Assembly: GCA_021736785.1 (NCBI GenBank)
Contig: JAIPFF010000013.1
Location: 43,936-107,935, forward strand
Source: Thiohalocapsa sp.
GTDB lineage: Bacteria; Pseudomonadota; Gammaproteobacteria; Chromatiales; Chromatiaceae
DNA length: 64,000 bases
Direction: 5' to 3'
Of this stretch, positions 1 to 64,000 are shown piece by piece (position 1 is the first letter of the stretch; every line of letters starts with the position of its first letter). Below the pieces are notes generated by a model. The model did not search any database. It was given only the letters and a program-made list of their open reading frames with translations, and was not told where the DNA came from. A program made the position numbers and the translations under genes.

Positions 1-1646
1 CGGAGCCGACGCAAGCGCAGGAGCCGACGCCGGCACCGCGGACGGGAATACCCTCGTTCTTTAAGCCGTTCCGGCGCTCCGAGGCCAAGACCGAGAAGGG
101 CCGAACGGATCTGCCTGAAGTCCGCGACGAGCGTCCGCCGCTCGAACTGCTGGATGCGCCGCGACGCAGCGGTACCGCCGTGAGCCCGCTGCAGTTGGAA
201 GAGATGTCGCGCGAGCTCGAGGCGCGCCTTGCGGAGTTCGGCGTTGCCGCCGAAGTGGTCGCGGTGCACCCGGGGCCGGTAGTCGCGCTGTTCGAATTGG
301 ATCTCGCGCCCGGCCTCAAAGTCAGCAAAATCACCGGCCTGGCCAAAGATATCGCCCGTGCGCTGTCGAAAGTCAGCGTGCGCGTGGTCGAGGTCATCCC
401 CGGCAAATCGGTGATCGGCCTCGAAGTGCCCAACGATCATCGCGAAATGGTAGTGCTCAGCGAGATTCTGGGCTCCAAAGCCTACGCCGACGCGGCCTCG
501 CCGCTGACCATCGGCATGGGCACCAACATTTCCGGCGAGCCGGTAGTTGCGGACCTGGGTCGCATGCCGCACGCGCTGATCGCCGGCACCACGGGCTCGG
601 GCAAGTCCGTCGCCATCAATGCCATGATTTTGAGCCTGGTCTACAAGGCCGGCCCGGAGGATGTGCGGCTCATCATGGTCGACCCGAAGATGCTGGAGCT
701 GTCGGTCTACGAGGGCATTCCGCACCTGTTGACGCCGGTGGTCACCGACATGAAGGAGGCCGCCAATGCGCTGCGCTGGTGTGTCGGCGAGATGGAACGC
801 CGCTATAAGCTCATGGCGAGCCTAGGCGTGCGCAACATCGCCGGCTACAACCGCAAGGTTCAGGAGGCCATCGACGCCGGCGAGCCGTTGCCGGACCCGA
901 CCTACCACCCGGAGCCGGGCGATGCCGGTTTCGGCACGGAAGACGGCCTGCGCATCCCGACGCTGGAGCGCCTGCCCTATATCGTCGTCATCATCGATGA
1001 GCTGGCCGACATGATGATGGTGGTCGGCAAGAAGGTCGAAGAGCTCATTGCGCGTCTGGCACAGAAGGCGCGCGCATCGGGCATTCACTTGTTGCTGGCC
1101 ACGCAGCGCCCGTCGGTGGACGTGCTGACCGGCCTGATCAAGGCCAATATCCCGACACGCATGGCCTTCAAGGTGTCGGCGCGCGTCGACTCGCGCACGG
1201 TGCTCGATCAGATGGGCGCCGAGCACCTGCTCGGTCACGGCGACATGCTGTATTTGCCCCCCGGCGGCAGCATCCCGCAGCGCGTGCACGGCGCCTTCGT
1301 CGACGATCACGAGGTACACCGGGTGGTCGACTATCTGAAGCAGCAGGGCGCGCCGGACTATATCGATACGATTCTGCAGGAGCCTTCCGAGCACCTGCCG
1401 GGGATCGATCCGGAACCTCGCGGCGGCGGTGACGTCGAAGACCAGGACCCCCTGTTCGACGAGGCGGTTCAGATCGTCGTGGAGAGCAGGCGGGCGTCGA
1501 TCTCGGGCGTGCAGCGCAGGCTCAAGATCGGCTACAACAGAGCGGCGCGTATGATCGAAGAAATGGAGCGCATCGGCGTCGTCGGTCCGGCCGAGACCAA
1601 CGGCAACCGCGAAGTGCTGGCGCCGGCGCCGCAACGCGACAATTGA
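1..1646 (+). CDS. ftsK: DNA translocase FtsK, C-terminal part (5' end outside window)
   Basis: The frame is open from base 3 to the stop at 1644-1646, so this is the 3' part of a longer gene; the GTG at 180 on the ORF track is internal. FtsK is a hexameric DNA pump at the division septum that moves chromosome termini and activates XerCD at dif. Visible here are a Pro/Ala-rich linker, the conserved 'PPLELLD' segment that opens the motor, the alpha domain, Walker A 'GTTGSGKS', Walker B '[10 protein letters not shown]', and the C-terminal gamma winged helix ('[17 protein letters not shown]') that reads KOPS. The N-terminal membrane domain lies outside the window. lolA starts on the next base, as in many gammaproteobacteria. 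Confidence 0.97.
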
Positions 1647-2321
1647 ATGCCCGCAAAGAGTCTATCCGTGACCCCATATCCTAATCGCCGACCCGCCGGC
1701 CTTCTGCTGCGGGGCCTTTCGCTCCTGTTTCTGCTGACACTCTCGGCGGCTGCCTCGGCCGACGACGGCGTGGCGCTGGTGAAAGACTATCTGCGCGGCC
1801 TGAATAGCCTGCAGGCGGATTTTCGCCAAATCACGCTCGGCGCTTCCGGCGGCGACATGCTGGAGTCGACCGGCACCTTCTATCTATTGCGTCCGAATCG
1901 CTTCCGCTGGGATTACCGAACGCCCACGGACCAGCAGATCGTCGCCGACGGCAGCCGCATCTATGTCCACGACAAAGAGCTGAGCCAGGTCACGCATCGC
2001 AGCCAGAAGCAGATCCTCGACGGCACGCCGGCGCAGCTGCTGGCCAGCAACGAGCCGCCGGAAAAGTATTTTACGATCAGTAATCTTGATCGCGGCGACG
2101 AGCGCACTTGGGCCGAGCTGATCCCGAAGACGTCCGACACCGATGTCGCAAAGCTTCAGATCGGCTTTGTCGACGGCGAGCTGGACACCTTGGTCATGGA
2201 AGACCGCTTCGGTCAGCTGACGCGCTTCATTTTCACCGACATCGATCGCAACCCGCAGCTGCAGTACGCGATGTTCCGCTTCGAGCGGCCAGCCGGCGCG
2301 GATTTCCTGCAGATCGATTGA
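1647..2321 (+). CDS. lolA: Outer-membrane lipoprotein carrier protein LolA
   Basis: LolA is the periplasmic chaperone that takes mature lipoproteins from LolCDE and passes them to LolB at the outer membrane. The 224-aa product has a basic N-terminus and a hydrophobic signal segment ('LLFLLTLSAAASA'). The mature region shows the family motif 'LNSLQADFRQ' and 'NRFRWDYRTP'. Length is normal for the family. The ATG directly abuts the ftsK stop, so the two are almost certainly co-transcribed; the ftsK-lolA-rarA order is conserved in gammaproteobacteria. Confidence 0.95.
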   Translation: MPAKSLSVTPYPNRRPAGLLLRGLSLLFLLTLSAAASADDGVALVKDYLRGLNSLQADFRQITLGASGGDMLESTGTFYLLRPNRFRWDYRTPTDQQIVADGSRIYVHDKELSQVTHRSQKQILDGTPAQLLASNEPPEKYFTISNLDRGDERTWAELIPKTSDTDVAKLQIGFVDGELDTLVMEDRFGQLTRFIFTDIDRNPQLQYAMFRFERPAGADFLQID

Positions 2322-2439
2322 GCCGGCCTGCACATCGGCGACGCAGCTAGGCTGCGCGGGGGCGTGCCGCTGTCGACTTTCGCAAAACGGCGCTCGGCCG
2401 CCGGTTGCGCCGGTAAGCCGACACGGTTCGCAAAACAAC

Positions 2440-2628
2440 TCAGTCGCCCGCCGGGCGGGCCGGCTGACGTGATTCCTTGATGCCTTGCGCCGCACTGCGC
2501 CGGTCTTCCCGCCGGCGGCGCAGGCGGGTGCGCACCTTGATCGCTTCCGTATAGTCCCTGTGCTCCATGTTCGCGTGGCCGCGCTTGCCGCCGGAGCCGC
2601 CCTCGGTGGGTCCTTTGCCGATTGCCAT
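2440..2628 (-). CDS. Small conserved basic protein, function unknown
   Basis: A 62-aa ORF lies antisense in the lolA-rarA gap. The ORF track starts it 33 codons too early. The ATG at 2628 is preceded by a very strong Shine-Dalgarno (GGAGGGGG, about 5 nt away), which decides the start. The product begins 'MAIGKGPTEGGSGGKRGHAN', then 'MEHRDYTEAIK' and an arginine-rich stretch. I recall similar small Gly/Lys/Arg proteins with a 'GHxNMEH..YT' core in proteobacteria, but no function. The high charge suggests nucleic-acid or ribosome contact; that is a guess. Confidence 0.6.
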   Translation of the reverse strand: MAIGKGPTEGGSGGKRGHANMEHRDYTEAIKVRTRLRRRREDRRSAAQGIKESRQPARPAGD

Positions 2629-2908
2629 ACATCCCCCTCCAGCGTTGCGATTCGACGTCGAGTTTCCGGCTGACGGCAGCTCTTGTAAAGTGAACCGGGC
2701 CGATCCTTGCGGGACGAGCGGAGCCATCGCTGCTCGCCGGCGGGCTCGGCGCTAAGGGTCAGCCGGCAATTGCCGCAGCCACGCGCCTCCGACACCCGGT
2801 GCCGTCGCCCGCCACCGTGTCGGGGCGCATGACGTTTGCTGCTTGGTCTCACCGATCGATCCGCGTCTCCCGTCGATTTCTCCTGATTCAAGGTTCTTCG
2901 CTGCCGCC

Positions 2909-4336
2909 ATGCCATCGCGCTCGCCACAGTCCGTGTCGCCCCGGCCGCCGCTGGCGCCGCTCGCCGAGCGGATGCGACCGCGCGGCCTCGACGACTTCGT
3001 CGGTCAAAGTCACCTGCTCGGCGAGGGACGGCCGCTGCGGCGTGCGATCGGCGCCGACCGGCCTCATTCGATGATTTTTTGGGGACCGCCGGGCACCGGC
3101 AAGACAACGCTGGCGCGGCTGATCGCGCACAATTCCGACAGCCACTTTCTCAAGCTGTCGGCCGTGCTCGCGGGCGTCAAGGATATCCGGGCCGCGGTGG
3201 ACGAGGCGCGTGCGGTGCGCGAGCGCGAGGGCAGGGGCTGCATCCTGTTCATCGACGAGGTACACCGGTTCAACAAATCCCAGCAGGATGCCTTTTTGCC
3301 GCACGTCGAAGACGGCACCGTCGTGTTTATCGGCGCGACGACGGAAAACCCGTCCTTCGAGCTCAACAACGCGCTGCTGTCGCGGGCCCGGGTGTATGTG
3401 CTGAAGGCGTTGGAGCCGGCGGATCTGGAGCGGGTGATCGATCGCGCGCTGGCCGACAGCGAGCGGGGACTCGGCGAAGCGGGCCTCGGCATCTCGGCGG
3501 ACGCGCGTGCCCTGATCGCCGCGGCCGCCGACGGCGATGCGCGCCGAGCGCTGAACCTGTTGGAAATCGCCGCCGACTTGGCGGTCGAGCCCGGCGCCGA
3601 CGCGGCCGGGCAGCGAGGCGGCGCATCGCAGACGCGCCCGAGCGAGCAGTCGGCCGCGTCGTGCATCGACGCCGACGTCGCGCGGCAAGTCATCGAGGGG
3701 AGTTTCCGGCGCTTCGACAAAGGCGGCGAGGCCTTCTACGACCAGATCTCCGCGCTGCACAAGTCCGTGCGGGGCTCGGCACCCGATGCCGCCTTGTACT
3801 GGCTCGCGCGGATGATCGACGGCGGTTGCGACCCGCTCTACCTCGCCCGGCGCATCGTGCGCATGGCCAGCGAAGATATCGGCAATGCCGACCCCCGTGC
3901 CCTGCAGATGGCCATGGATGCCTGGGACGCACAGCAGCGCCTCGGCAGCCCCGAGGGCGAGCTGGCACTGGCCCAGGCCGTGGTTTATCTGGCCTGCGCG
4001 GCCAAGAGCAATGCTGTTTACACGGCCTGGAAGGCCGCGCTGGCGGATGCCAAGGAAATGGGATCGTTGGACGTTCCGCTGCATCTGCGCAATGCGCCGA
4101 CCCGGCTGATGAAGGAGCTCGGTTACGGCAAGCGCTACCGCTATGCGCACGACGAGCCGGACGGCTATGCCGCCGGGGAGCAGTATTTTCCGGACGGCGT
4201 TGCGCCCCGGCGCTATTACGCGCCGGTCGAGCGCGGCCTCGAAATCCGGATCCGAGAAAAGCTCGAGCGCCTGCGAGCGCTCGATCGGGCCCATGCCGAG
4301 CCCGCCCGGGCGGCGAAGCCGGGTAGCGACCATTGA
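2909..4336 (+). CDS. rarA: Replication-associated recombination protein RarA (MgsA)
   Basis: RarA is an AAA+ ATPase related to clamp loaders that acts at stalled forks and gaps with SSB and RecA. The 475-aa product has Walker A '[10 protein letters not shown]', Walker B '[10 protein letters not shown]', the diagnostic '[15 protein letters not shown]', sensor 1 '[12 protein letters not shown]' and the C-terminal tetramerisation domain ('[19 protein letters not shown]'). The track starts at a TTG (2843). The ATG at 2909 fits the family better because only about 15 residues normally precede 'PLAERMRP'. It follows lolA as in E. coli, but with a 587-bp gap holding the small antisense ORF. Confidence 0.95.
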
Positions 4337-4622
4337 GCCCGAAGGCGATGGCTTTACAGCCCTTCGGGCCGATGGCGGAAGCCGCGGCTGCACGCGCTCC
4401 ACTGGCGGGCCGTCGAGCGGCCCTCGATGGTCGACGCCGGGCTCGGAGGTGTAGCGGGCAACCTGCAGGGGCGCGCAACGCGCACTGAAACGCTTTCGGT
4501 CGCATCGGGCGTCGGCGAGCGCGGGATGCGGCCGCTGCGGGAGTCGGCCGGTGCAGTATTCGGTTAGAATTGCGGCGATTGACCGAACAGCGCGGAGCGG
4601 AGCCGTCCTCCACTTGTTGCAG

Positions 4623-4988
4623 ATGTTTGCCATCGCCGGTGGCGGGGCCCTCGGCGCGTTGTCGCGGTTCTGGGTATCGAACGGCGTCTACGGACTTTTC
4701 GGCCGCGATTTCCCCTGGGGCACCCTCGTCGTGAACGTACTGGGCTCGTTCGCGATGGGGTTCTTGTTCGTGCTGCTGCTCGAGCGCAGCATGATGAGCC
4801 CGGAGCTGCGCGCGGCATTGTTGGTGGGTTTTCTCGGCTCGTTCACGACGTTTTCGACCTTCTCGCTGGAGACACTGACGCTGATGCAGCAGGGCGAGAT
4901 GTCGCGCGCATTGCTCAATATCGCTGTCAGCGTGCTGGTCTGCTTACTTGCATGCTGGATCGGCCTCGTTGCCGGGAGGGCATTGTGA
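4623..4988 (+). CDS. crcB: Fluoride ion channel CrcB/Fluc
   Basis: CrcB is a small dual-topology membrane channel that exports fluoride. The protein shows four hydrophobic helices, the N-terminal 'GGGALGALSRF', 'GTLVVNVLGSFAMG' with the conserved Asn, and the hallmark 'GSFTTFSTFSLE' pore and sodium-site segment. The track begins at a GTG at 4551. The ATG at 4623 gives 121 aa, a normal CrcB length, and places the first helix at residue 1; neither start has a clear ribosome site. I looked for a fluoride riboswitch upstream and found none. The DUF190 gene overlaps its stop codon. Confidence 0.93.
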   Translation: MFAIAGGGALGALSRFWVSNGVYGLFGRDFPWGTLVVNVLGSFAMGFLFVLLLERSMMSPELRAALLVGFLGSFTTFSTFSLETLTLMQQGEMSRALLNIAVSVLVCLLACWIGLVAGRAL

Positions 4989-5362
4989 GTCAGAAAGACC
5001 GGCCTGCGCCGGAGGATGTGCGGACCGACGGCGAGAGGCCCGTCATCCGGGCGACGATGGTCCGCGTTTACTTGACCGAGTCCGACCACGGGCTGAAGCC
5101 GCTGCTGAAATGCCTGCACGACGAGCTCAAGGTCTGCGGCGCGACGGTGACGCGCGGTGTTGCCGGTTTCGGTGCGTCGGGCGTCGTGCACAGTGCCGGG
5201 CTGGTCGACCTGTCGACGGACTTGCCGCTGGTGCTGGAGTTTTTCGACCGGCCGGAGCGTGCACGCGCGGCCATCGAGCGCATCAAAGACTTCGTCGAGC
5301 CCGGCCATGTCGTCTCCTGGAGCGTCGGCGTCGAGGCCGCCGATCCGCGTTGGTCGTCTTGA
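4985..5362 (+). CDS. DUF190 family protein, CrcB-associated
   Basis: A 125-aa protein. The GTG start at 4985 overlaps the crcB stop (GTGA), so the two genes are translationally coupled; the track's earlier start lies inside crcB. The core 'ATVTRGVAGFGASGVVHSA' followed by 'LSTDLPLVLEFFD' is the DUF190 signature, a small PII-like ferredoxin fold. DUF190 genes often sit beside crcB, and a regulatory or ligand-sensing role for the channel has been suggested, but the function is not established. The N-terminal ~30 residues are polar and poorly conserved. Confidence 0.85.
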   Translation: MSQKDRPAPEDVRTDGERPVIRATMVRVYLTESDHGLKPLLKCLHDELKVCGATVTRGVAGFGASGVVHSAGLVDLSTDLPLVLEFFDRPERARAAIERIKDFVEPGHVVSWSVGVEAADPRWSS

Positions 5363-5481
5363 GCCGGCAAGCGCTTTCGTCGCTCCACCAATAACCATCG
5401 GCGCCGATTTGCGCTCGGTCGCGGGCCAAACGGTTCACTCGCAAGCGTCGTGCGGCGTCGAAACCATAGAAGACCAGGTAA

Positions 5482-6777
<1,296 letters not shown>

Positions 6778-7059
6778 GAATGCGACGATCCTCCCGCGGC
6801 AGCCGGCTATCCGGGCGCGAACGCTCCATCGAGTCAGCGCGCCCGCGCGGCTGCCGAAGCGCGCCAACGAGAGAAGGGGTTCGTGAAGCAATATCGATGA
6901 CCGTTCCCGGGCGCTTGCGCGCCGGCCGCGCCGTGCTCCGCGGCGGCCGGATCGTTTGCTGCGAGTAATCGCGCCAGGCAAGGTCTTCCGAGGGGCAAAG
7001 GCCCCGCAGCCCCCGGTGAGGCGATACGCAATCGGAACATAAACCAGAGGAGTCTTCCA

Positions 7060-7410
7060 ATGGACGCAAACCGCTCCGACGAAGCATCGGTCTCCAATGC
7101 ACGGATCATCTACATCTTGTATCTGATCAGCCTCGTCGTCGGCATTACCGGCCTGATCGGCGTGGTGATGGCCTATATCTATCGTGCCGATGCGCCGGAT
7201 TGGATGCAGAGCCACTATGGATTTCTGATCCGCACCTTCTGGATCGGCCTGCTTTACGTGATCGTCGGCGCCTTGCTCACGTCGGTTGCCGTGGGCTTTC
7301 TGATTTTGCTGTTCTGGCTGGTCTGGCTGATTATCCGCTGCGTCAAAGGCCTGCAATACTTGGAGCGCCGCGAGCCGCACCCGGACCCTGAAACCTGGAT
7401 GTTCGGCTGA
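7060..7410 (+). CDS. DUF4870-type small membrane protein
   Basis: A 116-aa protein with three predicted helices: one near residues 15-42, then two (about 55-95) separated by a short polar turn. 'IYILYLISLVVGITGLIGVV', 'SHYGFLIRTFWIGLLY' and 'RCVKGLQYLER' match the DUF4870 (Tic20-like) family seen in gammaproteobacteria. Function is unknown. A good ribosome site (GAGG) precedes the ATG. It stands alone, with a 282-bp gap after serS in which I see no gene, and converges on the DUF72 gene. Confidence 0.75.
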   Translation: MDANRSDEASVSNARIIYILYLISLVVGITGLIGVVMAYIYRADAPDWMQSHYGFLIRTFWIGLLYVIVGALLTSVAVGFLILLFWLVWLIIRCVKGLQYLERREPHPDPETWMFG

Positions 7411-7433
7411 TCGGCGGGCCGCAGACAGCGGAG

Positions 7434-8474
7434 TCACGACCGAGGGCCGGCTGCGGCGCCCCGACGCCCCTTGGTCAGCGCGCGCGCGAGCTCCGCCAGC
7501 GTCAGCGGCGAAGAGCCCTCCGCCTTATTGTTGACGATCACGAACACCTCGCGCCCGCCGGCAAGCGCCTCGCCGACCATCTCGGCGATGGCCGCGCGGG
7601 TTTCGGAATCCGGCTCGCTCAGCCGGTCGAACGGGGCATATCGATCGCGGGCCTCCGCATAGCCGCGGTTGCGGCGAAGAAGCCAGCGGACCACCAACGG
7701 TCCCTGCGGCGCCGCGCCGTCGGCCGAGCCGGCGAAAAGATCCCGCTGGCGGGCAACGAACGGCAGCCGCGGGTGGGCCGCAAGTCCGGGAAGCGCACCG
7801 CCATGGCGCAGCGCCGCCGCCAGATCCGGGGTCAGCAACTCCGGGTCGCGGAGCTCGACCGCATACACGGGACCCTTCGGCAGCCGCCGTAAGAAACGGT
7901 AGAGGTCCTCCGCAAAGCGACGCGGCGCGTCGGTGATCGCACGACCGAGGGGCGGAAACTGGAACAACAACACGCCGGCACCATCGCCGAGCCCCTCGAC
8001 GAATGGCGCCGCGGCCGCGGCGATGGCGGTCTCGGGATCCATAAAGGCCGGGTTTTCGCTCGGGCCGCGACCGCGGCCGTCGCGCCTGAATCGGTCGGTC
8101 ACCAGGGCCGGGGCTTTGACCAAGAAACGGAAATCCTCGGGCACCTGCGAGGCGTAGCCCGCAAGGCGGCGGCGATCCAAGGGCGCATAGAACCCGCTAT
8201 CCACGCCCACGGTGCGCAGCAGCGGATGCGCCGAGTAGGCGCGCAATCCTTCGCGGGACAGGCTTTGCTTCGGCGCACCTGCCGCATAGACAAGACCGGC
8301 CCAGCCGGGAAAGGACCAGGACGACGTACCCAGTCGCAGGCCGAGCGGGAGAGCCGCTGCCAGCGCCGCTAATTCGGGAGCCACCGGCGCCGGCTCGACG
8401 GTCGCCGACCTCGCGCGCTCATCGTCCGGCCGGTCGTCTGGCCGGTCGTCGTCGATCAAGCTGAGCTGCTTCAT
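7434..8474 (-). CDS. DUF72 family protein (TIM-barrel)
   Basis: A 346-aa member of the DUF72/YecE family. 'LRLGTSSWSFPGWAGLVY' near residue 45, 'VDSGFYAPLDRRRLAGYASQVPEDF', 'LLFQFPP' and the C-terminal 'VFVIVNNKAEGSSPLTLAELA' are the usual landmarks. The fold is a TIM barrel; the biochemical role is unknown. The N-terminal 40 residues are Asp/Arg-rich and not part of the domain. It ends close to the convergent DUF4870 gene, and its start is 75 bp from the stop of the protease gene on the same strand. Confidence 0.85.
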   Translation of the reverse strand: MKQLSLIDDDRPDDRPDDERARSATVEPAPVAPELAALAAALPLGLRLGTSSWSFPGWAGLVYAAGAPKQSLSREGLRAYSAHPLLRTVGVDSGFYAPLDRRRLAGYASQVPEDFRFLVKAPALVTDRFRRDGRGRGPSENPAFMDPETAIAAAAAPFVEGLGDGAGVLLFQFPPLGRAITDAPRRFAEDLYRFLRRLPKGPVYAVELRDPELLTPDLAAALRHGGALPGLAAHPRLPFVARQRDLFAGSADGAAPQGPLVVRWLLRRNRGYAEARDRYAPFDRLSEPDSETRAAIAEMVGEALAGGREVFVIVNNKAEGSSPLTLAELARALTKGRRGAAAGPRS

Positions 8475-8549
8475 GGTCCCTCGTGCCGGGTTTCGCGGCG
8501 CCCGGAGCGCCGGTTCTGAGTTTGTTCCCGTGCTCGGCGCGGCGTCATT

Positions 8550-9974
8550 TTATTGCCGCGCCAACAGGAGCAGCTGTCCGTCGCGCAGGACGCGGGCGCT
8601 GTAGATGGCGCCCGCGCCGCGAATCGCGCGCCGCAGGTCCGTCAGGGATCCGACCGTCTGGCGATTCATCTCCAGGATCAGGTCGCCCTCCCGCAGACCG
8701 GACAGCCAGGCCGGGCTGCCCGGGCGCAGCGGGCCGACCAGAACCAGCCGGCGGCGCCCGTGCGGCGACTGCCGCAGAACCTCGCCGATTAGGGCCCCTT
8801 CGAGCACCGGATCGAGCGCTTCGCCCTGCTGGAAATCGGCGTAGGGGTCGTCGACTGTGCCGCGCAGACGTTTGCGCTCGCCGTTGCGCAGAATCTCCAG
8901 TTGCAGCTCGCTGCCGGCGCGAAGCAGCCCGATCACGGTGCGCAAGTCCGCCGAGTTCCCGATCGGGCGGCCATTGACGGCGGTCACGACATCACCCGGC
9001 TTCAGCCCGGCGCGCTCGGCGGCGGAGTCCGGATCCACCGAAGAGATCACGGCGCCCCGGAAGAGCTCGATGTCCAGCGCCGAGGACAGTTCCGGCGTCA
9101 GATCCTGTGCCGCGGCGCCGAACAGGCCGCGGCGCACCGAGCCATGCTCAAGCAGCTGGTCCACGACGGTACGCACCATATTGATCGGGATCGCGAAGCC
9201 GATGCCCACGTTGCCGCCGCCCGGCGCGAGGATGGCCGTATTGATGCCGACGAGCTCGCCGTTGAGATTCACCAACGGACCGCCGGAGTTGCCGGGATTG
9301 ATGGACGCGTCGGTCTGGATGAAGCTCTCGTAGCCTTCGATACCGAGCCCGCTGCGCCCGAGCGCGCTGACGATGCCCGAGGTAACGGTCTGGGCCAGTC
9401 CGAAGGGGCTGCCGATGGCGACGACGAAGTCGCCGACCTGCAGGGCATCGGAGTCCGCCAGCGCGACGGCGGTGAGGTCGTCGGCGGCTACCTGCAGCAC
9501 GGCGATATCGGTCTCGGCATCGGAGCCGATCAAACGGGCGTCGACGCGGCGCCCGTCGTGCAGCGTCACACGGATACGATCCGCGTCGGCGAGGACGTGG
9601 TGATTGGTGACCACGAGGCCGCGCGCGGCGTCGACGACGACGCCGGAGCCGAGACTCTGATTCTCTCGCTGCGGGGGTCGGCCCGGAATGTCGAAAAAGC
9701 GCCGAAAGAACGGATCGCGCAGCAACGGATGTTCGTCGGCGGCAATCCGAGTCACCGTGGAGATGTTGACGACGCCGGGCATCACGCGCTTGAGCATCGG
9801 CGCGAGGCTGGGCAACGGCTGACCATCCACCCGAGCCGGCAGTGCGGCGGACGCCGCGGCAGGCAGCGCCGAGAGTCCGATGAGCAGCGCGATCAACAGA
9901 GCGATCGACGCTGCCGGGACGGCGCGTGATCGACCGCGCCGGTGGGCTGGTCTGCGCAAGGGGGCGGGGGTCAT
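8550..9974 (-). CDS. degQ: Periplasmic serine endoprotease, DegP/DegQ (HtrA) family
   Basis: HtrA-type protease and chaperone for misfolded envelope proteins. The 474-aa product has a twin-basic N-terminus and signal segment (residues ~20-44). The trypsin-like domain has the triad His126 ('VVTNHHVL'), Asp156 ('ETDIAVLQV') and Ser230 ('NPGNSGGPLV'). Two PDZ domains follow (about 280-370 and 385-470). The order matches DegP/DegQ/MucD rather than DegS, which has one PDZ; which of the three it corresponds to cannot be settled here. The small heat-shock gene lies 158 bp upstream on the same strand, so a shared stress response is plausible. Confidence 0.92.
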   Translation of the reverse strand: MTPAPLRRPAHRRGRSRAVPAASIALLIALLIGLSALPAAASAALPARVDGQPLPSLAPMLKRVMPGVVNISTVTRIAADEHPLLRDPFFRRFFDIPGRPPQRENQSLGSGVVVDAARGLVVTNHHVLADADRIRVTLHDGRRVDARLIGSDAETDIAVLQVAADDLTAVALADSDALQVGDFVVAIGSPFGLAQTVTSGIVSALGRSGLGIEGYESFIQTDASINPGNSGGPLVNLNGELVGINTAILAPGGGNVGIGFAIPINMVRTVVDQLLEHGSVRRGLFGAAAQDLTPELSSALDIELFRGAVISSVDPDSAAERAGLKPGDVVTAVNGRPIGNSADLRTVIGLLRAGSELQLEILRNGERKRLRGTVDDPYADFQQGEALDPVLEGALIGEVLRQSPHGRRRLVLVGPLRPGSPAWLSGLREGDLILEMNRQTVGSLTDLRRAIRGAGAIYSARVLRDGQLLLLARQ

Positions 9975-10132
9975 GCTGAGGATACGGGCATGTCGGAACA
10001 GGTCGGGCCGAGTCCGATCGAGTCGATTCGGGCCAGGCTCGGCAGCGCTTTCGCCGGCCGCACCGGACGATGCGCGGGTGCCCCCGGATGCGCCCGGTCA
10101 TGCCGGTTTGGGCAAGGACACCGGCGCATGGC

Positions 10133-10591
10133 TCAGCTGCCTGCATTGCCGTCGATCGCCGGCCGGTTGCCGGAGCGAATCGTGATCTTGCGAGGCTTCA
10201 TCGACTCCGGTACCTCGCGCACCAAGTCGATGTGCAGCAAGCCGTTTTCGAGCCTTGCATCGACGATTTTCACATAGTCCGCCAGCTGAAAGCGACGCTC
10301 GAAGCTGCGCGTTGCGATCCCCCGGTGCAGGAAGCGCCGATGTGCGTCCTGCGGCTCTTCCTTTCGGGCACCGCTGACGGTGAGGAGGTTCTGGGCTGAC
10401 TCGAGACTGAGATCTTCGCCGGTAAAGCCGGCGACAGCCATCGTGATGAGATAGCGATCCTCGCCGCGCAATTCGACGTTGTAAGGCGGATAGCCGCCGG
10501 AATCCGCGCGGTATGCACTTTCCAACGAGGAGGCCAGCCGATCGAAGCCGATCATCGAGCGAAACAACGGAGAGAAGTCGATCGTTGTCAT
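10133..10591 (-). CDS. ibpA: Small heat-shock protein, Hsp20/IbpA family
   Basis: ATP-independent holdase that coats unfolding proteins and hands them to DnaK/ClpB. The 152-aa protein opens 'MTTIDFSPLFRSMIGFDR', as in IbpA, and has an alpha-crystallin domain of about 90 residues ('PPYNVELRGEDRYLITMAVAGF', 'SFERRFQLADYVKI', 'ARLENGLLHIDL'). Two in-frame ATGs exist. The Shine-Dalgarno AAGGA is 1 nt from the upstream ATG (10597) but 7 nt from 10591, so 10591 is chosen. The leader was examined for a ROSE thermometer and a sigma-32 promoter; neither is clear. Confidence 0.92.
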   Translation of the reverse strand: MTTIDFSPLFRSMIGFDRLASSLESAYRADSGGYPPYNVELRGEDRYLITMAVAGFTGEDLSLESAQNLLTVSGARKEEPQDAHRRFLHRGIATRSFERRFQLADYVKIVDARLENGLLHIDLVREVPESMKPRKITIRSGNRPAIDGNAGS

Positions 10592-11029
10592 GGGCATGTC
10601 CTTTGACCGTCGGAGCCGAAACGAACCGTCATTGAAAACGCCGCGGTCGCCGTTAGAGCGATGGCGCTCGCCGGGCGAAGTTAAAGCGGCGCGGGCGCGT
10701 TTTCAACCGACGCCGGAATCGCGCCGGTATAGCGTCGGCAGGGGGCCCGCACGAGCGAACTATACCGGAGACGCAACGCGGTTATAAAAGCGGCGGTGAC
10801 GATCTCCGGCATCGGCCGGGCATGCGCGCAGAGCGCGGCCGGCGTGCACCGCTCGCTTGCCTCGGCGCATACCCGGATCGAGCGCTGCACCCGGCTTGGC
10901 GGGCACGCGGTACACGGCGCACGGCGAAGGCGAAATCTCTATACTCGGTGACCGTGTCCGAGCGCGGCTGCGGCTGAAAGTATCCGCCCGCGACCGGGCG
11001 CTATCCCCGCAATACGACAGGAGCGATCC
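10592..11029. other. Divergent intergenic region with a 9-bp inverted repeat
   Basis: About 440 bp lie between the ibpA start (minus) and the next plus-strand gene. No ORF has support. The only structure I see is the inverted repeat CCGGTATAG (10724-10732) and CTATACCGG (10760-10768), listed separately. The last 20 bases carry the ribosome site (ACAGGAG) of the next gene. Confidence 0.6.
10724..10768. promoter_or_regulatory. Perfect 9-bp inverted repeat upstream of ibpA
   Basis: CCGGTATAG and its exact reverse complement CTATACCGG are separated by 27 bp, about 130 bp upstream of the ibpA start. The arms are not adjacent to any T run. They could be paired operator half-sites or a large hairpin. 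No known regulator motif was recognised. Confidence 0.4.
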
Positions 11030-11683
11030 ATGAACCAAACCTACAAGCCGCTGGCCGCGGCGAGCGTTGCAGCGCTGCTGTACACCGGCACCGCTCAGGC
11101 CTTCGAATTAAAAGACATTTTCAATCCCACCACATGGTTCGGCGTGCCGGAGCAGCAGAGCCAGCCCGCGCCTGCGCAGCAGGCTGGCTATGAAGTGACT
11201 CCGCCGGTGGGAACGCAGCCTGCGCCTGCCCCAACTCCGGCCTCGACTCCGGCACCGGCACCGACTCCGGCAGCCGCCCCGCAATCGACTGCCGCCGCGC
11301 AGCCGGCCGCTGCATCACAGCCCGCACCGGCTGCGCCCGTTGCACAACCCGTCGCAAAGCCTGCCGCGCAGCAGGGCGAAGAAACGGCAGCTGCCGAGCC
11401 GGCCCCGGCGAGCGCCGACACGGACACCGCGCAAACCGGTCAGTCGATGCAGCCGCCGCGCTACCCGATGCCCCGCGGCTATGGCGTCGCTCCCGGCTAC
11501 GGTGTTGCCCCGGGTTATTACGGGATGCCGGCCTACGGCCCGCCGATGGGATACGGCATGCCGGTTTACCGTGCGCCGGTCTATGGCCCGCCCCCGGGCT
11601 ACGGCATGCCGCCCGCTTTCGGTATGCACCCCGCTTACGCGGCCCCGCAATCGGGTGACGGCAGCGACGCCGGCACGCAATAG
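11030..11683 (+). CDS. Secreted Ala/Pro-rich protein with Pro-Gly-Tyr repeats, function unknown
   Basis: A 217-aa protein with an N-terminal signal ('AAASVAALLYTGTAQA') and a short conserved-looking mature start 'FELKDIFNPTTWFG'. A long disordered Ala/Pro/Gln segment follows (about 45-135). The C-terminal ~70 residues are built on short repeats such as 'GYGVAPGY', 'GYGMP' and 'VYGPP'. The PGY-rich tail resembles low-complexity envelope proteins in which tyrosines mediate aggregation or metal binding. No enzymatic motif is visible. ATG has ACAGGAG about 7 nt upstream. Two strong hairpins follow the stop, so it is probably monocistronic. Confidence 0.75.
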   Translation: MNQTYKPLAAASVAALLYTGTAQAFELKDIFNPTTWFGVPEQQSQPAPAQQAGYEVTPPVGTQPAPAPTPASTPAPAPTPAAAPQSTAAAQPAAASQPAPAAPVAQPVAKPAAQQGEETAAAEPAPASADTDTAQTGQSMQPPRYPMPRGYGVAPGYGVAPGYYGMPAYGPPMGYGMPVYRAPVYGPPPGYGMPPAFGMHPAYAAPQSGDGSDAGTQ

Positions 11684-11685
11684 TC

Positions 11686-11708
11686 GGACAGCCCGTGTTC
11701 GGCTGTCC
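11686..11708 (+). terminator. Hairpin just after the PGY-repeat gene
   Basis: GGACAGCC, 7-nt loop, GGCTGTCC: a perfect 8-bp stem starting 3 bases after the stop codon. There is no T run directly after it. It may protect the mRNA end or act with the next hairpin. Confidence 0.45.
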
Positions 11709-11730
11709 CGGCCGAACATCGGTTCGGAAA

Positions 11731-11765
11731 GCGCCCGCTGGCCAACAGCGGGCGCCGTGTGTTTC
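11731..11765 (+). terminator. Probable intrinsic terminator
   Basis: GCGCCCGCTG (11731-11740), 5-nt loop, CAGCGGGCGC (11746-11755): a perfect 10-bp GC stem followed by a weakly T-rich tail (cgtgtgttt). This is the second hairpin in a row downstream of the PGY-repeat gene. Confidence 0.55.
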
Positions 11766-11879
11766 GGTACAGGTTCCATCTGCTGGGCACGGCGCGACCT
11801 GGCCCTCCTCGAAACGCCGAATTTCGCCTCAACCTTTTCCGTGCTTATTCAATTCCGTCCGCAAGAGGTATCTGACCGT

Positions 11880-12236
11880 ATGGAGTTCCGACCCGTCATC
11901 AAGACCGCCATCCCGAAGCATCGGTATCAGATCGGGGATTTCTCGGCCTCGGTGCTGGGCGATATAGAGAGCGGCGACCAGCGCCGATACCGCTACATCA
12001 TGGCGATGGTGCCGATGGGCAGCGCCGAGCCGACGCTCTATGTGTGCTGCGAGCATGCGCCGCCGGCGCGTGCGTCCGAGGGGCGCTACGACATCCGCGT
12101 GGTCAACGACGCAATGGGCGAGATCGTCGACAGCGCCGACCATTGGGGCGATCTCGAGATCTTCTCGGAGCAGGCCATCGATTTGGCCAAGCAGATCCTC
12201 GGCCTGCGCAACGAGCAGGTGGTGAAGTTATCGTGA
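11880..12236 (+). CDS. Conserved-looking hypothetical protein, 118 aa
   Basis: The ORF track merges this with an upstream open frame. The ATG at 11880, preceded by AAGAGG 11 nt upstream, gives a soluble 118-aa protein starting 'MEFRPVIKTAIPKHRYQIGD'. It contains 'RYRYIMAMVPMG', 'LYVCCEH' and 'YDIRVVNDAMGEIV', and ends in an amphipathic helix. Composition and codon use look like a real gene. I do not recognise the family. It converges on the large coiled-coil gene with a 15-bp gap. Confidence 0.7.
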   Translation: MEFRPVIKTAIPKHRYQIGDFSASVLGDIESGDQRRYRYIMAMVPMGSAEPTLYVCCEHAPPARASEGRYDIRVVNDAMGEIVDSADHWGDLEIFSEQAIDLAKQILGLRNEQVVKLS

Positions 12237-12251
12237 CGGCGCTCGGCGTCG

Positions 12252-14678
12252 TCAGCCACGCGCCAACAGCAACGTGTCGAGTCGCTCGCGGTGTTGAGCA
12301 ACGCGCCGGTCGACCATCGCCGCTTCCGACGCCAAAGCGTCGTGTGATTGCCGTAGCGCGTCGTGCTCCGCCTGCAGCGCGAGCAGTTCCGTGTGACGCA
12401 GGTCGCGGCGGCCTGCCAGCTCCTTGTGATCGCGCTCCAAGACCTTCAGCTTGCGCTCCGCGTTGCGCCGCGTGATCGCGGCCGGGCTATCACTACCGAA
12501 CAGGCGCAAGGCCCGCGGAGCGACTTCGGCAGCCTCGTCGATGCGCGATTGCAGTACCTCCATGCGCTCCTTTTTCTCCCGCAGCCGCTCGTCGAGCTGG
12601 CGCAGGTCGTGCTCGACTTGATTGATCTTGCCCGTGCGCTCGGCAATGCGCATGCGCAGATCGCCGAGGGCAGCGTGCTGCGTCGCTTGCTGGGCCTGCT
12701 CTTCGGCGAGCAACTCGCGGGTCTTGTCGATGCGAAGGCGTCTTGATTCGCGATCCTGCCGCCGCGTCATCTCGTCCCCGGTTTGCCGCAGCTCGAGCTC
12801 GCGCAGCCGGCGCTGATCATCGAGCGCCATCTGACGGAGCCGCGTCTCTTCGCGCGCGGAGCGGCGCGCATCCTCGTAGGCACTGCGCCGCTGGCGCAAC
12901 TCCTCTTCCTCCACCGCGCGCTGCTGCTCCCAGGCCTCGCTTTTTCGGGCCAGCTCCGTGTCCAGCCGCTCGCGCTCGGCGGCGTACTCGTGCTCGAGCC
13001 GTTGCAGGGCGAGGTCGTGCGCTCGCTTGGCCTCGGCGCGCTGCTGCTCTAGGCGCTCGACCTCGAGACGCGTCTCGCCGTCGAGGCGCTTGCGCTTTTC
13101 CTCCAATTGCAGATCCAACTCGCGGCGGCGGGCGTCGAGCTCCGCTTCCCGGTGCTTGCGCTCCAGCACCAGGCGCTCGTCGATGTCCCGGCGCTGGCGC
13201 TGCAGCAGCTCCAGCTCGTAGTCGCGGTCGGAGAGAAGCCGTTGCACCCGGGCTTCGGCGGAAACGACGGTCTTGATCTGTTCGAAGTAGGCGTCGGGGT
13301 CGCGCTCGTACAATTCCCAAAGCCGGGCGAACTCGACCGGCGACAGGCGCTTGTGCGGCTCGTCGTGATCGTCGAATCCTGGTATGTGGCCGAGGCCGCC
13401 GGCCAAGTACTTCGCGTATTGCAGCTGTGTCGTCTCGCTGTAGTAAGCGTGAACGGAAGAAGGCTCGAACAGCTTCAGTGCGATCAACGCGAAGAACAGA
13501 ATGCCCAGCGCCGCTTGGGCAAAGCCCTCGACGGTCTCGAAATGGGGGACGCCCACTTCACCGGGGCTTTCGCGCAGCGCGCTCAGGGCCTTCGAGCGTG
13601 CGGCGAACGTCAGGCGCGGGGGCGACGCCGGCGGCTGCTGCGCGATGACCTCGTCGGTGAGCCGCTCGATCAGCCGCCGTTGCTCGCTGCGCGTCTCCTG
13701 CAGCGCGTCGGAGCGCTGTTCGAGGCGTTGCTGTTGCTCGTCGATGGCCGCTTCCACATCGGCCAGTCGGGCGTCGCGCTCGGCTTGTATCTCCGCCAGC
13801 GTGGCCTGCAGCAGGTTGGCGCGCTCGTCCCACTTGCGCGCTTCCGGCCCGTAGCCCTCGGGGCGGCCTTCGCGGCCGAGCACCTCGTCGCCGACACGGG
13901 CGCGGGCCGCGGCCAGGTCGCGGGTCAGCACCTCGATCTCGGGTCTGTACTCGGCCTCGATGCGGGCGCGTCGCTCCTGCTCGCCCTGCAGCGTCTCCGA
14001 CAGCCGCTCGATCTCCTGCTCAAGGGAGGCGATGCCGGCCGCGAGTCCGGCGTCGATTTGCGCCGCGCGGGCCTGGACCTGCTCGCGGATGGTGGCATCG
14101 CGTTGCTTGAAATACTGCTCGACTTGCGCCTCGTGATAGCCGGCGATGTCATCGGCGCGAATGAGCTTCTCGATGAAGGGGGCGGTGACATACAGAGACA
14201 CGGCGACGATGCCGACGCGCGCGACGATGCCGAGTGTCCAGCGCAGAACCGGCCCGATGCCGGACGCGCCGCGGGCGTCGCTGCCGCGCAGGGACGGGCG
14301 CTCGGACATGATCAGCGACGAGTCCACGATCCAGACGATCGAGAACATCAGCAAGAACATGAACGCGGCCACCGGCAGCGCGAGCCAGCGGCTCGCCTCC
14401 GGCACGATGGAACTGCCGACCGCGGCCCAGACGAAACCCTCGATGCTCGCCATCAGCATGATGACGATCCAGGCCGACCAGAGCCAGACCGAGACCGCCG
14501 GCGTGATCAGGCGCCGCCCGTAGGGACGCAGCGTGAAATAGTCGCGCAGACGCAGGCCGCGGTCCGTGTCGTCCCCGTCGGCGTGCGGGTCGGCGCCGGA
14601 TCCGGAACCGGAGGCAGCGTCCGAGCCGCCGGCCTCTTTCCGGCGTCGGCGGCGGACGTTTCGCAGAAAGTTCAACAT
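12252..14678 (-). CDS. Large membrane-anchored coiled-coil protein, DUF4407-like
   Basis: An 808-aa protein when started at ATG 14678 ('MLNFLRNVRRRRRK'), 16 nt after the hisG stop; the track start at 14717 lies inside hisG. The N-terminus has an acidic, Ser/Gly-rich patch, then three hydrophobic helices (within about residues 55-190). A ~170-residue coiled coil follows ('YFKQRDATIREQVQ' onward), then a fourth helix near 'AALGILFFALIALKLF' and a second coiled coil of ~330 residues rich in Arg/Glu/Gln. This layout recalls DUF4407 proteins, whose function is unknown. A structural, envelope-spanning or force-sensing role is only a guess. Confidence 0.75.
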   Translation of the reverse strand: MLNFLRNVRRRRRKEAGGSDAASGSGSGADPHADGDDTDRGLRLRDYFTLRPYGRRLITPAVSVWLWSAWIVIMLMASIEGFVWAAVGSSIVPEASRWLALPVAAFMFLLMFSIVWIVDSSLIMSERPSLRGSDARGASGIGPVLRWTLGIVARVGIVAVSLYVTAPFIEKLIRADDIAGYHEAQVEQYFKQRDATIREQVQARAAQIDAGLAAGIASLEQEIERLSETLQGEQERRARIEAEYRPEIEVLTRDLAAARARVGDEVLGREGRPEGYGPEARKWDERANLLQATLAEIQAERDARLADVEAAIDEQQQRLEQRSDALQETRSEQRRLIERLTDEVIAQQPPASPPRLTFAARSKALSALRESPGEVGVPHFETVEGFAQAALGILFFALIALKLFEPSSVHAYYSETTQLQYAKYLAGGLGHIPGFDDHDEPHKRLSPVEFARLWELYERDPDAYFEQIKTVVSAEARVQRLLSDRDYELELLQRQRRDIDERLVLERKHREAELDARRRELDLQLEEKRKRLDGETRLEVERLEQQRAEAKRAHDLALQRLEHEYAAERERLDTELARKSEAWEQQRAVEEEELRQRRSAYEDARRSAREETRLRQMALDDQRRLRELELRQTGDEMTRRQDRESRRLRIDKTRELLAEEQAQQATQHAALGDLRMRIAERTGKINQVEHDLRQLDERLREKKERMEVLQSRIDEAAEVAPRALRLFGSDSPAAITRRNAERKLKVLERDHKELAGRRDLRHTELLALQAEHDALRQSHDALASEAAMVDRRVAQHRERLDTLLLARG

Positions 14679-14694
14679 GGAAGTAAACAGGGGC

Positions 14695-15567
14695 TCACAC
14701 CATCTTCCTGAGGGCATACTCCAAGATGCCCTCGGCGCCGGCGGCCCGCAATCGGGGAATCAAATCGCGCACGCAGCCCGCATCGACGATGGTCTCGACG
14801 GCCAGCCATTGGCGGTCGTAAAGGTGGCTGACGGTCGGCGCGTGGAGACTCGGCAACAACTCGACGACAGCGTCGACCCGCTCCGCCGGCACATTGCACT
14901 TGAGCGCGACCTTGTTGCGCGCCGCCAAGGCAGCCTGCAGCATCAGCGCGATCTGCTCGATGCGGGCGCGCCGGTCGGGGTCGCGCATCGCGGCGCGGTT
15001 GGCGATCAGTCGGGTGTCGGTGATCAGCAGGTCTTCGACAATGCGAAGGCCGTGCGCGCGAATAGTGCTGCCGGTCTCGGTGATCTCGACGACGGCGTCC
15101 ACCAGCCCGTCGACGGCCTTCGCTTCGGTCGCGCCCCAGGAGAACTCCACGTCTGCCTCGATGCCCCGCTCGGCGAGCCAGCGGCGGGTGAACCCGACCA
15201 GTTCGGTGGCGATTTTGCAGCCGCCGAGATCCGATGCGGCGCGGATCGGCGAAGATTCGGGGACCACGAGCACCCAGCGGCTCGGGTGGTTCGACGCTTT
15301 CGAATAGGTCAGCGTGCAGATCTGCTCGACTTCGGCATCGGTCTCGAGAATCCAGTCGAGTCCGGTCAATCCCAGATCCAGCGTTCCGCGCTGGACGTAG
15401 CGCGCCATCTCTTGCGCGCGGACCAGCGAGCAGCGGATGTTCGGGTCATCGATATCCGGGTAGTAGTTTCTGGAATGCGGCGTAATGCGCCAGCCTGCCT
15501 GCTCGAACAGATGGATGGTCGCGTCCTGCAGGCTGCCTTTGGGAATGCCGAGCTTGAGCGGATGCAT
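14695..15567 (-). CDS. hisG: ATP phosphoribosyltransferase HisG, long form
   Basis: First enzyme of histidine synthesis: ATP + PRPP to phosphoribosyl-ATP. The 290-aa length and a C-terminal regulatory domain of about 70 residues ('NVPAERVDAVVELLPSLHAPTVS') mark the long form, which is feedback-inhibited by histidine and needs no HisZ. The catalytic part has 'LGIPKGSLQDAT', 'LDLGLTGLDWI' and 'DAVVEITETGSTIRAHGL', the PRPP loop. No other his gene is in the window, so it is detached from a his operon. It lies 82 bp after the GGDEF-EAL gene on the same strand. Confidence 0.95.
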   Translation of the reverse strand: MHPLKLGIPKGSLQDATIHLFEQAGWRITPHSRNYYPDIDDPNIRCSLVRAQEMARYVQRGTLDLGLTGLDWILETDAEVEQICTLTYSKASNHPSRWVLVVPESSPIRAASDLGGCKIATELVGFTRRWLAERGIEADVEFSWGATEAKAVDGLVDAVVEITETGSTIRAHGLRIVEDLLITDTRLIANRAAMRDPDRRARIEQIALMLQAALAARNKVALKCNVPAERVDAVVELLPSLHAPTVSHLYDRQWLAVETIVDAGCVRDLIPRLRAAGAEGILEYALRKMV

Positions 15568-15649
15568 AGGGGATACCGGCGCTGTGATCGTGCTGAGGGC
15601 CGATTATCCCGTAAAACTACGAGGGTGACTAAGTTTGCGCTGCTCTCGG

Positions 15650-18151
15650 TCACTGCGCCGGCGGCGTTGGGTCCGAGATCGCAACACCAGGCGGCTGCCA
15701 AAGGAGCGCGCCCGAGAGCATACCGGCCGCCGCCTCGGCGCTGCAGGGCCGCGCGAACAAATACCCTTGCCCCAAATCGCACCCGATGGCGTGCAACGCC
15801 GCCGCGGTTTCTTCGCGCTCGATTCCTTCGGCCACGACGGCCAAACCCAGACTATGGCCGAGGGTGACGATGGTGGCGATGATATTGCGCCCGCTCGCCT
15901 GTTCTTGCATGTCGTGGACGAAAGAACGGTCGATTTTGAGCGTGTCGAGCGGGAACTGGTGCAGGAAGCTCAACGAGGAATAGCCGGTGCCGAAATCGTC
16001 CATGCTGAGCCGGATGCCGAGCGAGCGCAGCGATTCCAGCGTTGCGCGTGCCTGCGCCGGCGCATCCATGATGGTGCTCTCGGTAATTTCCAGGCAGAGA
16101 TTACGCGGATTGCAACCGGTGCGGTGCAGAATGTCGCCTAACAGGTCGCAAAAGCCGGGATCGTCGAGCTGGCAGCGCGAGATGTTGGCGCTGACGCGCA
16201 GGTCGCTGCGATGGGGGAATTGCTCGATCCAGCCGGCCGCCTGCAGACAGGTGTGCTCGATCACCCAAGCGCCGAGCGGCAGGATGAGTCTGCTCTCCTC
16301 CGCCAGCGCAATGAAGCGGTCCGGGGACAGCAGACCCTCCTCCGGATGTTGCCAGCGTACCAGCGCCTCGAAGCCTTCGACGCGTCCCGTGGACATGTTG
16401 ACCAGCGGCTGGAACAGCAGCCGCAGCTCGTTCTCGGCGATGGCGCGCCGAAGCGCGTTTTCCAACCGCAGCCGATCGATGGCGTGGCGGTGCATGCTCG
16501 GATGGAAGCGGCGGCAGCCGCCGAATGCAGCCGCCTTCGCCTCGTACATCGCGAGCTCGGCGTCGCGCAGCATGTCCTCGCCGCGGGCGTTGCCGTCGCC
16601 GTGCACCACGAAGCCGATGCTCGCGCTCGGATGCAGTTCGACATCGTCGATGATCAGCGGCTCCTTCAACGACTTCAGCACCCGCTGAGACACATAGAGG
16701 GCGTCCTCTTCGCGCGAGATGGGGTTCAGCAGGACTGCGAACTCGTCGCCGCCGAGGCGCGCGATGTCGTCGCCCGGGCGCAGACATGTGATCAGTCGGC
16801 GCGCGACCGATTCCAGCAGCAGGTTGCCCGCCTGATAACCGAGGCTGTCGTTGACGCGCTTGAACCGGTCGAGATCCATGACCAGCAACGCAAAGCACTT
16901 CTCCGTTTCACGTGCGGCTTGCGCCAACGCCTGGTCGAGCCGGTCGACCAAAAGGGTGCGGGTAGCGAGACCGGTCAGGCTGTCGTAAAGGGCTTCTTGC
17001 CGGGCGCGTGTTTCCACCAGATGATGCTGCGTGACATCGTTCATGACGATAATCAGCCGCAGCCCGTTGTCGATCGTGGCGGTGCCGAACTGGACGTCAA
17101 GCCAGATCGGCTCGCCGCCGGCGCTCGAGAGCTGCCATTGGGCGCGATGCGTCACGCCGGACTGGATACGGCGCAGCAGCAGCCGGAACGAGCTCGGCTC
17201 ATCGAGCGGGTAGCCGGGGCGAAGATCGGTGATATCCATGCCTATCAGCGTGCCGTTATCGCGCTGCAGAATGCTTGCGGATGCCGGGTTGGCCTCCAGG
17301 ATCCTGCGCGTTGCGATATCGACGATCAGGATGCCCTCGCTGATGCTGTCGACGATGCTGCGATAGCGGGTCTCGGAAGCGCGCAGCGTCGCATTGGCCG
17401 ATTTGACGCGCATCAGCTGCACGAAGAGATCAAGCGCGGCCGAGAACGGAGCGCGGTCGGCGTCCGCGTCGTCGGGCGTCTCCGGCAGACGCGGCTTCGG
17501 CCGTGCGGCGCCGAGCAGCGTCAGGTCGTCGCGAACGGCTTCCAGCACGTACCTTAGCTCGGCGTCGGCCGGCTGCGGGATGATGCGCACGACGGCACCG
17601 TTTGCACCGTCCGGCGACACCTGCCAGTCGTCGCCGTCTTGCGTTCCCGGCGATTGCGTCCCGCGATAGGCCGGGCCCGGTGCCGACGCGTCTTTGGATT
17701 CGGCCGATGTCCACTCTTCGATCCGCGGCCGCGGGGGGTGCCCGAGATGCGGCGGCGGCTCGGCGGCCGATTCCTGTTCCTGCAGCGGCGCGTCCGCGGC
17801 GTCGCCGGATGCCGAATCCAAGGCAGCCGCGAGCAGCGCCTCGGTGTGCTTGCCGACGGCGGCGAGCAGGCGCCGCCGGCCCCCGGGCTCGGTCTTCATG
17901 ATGGCAGCCGAGTCGAGTTGCAGCCGATCGACCAAAATGCGCAGGAAGCGCCTCGCGGCGGTCTTGGCCGGCACTTCGCTTGCGGTCAGCGTGTGGATTT
18001 CGCGCGCCAGCGCCGCCGTCATCCGCTGCCGATGCAGTTCTGCCTTTCCCTCGAGCAGTTGCTGCTGCAGCCTCAGAACTCGCCCGCCGACGCGGTTGCA
18101 TTGCCGGCGCAGGTGCGCCAATTCATCGCGGGCGTCGGCCTCTTTGTTCAC
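15650..18151 (-). CDS. PAS-GGDEF-EAL cyclic-di-GMP enzyme with N-terminal sensory region
   Basis: An 833-aa protein starting at GTG 18151, which overlaps the FIST stop (GTGA); the track start is inside the FIST gene. Order: short coiled coil, a GAF-like region interrupted by a ~55-residue low-complexity insert, PAS near 285-400 ('RYRSIVDSISEGILIVD'), GGDEF ('RLGGDEFAVLL') and EAL ('FEALVRWQHPEEG', 'EITEST', 'DDFGTGYSSL', 'KIDRSFV'). Both active-site motifs look intact, and the inhibitory RxxD five residues before GGDEF is present ('RPGD'). It may therefore make or break c-di-GMP depending on its input. Coupling to FIST points to FIST as partner or ligand sensor. Confidence 0.93.
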   Translation of the reverse strand: MNKEADARDELAHLRRQCNRVGGRVLRLQQQLLEGKAELHRQRMTAALAREIHTLTASEVPAKTAARRFLRILVDRLQLDSAAIMKTEPGGRRRLLAAVGKHTEALLAAALDSASGDAADAPLQEQESAAEPPPHLGHPPRPRIEEWTSAESKDASAPGPAYRGTQSPGTQDGDDWQVSPDGANGAVVRIIPQPADAELRYVLEAVRDDLTLLGAARPKPRLPETPDDADADRAPFSAALDLFVQLMRVKSANATLRASETRYRSIVDSISEGILIVDIATRRILEANPASASILQRDNGTLIGMDITDLRPGYPLDEPSSFRLLLRRIQSGVTHRAQWQLSSAGGEPIWLDVQFGTATIDNGLRLIIVMNDVTQHHLVETRARQEALYDSLTGLATRTLLVDRLDQALAQAARETEKCFALLVMDLDRFKRVNDSLGYQAGNLLLESVARRLITCLRPGDDIARLGGDEFAVLLNPISREEDALYVSQRVLKSLKEPLIIDDVELHPSASIGFVVHGDGNARGEDMLRDAELAMYEAKAAAFGGCRRFHPSMHRHAIDRLRLENALRRAIAENELRLLFQPLVNMSTGRVEGFEALVRWQHPEEGLLSPDRFIALAEESRLILPLGAWVIEHTCLQAAGWIEQFPHRSDLRVSANISRCQLDDPGFCDLLGDILHRTGCNPRNLCLEITESTIMDAPAQARATLESLRSLGIRLSMDDFGTGYSSLSFLHQFPLDTLKIDRSFVHDMQEQASGRNIIATIVTLGHSLGLAVVAEGIEREETAAALHAIGCDLGQGYLFARPCSAEAAAGMLSGALLWQPPGVAISDPTPPAQ

Positions 18152-19407
18152 GGCGTGCGGTCCCTCTCGGTGCCGTCGGACTCCGGGTCGCGCAGCCGCC
18201 ACAAGGTCAGCAAGCCGGTCCAGTCGAGCGGACGGCTTCTTCCCTGCATCGGCGCGATCTCGACGCCCGAATAGATGCCGAGGAACGGCAGGTCTGCTCC
18301 GATTCTGCTGCTCACCAGCGCCGCCTCTTCGGCCTCGCTTCCGAACGCTCGTCCGGAACGCCCTGCACAGTCGATATAGAACGCCAGCAAGTCGCGGCCA
18401 TCGCCGCCCGAGCCCATCAGGGCGCGGGCGCTCGCTTCGGCAGACGCGCACATTTCGTCCTGGTCGGTCAACATCAACTGGACGCGGGTGCCGGGACGAA
18501 AGTCGGCCTCGAACAGCGTCAATGATCCGGATGCAGGGTCTGCGCCGATCACGAGCCGATTAACATAGCTGCCTTCGTCGAACGGCGCGAACGGATCACC
18601 CAGCTTTTCACCCAGTGTCAGGCCGAGCAGCGCGGCGTGCCGCAGGATCGCGCTCGGCTCGAGCTCGAGCAACTCGGCCAGCCTTTGCACGGCGGGCTTG
18701 CCGTCGAGCTGATGGACGGTTGCGCCTTCGATCCAAGTAATCTCGAGGAAATCGCTGGCCGGTACGCAGCCGTGTGTCACGATCGACAGAATATCGAGCT
18801 CTGCGGGAAGCACCATGGCCACGGCGCGGTGACGGGAGACGCCGGTGCCGTCGAAGATGAAGCTGGATTCCAGATCGAAATCCGCGGTCGTTCCGGCCCC
18901 CAAGATGCGCGGTCCGAATTCGCCGAACGCGGGCCATAGCACATCGTAGATGCCGTCCACCAGGTAGCTGCCGACATGTAGACTCGGCCTCGGATTGCTG
19001 TCGGCGACGGAGTCGAAAAGCAGCAGTAGAGTGCTGTCGGGTCCGATATGCGGCGTCAGATCCGTGGCCAGCTGCCGACCGGCGTCGCGCTCGCCGAGGC
19101 GCAGGTCCGGACTGCGGACGACAACAGCGGGTGAGAGCGCGCTCGAGAACAGCAGCAGCACGCATTCGAAGCCGTCGCAGCCGATCATGCCGGCGCCCAT
19201 GGCGCCGGGTGCGGAGCCGCCGACCAGCGGAATGTCCGGCAGGTACTTGCGGAGTGCTCGGACGAAGGCGCGGGGATCATGCCGGCCGCCGCAAAAAGTC
19301 AGGGCGATAGTCGCTTTGCCATCAAGCCCGTCAAGTGCGCTGCGAGCACAACGGCCGGCAGCCGTGACGCTGTCCATGTCGTCGCTGTAGCCTGTGCCGA
19401 TGATCAT
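18148..19407 (-). CDS. FIST N/C-domain sensory protein
   Basis: A 419-aa soluble protein. ATG 19407 is chosen because a strong ribosome site (AAAGGGGGG) lies about 5 nt upstream; the track adds 20 spurious residues. The FIST_N region shows 'IALTFCGGRHDPRAFVRALRK' and 'LVGGSAPGAMGAGMIG', and FIST_C shows 'VNRLVIGADPASGSLTLFEADFRPGTRVQLM' and 'AFYIDCAGRSGRAFG'. FIST domains are predicted to bind small ligands such as amino acids and are often linked to GGDEF, histidine kinases or chemoreceptors. Here the stop overlaps the start of the GGDEF-EAL gene, so the two are made together. Confidence 0.9.
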   Translation of the reverse strand: MIIGTGYSDDMDSVTAAGRCARSALDGLDGKATIALTFCGGRHDPRAFVRALRKYLPDIPLVGGSAPGAMGAGMIGCDGFECVLLLFSSALSPAVVVRSPDLRLGERDAGRQLATDLTPHIGPDSTLLLLFDSVADSNPRPSLHVGSYLVDGIYDVLWPAFGEFGPRILGAGTTADFDLESSFIFDGTGVSRHRAVAMVLPAELDILSIVTHGCVPASDFLEITWIEGATVHQLDGKPAVQRLAELLELEPSAILRHAALLGLTLGEKLGDPFAPFDEGSYVNRLVIGADPASGSLTLFEADFRPGTRVQLMLTDQDEMCASAEASARALMGSGGDGRDLLAFYIDCAGRSGRAFGSEAEEAALVSSRIGADLPFLGIYSGVEIAPMQGRSRPLDWTGLLTLWRLRDPESDGTERDRTP

Positions 19408-19943
19408 GCGAGCCCCCCTTTGGCAGACGCTCCGGGTCCGCGCGTTTCGGTGTCGGCGGGTGCCCACGGTCTGCTTGCCTCGGCGCCCCGTAGGCTGGAA
19501 CAGCGCCGCAGAATTCCAGGCGCCTCGGGTTACCGGCCTTCTCCGTTAAACCTCACTATTGTCGGAGTCTAGCGCACATCCAAGGGAATTCGCGGGGCGC
19601 CGTGTCCAATTGCGCACTGGCCTACAGAATCGGCGAAAACGGGAATCGGCGCGCAAATTCGACCGCAGCGGATCGCGAAGAGGGCGCCTATGGGAGGAAA
19701 GCGCGGCTTGCGATAACCGGTCGCGCGCAACGGCGCTCGAAACGCATGGTCGAAGCGAAGTTAGGGACTGTGGATGCGTCCGCCGGCGGTTCGAAGGGAG
19801 AAAGCCGCCGCGGTTGCCGGGCAACGCGGCAAGACGGGCGGGCAAGATGAGGGATGGCGGTAAGTCGCCGGCGTATGGCTCGCGACATCCCGGTTGCCCG
19901 GGAACGGTCCATCGTTCCCGCGCCTTGGGAGAGCGCGTATTGC
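19408..19943. other. Intergenic region, no gene supported
   Basis: About 540 bp lie between the start of the FIST gene and the stop of the Wzz-like gene, both on the minus strand. The part near 19408 must hold the FIST promoter. The open frames here (for example 19559-20284 plus) are arginine-rich shadows. No hairpin with a T run and no recognisable repeat was seen. Confidence 0.5.
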
Positions 19944-21326
19944 TCAGGACTTGGGCAGCGTGCCGAGGAAGTTGCCGCCGGTCATCGATTCGGCGTCGGC
20001 CTGCGTGCGAATGCGCCGGTCGAGCAGCTCGCGAATCACTGCGTAGGCGATACCGAGCAATAGACCGAGGAGGGCCGCAAGCAGCAGCGTGCGCGACTTG
20101 CTGGTGCCGCTGCCTTGCGCCGGAACCAGGGCCGGGTTCAGCACTTGAACGTTGGTTTGCGTCAAGCGGCCCCGGGTGCGGAACTGGTTGTAGCGTGCCA
20201 ATCCCTGGTCGTAGTTGCTCTGCGCACTCCGCTGCTCCTCGATCAGCACCGACAGTTGATCGCGAGCCTGCTTCATGCTCATGATCTTGGCTTCGTGGTC
20301 TTTCTCGGTCTCGAGATACGCCTCCGCCCGGGTGCGGGCCTGGTCCAACTGATTCTCTATGCTGCCGACGATGGCATTGATCTCGCCGGCCAAGCGGGCG
20401 CGCAGCGCTTCAACCTCGCGCAGCGTGCTCTGGTATTGCGGGTGATTGCGGCCCAGATCCTGGCGAATTTGAGCGAATTCGCTCTCCTTGGCATTCAGCT
20501 CACGCTTCACGTCGCGGACCGCATCGTTGGTCAGCACTTCGGGCAGTCCTTCCAGGGAGCCGCCGCCGTCGCGCACTTCTTCGAGCCGCTGCAGCCTCGC
20601 CTCGAGGGCGCGGTATTCCGATTCGGCGTCCACGCGGCGGCTCAGGAGCTCCTGCAACCGGGCTGCTTCCAGGTCCAGGCGGTCGTCGGTGACGATGATG
20701 TCGTGCTCACGCTCGTACGCCGTCAACTGGTTTTGGGCGTCCACGACATTCTGCCGCAACTCGGCGAGCAGGCGCTCGAACCCCTGTGCCTCGCGCTGAA
20801 CCGGCTGGGTGTTCATTTCGAGCTTGATCTGCTCGTAGGCGGCGGCAAAGGCATTGGCCAGCTGCGCGGCCTGCTCGGGGTCTGCGGAACGGTAGGCGAC
20901 CTCGACCAAGCGGCTGTTTTTCCCGGGTGTCACGCTGAGCTCGCTCAACAACCGCCCGCCGATCCAATTCTTGATATCGCCGCCGGCTGGGCTTGCTTCA
21001 AAGGCCTTTTGCCACTCCGGGGCCGCGTCGAGGTCGAGGTTCTCCACCACCCGATCCGCAACTCGGCGACTGGCGATGATGCCGAGCTGCGTGGTGAGGT
21101 AATCATCCTGCAGGCCGGCCGCCAATTGCGACGTCGGATCCTCGCTGCTGTTCAGCGGGCCTTGGAAATCGATCAAGACGGTCGCGCGCGCCGTGTAGAC
21201 GGTCGGCTCGTTGAAGGACAACGCCGCGGCGACGGCGACGGAGACCGCCGTGATCAGCACGATCGCCCAGCGTCGGTCCCACAATGATGTCAAAAAGCCA
21301 CTGAAAGTGATCGTACTGTGGTCCAT
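19944..21326 (-). CDS. Wzz/EpsF-type polysaccharide chain-length determinant
   Basis: A 460-aa inner-membrane polysaccharide co-polymerase: N-terminal helix (residues ~18-38), a long periplasmic coiled-coil region ('LLAELRQNVVDAQNQLTAYERE', 'LEARLQRLEEVRDGG') and a C-terminal helix ('LLLAALLGLLLGIAYAVI'). The Wzz N-motif and the GNVR-like block 'VTPGKNSRLVEVAYRSADPEQAAQLANAFA' are clear, resembling EpsF/ExoP-like proteins. There is no Walker box, so it lacks a fused BY-kinase. Unusually it stands alone, with no polymerase, flippase or kinase beside it; the nearest polysaccharide gene is the GT2 30 kb away. Confidence 0.85.
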   Translation of the reverse strand: MDHSTITFSGFLTSLWDRRWAIVLITAVSVAVAAALSFNEPTVYTARATVLIDFQGPLNSSEDPTSQLAAGLQDDYLTTQLGIIASRRVADRVVENLDLDAAPEWQKAFEASPAGGDIKNWIGGRLLSELSVTPGKNSRLVEVAYRSADPEQAAQLANAFAAAYEQIKLEMNTQPVQREAQGFERLLAELRQNVVDAQNQLTAYEREHDIIVTDDRLDLEAARLQELLSRRVDAESEYRALEARLQRLEEVRDGGGSLEGLPEVLTNDAVRDVKRELNAKESEFAQIRQDLGRNHPQYQSTLREVEALRARLAGEINAIVGSIENQLDQARTRAEAYLETEKDHEAKIMSMKQARDQLSVLIEEQRSAQSNYDQGLARYNQFRTRGRLTQTNVQVLNPALVPAQGSGTSKSRTLLLAALLGLLLGIAYAVIRELLDRRIRTQADAESMTGGNFLGTLPKS

Positions 21327-22077
21327 GGAAATGATTAGCCTCTTACAGCAAAGTTCAATGTTAATGCCCGGCGATCGCTATGAAACCGGCCGAGCCGCAG
21401 CCCGGAATGCCCTGCCGGGCAGCGGACTTCCCCCGATCAGTGCTGCCAATCCGCCCGGCGTCGGGCAGCGCCCGGTGAGCGCGGTGCCGACCGGGGCCGG
21501 GCGGCAAGCGGGCGCCGTTTCGCTGCCCGCGAAAGTATCCGCACACGGCTGTCCCGCTGCCGCGCATGGCGGGCGAGTCGTGACCGGCTCGTTTTTCTGC
21601 GAATCGCCGGGACGGCAGCGGCGCCTGCCTCGATTCGTATGGCACCGGGTCATTTGGCGCGGATCCGCCTGCGTTCAGCCATCCCGTGAGGGGACGGAAA
21701 AAGCCCGAGGCCAGTGCGGATTGCAAAACCCGCGACTTTAAGTGGTAAACTAAGCAAAGTTCATGCCTGATAAGGCGTCGAGCGCACCCGCCGGGCAGCG
21801 CAATTTCATCCCGCACGTTTAACGACAATAGCCTAGCCGATTCCATCACTGATTGGACAACGCATGTCGCAGTTTCGCCAACTGCCGCGTCGTGGCTCAC
21901 CCGTATACTCTCGATCTGCAATGCGGCCTCGTGTCGCAGGCGCGCGGGCGACGCGCTCGGGCACGGACAGGACCTTTAACCGGTTGAAACAGGCCGTAGT
22001 TGCGAGGCCGCGGATCGTTCCGGCGCCGCTGTGCCCGGAGCGCGGCCGCTGCGAGCGGGCTATTTGGAGGTGCGATC
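21327..22077. other. 750-bp intergenic region, no gene supported
   Basis: The region sits between divergent genes: the Wzz-like gene (minus) and the DUF5706 gene (plus). Open frames here lack family features. Bases ~21720-21780 are visibly AT-richer than the surroundings ('gactttaagtggtaaactaagc') and may hold a promoter. An 11-bp direct repeat AGCAAAGTTCA occurs near 21348 and near 21754. The strong ribosome site GGAGGT at the right end belongs to the DUF5706 gene. Confidence 0.45.
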
Positions 22078-22635
22078 TTGAACGACACGACGACATCGGC
22101 CCGGGATGATTTCGACGCCGTGACGGCCAGATCATCCGTCGACTACATGCTGCGGACTACGCAGCAGGCGCAGATGCAAATGGCGATGTTGGCAGATCAA
22201 AAAGCGAGCGTGGTCATGAGCGTCGCGTTCGTTCTCCTGTCGGTCAGCGCCGGGACACTGAGCGGCGATTCGCTGTCGCCGGTATTGCTGACGGTGGTCG
22301 TCACTTCGGGACTGTCGGCCGCATTTGCGCTGCTGGCGCTGCTGCCGAGTCGCTCGGTCAACGGCACCCGGGCCGACGGGGGCGGGATCAATCCATTGTT
22401 CTTCGGCAGCTTTCGCCAGTTGGATCTGACGGGCTACGAGCGCCACATGGCCATGCTGATGAGCAGCGACGCGGCCGTATATCGGACGATTTCGCGCGAT
22501 ATCTACTTCTCGGGGGCGGTGCTGCGGCGCAAATACCGCCTGCTCAGATACAGCTATCTCGCGCTGCTGGCCGGATTGATCGGCAGTCTCGCGATGGCGG
22601 CATCTTGGCTGGCGCTGACCGGGTCTGTGCTCTGA
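22078..22635 (+). CDS. DUF5706 / PycTM-like membrane protein
   Basis: A 185-aa protein starting at TTG 22078, supported by GGAGGTG with ideal spacing; the track's GTG start is too early. Two helices near residues 40-85 ('SVVMSVAFVLLSVSAGTL', 'LTVVVTSGLSAAFALLALL') and one at the C-terminus. 'MLRTTQQAQMQMAMLADQKAS', 'NPLFFGSFRQL' and 'LRRKYRLLRYSYLALLAGLIGS' match the DUF5706 fold, which includes the Pycsar effector PycTM, a membrane-disrupting protein triggered by cCMP/cUMP. No pyrimidine cyclase gene is adjacent, so a Pycsar role is not supported here; many DUF5706 proteins stand alone with unknown function. Confidence 0.7.
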   Translation: MNDTTTSARDDFDAVTARSSVDYMLRTTQQAQMQMAMLADQKASVVMSVAFVLLSVSAGTLSGDSLSPVLLTVVVTSGLSAAFALLALLPSRSVNGTRADGGGINPLFFGSFRQLDLTGYERHMAMLMSSDAAVYRTISRDIYFSGAVLRRKYRLLRYSYLALLAGLIGSLAMAASWLALTGSVL

Positions 22636-22658
22636 TCCGGCGGTCCTGGCGCCTACGC

Positions 22659-23585
22659 TCAGAAGCGGCAGAAGCTCTCGCCGCCGTGCTCGATCCAGCC
22701 GTGAATCATCTTCGGGGTCGTCATGCCGCTTGCGCAGTTGCCGTGGCGGTCGATGCAAATTGCACCGCCGCGGCCGTTGACCTTGCGCCGTAAGTAGCCA
22801 ATGCCGAAGTCGACGGCGTCGCGTGCGTCGGCGTCGCGGAATTCCACGGCATCGGCGATGGTCTTCGCGAATACCGTGCGCATGAACTCCTCGCCGTAAC
22901 CGGTTGCGGAGACGGCGCAGGTCTCGTTGTCGGCGTAGACGCCGGCACCGATGATCGGCGAGTCGCCGACACGGCCCATGCGTTTGTTGACGATGCCCCC
23001 GGTGGAGGTCGCCGCGGCCAGGTCGCCGTTGCTGTCGCGGGCCACCGCGCCGATGGTTCCGTACTTCTGCGCGTCGCCGTCGGCGTCGTGGTCGAGCATG
23101 ATGCGCCCGCGAAGGCGTGCCTCGTCCAATTGCCGGATGCGGTCGGGCGTGAAGAAGTAGTGGTCGGGTGTCAGCTCCATGCCGCAGTGCTGCGCGAAGT
23201 GCAGGGCGCCCTCGCCGATCAACAGGACATGCTCGCTGCCGTCCATGACCAGCCGTGCGAGTTGCACGGGGTTGGCGATATTGCCGATTGCCGCCACCGC
23301 GCCGGCGCTGAGATCGCGGCCGTCCATGATGCCGGCATCCATCTCGACCTTGCCGTTCTCGTTCAGGACCGAGCCGCAGCCGGCGTTGAACAGCGGGTCG
23401 TCCTCCAGCAGCGACGCGCAGGTTTCCACCGCCTCCACGGCGGTTGCGCCCCGGGACAGGGCGTCGCGGCCGTACTCGAGGATCACGCGGATGCTCTCCA
23501 GATAGCGCACCGCGATGCGCTCGTCCTTGACGTTGTCGAGGGCACCGGCGCCGCCGTGGATCATCAGTGAGAAGTCGTTTCGCAT
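22659..23585 (-). CDS. Isoaspartyl peptidase / L-asparaginase, plant type (Ntn hydrolase)
   Basis: Ntn-family threonine hydrolase that cleaves beta-aspartyl (isoaspartyl) peptides or asparagine. Started at ATG 23585 it is 308 aa. 'LMIHGGAGALDN' is the N-terminal signature, 'NAGCGSVLNENGKVEMDAGIM' the substrate region, and 'KYGTIGAVARD' carries the autoprocessing nucleophile Thr177, where the chain would split into alpha and beta subunits. 'GGIVNKRMGRVGDSPIIGAG' follows. Length and motifs are normal, so it should be active. It is third in a same-strand row with an ATP-grasp enzyme and an unknown protein. Confidence 0.9.
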   Translation of the reverse strand: MRNDFSLMIHGGAGALDNVKDERIAVRYLESIRVILEYGRDALSRGATAVEAVETCASLLEDDPLFNAGCGSVLNENGKVEMDAGIMDGRDLSAGAVAAIGNIANPVQLARLVMDGSEHVLLIGEGALHFAQHCGMELTPDHYFFTPDRIRQLDEARLRGRIMLDHDADGDAQKYGTIGAVARDSNGDLAAATSTGGIVNKRMGRVGDSPIIGAGVYADNETCAVSATGYGEEFMRTVFAKTIADAVEFRDADARDAVDFGIGYLRRKVNGRGGAICIDRHGNCASGMTTPKMIHGWIEHGGESFCRF

Positions 23586-23759
23586 GCGCAAACTGTTGGG
23601 GCGATGGGGCGGAATGTCGAGGCACACGTGGCGCGGCCGCTGCGGCTGCCGCACGGGAGACGGCGTTTGCAGTGCGGTTGCCGGCGCGCCGCGCGGCGCC
23701 GAATGCCGGTCGCCCGCGCTCCGACCGGGGCGACAGCCCCGGGCGCCGCGGCATCGGCC

Positions 23760-24890
23760 TCAAAGGCGTGCGCGCAGCTCGCCGGCGATCGCCTGTTGGC
23801 GCTGCTCGTCGCCCGCAATCAAAGCAAGAAATTTGCCGACCTTAATCGGTCCCCAGTTGATCAGGACGACGCCCTCGCCGGTGGCCGGGTCGAGCTCCAG
23901 GCCGCCGAGATCGAGGTCGGCGAGGCGCCTGTGCCGCGTCTTGAACACCTGCGCCAGCCAGCGGTTGACGCCGAGCTTCTTCGCCACTGCGGTCGGATAC
24001 GAGGCGCCGTTGAAACGCGGATTACACTCGATCGCCAAATGCCGCGTCTCTCCCGCATGCTCGAGCACGGCGACGTCGAAAGCGAACACGCCGCGCATTC
24101 CCTCGGCATGTAGCCATCGCGCCATGGGCTCGACGCAGTCCCAGGGCTCGCAGCGGGCCGGGAAGCGGTTGCCCTGATGCACGCAGCCGTCGAGGACTTG
24201 CTCCGTGGCGGCGTAGCGGCTGAGCGTTTCGCCTTCGACTTCGTACTGCAGGTTCAGGAAAACGTCCGTGGCGACCTCTTCCTGAATCTGTACCGGGGTG
24301 CCGGCGGGATAGCGCTGCATGGCCGCCGCCAGCGCTGCCTTGTCCGCGCAGCGGTAGATCCCGACCCCCGACACGGACACGGCAGCCTTGAGATAGCAGG
24401 GATAGGGCGCCTGCTCGACGTCCGCCGGCGTGATGTCCTCGACCCGGGCGAAGCGCCGCGTGACCGGCACCGGAACCCCGAGCGCCTCGGCGGCCTGCAT
24501 GAACCGGTTCTTGCAGTTGATGTGCTCGACGACGCCGAACCAGCGCCGGTCCGGACGGACGCGCTGCTCGCCGTCGCCGAAGAAGAACACCGAGACCGCG
24601 TGCTCGCGATGCTCCGCGAGCACGCCGTGCGAGGTATCCCAGACCACCTCGTTGCAGTGGTCGAGGCCGATCCGGGCATAATGCGCCCGAATCGAAGGCC
24701 ATTCGGAGCGCAGTTCGGGGTGGAGCTGAATGACGTCGCCCGGCTCGGTGGCACCGAGGGCACGCCCCGAATAGAGATGGTTGCCGGTGACGCCTTCGGC
24801 CGTGCAGCCCATGATGTCGTGGTTGAAGATCCGCCTCGCGGCGGCTGCCGCCGAGTCTCCGGCGGCAGGAGTTACCGAAACCGCAGCCAT
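23760..24890 (-). CDS. Uncharacterised ATP-grasp family ligase
   Basis: A 376-aa protein. ATG 24890 is chosen because GGAGGGA lies 7 nt upstream; the track's GTG is two codons earlier. 'CKNRFMQAAEALGVPVPVTRR' starts the ATP-grasp domain, 'YPCYLKAAVSVSGVGIYRC' carries the first ATP-binding lysine and loop, 'VQIQEEVATDVFLNLQYEVEGE' the second block, and 'RGVFAFDVAVLE...LAIECNPRFNG' the metal-binding Glu and Asn. Such enzymes join a carboxylate to an amine through acyl phosphate. No Mur-ligase domain is present, so it is not cyanophycin synthetase CphA. Substrate unknown. Confidence 0.85.
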   Translation of the reverse strand: MAAVSVTPAAGDSAAAAARRIFNHDIMGCTAEGVTGNHLYSGRALGATEPGDVIQLHPELRSEWPSIRAHYARIGLDHCNEVVWDTSHGVLAEHREHAVSVFFFGDGEQRVRPDRRWFGVVEHINCKNRFMQAAEALGVPVPVTRRFARVEDITPADVEQAPYPCYLKAAVSVSGVGIYRCADKAALAAAMQRYPAGTPVQIQEEVATDVFLNLQYEVEGETLSRYAATEQVLDGCVHQGNRFPARCEPWDCVEPMARWLHAEGMRGVFAFDVAVLEHAGETRHLAIECNPRFNGASYPTAVAKKLGVNRWLAQVFKTRHRRLADLDLGGLELDPATGEGVVLINWGPIKVGKFLALIAGDEQRQQAIAGELRARL

Positions 24891-25057
24891 CCGCACGTCC
24901 CTCCGGGTATCGCTGTTGCAAGCCTCAGCTGCAAATTGGATGCCATGGGAAAGCCCGGTGTTTGCGGGCCTCGGGTGGGCGGTGACTGTGCGTCACGGGG
25001 CGGCGGCGCACTGCGCTGGTGCAGGCCGGGACGGAGGCCGCCACCGGCCCCGAGCGC

Positions 25058-25092
25058 CAGCCGTCAGACGTCAGCCGTCAGCCGTCAGCCGT
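25058..25092. repeat. Five tandem 7-bp units (CAGCCGT)
   Basis: CAGCCGT, CAGACGT, CAGCCGT, CAGCCGT, CAGCCGT in direct succession. The array spans the stop codon of the adjacent minus-strand gene (its TGA is 25085-25087), so unit gain or loss would alter the C-terminus or 3' end of that gene. Confidence 0.8.
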
Positions 25093-25990
25093 CGAGGAAG
25101 CTACGCCGGAAGCGGTGACACTGATCGATGAGCTCGCGGGCGCTTTTCGGCATCGGCACTCGGGCGCGCACGATATGCGTGACCAGCGCGGTGCCGGCCT
25201 TCAGGATACGGTTGCACTCCTGGGCCTGATGGATCTCCGACATCGACGGCGCCGGCGGCAGCTTCGGCTGAATGGTGCGCAATCGGTCGGAGGCGACGAC
25301 GAAGGCGGGCCAGACGTCGAAGATGACCGGGTCGGTGCGCAGGATCTCGCACTTGCGCTTGGCCGCCTCGCCGAATTCCTGCAACAGCGGGCCGACGTTC
25401 GGGATCTGGCGGCTGTCTTCGAAGGTCGCCCGCAGCGTCATGGTGATGCGGTCGATATCGCGCATCGTCTGGGCGATCTTGATATAGCGGTTCTCGTAGA
25501 ACGAGGCGATGGGCTGGGTGAAGGCCTTGAAGGGCTCGCCCCAGAGCTCGTCGATCCCTTCATCGCCGCCGCGGTGGCGCACCATGTGCCCCAGCTCGAG
25601 GGCCTCGCGCAGGTAGCTGCCGCATTCGCGCATCAGCGCATCGTCGTATTCCACCTCCACGCCGTCGGCCTGCAACTCGACCAGTTTGGTGAAGATGCCG
25701 GCCGCGCGGTTGAACAGGGCGCCGGCGAGCATGGCGCCGTTGACGCGCTTGCGGTCGAGATCCGTCTCGCGCTCGTAGGCGACGCGTGCCTCGGCGAGCC
25801 GAATGCCGGGGATGTTGATACCGTGCTCGACGTGATTGAACAGACGCCTGGTCAGCGCCTCGATCAGACCCTTCTTGGCCTCGAGGCTCTCCGGCGGCGG
25901 CTCGTAATACTTGATCCAGTATCCGTCGTAATAGACGCAGGTACGGCCGTCGATCTCGGCGATCGTTCCGTTCTCGATGTCCTGGGTCAT
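25085..25990 (-). CDS. Unknown 301-aa helical protein, first gene of the ATP-grasp cluster
   Basis: The true start is ATG 25990 ('MTQDIENGTIAEIDGRTC'); the track's longer frame runs into the divergent transglycosylase region. A distinctive N-terminus 'TCVYYDGYWIKYYEPP' is followed by a mostly helical body ('LIEALTRRLFNHVEHGINIPG', 'DALMRECGSYLREALELGHM', 'FYENRYIKIAQTMRDIDRI'). No signal, membrane segment or known catalytic motif is seen. The motif-like, aromatic-rich N-terminus suggests a conserved family that I cannot name. Same strand as the ATP-grasp gene, 194 bp upstream of it, so probably functionally linked. Confidence 0.7.
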   Translation of the reverse strand: MTQDIENGTIAEIDGRTCVYYDGYWIKYYEPPPESLEAKKGLIEALTRRLFNHVEHGINIPGIRLAEARVAYERETDLDRKRVNGAMLAGALFNRAAGIFTKLVELQADGVEVEYDDALMRECGSYLREALELGHMVRHRGGDEGIDELWGEPFKAFTQPIASFYENRYIKIAQTMRDIDRITMTLRATFEDSRQIPNVGPLLQEFGEAAKRKCEILRTDPVIFDVWPAFVVASDRLRTIQPKLPPAPSMSEIHQAQECNRILKAGTALVTHIVRARVPMPKSARELIDQCHRFRRSFLDG

Positions 25991-26220
25991 GGGTCGTGGA
26001 CAGCGCTCCGGAGCTCGGGCGGCAGCGCAGCGATCGTGCCGCGGTCGTTGGCGTGGGTCGTCGGCATTGTCGACCCCGGTTGCCGGCCAATGCAAGCGGG
26101 CGTTGCCGGCGTGCGCGCTGATTTGGCCCGCGTCGACGCCCGAGCGTATGATGGCGCATCGGCGTCGCGGCGCGGCTGTAGGGTGTTCGACCTCACGCGC
26201 CACAACGAGAGGCCGGCACG

Positions 26221-27063
26221 GTGGGCCGACAGACGATGACAGGATTCTTCTACGCAAGGCGCTTCGGCGCCGGACCGCTCGCGGCCCGAAGGCGCATGCG
26301 CCGCGGGCCGCTGCTCGGGTTGCTCTGCTGCATGGCATTGGCGCTGCAGTGCGCGCCGCTGCCTGCAAGTCAGTCGGTCGCGGCGACGAACGCCGCGCCC
26401 GCGGTCCGCGCGCTGCCGGTGCCGCCGGATGCGCCCAAGCCAAGCCGCACCACCATCAATCAGCTCATCGAGCGCTACGCCGATCGCTACGGCGTCGAGC
26501 GGGATCTGGTGCACGCGGTGGTGCGTGCGGAATCGGCCTACAATCCCCACGCGGTCTCCCATGCCGGTGCCGTCGGCCTGATGCAGGTAATGCCCGAAAC
26601 GGCGTCGGACTACGGCGTGACGTCGGTCGACGCCCTGTTCGACGCGAGCACCAATGTCCGCGTCGGTGTCCGCCATCTCAAGCGCTTGCTGAACCGCTAC
26701 GGCATCGGAAAGGCGGTGATGGCCTACAACGCGGGCGAGGGGGCGCTCGAGCGCCACAACGGCTTCGTCACCTACGCCGAGACCCAGCGCTACACGCACC
26801 GGGTGCTGACCCAGTATCTCCAGAAGAAGGGCGTGTCCCCCTATTCACTGCGCGCACGCGAGGTGACGGGCATCACACTCACGCCGGCCATGGCACAGGC
26901 GCGCTCGTCGGGCAGCGGAGGAGCGCGCCGGGTCGATGTTTCGCGCCTGTCGCTGCGGATCCGTCCGTCGCTGACCGATCGCGCGCTGTCGCCGTCGATG
27001 CACAGCGTCGGTCCCGAGAGCAAGCCGATGTTCGTCCTCGAGCGGCCCACGGCCCTGGATTAG
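26221..27063 (+). CDS. Lytic transglycosylase, SLT domain (MltE/Slt70-like)
   Basis: Periplasmic peptidoglycan lyase cutting between MurNAc and GlcNAc to leave 1,6-anhydro ends. The 280-aa protein has an Arg-rich N-terminus and a signal segment with cysteines ('LLGLLCCMALALQCAP') that may act as a lipobox. The SLT domain (about 77-200) has catalytic Glu104 ('VVRAESAYNPHA'), 'GAVGLMQVMPETA' and 'AVMAYNAGEGALERHNG'. The C-terminal ~70 residues are low-complexity and basic. GTG 26221 is preferred because GAGAGG is 8 nt upstream; ATG 26236 is an alternative. Divergent from the 301-aa gene. Confidence 0.9.
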   Translation: MGRQTMTGFFYARRFGAGPLAARRRMRRGPLLGLLCCMALALQCAPLPASQSVAATNAAPAVRALPVPPDAPKPSRTTINQLIERYADRYGVERDLVHAVVRAESAYNPHAVSHAGAVGLMQVMPETASDYGVTSVDALFDASTNVRVGVRHLKRLLNRYGIGKAVMAYNAGEGALERHNGFVTYAETQRYTHRVLTQYLQKKGVSPYSLRAREVTGITLTPAMAQARSSGSGGARRVDVSRLSLRIRPSLTDRALSPSMHSVGPESKPMFVLERPTALD

Positions 27064-27269
27064 CGCCTCGCGCTCCCCGCTGCCGACAGGCCGCGGGGCC
27101 CGGCCGGTGCACCCGGCAGCACCCCTCGGCGGTTCTCGCTCGATCGGCGGCACGCCGGTTCCCCGCATCGGGGCGGTCATGGCCCTCGGCGAGGAGCGCG
27201 CCCGTCGCCGCCGGTCGAGGGAGCGCGCCGCGTCGGCGGCAACGGCTCGGCAAATGGCCCGCGCCGGTA

Positions 27270-28559
27270 TCAGATCAATAGCCCGACCACGGCTCCCGTC
27301 ATCAGGGTTGCCATCGTGCCCGCCAGAATCGAGCGCAGGCCGAGCCCGACGATCTCGGAGCGCCGCTCGGGGGCCATCCCGCCCAGGCCGCCGATCATGA
27401 TGCCCAGGCTGCCGAAGTTGGCGAAGCCGCACAGCGCGTAGGTCATGATCAGCCTGCTGCGCTCGCTCAGCGCTTCGTTCGGCAGCGCGGCCAGCTGCAG
27501 GTAGGCCAATAGCTCGTTGAGCACCGTCTTGATGCCCATCAGCTGTCCGGCGATCGCCGCTTCGCTCCAAGGAATGCCGATCAGCCACACCACCGGCGCG
27601 AACAGCCAGCCGAGCAATCGCTCCAATGTCAGCGCCGCGCCCGCGACCGCGGGCAACAGGCCCAGCAATTCGTTTGCGATGCTGACCAGCGCGACCATGA
27701 CCACCAGCATCGCGATGATATTGAGCATCAGCGGAATGGCGTCCAGCGTGCCGCGCGTGACCGCGTCCATTGCACTGTCTGCCGTCTGCGCCAGCGGCCG
27801 CGTCTCGACGCCGTCGCGATCCCCCTCGCCGGACCGGATTCCGGCCGAGCGCGACGGCGGAATGAGCACGCCGGCAACCACCAGCGCCGCCGGTGCGTTG
27901 ATCAGCGAGGCGGTCAGAATATGGCCCATCGCGTTCGGCACCGCGGCGCCGATCAGCGATGCGTACAGCACCATGACGGTGCCGGCGATGGTTGCCATGC
28001 CGGTGGTCATCAGCGCAAACAACTCGCCGCGCTCCAGAGTCTTTAGGTACGGCTTGATCAGCAGCGGCGACTCCACCATGCCGATGAAGATGTTGGCCGC
28101 GGCGCCGAGACCGAGCGCGCCGCCGATGCCGAGGGTGCGGCGCAGCAGCCAGGCCAGAGCCCGCACCAGCAGCGGCAGCACGCGCCAGTAGAACAGCAGC
28201 GCCGACAGCGCGCCGATGACCAGCACCAGCGGCAGCGCGCGAAACGCGAGCACGAAACTGTTCTGCGGGTAGCGTGTCTCGTAGGGTGGCTCGGCGCCGC
28301 CGAGATGCCCGAAGACGAAGCTCGTGCCCGCTTCGGTAGCGCGCTGCAGGGCCAGCACCGCGTCGTTGATGGCGACGAACAGGGCCTGCGCCGGCGGCAG
28401 TTTCAACAGCAGCAAGGCGAGCAGCAATTGCAGCGCGAGGCCGACGACGACGAGCCGCACCGGCACGCGGCGGCGGTCCTCGCTCAGCAGCCAGGCCAGC
28501 ACAAGAATCGCGAAGATGCCCGAGAGGCCCTGCAGAGAGTGAGCGGCGGCTGCATGCAT
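27270..28559 (-). CDS. nupC: Concentrative nucleoside transporter, NupC/CNT family
   Basis: Inner-membrane symporter for nucleosides. From ATG 28559 the protein is 429 aa with about ten hydrophobic segments. The family core 'LGLGAAANIFIGMVESPLLIKPYL' and 'ELFALMTTGMATIAGTVMVLYASL' carry the nucleoside- and cation-binding residues. 'LINAPAALVVAGVLIPP' and the C-terminal 'LIMTYALCGFANFGSLGIMIGGLGGMAPERR' are typical of the family. The central cytoplasmic loop ('SGEGDRDGVETRPLAQTADSA') fits CNT. It stands alone. The track's TTG start is eight codons earlier; no clear ribosome site separates the two. Confidence 0.92.
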   Translation of the reverse strand: MHAAAAHSLQGLSGIFAILVLAWLLSEDRRRVPVRLVVVGLALQLLLALLLLKLPPAQALFVAINDAVLALQRATEAGTSFVFGHLGGAEPPYETRYPQNSFVLAFRALPLVLVIGALSALLFYWRVLPLLVRALAWLLRRTLGIGGALGLGAAANIFIGMVESPLLIKPYLKTLERGELFALMTTGMATIAGTVMVLYASLIGAAVPNAMGHILTASLINAPAALVVAGVLIPPSRSAGIRSGEGDRDGVETRPLAQTADSAMDAVTRGTLDAIPLMLNIIAMLVVMVALVSIANELLGLLPAVAGAALTLERLLGWLFAPVVWLIGIPWSEAAIAGQLMGIKTVLNELLAYLQLAALPNEALSERSRLIMTYALCGFANFGSLGIMIGGLGGMAPERRSEIVGLGLRSILAGTMATLMTGAVVGLLI

Positions 28560-28733
28560 CGTTTCGGGGGCTGCGGCGGTCAAAGAGTTTGGGCGGTGCC
28601 CGGCGCGCTAGTCTAACCCCAACGCGCGCCGCGCAACTGTACCGCCGTATGCAGTCCCGCCGATCCGCCACGCGTTGAAAACAGCCTTGGAACTGCGCAC
28701 AATCGGCGCCCATCAACCACCGGAGAAGTCACC

Positions 28734-29279
28734 ATGCAGCCGTTTCGACCTTACCTATTGGGCCTGACCCTGCTGCTGTTGTCGGCAGCGCAAGCCGCAA
28801 CGGCCGCTGCGACCCGCGACGCCGGGGAATTCTTCGACCAGACCTTCGGCGACTTTACCGAGGAACTGGAAACGGCCCGTGACGAAGGCAAGCAGGGCAT
28901 CCTGCTGATGTTCGAGATGGACGAGTGCCCCTTCTGCCACCGCATGAAGACCACGGTACTGAACCAGCCCGAGGTGCAGGACTACTTCAAAGAGCACTTC
29001 CTGATCTTTCCCGTCGATGTCGAAGGCGATGTCGAGGTCACCGACTTCCAGGGCAATGTCGCGCCCCAGAAAGACTTCGCGCTGAAGCAATTCCGGGTGC
29101 GCGCGACGCCGGTGTTTGCGTTCTTCGATCTCGAAGGCAATATGGTCGCCCGCTATACCGGCGCGACCCGCGACAGCGACGAGTTCCTGCTGCTCGGGCG
29201 CTACGTCGTCGATCAAGCCTACAAGGACACCACGTTCACGAAGTACAAGCGTGCGCAGGGCGAGCCGGACAAGCCGTAA
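28734..29279 (+). CDS. Periplasmic thioredoxin-like protein (SoxW-like)
   Basis: A 181-aa protein with a signal peptide ('LLGLTLLLLSAAQAATA') and a thioredoxin fold. The redox motif is CPFC ('FEMDECPFCHRMKTTVL') and the cis-proline loop is 'FRVRATPVFAFFD'. This layout matches the thioredoxin_2/SoxW group, periplasmic disulfide reductants linked to thiosulfate oxidation or cytochrome maturation. No sox gene is in the window, so the partner is unknown. Good ribosome site GGAGAAG. acyP and sfsA follow closely on the same strand and may share its promoter. Confidence 0.85.
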   Translation: MQPFRPYLLGLTLLLLSAAQAATAAATRDAGEFFDQTFGDFTEELETARDEGKQGILLMFEMDECPFCHRMKTTVLNQPEVQDYFKEHFLIFPVDVEGDVEVTDFQGNVAPQKDFALKQFRVRATPVFAFFDLEGNMVARYTGATRDSDEFLLLGRYVVDQAYKDTTFTKYKRAQGEPDKP

Positions 29280-29291
29280 CGGAGGCGCGCC

Positions 29292-29588
29292 ATGAATGAC
29301 CAGCAAACCGCCGGACCGACACGCCTTGCCATGCGCTGCACCGTGGCGGGACGCGTGCAAGGTGTCTTCTTTCGTGCATCTGCCCGCGAAGAGGCACTGC
29401 GCCTGGGCCTGACCGGTTATGCCCGCAACTTGCCGGACGGGCGCGTCGAGGTCATGGCCTGCGGCGATGCCGACGCCCTCGGGGCGATGCGGGAGTGGCT
29501 GCGCCACGGGCCGCCGCAAGCGGACGTCAGCGGTGTGGCCTGCGAGCCGGTGGAGCCGCGCGGTTTCGCGGGCTTCACCACCGGCTGA
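29292..29588 (+). CDS. acyP: Acylphosphatase
   Basis: Small cytosolic enzyme hydrolysing acyl phosphates such as acetyl or carbamoyl phosphate. The 98-aa protein has the phosphate cradle 'AGRVQGVFFRASAREEA' with the catalytic Arg, and 'GYARNLPDGRVEVMACGD' with the catalytic Asn. Length is normal. It begins 12 bp after the thioredoxin-like gene with GGAGG upstream. The stop TGA is embedded in the ribosome site of sfsA ('ggcTGAGGAGGAG'). Confidence 0.93.
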   Translation: MNDQQTAGPTRLAMRCTVAGRVQGVFFRASAREEALRLGLTGYARNLPDGRVEVMACGDADALGAMREWLRHGPPQADVSGVACEPVEPRGFAGFTTG

Positions 29589-29601
29589 GGAGGAGCGGGC
29601 G

Positions 29602-30414
29602 CTGCAACTGCCGGCACTGACCGACGGCCATATACTGCGTCGGTACAAGCGCTTCCTGGCCGATGTCGTGCTGGCGGACGGCGAGACCGTGACCGCCCAT
29701 GTGCCGAATACCGGCAGCATGGCCGGCTGCTGGGAGCCCGGCGCACGGGTCCAGTTGAGCCGCAGCAGCAATCCGCGGCGCAAGCTTGCGTGGACGCTGG
29801 AGCGCGTCGACATGGGCGGCGGCTGGATCGGTGTGCACACCGGCAGACCGAATGCGGTGATGGCCGAGGGTATTGCGCTCGGGCGCATCCCGCCGCTGAC
29901 GGGATATTCGACGCTGCGCCGCGAGTTGGCCTTCGCGCCGCCCGGTCACGCCCCCGGCCGGCTTGATATCGCGCTTTACGGCGATGCAGCCGCCGGCACC
30001 GGCGGCGAGGCCGCGTCCCGCCTGTCGCAGCGCGCGCGGCGCCATTTGCCGACCGATATGCTGGCCGATGGACTGCCCGATGTCTTGGTGGAAGTGAAGA
30101 ACGTCACCCTGCTCGACGGCGACTGCCTGCGGTTCCCCGATGCCCGCAGCGATCGCGCCCGCAAGCACCTTGATCTGCTCGCCTCGGCTTGCGCGGCCGG
30201 CCTGCGGGCGGTGATGCTGTTTGCGCTGAATCGCCCGGAGGGAAGCCGCTTCGGGCCTGCCTGGGAGGTGGATCCGGCCTACGCCGAGCGGCTGTGCCTG
30301 GCCGCGGAGGAGGGCGTCGAGCTGCTCGCCGCGCGGCTGCGCCACGACCCGAGCGGGATCGAATGCGGTGAGCTGATACCCGTTGACTTGCGCCGAGGCC
30401 GGGCCGCACCGTGA
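29602..30414 (+). CDS. sfsA: SfsA family protein, probably starting at CTG
   Basis: SfsA is a nucleic-acid-binding protein of the PD-(D/E)XK nuclease fold, named for sugar-fermentation stimulation. Conserved blocks: 'LRRYKRFLADVVL', 'AHVPNTGSMAGCW', 'LTGYSTLRREL', 'DVLVEVKNVTLLDG', 'FPDARSDRARKHLDLL'. No ATG, GTG or TTG lies in frame between the acyP stop and the conserved 'RRYKRFLADV'. A textbook Shine-Dalgarno GAGGAGGAG lies 6 nt before CTG 29602, giving 270 aa and the usual N-terminal length. The only canonical alternatives lie inside acyP or delete the first strand. Confidence 0.85.
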   Translation: MQLPALTDGHILRRYKRFLADVVLADGETVTAHVPNTGSMAGCWEPGARVQLSRSSNPRRKLAWTLERVDMGGGWIGVHTGRPNAVMAEGIALGRIPPLTGYSTLRRELAFAPPGHAPGRLDIALYGDAAAGTGGEAASRLSQRARRHLPTDMLADGLPDVLVEVKNVTLLDGDCLRFPDARSDRARKHLDLLASACAAGLRAVMLFALNRPEGSRFGPAWEVDPAYAERLCLAAEEGVELLAARLRHDPSGIECGELIPVDLRRGRAAP

Positions 30415-30422
30415 GCGTCGAT

Positions 30423-31304
30423 TCAGTAGCCGTCCATGCTCAGACTCAGGGGGTCCGGATAGCCGTCGGTGCGCTCGATACCCGTCTCCAACAGTCCGTC
30501 GTCGTGCAATTCGAGCCAGCGGTAGCCGGGCGGCAGCGTATCCAGCGCAAAGTCTTTGCTGCCGGGCAGGAACTGTACCGATGTCGAAGGCGCCGCCAGC
30601 AGTTGCGCGTGGCCGCTGCGTCCTTGAAAACTCTGGTGGATATGGCCCCAGAGGATTGCGCGCATGTTCGGATGCAGCTCGGCCTGGGCGAGCAGCCGGG
30701 CACCGTTTTCGGCGCCCATGGTGTCGATCCAGCGGCTGCCCACCGGCAGCGGGTGATGATGCAGGAAAATCAGCGCCGGTCGATCCGGATTCGCAGACAA
30801 GTGGCTGTCGATCGCCTGCAACGCCAGCTCGTCGATGGCGCCGCCCTCCTGACCGGGCAGCGTCGAGTCGATGAGCAGCAGATCCCAGGCGCCCAGCGAC
30901 TCGATGCGCAGTCCCGAGCCCGCGCGCGGATCGAGACAGTCGGCGAGCAGCCGGGGGCTGTCGTGATTGCCCGGGATGCAGAAATAGCGCACGTCGAGCT
31001 GTTGCAGGCGCTGCCTCAGGTACAGGTAGGCGTCGCTGCGCTCGTCGTGGACCAGATCGCCGGTCAGCACGACGGCGTCCGGTGGCCAGTGCCGCTGCCG
31101 GGCCAGGTTGAGCACCGATTCGAACGTCGCGCGCGTGTTCTGCCCGAGCAATCGGCCGTCCGACTCCGCGTACAGGTGGAGGTCGGTCAGTTGCAGCAGA
31201 CGTATGGGCCGCGTACCGGCGCCCGCGCGTTGGCCGATCCCGGCAGCGCCGTTGATTTGCTGGCCTGAATTGCCGTCTTCGACCATGACTCGCTGGCGCC
31301 GCAT
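30423..31304 (-). CDS. cpdA: 3',5'-cyclic-AMP phosphodiesterase CpdA (Icc)
   Basis: Calcineurin-like metallophosphoesterase that lowers cAMP. All metal motifs are present: 'LTDLHLY' (DxH), 'LTGDLVHD' (GDxxxD), 'IPGNHDSP', 'LHHHP' and 'WGHIHQSF' (GHxH). 293 aa from the ATG at 31304; an internal ATG (31286) would remove six residues, and neither has a strong ribosome site. It ends 8 bp from the convergent sfsA stop and starts about 108 bp from the divergent oxyR. Confidence 0.9.
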   Translation of the reverse strand: MRRQRVMVEDGNSGQQINGAAGIGQRAGAGTRPIRLLQLTDLHLYAESDGRLLGQNTRATFESVLNLARQRHWPPDAVVLTGDLVHDERSDAYLYLRQRLQQLDVRYFCIPGNHDSPRLLADCLDPRAGSGLRIESLGAWDLLLIDSTLPGQEGGAIDELALQAIDSHLSANPDRPALIFLHHHPLPVGSRWIDTMGAENGARLLAQAELHPNMRAILWGHIHQSFQGRSGHAQLLAAPSTSVQFLPGSKDFALDTLPPGYRWLELHDDGLLETGIERTDGYPDPLSLSMDGY

Positions 31305-31411
31305 AAGGGAAAGTGATTACTTGATTTTTCAGTTTCTAGCAGCTGAGACCTCGCCCGGCAAGAAGCGACGCGCCGATTCGTGACAATCTCCGCAAATCCC
31401 TTAACCGCAAC

Positions 31412-32365
31412 ATGACACTGAATGAACTTCGCTATGTGGTGGCCGTCGGCCGCGAACGTCATTTCGGGCGCGCCGCCGACGCGTGCTTCGTCAGTCAGCC
31501 CACGCTGAGCGTGGCGGTCAAGAAGCTGGAGGAGGAGCTCGGTGTCAGCCTGTTCGAGCGCGGCGCCGGCGAGGTGACGGTCACCGAGATCGGCGCGCGG
31601 GTCATCGCCCGGGCGCAGCGGGTGCTCGAAGAAGCCCAAGCCGTGGCCGAGCTCGCCCGCGGCAGCCGCGATCCGCTGGTCGGCCATCTGCGCCTGGGCG
31701 CCATCTACACTATCGGCCCCTACCTGCTGCCGCATTTGGTACCGCTGCTGATGCAGCGTGCGCCGAACATGCCGCTGATCATCGAAGAGAATTTCACCGC
31801 CGTTTTGTCCGAGCGGCTCAAGCGCGGCGAGCTGGACGTGATTATTCTGTCGCTGCCCTTCGACGAACCGGGCATGCTGACGCTGCCCGTCTACGACGAG
31901 GACTTCGTCGTGCTGCTGCCCGGCGCGCATCCGTGGGCGCAGCGCGATGGCATCGACCCCGAGCAGCTGGCCGAGGAGCCGGTGCTCCTGCTGGGCCCCG
32001 GCCACTGCTTCCGCGATCAGGTGATCGAGGCCTGTCCGCAGTGCCTGCGCGGCAGCCGCGCCGGCGTCGAGCTGCAGCGCGGCCTGGAAGGCAGCTCGCT
32101 GGAGACCATCCGCTACATGGTGGCAAGCAATCTCGGCATTACGATACTGCCGTGCAGTGCCGCCATTGAGGACCGCATCAGCGCGCGCGTGACCTGCGCG
32201 CGGCCGTTCACGGGCCAGCCGCCGAGGCGGCGCGTTGCCCTGGCGTGGCGCAAGTCTTTCCCCCGGGTCGAGGTGGTCTACGCCCTCGCCCATGCGATCC
32301 GGGCCGCGCAATTGGCTTGCCTCGACTATTTGCCGGTCGCCGCGCGGACGCTCGAGCGGGTCTGA
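31412..32365 (+). CDS. oxyR: Hydrogen-peroxide sensor and regulator OxyR
   Basis: LysR-type activator that senses peroxide by disulfide formation. The N-terminal winged HTH ('HFGRAADACFVSQPTLSVAVKKLE') and C-terminal effector domain are complete (317 aa). The redox cysteines fall at Cys199 ('GPGHCFRDQV') and Cys208 ('EACPQC'), the same numbers as E. coli OxyR, which distinguishes it from other LysR proteins. A third cysteine, Cys211, lies beside Cys208. The gene is followed by rubrerythrin, whose upstream region carries a strong OxyR-type site. Confidence 0.95.
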   Translation: MTLNELRYVVAVGRERHFGRAADACFVSQPTLSVAVKKLEEELGVSLFERGAGEVTVTEIGARVIARAQRVLEEAQAVAELARGSRDPLVGHLRLGAIYTIGPYLLPHLVPLLMQRAPNMPLIIEENFTAVLSERLKRGELDVIILSLPFDEPGMLTLPVYDEDFVVLLPGAHPWAQRDGIDPEQLAEEPVLLLGPGHCFRDQVIEACPQCLRGSRAGVELQRGLEGSSLETIRYMVASNLGITILPCSAAIEDRISARVTCARPFTGQPPRRRVALAWRKSFPRVEVVYALAHAIRAAQLACLDYLPVAARTLERV

Positions 32366-32386
32366 CCGGTTCCCGAGTCTTGCGCG

Positions 32387-32423
32387 ATAAGGGCGGACTA
32401 TCGGCACTATTGGAACAAACAAT
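32387..32423 (+). promoter_or_regulatory. Predicted OxyR binding site, four half-elements
   Basis: ATAA-N7-CTAT-N7-ATTG-N7-CAAT matches the OxyR consensus ATAG-N7-CTAT-N7-ATAG-N7-CTAT at 13 of 16 defined positions, with all three 7-base spacers exact. It starts 22 bp after the oxyR stop and touches the predicted -35 of the rubrerythrin promoter, the position from which OxyR activates. Confidence 0.7.
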
Positions 32424-32451
32424 TGCCGCTCCATGGTCGCGGGAGTATCGT
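32423..32451 (+). promoter_or_regulatory. Predicted promoter of the rubrerythrin gene
   Basis: -35 TTGCCG (32423-32428), 17-bp spacer, -10 TATCGT (32446-32451). The -35 overlaps the last base of the OxyR site. The start codon of rubrerythrin is about 70 bp downstream. Confidence 0.55.
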
Positions 32452-32522
32452 CTGGCCGGTCGCAAGCCAACGATTGATCAACCGACGCACGACGTCCCAC
32501 AAGCAACTCAAGAGGAACGAGC

Positions 32523-32942
32523 ATGGACCTCAAAGGCAGCAAGACCGAAGGCAACCTGAAAGAGGCATTCGCGGGCGAGTCCCAGGCCAACCGCCGCTAC
32601 CTGTACTTCGCCTCGAAGGCCGACGTCGAGGGCTACAACGACGTGGCCGCCGTGTTCCGCTCCACCGCCGAAGGCGAGACGGGCCACGCCCATGGCCATC
32701 TGGAGTATCTGGAGCAGGTCGGCGATCCCGCGACCGGTCTGCCGATCGGAGCCACCGACGCCAACCTGAAGTCCGCCATCGCCGGCGAGACCCACGAGTA
32801 CACCGACATGTACCCGGGCATGGCAAAGACCGCCCGCGACGAGGGTTTCGAGGAAATCGCCGATTGGTTCGAGACGCTGGCCAAGGCCGAGCGCTCGCAC
32901 GCCAACCGCTTCCAGAAGGCACTCGACAACCTCGACGCCTGA
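32523..32942 (+). CDS. Rubrerythrin, short form without rubredoxin domain
   Basis: A 139-aa ferritin-like di-iron protein that reduces hydrogen peroxide. The two helix pairs carry the iron ligands in '[16 protein letters not shown]', '[15 protein letters not shown]', '[17 protein letters not shown]' and '[11 protein letters not shown]'. The C-terminal rubredoxin (CxxC) domain of classical rubrerythrin is missing, so electrons must come from a separate donor. Ribosome site AGAGGAACG precedes the ATG. It lies directly downstream of oxyR behind an OxyR-like site and ends at an intrinsic terminator. Confidence 0.93.
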
Positions 32943-32982
32943 TCTGCGACCCGCACCTGCGACTCGCACCGTGCGGAGAAAA

Positions 32983-33005
32983 GGGGCGCCTGGCGCCCCT
33001 TTTTT
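32983..33005 (+). terminator. Intrinsic terminator of rubrerythrin
   Basis: GGGGCG and CGCCCC pair around a 5-nt loop, followed by six T residues, 40 bp after the rubrerythrin stop. This is the clearest rho-independent terminator in the window. Confidence 0.9.
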
Positions 33006-33071
33006 ATGGCTCGGGTAAGCGGTGGCGTAATGCTCGATTAACGGGCAAATCCGGACTTAACCCCACCCGAC

Positions 33072-33089
33072 CGGGCCCGATCGGGCCCG
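33072..33089. repeat. 18-bp perfect palindrome
   Basis: CGGGCCCGATCGGGCCCG reads the same on both strands. It lies between the rubrerythrin terminator and the 3' end of the alpha/beta-hydrolase gene and could form a hairpin ending the minus-strand transcript, although no T run follows. Confidence 0.5.
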
Positions 33090-33130
33090 TCACGATCCGG
33101 CCGCCCGGCGCGGCTTCGCGGCGGCGGTCC

Positions 33131-34759
33131 TTACGCCACCAACGGGAAGCTCACGGCAATGGCCGTCGCGAACGCCAGCGCATTAGCCAGCGCCGCGATG
33201 ATCGGCTGATTGGTGCTGCGATAGATCCAGCGGCTGAATAGGCCGTAGACGATAAACAGGGCCAGGATCGCCGGGATGATGATCACCAGGAAGAACAACT
33301 CGTTCAGGTTCAGCGCCACGGCCAGCGCCAGCGAGACCAGGAAGAGGAACTTGGTGAACGGGTAGCCGCCCCGCGCCGCCCCCTCGCCACGGGTGAGCCA
33401 TTCATCGGCAACGAACCAGATCAGCGTGCCGACGAAGAGCGCCATCACCGTCGGCAGGCGCTGAGCGCCGGGAAGGTAGCTGGCGACGAACCGATCCACC
33501 GGCAGCGTCAGCGCCAGGGTCTGGAACAGGATCACCGCCGTCACGGCCAAGGCCGCCGCGGCGAAGTATGTCCCACGCAACAGCGAGCCGGGGCGCTCGC
33601 CGATGCGCAGCAGGCCGGCGATCACCAAGATCCCGTAGAGCCCGAAATGCAGCGCGATATAGTCGCCGATGACGATCGACATGAAGTCGGTCGGCAGCGG
33701 CCAGAGGATCAGAGGTGTCAGAATCGCCGGCAGGACCGCGACGGGCAACAGCCGCCGCCAGCCGAGTCCCGCACCCAACGGGAACTCGGCCGCGCGCGGC
33801 AACAACGCCGATAGCGACCACGCCAGCAGCATGACGCCGAGAAAATACAGGCCGAGCCAGGGGCCGCGCCGGTCGACGCCGCTATCCTTCGCCGGGCGTG
33901 CAAACGCCTGATCGAGCCAGTCCACCGCCGCGCGCAGCGAGGTTTCGCTGTAGAGCACGCCGATGTGCTCGACACCCTCGGCAATCACCAGCCGGCGCGC
34001 CGTACCGTCTGCCATGTCGCCGTAGGTCTTGCCGGTCTCGATCTTCTCCGGGGGCGCACCGGCGGCCAGCGCCACCGCCTCGCGCCCCTGCGCCTCGACG
34101 ATGGGCGGCTCCAACGCGCCGTAGATCAGCAGCAAGTTGCGCGGGCGATCGGCTTCGGGGTCTTTCGACAGATAGGGCGAGACTGCAACCGCCGCGGTGC
34201 TGCCGTCGTGCTCCAGCGCATAGCGCACCAGGATGTCGCCGGCCATGGAATGACCCAGCGTCGCCAGACGGCCGTCGCCGCCGGGGAGTGCTCGCGCTTC
34301 CTCGACGACGCGCGCGAAAGCGTCCAGCAAGGCCCGCGTGCGCTCCTCCTCGCCGATCTCGCCGGCGAGCAGGGTGCGGTTGTCGCCGTGGCCCGGGAAG
34401 TCGAAGACGACGGCCGTGTAACCGTTGCGGGCGAGGGTCGTCGCGAACGGCAGCATTAGCTGCCGTGATCCCGCAAAGCCATGACCGATGACGACCACCG
34501 GGGCCGGTTCCGCTAAGCGGTCGGCGAAGACGCTGATCGGGATGCCGTCGACGGCGCGATGGGAAACATCGAGCCCCGCGCGGGCGCCGAACAACTGCCA
34601 CAGGGCCGCGGACATGGCGATGGCGCCGAGCAGCGCCACCAGCAGCCGTGCGATGCTCAAGGTCTTCACCGCGCGCGGGCCGGGACTCCGGGTGTTCGGC
34701 TTTGCCGTGCCTTGATCGACGCGGCCGGTATCGATGCGGCTGGTGGGTTGGCTCGGCAA
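33131..34759 (-). CDS. Alpha/beta hydrolase fused to a polytopic membrane domain
   Basis: A 542-aa protein. An N-terminal helix (about 33-57) anchors an alpha/beta-hydrolase domain (about 65-290) with the oxyanion region '[13 protein letters not shown]', nucleophile elbow 'LGHSMAGDI' (Ser) and a possible catalytic His in '[11 protein letters not shown]'. A ~240-residue C-terminal region with about seven to eight hydrophobic segments follows. A lipase or esterase working at the membrane is likely; substrate unknown. The track start is TTG; GTG 34669 ('[11 protein letters not shown]') is an equally good start at the first helix. fabA is 40 bp upstream on the same strand, hinting at lipid metabolism. 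Confidence 0.8.
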
Positions 34760-34799
34760 AACTTGGCGTATCGGGAGTCGGCGGGCAAAGGAAGGCCCA

Positions 34800-35315
34800 T
34801 CAGAATCCTTCGGTGGAGGTGAATAGACCCACGCGCAAGTCCTTCGCGGTGTAAATTTCGCGCCCGTCGACGTCCATGACCCCGTCGCCGATGCCGAGCA
34901 CCAGCTTGCGCGAGATGACGCGCTTCATATCGATGCGGTAGGTGACTTTTTTCGCCGTCGGCAGCACTTGGCCGGTGAACTTGACCTCGCCGACGCCGAG
35001 CGCGCGGCCGTGGCCGGGATTGCCGATCCACGCCAGATAGAAGCCCACGATCTGCCACATGGCATCGAGGCCGAGGCAGCCCGGCATGACCGGGTCGCCG
35101 GGGAAGTGGCAGTCGAAAAACCACAAATCCGGATGGATATCCAACTCCGCGATGATCTCGCCCTTGCCGTTGCTGCCGCCGCTGTCGGAGATGCGGATGA
35201 TGCGGTCCATCATCAGCATGTTCGGCACCGGCAGTTGGGCATTGCCGGGACCGAACATCTCGCCGTGCCCGCAGGCGAGCAGCTGCTCGCGGTCGAAGGA
35301 CTCTGTCTTGCTCAT
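34800..35315 (-). CDS. fabA: 3-hydroxydecanoyl-ACP dehydratase/isomerase FabA
   Basis: Makes the cis-3-decenoyl-ACP needed for unsaturated fatty acids. 171 aa, hot-dog fold. The active site is '[23 protein letters not shown]', with catalytic His and, on the second helix, Asp. '[22 protein letters not shown]' is also typical. Its usual partner fabB is not in the window. AGGAAT precedes the ATG. Possibly co-transcribed with the membrane hydrolase downstream. Confidence 0.96.
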
Positions 35316-35441
35316 CGGTATGGGATTCCTGTGTGATCGCCCCGGCCGATGCAGACGGCCGGAGCGGGGCGGCGGCGCGACGGCCGGCCTTCGACGGGCC
35401 GGCCTGCGCGAGGCCGCGGAAAAAACGTGATCGGTATCGGG

Positions 35442-37169
35442 TCAGCCGGAGAGGTTGCGCTCGAGGAACGGGACGATCTCGTCGAGCGGGATCAGCTGCA
35501 TGTCGGCGTCTTGCCGGCCCTTGTACTCGACTTTGCCGTCATCGAGGTGCTTGTCGCCGATGACCACGCGATGCGGGATGCCGATCAGCTCCATGTCCGC
35601 GAACATGAATCCGGGCCGCGCGTCGCGGTCGTCCAGCAGCACCTCGATCCCGACTGCGCGCAGACGCTCGTAAAGGTCTTCGACCACCTCGCGGACACGG
35701 AACGACTTGCCGAGTTTCATCGGCAGTAGGGCCACCTCGAACGGCGCCAGTGCCCGCGGCCAGCAAATACCGCGCTCGTCGTGGTGCTGCTCGATGGCGG
35801 CGGCGACGACGCGCGAGACACCGATGCCGTAACAGCCCATGGTCATGGTCACCGCCTTGCCCGACTCGTCGAGCACGACCGCCTTCATGGCCTCGCTGTA
35901 CTTGCGCCCCAGCTGGAAGATATGGCCGACCTCGATGCCGTGCACGATGCTGAGCGTCCCGTTGCCGTCCGGGCTCGGGTCGCCGTCGACCACCTCGCGC
36001 AGGTCGGCGACCTCGGGCAGCGGCAGGTCGCGGCCCCAGTTGAGGCCGAACCAATGCTTGCCGTCCGCGTTGGCGCCGGCACTGAAATCCGATGCCACCG
36101 CCGCGGTTCGGTCGACGATGCAGGGAATCGGCAGGTCCTTCGGGCCGAGCGAGCCGGGGCCTGCCCCCACCGCGGCGCGGATCTCGGCCTCGTCGGCCAT
36201 GCGCAGCGGCGACGCGACGCGCGGCAGCTTGCCAGCCTTGACCTCGTTCAGCGCCTGGTCGCCGCGCATCAGCAGCGCGATCAGGCCGTCTTCTTCGCCG
36301 GTCTCCGGGTTCGCCGCCGCCACGACCAGCGTCTTGATCGTGCGCTCGATGGGCTGGCCGAACTGCTCGACCAAGTCGGCAATGGTCTTCGCATCGGGCG
36401 TGTCGACGATGCGGGCCTCTTCGGTGGGCGGGGCAGGGGCGTCCGCGGGGGGCACCGCCTCCGCCAGCTCGACATTGGCGGCGTAGTCGCCGCTGCTCGA
36501 GAAGGCGATACGGTCCTCGCCGGAGCTCGCCAGCACGTGGAATTCGTGGGACGCGTTGCCGCCGATGCTGCCGGTATCGGCCTGCACCGCACGGAAGTCG
36601 AGGCCGCAGCGGCGGAAGATGCGGCTGTAGGTGTCGTACATGACCTCGTAGGTCTCGGCCAGGGACGCTTGATCCACGTGGAAGGAGTAGGCGTCCTTCA
36701 TCAGGAACTCGCGCGCGCGCATGACACCGAAGCGCGGGCGGCGCTCGTCGCGGAATTTGGTCTGGATCTGGTAGAAATTGATCGGCAGCTGCTTGTAGCT
36801 CTTCAGCTCGTTGCGGGCGATGTCGGTGATGATCTCTTCGTGCGTCGGGCCGAAGCAGAAGTCGCGCTGGTGGCGGTCTTTCAGGCGCAGCAGCTCGTCG
36901 CCGTATTGCTGCCAGCGCCCGGATTCCTGCCACAGCTCCGCCGGCTGCACGGTGGGCATCAGCAGCTCGAGTGCGCCTGCGCGGTCCATTTCCTCGCGCA
37001 CGATGCGCTCGACCTTGCGCAGCACCCGAAGCCCCAGCGGCAGCCAGTTGTAGAGACCGGCGGCGAGCTTGCGGATCATGCCGGCGCGCAGCATCAGCCG
37101 ATGGCTGGCAATCTCAGCATCGGCGGGCGTCTCTTTGACGGTCTGTAAGGGAAACTGGGACGTGCGCAT
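35442..37169 (-). CDS. proS: Prolyl-tRNA synthetase (bacterial type with INS domain)
   Basis: Class II synthetase for tRNA-Pro. From ATG 37169 ('[13 protein letters not shown]') it is 575 aa, the normal bacterial length; the track adds 27 residues. Motif 2 '[19 protein letters not shown]', the '[14 protein letters not shown]' block and motif 3 '[17 protein letters not shown]' are present. Between motifs 2 and 3 lies the YbaK-like INS editing domain (about 220-400, '[16 protein letters not shown]') that deacylates Ala-tRNA-Pro. The C-terminal anticodon domain ends at 'LERNLSG'. Confidence 0.97.
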
Positions 37170-37356
37170 TGGCGTGGGGCGAGGGGGGCGACAAAAACCC
37201 AAGAGTCTACCCAGCGGCTCGTCCACCGACAAGCAACGCCGCACAGCCATCGCTTGCCTGCGCCGGGCCCGGAACGCCCCCGGCGCCGGCCGACCGGACT
37301 CGGGTCGCGCGCCCGCGGACCCGATCGAGGCGGATCGCGGCCGGCGGCGGAGCCGC

Positions 37357-37695
37357 TCAGAACGTGGCGCCGTTGAAGCCGAACAGGTGGCGCGCCGGCG
37401 ACGCGAACTCGATGTAGATCCTGTCGGCGGGCACGCCGAGCTGCTCCGCCATGAGCCCGCACAGGGTCGCCGAGAGCTCGGCCGTGCGCTCCTCGGGCAG
37501 GCCGAGGCTCTTGAGCTCGAGATAGGCGGCCGGCGTGCTCTGTCCGGCGAAACACAATGCCGGCACCGGCTCCAGCAGCACCATCACGTAGCGCTCCGGC
37601 TTGCCGAGCAAGTCGGCGACGGTGCGGGAGGCGGCTACGAGCAGCCCATCGGCGTTGTCCAGGGGTGCGTTGGTCTTGATGATCAGCGTCGGCAT
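37357..37695 (-). CDS. MIF-like tautomerase
   Basis: A 112-aa member of the tautomerase/MIF superfamily. After Met removal the N-terminus is Pro ('[11 protein letters not shown]'), the catalytic base of the family. '[22 protein letters not shown]', '[12 protein letters not shown]' and the C-terminal '[26 protein letters not shown]' follow MIF/phenylpyruvate tautomerase closely. GGAG lies 8 nt before the ATG. The natural substrate of bacterial members is mostly unknown. It stands between proS and the DUF4124 gene, all on the minus strand. Confidence 0.85.
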
Positions 37696-37764
37696 TCGGT
37701 CGTCTCCGTTGCAGTTGGCCGGTTGCTTGTCGGTATCGAAACCGCTGCGACGTCGAAAAACGGG

Positions 37765-38301
37765 CTACTCGCAGAGCTCGCCGATCTGCGCCCGCGTCTC
37801 GGCGATGAGCCCGGCGCGCTGCTCGTCGGTGGGCCGGATGGTAGTGCCGTCGGGCAGCTTCAGCCGCGTGGCCTGCGAAGACTGCAGCGTTTCGAGATTC
37901 CCGCGCGCCGCCTCGCAGGCCTGCGCCCTTGCGGTTGCGTTCTCCGCCCTGGCGCTGGCCTCGGCGGATTGCTGTTCCTCGAGGCGGCGGTCGAGCTCCG
38001 ACTCCAATTGTCCGCGCAGGCGCTCGCGCGCCGCCGTTGCCTCGGCGTCGCCGGGCCCCGCCGCGGCATCGATGCGCACGGAATTGCCCTCCGGCGGCGG
38101 CGATTGGGAGTAGACCGTTACCCCGGACTCGTCGACGTAGCGGTACATCTGCGCCGAGGCGAGCGGCATGCACAAGGAGCCGGCGACCACTGCAACCGCC
38201 AGCAGCGCCGCGAATCGGGGCAGGGGCGATCGCCGCGCGGGTGCGGGCACCGATTCCGGCGCGGCGGCCAGTCGACGTTGCGTTTGTCCGTAACAGTGCA
38301 T
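37765..38301 (-). CDS. DUF4124 domain envelope protein
   Basis: A 178-aa exported protein. Of two close ATGs, 38301 has AGGA at 8-nt spacing; 38310 is too close to it. An N-terminal hydrophobic segment ('FAALLAVAVVAGSLCMPLASA') is followed directly by the DUF4124 motif 'QMYRYVDESGVTVYSQSPP', then a Glu/Ala/Arg-rich coiled coil and a cysteine pair ('AQACEAAR', 'IGELCE'). DUF4124 proteins are common in proteobacterial envelopes; function unknown. Confidence 0.8.
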   Translation of the reverse strand: MHCYGQTQRRLAAAPESVPAPARRSPLPRFAALLAVAVVAGSLCMPLASAQMYRYVDESGVTVYSQSPPPEGNSVRIDAAAGPGDAEATAARERLRGQLESELDRRLEEQQSAEASARAENATARAQACEAARGNLETLQSSQATRLKLPDGTTIRPTDEQRAGLIAETRAQIGELCE

Positions 38302-38722
38302 ATTGAACATCCTGCGGTCAATCGTGCGCGCGAAGCATGCGCCTGAGTATCGAAAGCGCAAGCGCGGGCGTCAACGCGGCGGCGGCGTGGCGCGCGGCGG
38401 TTCACGCACAGGCCGACACTTAACTTGACCGCGGCTTGACCGCGGCAATAGGCTTCTTGTATTTTCGATCGTTTCCCAAACCGATTTTATTGTCCAGTAC
38501 GCCCGTAGGTTTTTGCGGGTCGCACCACAGCCACCGGTCCCGCTCCGTCCCGCTTTCCGTTGCGGCGCCGGCGTGTCGAGCGGAGCGGACCCCGCGTCCC
38601 GCGCACGGCAGGCCGTCGATGCCGGTGGCTCGCAAATGGTTGCCGATCCCGCGCGGTTCGGCAGGGCACATGCCCCGCGACCGAGTCAACTGCGCAGCGT
38701 GTCCTGACGGAGGATACCGACG
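38302..38722. other. ilv leader and intergenic region
   Basis: About 420 bp separate the divergent DUF4124 gene and ilvB. The left part holds a promoter candidate with a duplicated TTGACCGCGG block (listed separately). The rest is the ilvB leader. I looked for an attenuator (branched-chain-rich leader peptide plus terminator with a T run) and found none convincing. Confidence 0.5.
38425..38465 (+). promoter_or_regulatory. Candidate ilvBNC promoter with duplicated -35 block
   Basis: TTGACCGCGG occurs at 38425 and again at 38436, an 11-bp step. From the second copy, -35 TTGACC (38436-38441) is followed after 16 bp by TGTATT, or after 18 bp by TATTTT. It is about 260 bp upstream of the ilvB start. 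Confidence 0.4.
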
Positions 38723-40453
38723 TTGGAACTTAGCGGTGCCGAGATCACGATCCAGGCGTTGATCGATGAGGGTGTGGAATTCGTCTTCGGGTATCCCGGT
38801 GGCGCGGTCCTGCACATCTACGACGCGCTGTTCAAGCGCGACGACGCCATCAAGCACATTCTGGTCCGTCATGAGCAGGGTGCCACCCACGCTGCCGACG
38901 GCTACGCGCGGGCTACCGGCAAGGTCGGTGTTTGCCTGGTGACGTCGGGGCCGGGTGCGACCAATGCCGTCACCGGCATCGCCACCGCGTACATGGACTC
39001 GATCCCGATGGTCATCATCACGGGTCAGGTCCCGACGCCGGTGATCGGCAGCGACGCCTTTCAGGAAGTCGACACGGTCGGTATCACGCGTCCCTGCGTG
39101 AAGCACAACTTCCTGGTCAAGGATGTCCGCGACCTCGCCTCGACCATCAAGAAGGCCTTCTTCATCGCCCGGTCCGGGCGGCCGGGCCCGGTGGTGGTCG
39201 ATATCCCGAAGGACGTCACCGACCCCAACATCAAGATCGCGTACGAGTATCCGCGCGAGATCGCGATGCGCTCCTACAGCCCGGCGCAGAAAGGCCATCA
39301 GGGTCAGATCCGCAAGGCCGTGGATGCGATGCTGGCCGCCAAGCGGCCGGTGTTCTACACCGGCGGCGGCGTCGTGCTCGGCGATGCGGCGGCGGAGCTG
39401 ACCGATCTGGTGCGCGCCCTCGGCTACCCCATCACCAGTACGCTGATGGGGCTCGGTGCCTATCCGATGACCGACAAGCAGTTCATCGGCATGCTCGGCA
39501 TGCACGGCACCTACGAGGCCAACATGGCCATGCACGAGACCGATTGCCTGATTGCGATCGGCGCGCGCTTCGACGACCGCGTCACCGGCAAGATCGAGCA
39601 CTTCTGCCCGCATGCGCACATTATCCATGTGGACGTGGACCCGTCTTCGATCTCCAAGAACGTCAAGGTGCACGTGCCCATCGTCGGTCCGGTCGGCAGC
39701 GTGCTGACGGATATGCTCGCCATGGTGCGCGAGGCCGGCGCCAAGACCGACGCCGAAGCAGTCGGCGCCTGGTGGAAGCAGATAGAAGACTGGCGCAAGA
39801 TCGACTGCCTGCGCTACGACCGCGGCAGCGAGCTGATCAAGCCCCAGTTCGCCGTCGAGACGCTGTACAAAGTGACCAACGGCGATGTCTATCTCACCTC
39901 CGACGTCGGCCAGCACCAGATGTTCGCCGCCCAGTTCTATCCGTTCGACAAGCCGCGCCGGTGGATCAACTCCGGTGGTCTGGGCACCATGGGCTTCGGC
40001 CTGCCGGCAGCCATGGGCGTGCAGTTGGCGTTTCCCGATGCGCAGGTGGCCTGCATCTCCGGCGAAGCCAGCATCCTGATGTGCATCCAGGAGATGGCCA
40101 CCTGCAAGCAGTACGACCTGCCGGTCAAGGTGATCCTGCTGAACAACGGCTACATGGGCATGGTGCGTCAGTGGCAAGAGTTCTTCTACGAGAGCCGCTA
40201 CGCCCATTCCTACGTCGACGCGCTGCCCGACTTCGTTTCGCTCGCCAACAGCTTCGGCCATGTGGGCATGCGGGTAGAAAAGCCGGGCGAGCTCGAGGCG
40301 GCCATGAAGGAGGCCTTCGACATGAAGGATCGCTTCGTCTTCCTCGATGTCGTCGTCGACCCCACCGAGAATGTCTATCCGATGATCGCGGCCGGCAAGG
40401 GCCAGCACGAGATGCACCTGCCGCCGACCATGTCCGAGAGGGAGCTGGCCTAA
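38723..40453 (+). CDS. ilvB: Acetolactate synthase, large (catalytic) subunit
   Basis: ThDP-dependent enzyme making acetolactate or acetohydroxybutyrate, first common step of valine, isoleucine and leucine synthesis. 576 aa from TTG 38723, with GGAGG 9 nt upstream. 'VFGYPGGAVLHIYDAL' carries the ThDP-activating Glu region ('VRHEQGATHAADGYARATGK'); the FAD-like middle domain and C-terminal ThDP domain are complete. The ThDP/metal motif reads 'ISGEASILM...LLNNGYMG', with Glu in place of the usual Asp of GDG. Overlap with the regulatory subunit gene is avoided by one base. Confidence 0.96.
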   Translation: MELSGAEITIQALIDEGVEFVFGYPGGAVLHIYDALFKRDDAIKHILVRHEQGATHAADGYARATGKVGVCLVTSGPGATNAVTGIATAYMDSIPMVIITGQVPTPVIGSDAFQEVDTVGITRPCVKHNFLVKDVRDLASTIKKAFFIARSGRPGPVVVDIPKDVTDPNIKIAYEYPREIAMRSYSPAQKGHQGQIRKAVDAMLAAKRPVFYTGGGVVLGDAAAELTDLVRALGYPITSTLMGLGAYPMTDKQFIGMLGMHGTYEANMAMHETDCLIAIGARFDDRVTGKIEHFCPHAHIIHVDVDPSSISKNVKVHVPIVGPVGSVLTDMLAMVREAGAKTDAEAVGAWWKQIEDWRKIDCLRYDRGSELIKPQFAVETLYKVTNGDVYLTSDVGQHQMFAAQFYPFDKPRRWINSGGLGTMGFGLPAAMGVQLAFPDAQVACISGEASILMCIQEMATCKQYDLPVKVILLNNGYMGMVRQWQEFFYESRYAHSYVDALPDFVSLANSFGHVGMRVEKPGELEAAMKEAFDMKDRFVFLDVVVDPTENVYPMIAAGKGQHEMHLPPTMSERELA

Positions 40454-40454
40454 G

Positions 40455-40946
40455 ATGCGACACATCCTTTCCATGCTCGTCGAGAACGAATCCGGCGCCC
40501 TGTCGCGCATCGCCGGCCTGTTTTCGGCCCGCGGCTACAATATCGAGTCGCTGACGGTTGCCGCCACGGACGACCCGTCGCTGTCGCGCATGACGCTGGT
40601 TACCTCGGGCAACGACGACATCGTCGAGCAGATCAAGAAGCAGCTGAACAAGCTCATCGACGTGGTCAAGCTGCTGGATCTCTCAGACGGACCGCACATC
40701 GAGCGCGAGATGATGCTGATCAAGCTCAAGGCCGCCGGTGCCGACCGCGAGGAGCTCAAGCGCCTGACCGAGATCTTCCGGGCCAAGATCATCGATGTGA
40801 CCGAGGCCAGCTACGTCGTCGAGCTGACCGGCGCCTCGAAGAAGCTCGACGCCTTTATTCAGGCCGTGCCGGAAGGGTTGATCACCGAGGTCGTGCGCTC
40901 CGGACCAACCGGTATTGCCCGCGGCGATAAGGGCTTGACGCTGTAG
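40455..40946 (+). CDS. ilvN: Acetolactate synthase, small (regulatory) subunit
   Basis: 163-aa regulatory subunit (IlvH/IlvN) giving valine feedback control and full activity to the catalytic subunit. N-terminal ACT domain 'MRHILSMLVENESGALSRIAGLFSARGYNIESL' and a C-terminal ACT-like domain ('EIFRAKIIDVTEASYVVELTG'). Length equals that of E. coli IlvH. It starts one base after the ilvB stop. Confidence 0.96.
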   Translation: MRHILSMLVENESGALSRIAGLFSARGYNIESLTVAATDDPSLSRMTLVTSGNDDIVEQIKKQLNKLIDVVKLLDLSDGPHIEREMMLIKLKAAGADREELKRLTEIFRAKIIDVTEASYVVELTGASKKLDAFIQAVPEGLITEVVRSGPTGIARGDKGLTL

Positions 40947-41165
40947 GCGTCGGTGGCGGTTGTCTGCCGTGGATGCGCGCCGACGTCGGCCCGTCGATGC
41001 AGGCAGAAGCTCCGCCGCCAATCAACGCGGGCTTGCAAAGCCTTTAAGATGCGCGCGGACACGGACGCGCCTGCGCAATGACCGGCGTACCCGAACGGTC
41101 GTCTCCGCCGGCGCCTCCCCGAGCAAGCATTCGCATCCAACTTCTGCCATGTGGGCCTCTCATGA

Positions 41166-42254
<1,089 letters not shown>

Positions 42255-42267
42255 TTCCCGCCGACTG

Positions 42268-42288
42268 CCGCCGGCGCAACGCCGGCGG
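42268..42288 (+). terminator. GC hairpin after ilvC
   Basis: CCGCCGGCG, loop CAA, CGCCGGCGG: a perfect 9-bp stem starting 13 bp after the ilvC stop. No T run follows, so it may act as a weak or Rho-assisted terminator or protect the mRNA end. The rest of the ~300-bp gap up to pqiA shows only imperfect 'ggctc' sequence repetition. Confidence 0.5.
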
Positions 42289-42561
42289 TATCGGGACCGG
42301 GGCCCGCCGCCGCGGCGGCGCGGCTCCGGTTCAGGCTCAGGCTCAGGCGTCGCTTCTGTGCCGGTGCCGGTGCCAATTTAGGGCCTGGCTCCGGCTGGAA
42401 CTGTGGCTCAAACCGGGGCTCGCACTAAGGCTCATCAGGCCGGCTCCAAAGCTCCGAAAATCCCTCTCCCGGTCACCCGACGCGGCAGCAGTCGTCGCGG
42501 CCGCCTGCATCCGAGCAGGCTTCCCGCCCGGCGTCGACGACCTTGCAGGTATACTGCCGCC

Positions 42562-43860
42562 ATGTCCGACGACGCGCTGACCCTGTGTGACGAGTGCGAC
42601 CTGCTGCAGCGCAATCCACCGCTGCCCGAGGGCGGCTCCTCCCATTGCATCCGTTGCGGGCACCTGCTGCACAGGCATCGCCCGGACAGCCTCAACCGCA
42701 CCCTGGCGCTGACGCTGGCCGGGCTCGTGCTCTTCGTCATCGCCAACAGCTACCCGTTCCTGTCGTTTCAGATGCAGGGGCAGGTCACCGAGACGACGCT
42801 GATCACCGGCGTGAAGGATCTGACCGAGCAAGGCAAGGGCGAGGTCGCCGCGGTGGTGCTCTTTACCGCGATCCTGGCGCCCGGGCTGCAGTTGCTGCTG
42901 CTGCTCGTCGTGCTGCTGCCGCTGAAGCTCGGCAAGGCTCTGCCGCCCGGCTTCCCGACACTGTTCCGCTGGTTCAAGACACTGCTGCCGTGGGGCATGA
43001 TGGATGTCTTTATGATCGGCATCCTGGTGTCGGTCGTAAAGCTGACGGACATGGCGACGATCGTGCCCGGGACCTCGCTGTATGCGTTCGTCGTGCTGAT
43101 TTTCGTCCTTGCCGCGGCCCAGGCCGCACTGGATCCCGACATCGTCTGGGCCCGTGTGCCGCTTGCCCCCGAGCACCGCCGCCCGCCGCACAAGGGCGAG
43201 CCCGCGATCGGCTGCGACGTCTGCGAACTGCTGGTGCCGGAGGGCGCCGCCCTGCACGATCATCGCGGCCGGCCGCGCTGCCCCCGCTGCACGGACCTGC
43301 TGCACCGGCGCAAGCCCTACAGCCTGCAGCGCACCTGGGCGCTGGTGATCGCCGCGCTGGTGTTCTACATTCCGGCCAATCTGTACCCGGTGATGTCGGT
43401 AACGTCGCTCGGTCAGACCCAATCCGATACCATCTTCAGCGGCGTTGTCTTTCTGTTGGAGCATGGCATGTGGCCGCTCGCGGCCATCGTGTTTATTGCC
43501 AGCATCTTCGTGCCGCTGCTCAAGCTTCTGATCTTGTTGCTTTTGTTGATCTCGGTGCAGATGCGCTCGTCCTGGCGTCCGCGCGACAGAACGCGCCTGT
43601 ACCGCGTGACCGAGGCCATCGGGCGCTGGTCGATGGTGGACATTTACGTCGTCACCATCCTGGTGGCCCTGGTGCGGCTCGGCAACCTGGCCAGCATTCA
43701 GGCCGAAGCCGGCGCGGTGTTCTTCTGTGCGGTGGTCATCATCACGATGCTCGCCGCGATGTCTTTCGACCCCAGGCTGATCTGGGATGCCATGGAGCAG
43801 CAGCATGCCGGAGACCGACCAGCCGCCCGCGGCGGAAGGCCCGAGCCCCTTGCCGGGTAA
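42562..43860 (+). CDS. pqiA: Paraquat-inducible protein A, PqiA
   Basis: Inner-membrane component of the PqiABC lipid-transport system. ATG 42562 gives 432 aa; the track starts 53 codons early. Two PqiA repeats are visible. Each opens with a zinc-ribbon-like Cys pair set ('LCDECDLLQR', 'CIRCGHLLHR'; 'GCDVCELL', 'CPRCTDLLHRR') followed by four helices, with 'FVIANSYPFLSFQMQG' and 'FYIPANLYPVMSV' at equivalent places. The 3' end overlaps pqiB by 56 bp. Confidence 0.93.
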   Translation: MSDDALTLCDECDLLQRNPPLPEGGSSHCIRCGHLLHRHRPDSLNRTLALTLAGLVLFVIANSYPFLSFQMQGQVTETTLITGVKDLTEQGKGEVAAVVLFTAILAPGLQLLLLLVVLLPLKLGKALPPGFPTLFRWFKTLLPWGMMDVFMIGILVSVVKLTDMATIVPGTSLYAFVVLIFVLAAAQAALDPDIVWARVPLAPEHRRPPHKGEPAIGCDVCELLVPEGAALHDHRGRPRCPRCTDLLHRRKPYSLQRTWALVIAALVFYIPANLYPVMSVTSLGQTQSDTIFSGVVFLLEHGMWPLAAIVFIASIFVPLLKLLILLLLLISVQMRSSWRPRDRTRLYRVTEAIGRWSMVDIYVVTILVALVRLGNLASIQAEAGAVFFCAVVIITMLAAMSFDPRLIWDAMEQQHAGDRPAARGGRPEPLAG

Positions 43861-45523
43861 CCTGCCGGAAGATCGGCCCGGCGACGACTTGCCGCAAGCC
43901 CGTGTCGTCAAGCGCGACCGCATCTCGCTGGTGTGGCTGCTGCCGGTGCTGGCGGTGCTGGTGGGCGGCTGGCTGGCGATGAAGACGCTCTCCGAGCGCG
44001 GGCCGACCATCACCATCGAGTTCAAGACTGCCTCCGGCCTGCAGGCGGGCAAGACCAAGGTCAAGTTCAAGGACGTCGATATCGGGCAGGTGACGCAGAT
44101 CGATGTCAGTCCGGATTTGGCCAGCGTCATCGTCACCGCCGAGCTCACCGGCGGGACCGAGAAATTCCTGTCCGAGGGGACGCGCTTCTGGGTCGCCCGC
44201 CCGCGGGTGACCGCAAGCCGGGTGTCGGGGCTCGAGACGCTGCTCTCGGGCGCCTATGTCGCCATCGATCCGGCACAAGACGGCAAGAGCCGGCGCCACT
44301 TTCAAGGGCTTGCCGATCCTCCCGTCATCGCCACCGATGAGCCCGGCACCCGGTTTCGGCTGCGCGCGCCCACGCTGGGCTCGTTGAATCTGGGCTCGCC
44401 GGTCTACTACCGGCATATCCAGGTGGGCCAGGTCATCAATCACGAGCTGGACAACGACGGCGGTGCGGTGACCATCGACGTGTTCGTTGCCAGCCCGCAC
44501 GATCGGCTGGTGTTCGCGAATACGCGTTTCTGGAACGCGAGCGGCGTCGATTTCAAGCTGACCGCCGATGGCGTGAGCGTCGACACGGAGTCGCTGCTGT
44601 CGGTGCTGCTCGGGGGCGTCGCCTTCGATAACCCGGACACGCTCGATACACGGGGGGCGCCGGCCACTCAGGACCAGTTCTTTCCGCTGTATCCGAGCCG
44701 CGAAGAGGCCCACGAGCGCATCTATATGGACAAGGAGCGCTACCTGCTGATCTTCGACGGCTCGGTGCGCGGGCTCAGCATCGGCGCGCCGGTGCTGCTG
44801 CGGGGGATCGAGATCGGTAAAGTGCTGGACGTACAGCTCAAGTTCGATCCCGATGCGCTCGACTTCTTCATCCCGGTGCTGGTGGAGATCGAGCCGGAGC
44901 GGATCGGCGTCGCCGGCGGGCGCGCGCGGGCGTTGGCCGACAACCCGGATATCCTGGCGCAACTGGTCGCCGCGGGTTTGCGCGCGCAGCTCAAAACCGG
45001 CAGCCTGCTGACGGGGCAGCTCTATGTGGAGCTCGAGTTCCACAAGGACGCACCCGCGGCGACGCTGACCGAGCGTGACGGGTATCGGGTGGTGCCGACA
45101 CTGCCGACGCCGCTCGAAGCTGTGGCCACCAAGGTCAACAGGATGCTGGCCAGATTCGAGCGCTTCCCGATCGAGGAAATCGGCGACGACCTGCGCGCGA
45201 CGGTGTCGGGCGTGCGCGAGATCGTCGACTCCTCGGCGCTGAAAAACTCGCTGACCGAGCTGGAGTTGGCGCTGCGCGAGATCCGCGCCGTCAGCGAGCA
45301 GCTCGACAGCAAGCTCGCGCCGGAGCTGACGGCGACCATGGCCGAGGCGCGGCGCGCGCTGAAAAATGCCAACTCGCTGATCGAGCCCGACGCGCCGCTC
45401 AGCGTCGAGGCGGTGCGTGCAATGCGCGAGGTGAGCGCCGCGGCACGCTCTATCCGCACCATGGCGGACTATCTGGAACGACACCCGGAAGCCCTGCTGA
45501 AGGGTAAGGGAGGAGGGCGCTGA
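43805..45523 (+). CDS. pqiB: Paraquat-inducible protein B, PqiB (MCE protein)
   Basis: Periplasm-spanning MCE protein that forms a lipid tunnel from inner to outer membrane. 572 aa from ATG 43805 (GGAG upstream). One N-terminal helix ('SLVWLLPVLAVLVGGWLAM') and three MCE domains ('ITIEFKTASGLQAGKTKVKFKDVDIGQV'; 'FRLRAPTLGSLNLGSPVYYRHIQVGQV'; 'LLIFDGSVRGLSIGAPVLLRGIEIGKV'). The C-terminal helical region (from about 440) builds the central needle. The start lies inside pqiA and the stop overlaps pqiC, so the operon is tightly coupled. Confidence 0.95.
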   Translation: MPETDQPPAAEGPSPLPGNLPEDRPGDDLPQARVVKRDRISLVWLLPVLAVLVGGWLAMKTLSERGPTITIEFKTASGLQAGKTKVKFKDVDIGQVTQIDVSPDLASVIVTAELTGGTEKFLSEGTRFWVARPRVTASRVSGLETLLSGAYVAIDPAQDGKSRRHFQGLADPPVIATDEPGTRFRLRAPTLGSLNLGSPVYYRHIQVGQVINHELDNDGGAVTIDVFVASPHDRLVFANTRFWNASGVDFKLTADGVSVDTESLLSVLLGGVAFDNPDTLDTRGAPATQDQFFPLYPSREEAHERIYMDKERYLLIFDGSVRGLSIGAPVLLRGIEIGKVLDVQLKFDPDALDFFIPVLVEIEPERIGVAGGRARALADNPDILAQLVAAGLRAQLKTGSLLTGQLYVELEFHKDAPAATLTERDGYRVVPTLPTPLEAVATKVNRMLARFERFPIEEIGDDLRATVSGVREIVDSSALKNSLTELELALREIRAVSEQLDSKLAPELTATMAEARRALKNANSLIEPDAPLSVEAVRAMREVSAAARSIRTMADYLERHPEALLKGKGGGR

Positions 45524-46311
45524 TGTACCGTATTCGCTTTGTCCCGGCGCGGCCGGCGTCCCGGCGCGCGGCCCGCTCCGCGCCGTTGCTGTCGATGCTG
45601 CTTTCGGGCCTGATGCTGCTCGGCTGCGCGACAACACCGCCGTCGTCCTTCTACGTATTGACGCCGATCCCGGAGGCGACCCAGCGCTTCGGCGAGATCC
45701 AAGGCGGGGGTCTTGCGATCGGGATCGGCCCGGTCGTCTTTCCGCAGTTTCTCGACCGCCCCCAACTCGTTACCCGCGACGGCTCGAACCGGCTGAGAGT
45801 GGACGAGTTCCACCGTTGGGGCGGCACGGTACAGGACGATTTCCTGCGCGTCTGGGGAGAGAACGTGGCGCATCTGCTCGGGACCAGCCGCGTGCTGGTG
45901 TTTCCGTCCGAGTCGCGGATGCCGCTCGATTTCCGCATCACCGCCGAGGTCATCGCCTTCGAGGGCCGGGCGGACGACTCGGCCGTGCTGAAAGTGCGCT
46001 GGGCGGTGATGGACGACCGCTTGGAGCGGGCGCTGGCCGCGCGCGAGGATGCCTATCGTTGCCCGGTGCGGCCGCCGGCCTCGGTGCCGCGACCGGCCGG
46101 CTCGGCAGCGGCGGCATCCGCACCGGCTTCGTCCGGCAACGCCGAGGGCACGGAGGCTCCGGGTGCGCTCGGCGGCGACTCCGAGGCCGTCGTCGCGGCC
46201 ATGAGCCGCTGCCTCGGTGAGTTCAGCCGCGACGTGGCGTCCGTCGTTGCCTCGCTGCCGAAGCCCAAGCCGGAGCAGGAGGCGTCCGCGGTGACCGTTT
46301 CGCCGTTGTAG
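45523..46311 (+). CDS. pqiC: Outer-membrane lipoprotein PqiC
   Basis: 262-aa lipoprotein of the PqiC/ABC_trans_aux family (DUF330). The lipobox is 'LMLLGC' with Cys at about residue 35 and a signal segment before it. The mature start 'TTPPSSFYVLTPIPE' and 'LAIGIGPVVFPQFLDRPQLVTRDGSNRLRVDEFHRWGG' are classic. The C-terminal part carries an Ala/Ser/Pro insert (about 183-225) absent from E. coli PqiC. The ATG overlaps the pqiB stop (TGATG). Confidence 0.92.
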   Translation: MYRIRFVPARPASRRAARSAPLLSMLLSGLMLLGCATTPPSSFYVLTPIPEATQRFGEIQGGGLAIGIGPVVFPQFLDRPQLVTRDGSNRLRVDEFHRWGGTVQDDFLRVWGENVAHLLGTSRVLVFPSESRMPLDFRITAEVIAFEGRADDSAVLKVRWAVMDDRLERALAAREDAYRCPVRPPASVPRPAGSAAAASAPASSGNAEGTEAPGALGGDSEAVVAAMSRCLGEFSRDVASVVASLPKPKPEQEASAVTVSPL

Positions 46312-46515
46312 TCCCGCCTGGCGCGCTGTTCGGCGTTCCCTGCTCGGGGCAGGTCAAGCCCCCGAATCCTTTGCTGTGATGGAGTTGGCAGATCGGCGCA
46401 TCGCGCCGTCTGCGATGAGCGCGTGTCCGTGCATCTGCCTACAATGCGGACATCGCGTGCGGTTTTGGCCGACGCCGGCCGGCGCGAACCTGACCGACCC
46501 CAACAGGAAACCGAA

Positions 46516-47805
46516 ATGCCCCGTCACTCTTGGTCCTACGACGGCGCCGCCACGACAGGCCGCGCCGCAGTTGCCGGCGCGCTGCTGGCGGCCTTGGCGC
46601 TGCTCTGCGGCGGTCCGGCCCTTGCCGAGTCCGAGCCCCGCCCCGGCGCCGGCGCCGGCGCATCGCCGCCCCCGGCGGTGACGGTCGCCGCGGTGGCGCG
46701 CAAGCCGGTGGACCGCAGCGAGCGCTTCATCGGCAATATCAAGGCGATCCAGTCGGTGGATCTCAAGGCGCGGGTCGAGGGTTTCCTGGAGCAGGTGGCC
46801 TTCGAGCAAGGCTCCATGGTTGCCTCCGGCGATCTCCTGTACCGGATCGAGCAGGCACCGTACAAGGCCGACCTCGACAGCGCCGAAGGCCAACTCGCGG
46901 CAGCGAAGGCGCAGAGCGCGGCGGCGCAGGCCACGCTGCTGGACAAGCAGGCCGATTTCGAGCGCCAGTCCAAGCTGCTGGAGAAGGGCGACACCTCGCA
47001 GACGGCCTTCGACCAGGCAAAGGCGCAGCGCGACGAAGCGCAGGCGAATGTGGAGCAGGCCGCCGCCGCCGAGCAGCAGGCACAGGCGGCCATCGACAAC
47101 GCGAAGATCAACCTCGGCTATACCACCATCGCCAGCCCCATCGACGGGCGTATCGGCGCCACCAATTACACCCAAGGTAATCTGGTCGATCCCGGCAGCG
47201 GCACCCTGGCCACGGTCGTGCAGATGGACCCGATCCGGGCCGTGTTTTCGATCCCGAGCGCGAACTACGTCAACATCATGAGCCGGGTCGGTGCCGAGGA
47301 TCGGGATGCGCTGCGCGAGCAGTTCGCGCTGCGGCTGATCCTGCCTTCCGGCAAGGACTACAACCAAAAGGGCCGGATTGCGTTCGTCGACAACCGGGTC
47401 GATACCGGCACCGGCACGGTCGCCGTCTATGCCGACTTCGCCAATCCCGATCACATCTTGCTGCCGGGCCAGTTCGTGACTGCCGTCGTCGGTATGACCG
47501 ACCAAGCCATGCTGCCGGTGGTGCCGGCGGCCGCCGTACAGCGCACCCGCGACGGCGCACAGGTGTACGTGGTCGGCGCCGGCAATCGGGTCGAGGTGCG
47601 CAAGATCGAAACCGGCAGCCAGGTCGGCAGCGACTATGCGGTGACATCCGGCCTTCAGGAAGGGGAGATGGTCGTCGTCGCCGGTATTCAGAAGATCAAG
47701 CCGGGCGTCGTCGTCGACCCGACGCCCGTCGATCCGAAACCCGCCGGCACGCGGGCAGCCCCGGGCGCGGGCGGCGCTTCCGGCACAGGGGACGCGGCGC
47801 GATGA
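46516..47805 (+). CDS. RND efflux periplasmic adaptor (AcrA/MexA family)
   Basis: Membrane-fusion protein linking the RND pump to an outer-membrane channel. ATG 46516 with AGGAAA upstream gives 429 aa; the track adds 31 residues. Signal segment ('[18 protein letters not shown]'), barrel-sandwich halves ('[23 protein letters not shown]' and '[23 protein letters not shown]'), an alpha-hairpin of ~100 residues, beta-barrel and membrane-proximal domain. No lipobox cysteine is evident, unlike AcrA. Overlaps the pump gene by 4 bp (GATGA). Confidence 0.92.
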
Positions 47806-50800
47806 TCTCCAAGGTCTTCGTCGACCGGCCGCGGCTTGCGGCCGTGGTCTCCATCGTGCTGGTGGTGGCGGGACTGCTCGCCATCCAGGCCATTCCGGTG
47901 GCCCAGTATCCGGCCATTACACCGCCGGTGGTGCTGATCTCCGCCACCTATCCCGGCGCCGACGCCGAGACCATCGCCGACACCGTCGGCGGTCCCATCG
48001 AGGAACAGGTCAATGGCGTCAAGGACATGCTGTATATGTCCTCGACCGCCTCCAGCGCCGGTACCTATAGCCTGATGGTGACGTTCGCCGTCGGCACCGA
48101 TCCCGACATCGCCCAGGTCAACACCCAAAACCGCGTCTCGCAGGCGCTGGCCAAGCTGCCGCAGGAGGTGCAGAACCTGGGCGTGACCGTGGAGGCCGAG
48201 TCCACCAATCTGCTGCTGGTGGTGGCGGTGTCGTCGCCGGACGAGAGCCGCGACCCGCTATTTCTGTCGAACTTCGCGACCATCAACATCCAGGACGAGC
48301 TGGCGCGGGTGAACGGGGTCGGCGAAGCGAAGCAGTTCGGTCCGCTGGATTACTCCATGCGTATCTGGCTAGAGCCGACCAAGATGGCCGCGCTCGGCAT
48401 CGCGCCGGAGGATGTGGTCAACGCGATTCGCCAGCAAAATCTGCAGGCGGCGCTGGGCCAAGTCGGCGGACCGCCAATCCCCGACAGCCAGGCGTTCCAG
48501 TACACCATCGTCACCAAGGGCCAGTTGGTAACGCCGCAGGAGTTCGGCCAGATCGTCGTTCGCACCGGCGCCGACGGTGCCATCGTGCGCATCGACGACG
48601 TGGCGCGGGTCGAGCTCGGCTCCGAGTCCTATAACGCCACGTCGTCCTTCAACGGCAAGCCGGCGGCGGCCATCGCCATTTATCAGGCGCCGGGCGCCAA
48701 CGCCCTGAACGTCGCCGATGCCGTGCGCGCGCAGCTGAAGCAGCTCGAGACCCGTTTCCCGGCCGGCGTCGAGGCGACGGTCATGTATGACTCGACGCTG
48801 TTCGTGCAGGAGTCCATCAAGGAAATCGTCCTCACGCTCGCGATCACGGCCGTGATCGTGCTGCTGGTGGTGTACCTGTTCCTGCAGGATCTGCGCGCCA
48901 CCATCGTGCCGGCGGTGACCATTCCCGTCTCGCTGATCGGCGTCTTCATCGTCCTGCTGGCGGCGGGCTTCTCCGCCAACACCATCAGCCTGTTCGCGGT
49001 GGTGCTGGCCATCGGTCTGGTGGTCGACGACGCCATCGTCGTGGTGGAGAACGTCCAGCGCATCATGCTGGAGGAGGGTCTCGACCGCCGCGAGGCGACC
49101 CTGAAGGCCATGCGCCAGGTTACCGGCCCCATTGTCTCCACCACGCTGGTGTTGTTCGCGATCTTCGCGCCGGTGGCGTTCCTGCCCGGCATCTCCGGGG
49201 AGCTGTTTCGGCAGTTCGCGCTGACCATTTCCGCCGCCGTGGCCATCTCCGCGCTGAATGCGCTGACATTGTCGCCGGTGCTGACGGCGCTCTTTCTGGG
49301 CAAGCCCAAGCAGGCCCGCCGCGGGCTGTTCGCGTGGTTCAATGCCGGGCTCGACGGCGCCCGTAACGGCTATGTCTCGGTCGTTGCGCTGATCGCGCGC
49401 CGCTCGCTGGTGGCGGGCGTGCTGATCGTCGCGGTGGGCGCCGCCGCGCTGCTGGTGCTGGACAGGCTGCCGAGCGGCTTTCTGCCGAACGAAGACCAAG
49501 GCGTGCTGTTCGTCGACGTCAGCCTGCCCAGCGCGGCCTCCCTGCCGCGCACGGAGACGGTCCTGGCCCGCGCGCGGGAGATCGCGCTGGCGACGCCCGG
49601 TGTGGCCGATGTGCTGACGGTTTCCGGCTACAGCATGCTCACGAGTGCGCCCTCGTCCAATGCGGGCCTCGGTGTCTTCGTGCTGGACCCCTGGGACGAG
49701 CGCACCACGCCCGAAACGAGGCTAGGCGGGCTCTATCAAAAGCTGAAGGCCGAGCTCGATGCCATTCCGGGTGCCGACATTCTGGTCTTCCCGCCGCCGC
49801 CGATTCCGGGCCTCGGCGCCGCGGGCGGCTTTACCATGCAGATCGAGGCCCTCGGCGGGCAGTCCGCTCGCGAGCTGACCGAGGTATTGAAAGGGGTCGT
49901 CGCGACCGCCAATCAGGACCCGCGCATCGCCAACGCCTATTCCACCTTCACCGCCGACGTGCCACGGCTCTTTCTCGACCTCGACCGCACGCAGGCCGAG
50001 TATCTGGACGTGCCCGTCTCCGACGTATTCCAGACGCTGCAATCGGTCTTCGGCAGCACCTATGTCAATAATTTCACCTATCTGGGCCGCACCTTCCAGG
50101 TGAATGTCCAGGCCGAGGAGTCCGCCCGCCAGCGCGTCGAGGACGTCGGCGAGACCTATGTGCGCAACAGCCAGGGCCTCATGGTGCCGATCTCGGTGAT
50201 CGCCGAGATTCGCGAGGACCTGGGTGCCGACCTGATGTTCCGCTATAACCAGTTCCCGACGGCGGCGATCAACGGCAGCGCCGCGCCGGGCTACTCCGGC
50301 GGCGATGCGATGGCGGCCATGGAGGCGGCGGCGCGCAAGTCGCTGCCGGATGGCTACGGCTTCGAATGGACGGCAATGTCGTATCAAGAGGCGCAGCAGA
50401 CCGCCGGCGGCGAGATCGCGATCTTCGCGCTGGCGGTGCTGTTCGGCTACCTGTTTCTGGTGGCGCTCTACGAGAGCTGGGCGATTCCGTTCGCGGTGCT
50501 CACGTCGGTGGCGGTGGCGATGCTGGGGGCGGCGCTGGCGCTCTGGATCGTCGGCCTAGACAACGACCTCTACACCCAAATCGGCCTGGTGCTGCTGATC
50601 GGGCTGGCGGCGAAGAACGCCATCCTGATCGTCGAATTCGCCAAGGAGCAGCGCGAGGGCGGCATGACGCTTTTCGAGGCCGCCCTGGCCGGTGCCCGAA
50701 TGCGCTTCCGGGCCGTGCTGATGACGGCGCTCGCGTTCATCATCGGGCTGCTGCCGCTGGTGCTGGCCACCGGTGCCGGCGCCAACGCGCGGGTGCATCT

Positions 50801-50969
50801 GGGCTTCACCGTGCTCGGCGGCATGCTGGCGGCGACGCTGGTCGGCATATTGCTGATCCCGGGCCTGTACGTGATGTTCCAGTGGATCGGCGACAGCGTC
50901 GGGGCGTTGATCCGGCCGCCGAGTCGGGACGATCGGCCCGAGCGCACGGACGCCGAAGAGGCACCCTAG
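47802..50969 (+). CDS. RND multidrug efflux pump, HAE1 (AcrB) family
   Basis: 1055-aa proton-driven trimeric exporter. N-terminal helix '[29 protein letters not shown]', two large periplasmic loops and 12 helices. The proton-relay residues are present: paired Asp in '[18 protein letters not shown]' and Lys in '[18 protein letters not shown]'. The '[31 protein letters not shown]' block is standard. Substrates cannot be told from sequence. No outer-membrane channel gene and no local regulator is present, so a shared TolC elsewhere is implied. Confidence 0.95.
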
Positions 50970-51010
50970 GGAGGGACTGATTCATTGGTCATCCCGACCA
51001 ACAATCAGAC

Positions 51011-51040
51011 GGAACCAAAAAACGCGGTTTTCGGGTTCCT
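51011..51040 (+). terminator. Hairpin downstream of the RND operon
   Basis: GGAACC pairs with GGTTCC, with inner AAAA pairing TTTT, starting 41 bp after the pump stop. T-rich sequence follows only weakly. It abuts the 18-bp tandem repeat. Confidence 0.4.
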
Positions 51041-51042
51041 TC

Positions 51043-51132
51043 ATTCTCCAAGGCTGAGGCATTCTCCAAGGCTGAGGCATTCTCCAAGGCTGAGGCGTTC
51101 TCAAAGGCTGAGGCATTCTCAAACGCTTGCCC
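51043..51132. repeat. 18-bp tandem repeat, four good copies plus one decayed
   Basis: ATTCTCCAAGGCTGAGGC three times exactly (51043, 51061, 51079), a fourth copy with two changes (51097) and a decayed fifth (51115). Because 18 is a multiple of three, the minus strand reads as a six-residue repeat 'ENASAL', which produces the spurious ORF on the track. Confidence 0.9.
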
Positions 51133-51592
51133 GCATGAAACTGGCGGAGCGTCCTGCCACGCACGGGAACCGCTGGATATTTCGGCGCGTCCCTTGCGGG
51201 TGCCGGCTCGTTGATCATGCCGGCGGACAATGGACAAAGTCGGGGAAGGGGCTTGTTCCGGAGGTTCGGAATTGTTTCCGGAGTCCGGAGGCTCGGATCG
51301 TTTGCGCGATCCGGTAGGTCACGACGCTTCGTCGGCTGCCATCTTGTGGGTACACGGTGTATTCTGCTGCAATTGTGCGACGTATGGGGAATGTCCGTAT
51401 CCCCCCGGCGCGTGCTGCCGTATAGAGGGTCCCCCCATTTCAATTTGCGGTAATGCCGCCACAATGTGGCGGCGGCCCAACGTGTTGCGAGCGCTGGGGG
51501 ACCGCATAGCGAGCCGGCGATGCTCCCGCCGCAAAGTCCGCCAGACTCCGGCTCGCCTAAGCTGCTCCAAAGCGTCGATAAGGAACAACAAC

Positions 51593-53074
51593 ATGCCGTC
51601 CCTGGCAACCATCCTGGAACTACTGCTGACCACCGGGCTGATTATTCTGGCCGTGATGTCGCTGCATCTGACGACACTGAGCGTCGCTCGTCTGTTACTT
51701 GCGCGGCGTCCGCTGCCCGATCGACTCGCCGAAGGTTTAATCGAGCATCGGTCCGACGACGAGGCGCTGCCGGATGTCCTGATCCAGATTCCCCTCTACA
51801 ACGAGGGCGATCTGATCGAGCGGATTCTGACATCCGTGACGGCGCTCGACTGGCCGGCGCGGCGTCTTCATATTCAAGTGCTCGACGACAGCACCGACGG
51901 CATCTCCCTGGCCGCGAGTCGCGCGGCGGTGGATGCAGTGGCCCGGCAAGGCTGGCAGGTCACGCTACAGCACCGCGCCCAGCGCACCGCCTTCAAGGCC
52001 GGAGCGCTGGCGGAGGGGCTGGCGCGGTGCGACGCTCCCTACGTGGCCATCTTCGACGTCGACTTTCTGCCGCCGCCGGACTTTTTGCGCCGGACCGTCG
52101 GCGTCTTGCTGGCGGACGAGCGCATGGCCTACGTGCAGACCCGTTGGCTGCACGCCAACCGCGAGCACAACCTGCTCACGCGCGCCCAAGGCAGGCTGCT
52201 CGACGGGCACTTTCTGGTGGAGCAGGAATCGCGGCTGCGCCTGGGACTACCAGTGCCCTTCAACGGTACCGGCGGCGTCTGGCGCCGCGCGGCCATCGAC
52301 GACGCGGGCGGCTGGCATGGCGATACCTTGACCGAAGATCTGGATCTCAGTCTGCGCGCACGTCTTCGGGGCTGGCGCTCGGGCTATTTGGCCGACCTCG
52401 GCGTTCCCGGCATCCTGCCCGAGTCTCCGCGCGCATGGCGCATCCAGCAGTTTCGATGGACCAAGGGCTTCATCGAGTGTCTGGTCAAGCTGGCGCCGGA
52501 CATTTGGCGCAGCGACCGACTGCCGCGCTGGCAGAAGTTGCTGATTACGCTGCAACTCACGCAGCCGCTGGCGTTCCTGGTGGGCTTCGCCTCGATCCTT
52601 TGCGGTCTGCCCTTCATTGCCGGGACGTTTGCGGCAGGGCCGGTGCTGTCCACCGTCGCGCTCGGTACCGCGAGTATCGGTTTGCTGGGGCCGATTTCCG
52701 TCCTGACCATCGGCGCTTGGGGTGCACCGCCGCTGCGTATCCTGCGCGAGGGAGCGATTGCGCTGTTCCTGACCAGCGGTTTGATGCTGTCCAATACCCG
52801 CGCCGCGCTGGAGGCGCTGGTCGGGCGCCGCAGTGACTTCATCCGAACGCCGAAGCGCACCGAGCTGCCGGTGGCCGGCGCGGGTACGCGCCCCTGCCGC
52901 TGCGGATTGCTCGAGCTCGCCGCCGGCGGCGGTTTGTTCACCTTCGTGCTACTGGAGCATCCGCTGGCGCTGCTGCCGATGGCGCTGGCCATCGGCGGCC
53001 TGCTCGGCTTCGGCCTGATGCAGATCGACGAGCAGGCGAGCAGCGCACCGCAAATCACCTCCCGCGCCGAATAG
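51593..53074 (+). CDS. Processive GT2 glycosyltransferase, cellulose-synthase-like
   Basis: A 493-aa membrane beta-glycan synthase type. ATG 51593 has AAGGAA upstream; the track's start is 121 codons early. N-terminal helix (residues 5-35), then the GT-A domain with 'LIQIPLYNEGDLIERIL', first Asp in 'VLDDSTDG', 'IFDVDFLPP' (DxD), acceptor 'EDLDLS' and 'QQFRWTKG' (QxxRW), then C-terminal helices (from ~315). The set D, DxD, ED, QxxRW is that of processive synthases (glucomannan or CslA-like rather than BcsA, as no PilZ domain is present). It is isolated, flanked on both sides by tandem repeats. Confidence 0.88.
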   Translation: MPSLATILELLLTTGLIILAVMSLHLTTLSVARLLLARRPLPDRLAEGLIEHRSDDEALPDVLIQIPLYNEGDLIERILTSVTALDWPARRLHIQVLDDSTDGISLAASRAAVDAVARQGWQVTLQHRAQRTAFKAGALAEGLARCDAPYVAIFDVDFLPPPDFLRRTVGVLLADERMAYVQTRWLHANREHNLLTRAQGRLLDGHFLVEQESRLRLGLPVPFNGTGGVWRRAAIDDAGGWHGDTLTEDLDLSLRARLRGWRSGYLADLGVPGILPESPRAWRIQQFRWTKGFIECLVKLAPDIWRSDRLPRWQKLLITLQLTQPLAFLVGFASILCGLPFIAGTFAAGPVLSTVALGTASIGLLGPISVLTIGAWGAPPLRILREGAIALFLTSGLMLSNTRAALEALVGRRSDFIRTPKRTELPVAGAGTRPCRCGLLELAAGGGLFTFVLLEHPLALLPMALAIGGLLGFGLMQIDEQASSAPQITSRAE

Positions 53075-53327
53075 CCCGGAGCCGCCCTGCGAATCCGCGT
53101 CCGTGCTGAAGCCCGGACTCCCCGGAGCGCGGCTTGCTTCCGAGGAGTCTGCGGCTCGCCGCGTATGTGGGTTGCCGGGGTAGGCGCGAATCCTCGTCCG
53201 TGCTGAAGCCCGGACTCCCCGGAGCGGGGCTTGTTTCCGAGGAGTCTGCGGCTCGCCGCGGACGAGGCTTGCGGGCGGCGATGCGGGCCGGGAGTGATCC
53301 TTACGGGCAGCCGCCCACGCTGACGGC

Positions 53328-53519
53328 GATCTTTGCCGGCGGCGATCCTGGCTGACGGCAATCCGTAACGGCGCCGATCTTTGCCGGCGGCGATCCCGGC
53401 TGTCGGCAATCCGTAACGGCGCCGATCTTTGCCGGCGGCGATCCCGGCTGGCGGCGATCCGTAACGGCGCCGATCTTTGCCGGCGGCGATCCCGGCTGGC
53501 GGCGATCCGCAAAGGCGGC
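53328..53519. repeat. 48-bp tandem units, four copies
   Basis: GATCTTTGCCGGCGGCGATC starts at 53328, 53376, 53424 and 53472, a strict 48-bp period. Within each unit 'ggcgatc' recurs. The same unit appears once at 53694 (with one change, gatcttc) and twice at 53916 and 53964, always beginning 132 bp after the large-unit anchor. Confidence 0.95.
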
Positions 53520-53578
53520 GATCCGTACCGGCTGCGCGGCATCACCCGCGTTCCCGCTTACGTCCGTGCTGAAGCCCG

Positions 53579-53612
53579 GACTCCCCGGAGCGCGGCTTGC
53601 CTCCGGGGAGTC
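53579..53612. repeat. 12-bp perfect inverted repeat inside the large repeat unit
   Basis: GACTCCCCGGAG, 10-nt loop, CTCCGGGGAGTC. The same structure recurs at 53801-53834 and, with mismatches, in the other units. Such a stem could stall polymerase or act as a transcript end for either neighbour. Confidence 0.85.
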
Positions 53613-54218
53613 TGCGGCTCGCCGCGGACGAGGCTTGCGGGCAGCGATGCGGGCGGTGAGTGATCCTTACCGGCAGCCGCCCACGCTGACGGCGATCTTC
53701 GCCGGCGGCGATCCTGGCTGGCGGCCATCCGCAAAAGCGGCGATCCGTAACCACTGTGCGGCATCACCCGCGTTCCCGCTTACGTCCGTGCTGAAGCCCG
53801 GACTCCCCGGAGCGCGGCTTGCCTCCGGGGAGTCTGCGGCTCGCCGCGGACGAGGCTTGCGGGCAGCGATGCGGGCCGGGAGTGATCCTTACGGGCAGCC
53901 GCCCACGCTGACGGCGATCTTTGCCGGCGGCGATCCTGGCTGTCGGCAATCCGTAACGGCGCCGATCTTTGCCGGCGGCGATCCTGGCTGACGGCCATCC
54001 GCAAAAGCGGCGATCCGTACCGGCTGCGCGGCATCACCCGCGTTCCCGCTTACGTCCGTGCTGAAGCCCGGACTCCCCGGAGCGCGGCCTGACTCCGAGG
54101 AGTCTGCGGCTCGCCGCTTATGTGGGTTGCCGGGGTAGGCGCGAATCCTCGTCCGTGCTGAAGCCCGGACTCCCCAGAGCGCGGCATGGGTGGTAGGTGG
54201 GCTTGGCGGCTTGCCGGG

Positions 54219-55766
<1,548 letters not shown>

Positions 55767-55813
55767 CGGTGCTTCTCCGTCGGATACATCGGTTGGCATG
55801 GCGCGCGCGGGGA

Positions 55814-56830
55814 TCAGGAATCGGATTTTTCGTGATGGCCGCCGAACTGGTAGCGCATCGCGGACAGGATCTTGTTGGCGAAGTCGGCCTCGCCGCGGGA
55901 GGTGAAGCGCTCGAACAGGGCCGTGGTCAGCAGCGGGGCAGGGGTGCCGGTCTCGATGGCGGCCTGGCAGGTCCAGCGGCCCTCGCCCGAGTCTGAAACG
56001 CGCCCGCCGAAGTTGGACAGATCCTGATCCTGGTGCAGGGCGATGGCGGTCAGATCAAGCAGCCACGAGGCGACCACGCTGCCGCGGCGCCAGACCTCGG
56101 CCACATCGGCGATATCGATGTCGTACTGATAGTGCTCCGGGTTCGCCAGCGGCGCGGTCTCGGCGTCGACGCTGTGCTCCTTGAGGCCGATGCCGGCGTG
56201 CTTGAGCAGGTTCAGGCCCTCCGCATAGGATGCCATCAGCGCGTACTCGATGCCGTTGTGCACCATCTTCACGAAGTGCCCGGCGCCGCTCGGGCCGCAG
56301 TGCAGATAGCCGTGCTCCGCCCTGCTGTGGGGGCCGTCGCGCCCGGCCGTGCGCTCGATGTCGCCGACACCGGGGGCCAGCGTGGCGAAGATCGGGTCCA
56401 GGTACTCCACCGCGTCGGTGTCGCCGCCGATCATCAGGCAGTAACCGCGCTCGCGGCCCCACACACCGCCCGAGGTGCCGCAGTCCAGAAAACGGATGCC
56501 GGCATCTTGCAGCGATTTCGCGTGGCGGATGTCTTCTTGGTAGTGGGAATTGCCGCCGTCGATGATGATATCGCCCGACTGCATGTGCGGCTTGAGATCG
56601 GTGATGACATGGTCGACCACGGCGGCCGGCACCATGATCCAGGCCGCGCGCGGCGGCTTGAGCTTGGCGCAGAAGTCGGCGATGTCCGCGGCGCCCGTCG
56701 CACCGTGCTCGGAGAGGGCCTTCACGGCGGCCTGGTCACGGTCGTAGACCACGCACTCGTGTCCGGCGTCCATCAGGCGTTGAACCATGTTGGCGCCCAT
56801 GCGCCCGAGTCCGATCATTCCGATTTGCAT
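55814..56830 (-). CDS. gnd: 6-phosphogluconate dehydrogenase, short (GntZ/YqeC-like) form
   Basis: Decarboxylating dehydrogenase converting 6-phosphogluconate to ribulose-5-phosphate. 338 aa, shorter than the ~470-aa E. coli Gnd. 'MIGLGRMGANMVQRLMDAGHECVVYDRD' is the Rossmann loop; an acidic residue after strand 2 ('YDRD') suggests NAD rather than NADP. 'IIDGGNSHYQEDIRHA', 'GTSGGVWGRERGYCLMIGG' and 'GPSGAGHFVKMVHNGIEY' (catalytic Lys, His-Asn) are intact. Paired with zwf, it completes the oxidative branch. Confidence 0.94.
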   Translation of the reverse strand: MQIGMIGLGRMGANMVQRLMDAGHECVVYDRDQAAVKALSEHGATGAADIADFCAKLKPPRAAWIMVPAAVVDHVITDLKPHMQSGDIIIDGGNSHYQEDIRHAKSLQDAGIRFLDCGTSGGVWGRERGYCLMIGGDTDAVEYLDPIFATLAPGVGDIERTAGRDGPHSRAEHGYLHCGPSGAGHFVKMVHNGIEYALMASYAEGLNLLKHAGIGLKEHSVDAETAPLANPEHYQYDIDIADVAEVWRRGSVVASWLLDLTAIALHQDQDLSNFGGRVSDSGEGRWTCQAAIETGTPAPLLTTALFERFTSRGEADFANKILSAMRYQFGGHHEKSDS

Positions 56831-57266
56831 GCTGGTTGCTCCTCTCTGTTTGATTCGCGGGACGGGTTTGAATCGCGGGACGGGGTGGATTGTCGATGTC
56901 GGAGCGCGATTGCGGTCGGCGCGCCTTTACTGCCGCATGGCCGGTCGGAGGCAACCCCTTCCGGCTGCAACTGGGTTTGGCGGCAACCGAGTCCGGCCGC
57001 GCGCAACCGCCGCTGCACCCGGGGCCGACGTCCGCAGGGACCGGACCGCGGCGACACAGCTTTCGCGTCTGACCAATCGGCGCGCCATCGGGTACCCCGG
57101 AATCCTGCGCCTGCCGCTGCCGCAGCTGCGAATCCCGTTCCGTGGCGATCCTTGGCTGGCCGCATTCAGCAATCCTGCGCCTGCGCCTGCGGCCGCCATC
57201 GACACGCGGCGCGTTGCCGGGCCTGCCAGCGGCCGCAGCCGCGCCTCGCGCCGGTCCTTGCGGGCC
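56831..57266. other. Intergenic region between glgX and gnd, no gene supported
   Basis: About 435 bp between the stop of glgX and the start of gnd, both minus strand. Open frames are shadows with Arg/Pro-rich translations. A short direct repeat 'tcgcgggacgggt' / 'tcgcgggacgggg' lies at about 56853-56885, just upstream of gnd. The region may hold the gnd-zwf promoter; no clear motif was seen. Confidence 0.45.
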
Positions 57267-59339
57267 TCAGCGCGACTCCAGCACCACGACGCTGCGCGGC
57301 TCCACACGGACCTTTGCCGAGCCGACCTGCGGCTGCGAGCCCGCCTCCGGCACGCTCGGCTCGCCGGCGGTGTCGACGGCCTTGTGCCAATGGCGGCCGT
57401 CGATGCGGGGCAGGGCGAAGTCGAGCGCGTCGTCCCACATGTTCATCACCACATGCAGGTGCGCATCCGATTCCTCCAGCCCCGCCAGCGTAAAGGCCAG
57501 CACGCGGGCGTTGCCGTCGTCCCAACCCGGGTCGTCCAAGTTGGTGCCGTGCCAGGTGATATCGGGCAAGTGGCCGTCGCGCTGGGGCTTGCCGGTCAGG
57601 AAGCGGTTACGGCGCAAGGTGGCGTGGCGGTGCCGGAACGCGATCATCGCCCGCGTGAAGTCGAGCATGTCGCGGTTGTCGTCGAGCAGGCGCCAGTCGA
57701 ACCAGGACAGGTCGTTGTTCTGGCAATAGGTGTTGTTGTTGCCGCGCTTGCTGTGCAGCACCTCGTCGCCGGAGAACAGCATCGGCACGCCCTGGCTCAG
57801 CATCAGGATGGCCATGAAGTTCTTCGCCTGGCGCCGGCGCAGGGCGATGATCTCGGGGTCGTCCGTCGGGCCCTCGGTGCCGCAGTTCCAGCTGATGTTG
57901 TGGTTGTGGCCGTCGCGGTTGTCCTCGCCGTTGGCGGCGTTGTGCTTCTTGTTGTAGCTGACCAAGTCCATCAGCGAGAAGCCGTCGTGGCAGGTGACGA
58001 AATTAATCGAGTTGGCCGGCAGCCGGCCGCGGCTTTCGTAAAGGTCGCTGGAGCCCGCGATGCGGGTGGCCACGTCGGGGATGATGCCGGGGTCGCCGCG
58101 CACGAAGCCGCGGACCACGTCGCGGTAGTGGCCGTTCCATTCGGCCCAGCGGAAGCCCGGAAAGTCGCCCACCTGATACAGCCCGACCGCATCCCAGGCC
58201 TCGGCGATGATGTGCGCGCGGCCGAGCTCCGGCGAGAGCTCGATGGACCACAGCACCGGCGCGTGATACTCCGGCTTGCCGTCCTCGCCGCGGGCCATGG
58301 CGCTGGCCAGGTCGAAGCGGAAGCCGTCCACGTGCATGTCGTGGGCCCAGTAATAGAGGCAGTCGATCAGGTAACGGGTGACCAGCGGATGGTTGCAGTT
58401 CACCGTGTTGCCGCAGCCGGTGTAGTCGCGGTACATGCCGCGGTCGATGAAATCGAGGTGGTAGAAGACCTCGTTGGCGAAGCCCTTGAAGTTGATGGTC
58501 GGCCCGTCGGCGCCGCCCTCGGCGGTGTGGTTGAACACCACGTCCAGAATGACGCCGATACCGGCCCGGTGCAGCGCCTTGACCATGTCGCGGAACTCGT
58601 CGCGGGCGCGGGCCGGGTCGCAGGCGTAGTGGGGATGCGGCGCGTAGAAGCTGTGGGTGCTGTAGCCCCAGTAGTTCTCGAGGCCCAGGCTCGCCGTCTT
58701 CGGCGGTACGTCCTGCACGTCGAAGGCCATGATCGGCAGCAGCTCCACGTGGGTGATGCCGAGCGCCTTTAGATAGGGGATCTTCTCGGTCACGGCCCGA
58801 TAGGTGCCGGGATGCTCGGTGTCGGCGGAGGCGTGACGCGTGAAGCCGCCCACATGCATCTCGTAGATGACGGCGTCGGCCAGGGGCATGTGGCAGTGGG
58901 TATCGCCCTCCCAGTCGTAGTCGTCGCGGATCAGCTGCGAGCGCATGGCGGTGGCCAGGTTGTCGCCCGGCTCGCCGGCGCGGTGCCGGTCCCAGAGCTT
59001 ATCGCTGACGGTGCGGCACCAGGGGTCGAGCAGCAGCTTCTCCGGGTCGTGCCGGGCGCCGCTCTCGCGGGTGTTCGACGGGCCATCGATGCGCCAGCCA
59101 TAGAGCACGCCCTCGGGCAGGCCCTCCACCAGTACGTGCCAGAAGAAGAAGGTCCGGTGGATCTTCGGGTCCAGCTTGATGGTCGCGAACGGATCGACGC
59201 GGTCGTCGCCGTCGAACAGCAACAGCTCCACGTCCGTGGCGTCGCGCGAGAAGCAGCAGAAATTGACCCCGCCGTCGATGAAATTTGCGCCTGCGCGGTC
59301 CCAGGTTCCGGGCTGGATGATGAGGTTGGTATCTGACAT
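57267..59339 (-). CDS. glgX: Glycogen debranching enzyme GlgX
   Basis: GH13 isoamylase-type enzyme that removes short branches from phosphorylase-trimmed glycogen. ATG 59339 ('MSDTNLIIQPG') gives 690 aa. An N-terminal CBM48-like domain (about 8-110) precedes the barrel. Catalytic motifs: 'DVVFNHTAEGG', 'GFRFDLASAM' (nucleophile Asp), 'HIIAEAWDA' (acid/base Glu), 'NFVTCHDGFSL'. A C-terminal beta domain ends at 'VVLESR'. No glgA, glgB, glgC or glgP is in the window. Confidence 0.94.
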   Translation of the reverse strand: MSDTNLIIQPGTWDRAGANFIDGGVNFCCFSRDATDVELLLFDGDDRVDPFATIKLDPKIHRTFFFWHVLVEGLPEGVLYGWRIDGPSNTRESGARHDPEKLLLDPWCRTVSDKLWDRHRAGEPGDNLATAMRSQLIRDDYDWEGDTHCHMPLADAVIYEMHVGGFTRHASADTEHPGTYRAVTEKIPYLKALGITHVELLPIMAFDVQDVPPKTASLGLENYWGYSTHSFYAPHPHYACDPARARDEFRDMVKALHRAGIGVILDVVFNHTAEGGADGPTINFKGFANEVFYHLDFIDRGMYRDYTGCGNTVNCNHPLVTRYLIDCLYYWAHDMHVDGFRFDLASAMARGEDGKPEYHAPVLWSIELSPELGRAHIIAEAWDAVGLYQVGDFPGFRWAEWNGHYRDVVRGFVRGDPGIIPDVATRIAGSSDLYESRGRLPANSINFVTCHDGFSLMDLVSYNKKHNAANGEDNRDGHNHNISWNCGTEGPTDDPEIIALRRRQAKNFMAILMLSQGVPMLFSGDEVLHSKRGNNNTYCQNNDLSWFDWRLLDDNRDMLDFTRAMIAFRHRHATLRRNRFLTGKPQRDGHLPDITWHGTNLDDPGWDDGNARVLAFTLAGLEESDAHLHVVMNMWDDALDFALPRIDGRHWHKAVDTAGEPSVPEAGSQPQVGSAKVRVEPRSVVVLESR

Positions 59340-59676
59340 CGGCTGATGGGACGTGATGAGAATGGACAAAGAGGCGCGCGGCGGCGCCCGCGTCCGCAAA
59401 GCCTAACCGGGAATGCCCGGCTCGGCATCAAACAATCCGCAACCCCGGAGTCTTCGGCTCGCCGCGGAAAACCCCCGGACACCTCCCGAGCCAGCCCAAC
59501 CATCCCAATATCAAAGACAACCCCGAGCGCGTCAACGACAGTGACATGACAACGCCGGCTCGTCCCGCACAGGCTGCCCCCCGGAGGGCAGGCCCGGACC
59601 GCCACCATCAGCGCCGGAAACCGGACAAACACCGACAACCGCCGCCGCACGCCGGCGGCCGACAGAGAACATCGCC
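59340..59676. other. Divergent intergenic region with one dispersed repeat fragment
   Basis: About 340 bp between glgX (minus) and the Nudix gene (plus). At 59448-59468 a 21-bp stretch matches the nested repeat at 53-54 kb with one mismatch. No other structure was recognised. Confidence 0.5.
59448..59468. repeat. Dispersed fragment of the 53-kb repeat
   Basis: GAGTCTTCGGCTCGCCGCGGA here against GAGTCTGCGGCTCGCCGCGGA in the large repeat units (for example from 53607): one mismatch in 21, about 5.4 kb away. Confidence 0.7.
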
Positions 59677-60255
59677 ATGAAGTACTGCAGCCAATGCGGC
59701 GAGCAAGTGACCCTAAAGATCCCCGACGGCGACAACATGCCGCGCCACGTCTGCGGCGCCTGCGGCATCATCCACTACCAAAACCCCAAAATCGTCGTCG
59801 GCGCCATCCCCGAATGGGAAGACCGCATCCTGCTCTGCAAACGCGCCATCGAGCCCCGCTACGGCCTCTGGACCCTGCCCGCCGGCTTCATGGAAAACGG
59901 CGAGACCGTCCAGCAAGGCGCCGCCCGCGAAACCCTGGAAGAGGCCCAAGCCCGCATCGACATCGGCCCTCTCTATGCCCTGTTCAACCTGCCCCACATC
60001 AACCAGGTCTACATGCTCTTCCGCGCCCGCCTGCTCGACCTCGACTTCGGCCCCGGCAGCGAAAGCCTGGAAGTGGAACTGGTGCGCGAAGCCGACATCC
60101 CCTGGGACGACATCGCCTTCCAAGTCATCAAGGAATCCCTGCAACTCTACTACCAAGACCGTGCCAACGGCGGCTTCCGCCAATGGAACGGCGACATCAT
60201 CCGCCTAGACGGACCCGAGCGGCGGTTCGAGACCACCATCTACGCCAACGGGTAA
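59677..60255 (+). CDS. Zinc-ribbon Nudix hydrolase
   Basis: A 192-aa protein. Zinc ribbon with Cys4, Cys7, Cys26 and Cys29 ('YCSQCGEQ', '[13 protein letters not shown]'), then a Nudix domain whose box reads '[21 protein letters not shown]', fitting GX5EX7REUXEE. Close to the nucleotide-sugar/NAD(H)-type Nudix enzymes but lacking the NudC-specific SQPWPFPxS. It probably hydrolyses a nucleoside diphosphate derivative; substrate unknown. It is the last clearly core gene before the accessory region. Confidence 0.9.
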
Positions 60256-60343
60256 AAGGAGCGAGCCGCGCGACACCGGCGTCCAGGACCGAACTCACGG
60301 CCAGTCGACTCCCGACCGAAGAAGCAAACGTGCCGATGCCTTG

Positions 60344-60371
60344 TTGAAAGTATACGCAGGTTGCGTATTCT
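60344..60371 (+). promoter_or_regulatory. Toxin-antitoxin type promoter with operator
   Basis: The perfect inverted repeat ATACGCA-GGT-TGCGTAT (60352-60368) lies between a -35 TTGAAA (60344-60349) and a -10 TATTCT (60366-60371) spaced 16 bp apart. A repressor bound here would block RNA polymerase. This is the layout of autorepressed HigBA-like promoters. Confidence 0.65.
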
Positions 60372-60416
60372 TTAGGATGCGATCCAAGCCGAACTGACGG
60401 CCAGGAGGAAAAGTCG

Positions 60417-60479
60417 ATGACGCGCGAACGTAACTTGTTCGACGAGCTAATGGCAGGTGTCGAATATCAAGACCCCTGA
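60417..60479 (+). pseudogene. Remnant N-terminus of a HigA-type antitoxin
   Basis: A 20-codon ORF with an ideal ribosome site (AGGAGG, 8 nt). It reads 'MTRERNLFDELMAGVEYQDP'. The 'xxLFxELMxGVE' start is that of XRE/HigA-type antitoxins, which then continue with a ~70-residue body including the HTH. Here the frame stops right after 'GVE'. The MntA gene begins inside it (GTG 60457). It is either a deletion relic or a leader peptide; the matching operator upstream favours a relic. Confidence 0.55.
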
Positions 60480-60840
60480 ATCCCGGCAACGCGCCACCTT
60501 CGACTTCAGTCGCCTCAAGGCGCGCTGGGCAAGCGAAGACGAGCGCATGCGGATCGAGTCCGAGCAACTGATGGCCGACGTCGAGCGCTTGGGACGTCCC
60601 GTCTTCACCGCTTTCGGCGCCGATCGCGCCGTGATCTTCGGCTCGTCCATCAAAGGCCGCGCCCATCCGCGATCCGACATCGACCTGCTCGTCACCGGGA
60701 CCGACCGCTCCGCGTACTGGGATCTGCGCGCGGCGCTGGAGGAAGCGTTCGACCGTCCGGTCGATCTTTTCACCGAGGCAGACAACCCCAAGTTCGTCAC
60801 GAAGATCCTTGAGCGGGGTAGAGTGATCTATGAAGCGTAA
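60457..60840 (+). CDS. mntA: MntA-like nucleotidyltransferase antitoxin
   Basis: A 127-aa minimal nucleotidyltransferase. The catalytic motif is GS-X10-DxD: Gly62-Ser63 ('VIFGSSIKGRAH') and Asp74/Asp76 ('RSDIDLLVTG'). In characterised MntA-HepT pairs this enzyme AMPylates the HEPN toxin and silences it. The GTG start lies within the HigA remnant and has no strong ribosome site of its own, so translation may be coupled to the remnant ORF. It overlaps hepT by 11 bp, as usual for these pairs. Confidence 0.85.
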   Translation: MSNIKTPESRQRATFDFSRLKARWASEDERMRIESEQLMADVERLGRPVFTAFGADRAVIFGSSIKGRAHPRSDIDLLVTGTDRSAYWDLRAALEEAFDRPVDLFTEADNPKFVTKILERGRVIYEA

Positions 60841-61195
60841 TCTCGCGCTGCTGCGCGCCGATGTGCTCGACGAGCTCCAAGCCATCGAGCGCGTCTCGGA
60901 AACCCTGCGAGCAGTCACCGACAAGTTAGCCCTGCCGGCCGAGGAAATAAGCGCCTACGACCGAGGTGCCATCGGCTACCTTCTACACAACTTCTACAAT
61001 GGCTGCGAAAACATCTTTCGCGCAATAGCCGAATACTTCGAAAACGATATCGGCGGCGACGCCTGGCATGCGGACCTCCTCAAGCGCATGCGGCTCGAAG
61101 TCAACGGCTACCGGCCCGCCGTGATCGACGACGAACTCTATAGGCTGCTCAATGACTTTCGCGGCTTTCGCCACGTTTTCCGCAACGCTCCCTGA
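60830..61195 (+). CDS. hepT: HepT-like HEPN toxin, truncated with broken catalytic motif
   Basis: A 121-aa HEPN-fold protein. 'YDRGAIGYLLHNFYNGCENIFRAIAEYFE' and 'LYRLLNDFRGFRHVFR' are typical of the HepT/DUF86 group. Family members continue 'RHxYxxxLDWERL', completing the RNase motif R-X4-H-X-Y. Here it reads R114-HVFR-N119-A-P121-stop: His and Tyr are lost and the last helix (~25 residues) is missing. It is probably inactive as a toxin, although the upstream antitoxin is intact. The homology break coincides with the start of an unrelated minus-strand ORF. Confidence 0.75.
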   Translation: MKRNLALLRADVLDELQAIERVSETLRAVTDKLALPAEEISAYDRGAIGYLLHNFYNGCENIFRAIAEYFENDIGGDAWHADLLKRMRLEVNGYRPAVIDDELYRLLNDFRGFRHVFRNAP

Positions 61196-61349
61196 AACCC
61201 GCCGCCAACTGCTCCTCCTCCTCGGAATCCGCCCGTAGCGCCGCGATCGTCTCCAACTCGTCGACAATGCCATTGCAGCGGTTCCGCAGATCCGCCGAGC
61301 AGCGCTCGAAGGTCGCATCCAACACCTTCCGCGCATCCGCAACAGGCAC
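61149..61349 (-). CDS. Doubtful 66-aa helical ORF downstream of vapC
   Basis: Starts at GTG 61349, 9 bp after the vapC stop, and overlaps the 3' end of hepT by 47 bp. The product ('MPVADARKVLDATFERCSAD' onward, then an acidic helix 'ALRADSEEEEQLAAGF') has realistic helical composition but no recognised family. It could be the tail of a gene whose insertion truncated hepT, or a shadow. Confidence 0.3.
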   Translation of the reverse strand: MPVADARKVLDATFERCSADLRNRCNGIVDELETIAALRADSEEEEQLAAGFRERCGKRGESRESH

Positions 61350-61358
61350 CGCCGCGGG

Positions 61359-61772
61359 CTACCAGTCGCGCAAATGCTTAACCCAGACGCTTGTTTGGAC
61401 CTTGCGATAGTAGCGCTCGTCCGCGGTAACCAACGTGGCACCACATTCAAGCGCGACCGCGTGGTAAAGCGTGTCGAACAAGTGATGCCGAAGATCTACG
61501 GACAGCCGACATGCTCTCGCGAGAATCGCCGAATCCATCCGCGCCGGCAGCGCTAACGCCTCCAGCATTCGCACATCTTGCTCGGCACGGGCCGGCGTTT
61601 CCCGCGCGATCACCGCGGCCACTTCGAGCAGCCAATGGGGCGGCTGCAAGACATCGCATCCGCCGCGAGCGACGGCGGACATCAGCGCCGTGGCACGGGC
61701 AGTATCGCTCTCGCGCTCTGGGTCGTTGAACAGCCACTTAACGACGACACTGGCGTCGAGGACCAAGGTCAC
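61359..61772 (-). CDS. vapC: VapC-type PIN-domain toxin
   Basis: A 137-aa PIN ribonuclease. The acidic metal site is complete: Asp6 ('LVLDASVVVKWL'), Glu in 'HWLLEVAAVIAR', Asp in 'HHLFDTLYHAVA' and Asp in 'LVTADERYY'. VapC toxins cut tRNA or rRNA when freed from VapB. It overlaps vapB by 4 bp and lies downstream of it in the same operon. Both genes look intact, so this is the one functional toxin-antitoxin pair of the cluster. Confidence 0.92.
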   Translation of the reverse strand: MTLVLDASVVVKWLFNDPERESDTARATALMSAVARGGCDVLQPPHWLLEVAAVIARETPARAEQDVRMLEALALPARMDSAILARACRLSVDLRHHLFDTLYHAVALECGATLVTADERYYRKVQTSVWVKHLRDW

Positions 61773-62002
61773 GGCCGGCCAGCATCTCGCAGTTCGGCGA
61801 TGGCGGCGTTGCTCAAGCTCGGCCGTTCGGGGCGACCTTCCGTCAACGCCGCGAAAGCCTCCTCGCGCTGGCGCTGCTGCTCGGCCTCCTCGACGGCGCG
61901 ACGCATCAATCGAGCAACTACGGCACTCTTATTCTGGCCGGCGAACTCGCGGTTGAAAGCCTCCTTGACCTCATCCGGGATGCTGAAATTCATCGTCGCC
62001 AT
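61769..62002 (-). CDS. vapB: VapB-type ribbon-helix-helix antitoxin
   Basis: A 77-aa antitoxin. The N-terminal RHH domain 'MATMNFSIPDEVKEAFNREFAGQNKSAVVARLMRRAV' is followed by a charged, probably disordered tail that would wrap VapC. Start at ATG 62002; a second ATG three codons in (61993) is possible. A perfect palindrome 12-32 bp upstream is the likely operator for the VapBC complex. Confidence 0.85.
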   Translation of the reverse strand: MATMNFSIPDEVKEAFNREFAGQNKSAVVARLMRRAVEEAEQQRQREEAFAALTEGRPERPSLSNAAIAELRDAGRP

Positions 62003-62013
62003 TGCAAGCCCCG

Positions 62014-62034
62014 ATTGTAGAAAACTTCTACAAT
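62014..62034 (-). promoter_or_regulatory. Palindromic operator of vapBC
   Basis: ATTGTAGAA-AAC-TTCTACAAT: a perfect 9-bp inverted repeat with a 3-bp centre, 12 bp upstream of the vapB start. RHH antitoxins bind such sites as dimers of dimers. It overlaps AT-rich sequence suitable for a -10 element. Confidence 0.75.
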
Positions 62035-62317
62035 AGTAACCCTGGCGTGCGGAGAATCAAGCGCTTGAAGAAATCCACAGTTGGCATCGGTTTCCGCTTT
62101 GGCTTACCGTCACGCGAAACGATTCTGGACTTCAGCGCCTGACCGCATCCCCGCGACGCGCTTCCCGGCGACCCTTGGGACAACGCGGCGAATCGCAAAC
62201 GCGACCGGCGCGACAAGTCGCGACTCGCCCAGCATGACCGCTATACTCAGCCTCGCCAGACCAGCATCCCCGGACAGGCGTAACCAACGTTTACCCCACG
62301 GTCGCGGGCATGACACA

Positions 62318-62624
62318 TTGGCCGACTGGACGAAACAACGCCTGACGAGCGACAGCACGGGCACCATCACCGACCAAGAACACTGGCTGTCCGAAACGAC
62401 GCAAAGGCTGCGGCGCGCCCTCAACCCAAGCCTGATCCTGCTGTTCGGCTCGCGCGCGCGGCACCGCCGCAAGACGCTCCGACGCGGACCTGCTCATCGT
62501 CTGCGAGACCGACGCCGCCCCGCTACAGCGCATCGGCCAAATCCTGCAATTGCTGTCCGACAGCCCGTGGCCGATCGAGCCGCTGGTCTTTACGCTCGCC
62601 GAGATCTCGCGTATCGGGCCATGA
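62318..62624 (+). pseudogene. Frameshifted MNT-domain nucleotidyltransferase
   Basis: The first frame reads 'EHWLSETTQRLRRALNPSL' then 'ILLFGSRAR'. The second frame, from 62460, continues 'GTAARRSDADLLIVCETDAA' and 'PWPIEPLVFTLAEISRIGP' to a TGA at 62622-62624. Joined, they restore the nucleotidyltransferase motif GS-X10-DxD. The shift lies in the alternating CGCGCGCGCG at 62451-62460; insertion of two bases would restore the frame. No intact HEPN partner follows. Start uncertain (TTG 62318 suggested). Confidence 0.7.
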
Positions 62625-62664
62625 TCGGTTCCTCTTGCCCCTCGGTGTTCTTAAGAAGCCTAAC

Positions 62665-62719
62665 AGGGACAGGCGACACTTAGCCTGACGGTAGGGGGCC
62701 GTGGGTAACCACTGTCCCT
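62665..62719. repeat. REP-like inverted repeat AGGGACAG...CTGTCCCT
   Basis: Perfect 8-bp arms at 62665-62672 and 62712-62719 with 39 bp between. The sequence 'caGGGACAGGCGACACTTAG' resembles repeated intergenic elements seen near REP-associated (RAYT) transposases. No RAYT gene is in the window. Confidence 0.45.
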
Positions 62720-62797
62720 ACCGGGACCATTCCAACTCCGTCAACTTCGGCCTGAACTTTGCGCACCACACGGCGTTCCACATGAAATCCTGCCGTT

Positions 62798-63571
62798 TCA
62801 GCTGGGTTTCCGCCCGACTGCGACGTACCCGTCTGATAAATCCGTCTCCTCGAACGCGCGGGAAATGACGTTCAACGGTATAAAAGTAATAGGATTAAAG
62901 ACTAAACCCAGCCAAGCCCAATGGCTGGCGATGGGCTTTATCCCGCTGCGCCGCGTTCGCTCGAGCAACGAAATATCAGAATACGAGTCACGTTTAGAGC
63001 TTATCAGAATTCGACCGAAGCGAAACGCCATTATCCACGGGATGCCATAGGAAAACACGCGAATTTCCTCAAGGCCAGCAGCATGCATCAGTTGATACAA
63101 CTCGCTCTTCCCGTACCTCCGCAAGTGTCCCACCATATCGTCATGCTTGCTCCAGAGACGCTCATGCGCAGGTACTGACAAGACACATTGTCCGCCGGGG
63201 CGAATCTGGTTGACGATCTGGGAAAGAAACGCGCTGTCGTCCTCGATATGTTCCAATACTTCACAGGCGATAGCGCAATCAAACGGTTCGGCGCTCAAAT
63301 ACTCTTTGAAATCCCCTAAGTAGAGCGACACACGGGACCGAACACCTTCCGGTATCTTGGTTTCGTACAATGTTTTACTTTCGGGGTGGAATTCGACCAA
63401 TTGTCCTCTTTTAAAGCGCTTGGCAAGCGCAAGCGACAGCTGATACGCGCCTGGTCCAATCTCTAAAAACGACTCAGCAGGCTTTATCTCGCGCAGGAGG
63501 ACATGCCGCCTAAGTAGATAGCGTGGTGGAAAGTAAGTTAACACTTTCGAAAACCTATTCGTATGCGCCAT
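62798..63571 (-). CDS. Class I SAM-dependent methyltransferase, probably acquired
   Basis: A 257-aa protein of the Methyltransf_23/UbiE-like group. Motif I 'FLEIGPGAYQLSLALA', motif II region 'LVEFHPESK', 'CAIACEVLEHIEDDSAF' and 'RPGGQCVLSVPAHERLWSKHDDMVGHLRRY' are present, typical of methyltransferases acting on sugars, lipids or polyketides in surface-glycan clusters. Its codons are clearly AT-richer than the rest of the window and it borders an IS, both signs of transfer. Substrate unknown. Confidence 0.85.
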   Translation of the reverse strand: MAHTNRFSKVLTYFPPRYLLRRHVLLREIKPAESFLEIGPGAYQLSLALAKRFKRGQLVEFHPESKTLYETKIPEGVRSRVSLYLGDFKEYLSAEPFDCAIACEVLEHIEDDSAFLSQIVNQIRPGGQCVLSVPAHERLWSKHDDMVGHLRRYGKSELYQLMHAAGLEEIRVFSYGIPWIMAFRFGRILISSKRDSYSDISLLERTRRSGIKPIASHWAWLGLVFNPITFIPLNVISRAFEETDLSDGYVAVGRKPS

Positions 63572-63641
63572 GTCGGTGCTGCAGCGTATCCGGGGTCAAA
63601 GGCATTGCGGCCGAGGGCATGCGCTCTGGTTACTCGGCCAC

Positions 63642-64000
63642 CTAGGGAAACCCTGATTTATTCCGCCCAAACCAATAGGGCCAGAATGCTATCATCGTTT
63701 CGTTCACGACGACCAGCCCACGGAGCCGCCGCGCCATGTCCGAAATGCCCAAGCAGCTGTCCTTCGCCGACGCCGAGTATCAGTCCAAGAAGAAGCAGAC
63801 GCGCCGCGAGCGCTTCTTGGCCGAGATGGAGCGGGTGATGCCTTGGGCCGAACTGGTCGAGGAGCTGCGCCCGCACTATTACAAGGAATACGGGCGCGGT
63901 CGCGGACGTCCGCCGATTGCCTTGGAGCGCATCCTGCGCATGCTCTGCCTGCAGCAGTGGTTCACGCTCTCCGACGAGGGGCTCGAGGACGCGGTCTACG
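63642..64000 (+). mobile_element. Left end of an IS5-family element (continues past window)
   Basis: A likely terminal sequence GGAAACCCTGATTTATTC begins near 63646, preceded by CTAG, a tetranucleotide of the kind IS5-type elements duplicate. The transposase gene starts about 90 bp inside. The right end is beyond the window, so the exact boundary is tentative. Confidence 0.55.
63736..64000 (+). CDS. IS5-family transposase, N-terminal part (truncated by window end)
   Basis: ATG 63736 opens 'MSEMPKQLSFADAEYQSKKK', then 'TRRERFLAEMERVMPWAELVEEL' and 'YKEYGRGRGRPPIALERILRMLCLQQWFTLSDEGLEDAVY', the DUF772-type N-terminal domain of IS5-group DDE transposases. The DDE catalytic part lies outside the window. 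The ORF track lists other frames here and misses this one because it has no stop. Confidence 0.9.
   Translation, partial: MSEMPKQLSFADAEYQSKKKQTRRERFLAEMERVMPWAELVEELRPHYYKEYGRGRGRPPIALERILRMLCLQQWFTLSDEGLEDAVY

Follow-up and report, generated by a model that had tools for sequence, protein, structure and literature searches.

What is the beginning of a HigA-like reading frame, with a promoter and operator of its own, doing in front of an unrelated antitoxin gene? This question is raised by positions 60344-60840 of the window, the 64,000-nucleotide stretch of Thiohalocapsa DNA analysed here. The original prediction saw in it a decapitated HigA-type antitoxin whose operator now precedes mntA. 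We conclude that a HigBA2-type operon very probably decayed in at least two steps, and that its promoter and operator became fused to an mntA-hepT module that has itself decayed.

A consensus scan identified a sigma-70-like promoter on the forward strand (60344-60371), formerly that of a higBA operon, with a -35 element TTGAAA (60344-60349), a 16-nt spacer and a -10 element TATTCT (60366-60371). It scores 9 of 12 against the consensus; shuffles of the region yield 0.0 +/- 0.1 such sites. Inside the promoter lies a perfect palindrome, ATACGCA-GGT-TGCGTAT (60352-60368), an orphaned HigA2-type operator whose core TACGC-N5-GCGTA sits between the -35 element and over the -10 element. It is the only such site, at 0 or 1 mismatch, in the 5.2-Mb genome. 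Further downstream, AGGAGG (60403-60408) stands eight bases 5' of an ATG at 60417, and the pairing energy of this start with the 16S rRNA tail, -10.8 kcal/mol, falls between the 1% and 5% quantiles of random positions. The scan and the energies thus confirm the predicted promoter, perfect 7-3-7 operator and strong ribosome site ahead of 20 codons and a stop. The intact state of the promoter and operator could reflect ongoing selection or a recent event.

The 20-codon frame (60417-60479, forward strand) encodes MTRERNLFDELMAGVEYQDP and ends in a TGA directly after CCC (60474-60479). When positions 60330-60489 were compared with 210 genomes of the same bacterial family, two loci matched at 83% identity over 87 bases and two more matched weakly; all four are higA loci. 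The matching DNA (60379-60465, E = 5e-19) stops at 60465, past higA codon 16, and tblastn with the relatives' antitoxin recovers only residues 1-16 of 110 (81% identity). By this homology the first 16 codons are the start of a HigA that resembles HigA2 of Vibrio cholerae. The resemblance claimed for all 20 codons does not extend to the last four (YQDP), which are mntA DNA read out of frame; the stop codon arises because reading enters mntA in that frame. The helix-turn-helix is absent from the window, as had been predicted: the folded DNA-binding domain of V. cholerae HigA-2 comprises residues 37-104 (PMC11006873). A microhomology at the higA-mntA junction, TGTCGAAT, was considered and is unprovable, no close mntA relative showing the original start. 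The 20-residue peptide has no match among plasmids.

The intact arrangement is preserved in a relative (genome G141, loci L043/L085), where an operator, ATACGCAATTTGCGTAT, is followed by higB (114 codons) and then higA (110 codons), the higA ribosome site falling within the final higB codons. Aligned with these loci, the window proved homologous to a higB tail joined to a higA head, which supports the reading of a decapitated HigA-type antitoxin and operator before mntA. The stretch between operator and leader (60377-60416, forward strand) is, by alignment, a toxin-gene remnant consisting of the last ~12 higB codons, AIQAELTARRKS, read from 60379. It aligns over 35 bases with the end of the L085 higB, with 3 mismatches, and tblastn with the toxin recovers residues 99-114 of 114 only; a complete RelE-like HigB is lacking in the window. 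The remnant carries AGGAGG, which is the higA ribosome site, and what had been described as an ideal ribosome site is, on the same alignment, the tail of higB. Because homology is limited to the final higB codons and the operator is native to higB, the toxin must have been deleted too. The original prediction was right that the operator is orphaned; it missed the higB deletion and the operator's native place before higB. The spacing to an ATG at 60377 suggests that the toxin's own start codon (60377-60379) was possibly kept, out of frame with the tail. Upstream of the operator, 60279-60304 (GCGTCCAGGACCGAACTCACGGCCAG) also resembles a higB tail (P about 0.002 from shuffles), and every 96-base stretch of the first 60 kb scores lower; this may be a second, older copy, hinting at tandem duplication.

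Broken toxins beside full-length antitoxins are common among related higA loci. Toxin residues 101-113 are kept in L044, 58-114 in L086, 65-112 in L087 and 1-21 in L088; in these four loci higB was deleted independently and higA is full length. The toxin stub of L088 is 23 codons long and its end overlaps the higA start. The operator is present in L044, L087 and L088, in each case with two mismatches to that of the window. In L089 and L090 the toxin is not recognisable, and a stop codon interrupts higA in L089. Since the deletion endpoints differ among these loci, several deletions must have occurred, and the first deletion in the window is one more such toxin loss.

The gene at the other side of the junction, mntA (60457-60840, forward strand), encodes a complete MNT-family adenylyltransferase antitoxin with Polbeta and NTP_transf_2 matches and a GSX10DXD motif (GSSIKGRAHPRSDID); its score with the MntA model, 48 bits, is under the 60-bit cut-off. 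Its relatives, 42-53% identical, are spread over five genera of the family, among them that of the window, and conservation begins at about residue 13 (FDFSRLKARW). Among plasmids, viral contigs and genome contigs there was no close relative but one fragment of 59% identity, and across 369 genomes of the class at E <= 1e-15 the only match was the window's own. As predicted, mntA starts inside the leader frame, at GTG 60457 with a 23-nt overlap; a stop at 60448-60450 closes the frame upstream and makes an earlier start impossible. The gene was also said to lack a ribosome site. The site is indeed weak (-2.2, against -10.8 at the stump ATG), but this is not telling: related mntA genes mostly lack one as well, and we rejected its absence as evidence of coupling. 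Its reading frame is undamaged, and mntA may therefore be under some selection.

The leader's final CCC TGA (60474-60479) is a known +1 frameshift-prone sequence, at which a slip would link the HigA stump with MntA immediately ahead of the conserved region. At CCC TGA, +1 shifting reaches 15% in Escherichia coli pheL; in Salmonella the figure is 1.9% (PMC5009743). By analogy, small amounts of a HigA-MntA chimera may be produced by slippage, the motif itself being an accident of the junction.

Downstream, hepT (60830-61195, forward strand) is truncated, a feature that the original prediction had missed. It matches HepT-like_2 at positions 1-74 of 110 only, against 1-108 in a full relative. Relatives with a fully readable HepT continue through FRHVFR(N/S)xY into ~40 more residues; the window protein ends at FRHVFRNAP and a stop, so that the tyrosine and about 40 C-terminal residues are missing, and these are absent from all frames just downstream. 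None of the relatives compared shares this truncation. In Shewanella oneidensis, Y104 of the RX4HXY motif takes AMPs from MntA (PMC7641770). The HepT of the window has neither this motif nor a complete HEPN fold, reading RHVFRNAP with N in place of H. All these HepT relatives carry N or S at the motif H position and, to judge from their sequences, their chemistry may differ from that of the classic motif. Comparison of HepT with solved structures gave matches by chance only.

The surroundings hold further fragments. A reading frame on the minus strand (61149-61349) adjoins the hepT truncation; it has no family or plasmid match and is possibly a piece of another gene joined at the break. A PIN-domain (VapC-like) toxin gene with a short upstream partner, the two overlapping by 4 bases, occupies 61359-62002 on the minus strand, and this pair is a third toxin-antitoxin module within the same 2 kb. 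A second nucleotidyltransferase (MNT) remnant at 62330-62640 is frameshifted, with LILLFGSRA in one frame and SDADLLIVCETD in another. The gene start at 63738-64000 resembles what we take to be an IS5-type transposase, and may signal mobility of the island.

Both junctions can be read from the alignments, and from them we infer the following order of events. A first deletion would have joined the promoter and operator to the last ~12 toxin codons, leaving a toxin-less antitoxin. A second event, a rearrangement, would have severed higA behind codon 16 and placed the remaining head against the 5' end of the unrelated mntA-hepT; no strain with an intermediate arrangement was found. The mntA gene and the hepT stump would now be transcribed from the orphan promoter without repression, because the genome lacks a HigA of this kind. 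Translation would begin efficiently at the higA stump. From there mntA could be reached through re-initiation or coupling at its GTG, some 20 nt ahead of the stop codon of the stump; the +1 slip would be a low-level alternative. Since HepT is truncated, little activity is to be expected of the module, whose function is most likely slight. Decay and rearrangement seem to have left a fossil here, not a functioning regulatory circuit. "Promoter capture" fits the arrangement of the DNA and implies no proven use.

Other explanations give the fusion a role. The leader might be a genuine, selected peptide controlling mntA by translational coupling or attenuation, as its strong ribosome site, its overlap with the mntA start and the weak mntA site would allow; yet neither leader peptide nor operator core occurs upstream of related mntA genes (0 of 19 loci, two of which, L014 and L108, were compared over little upstream sequence). 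This comparison was the one that the original prediction had named as decisive against its own reading, had the leader recurred before many mntA genes. The peptide is, moreover, a higA start plus out-of-frame mntA codons, and related mntA genes lack a ribosome site even without any leader, so we regard this explanation as improbable. Only a slim chance goes to the view that the fusion has acquired a use, with the HigA operator and promoter driving MntA by coupling or as a slippage chimera, such that the HigA of an invading plasmid might act as a switch for a resident antitoxin of a different type.

Still slimmer is the chance of live cross-regulation, in which a HigA from elsewhere would bind the retained operator and so repress mntA in trans. 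This operator is a perfect palindrome with the same core as the footprinted HigA2 site, but it is present in single copy and the genome (5.2 Mb, 99.95% complete) lacks a HigA of this kind: the best match reaches E = 0.02 with none below, the NadS antitoxin model has no match, and no HigB of the HigBA2 kind was found. The Nudix locus, compared across the genus, does not carry the operator, nor did an intact higBA turn up at that site. The suggestion that another HigA could still control the operator in trans is therefore not supported for this genome, and the proposed genome search for a HigBA with the same operator found none. A resident HigA is unlikely to exert such control, given that intact HigA and HigB of the kind and a second operator are all missing; the regulator would have to come from an incoming or unassembled replicon, a HigA from an incoming plasmid being possible. 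Least probable of all is that the junctions are assembly artefacts. The assembly is a draft of 96 contigs, but both junctions lie well within a 107,935-base contig, the genome has no second donor higBA copy to create a chimera, and comparable toxin deletions occur in other genomes.

Stepwise decay of the higBA operon thus remains the preferred explanation. It makes the locus a readable case of the decay of toxin-antitoxin operons, including its probable order: the toxin lost first, with operator and antitoxin kept, and then the antitoxin cut, so that its promoter came to precede a module of other origin. A single genome, the case also shows, is a poor basis for inferring leader peptides or cross-regulation. 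If the promoter is active, the locus would show, in a simple form, rewiring between two toxin-antitoxin types.

Three known systems frame these observations. In V. cholerae higBA2, footprinting defined the operator as one inverted repeat, TGTACGC(N)5GCGTACA, upstream of higB2, beginning after the -35 element and extending over the -10 element (PMC11006873). The window shares the promoter layout, the core TACGC-N5-GCGTA, the single operator and its position and, through the intact relative, the toxin-first order and the antitoxin family (E = 6e-24 to V. cholerae HigA-2, PDB 5j9i and 5jaa). In contrast to V. cholerae, it retains only ~12 last codons of the toxin and 16 of the antitoxin, the DNA-binding domain being gone. 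The second module resembles the type VII MntA-HepT (HEPN/MNT) system (PMC7641770) in its mntA-hepT order, overlapping genes and GSX10DXD in MntA; it differs in that its HepT ends before the RX4HXY tyrosine and belongs to a subfamily with N or S for the motif H throughout. Finally, 2253 orphan antitoxin copies were counted in Klebsiella, and orphan antitoxins are abundant in other bacteria (PMC7192599). The relatives L044, L086, L087 and L088, with the toxin lost and the antitoxin kept, resemble these orphans, whereas in the window the antitoxin is gone too and its promoter now stands before another module.
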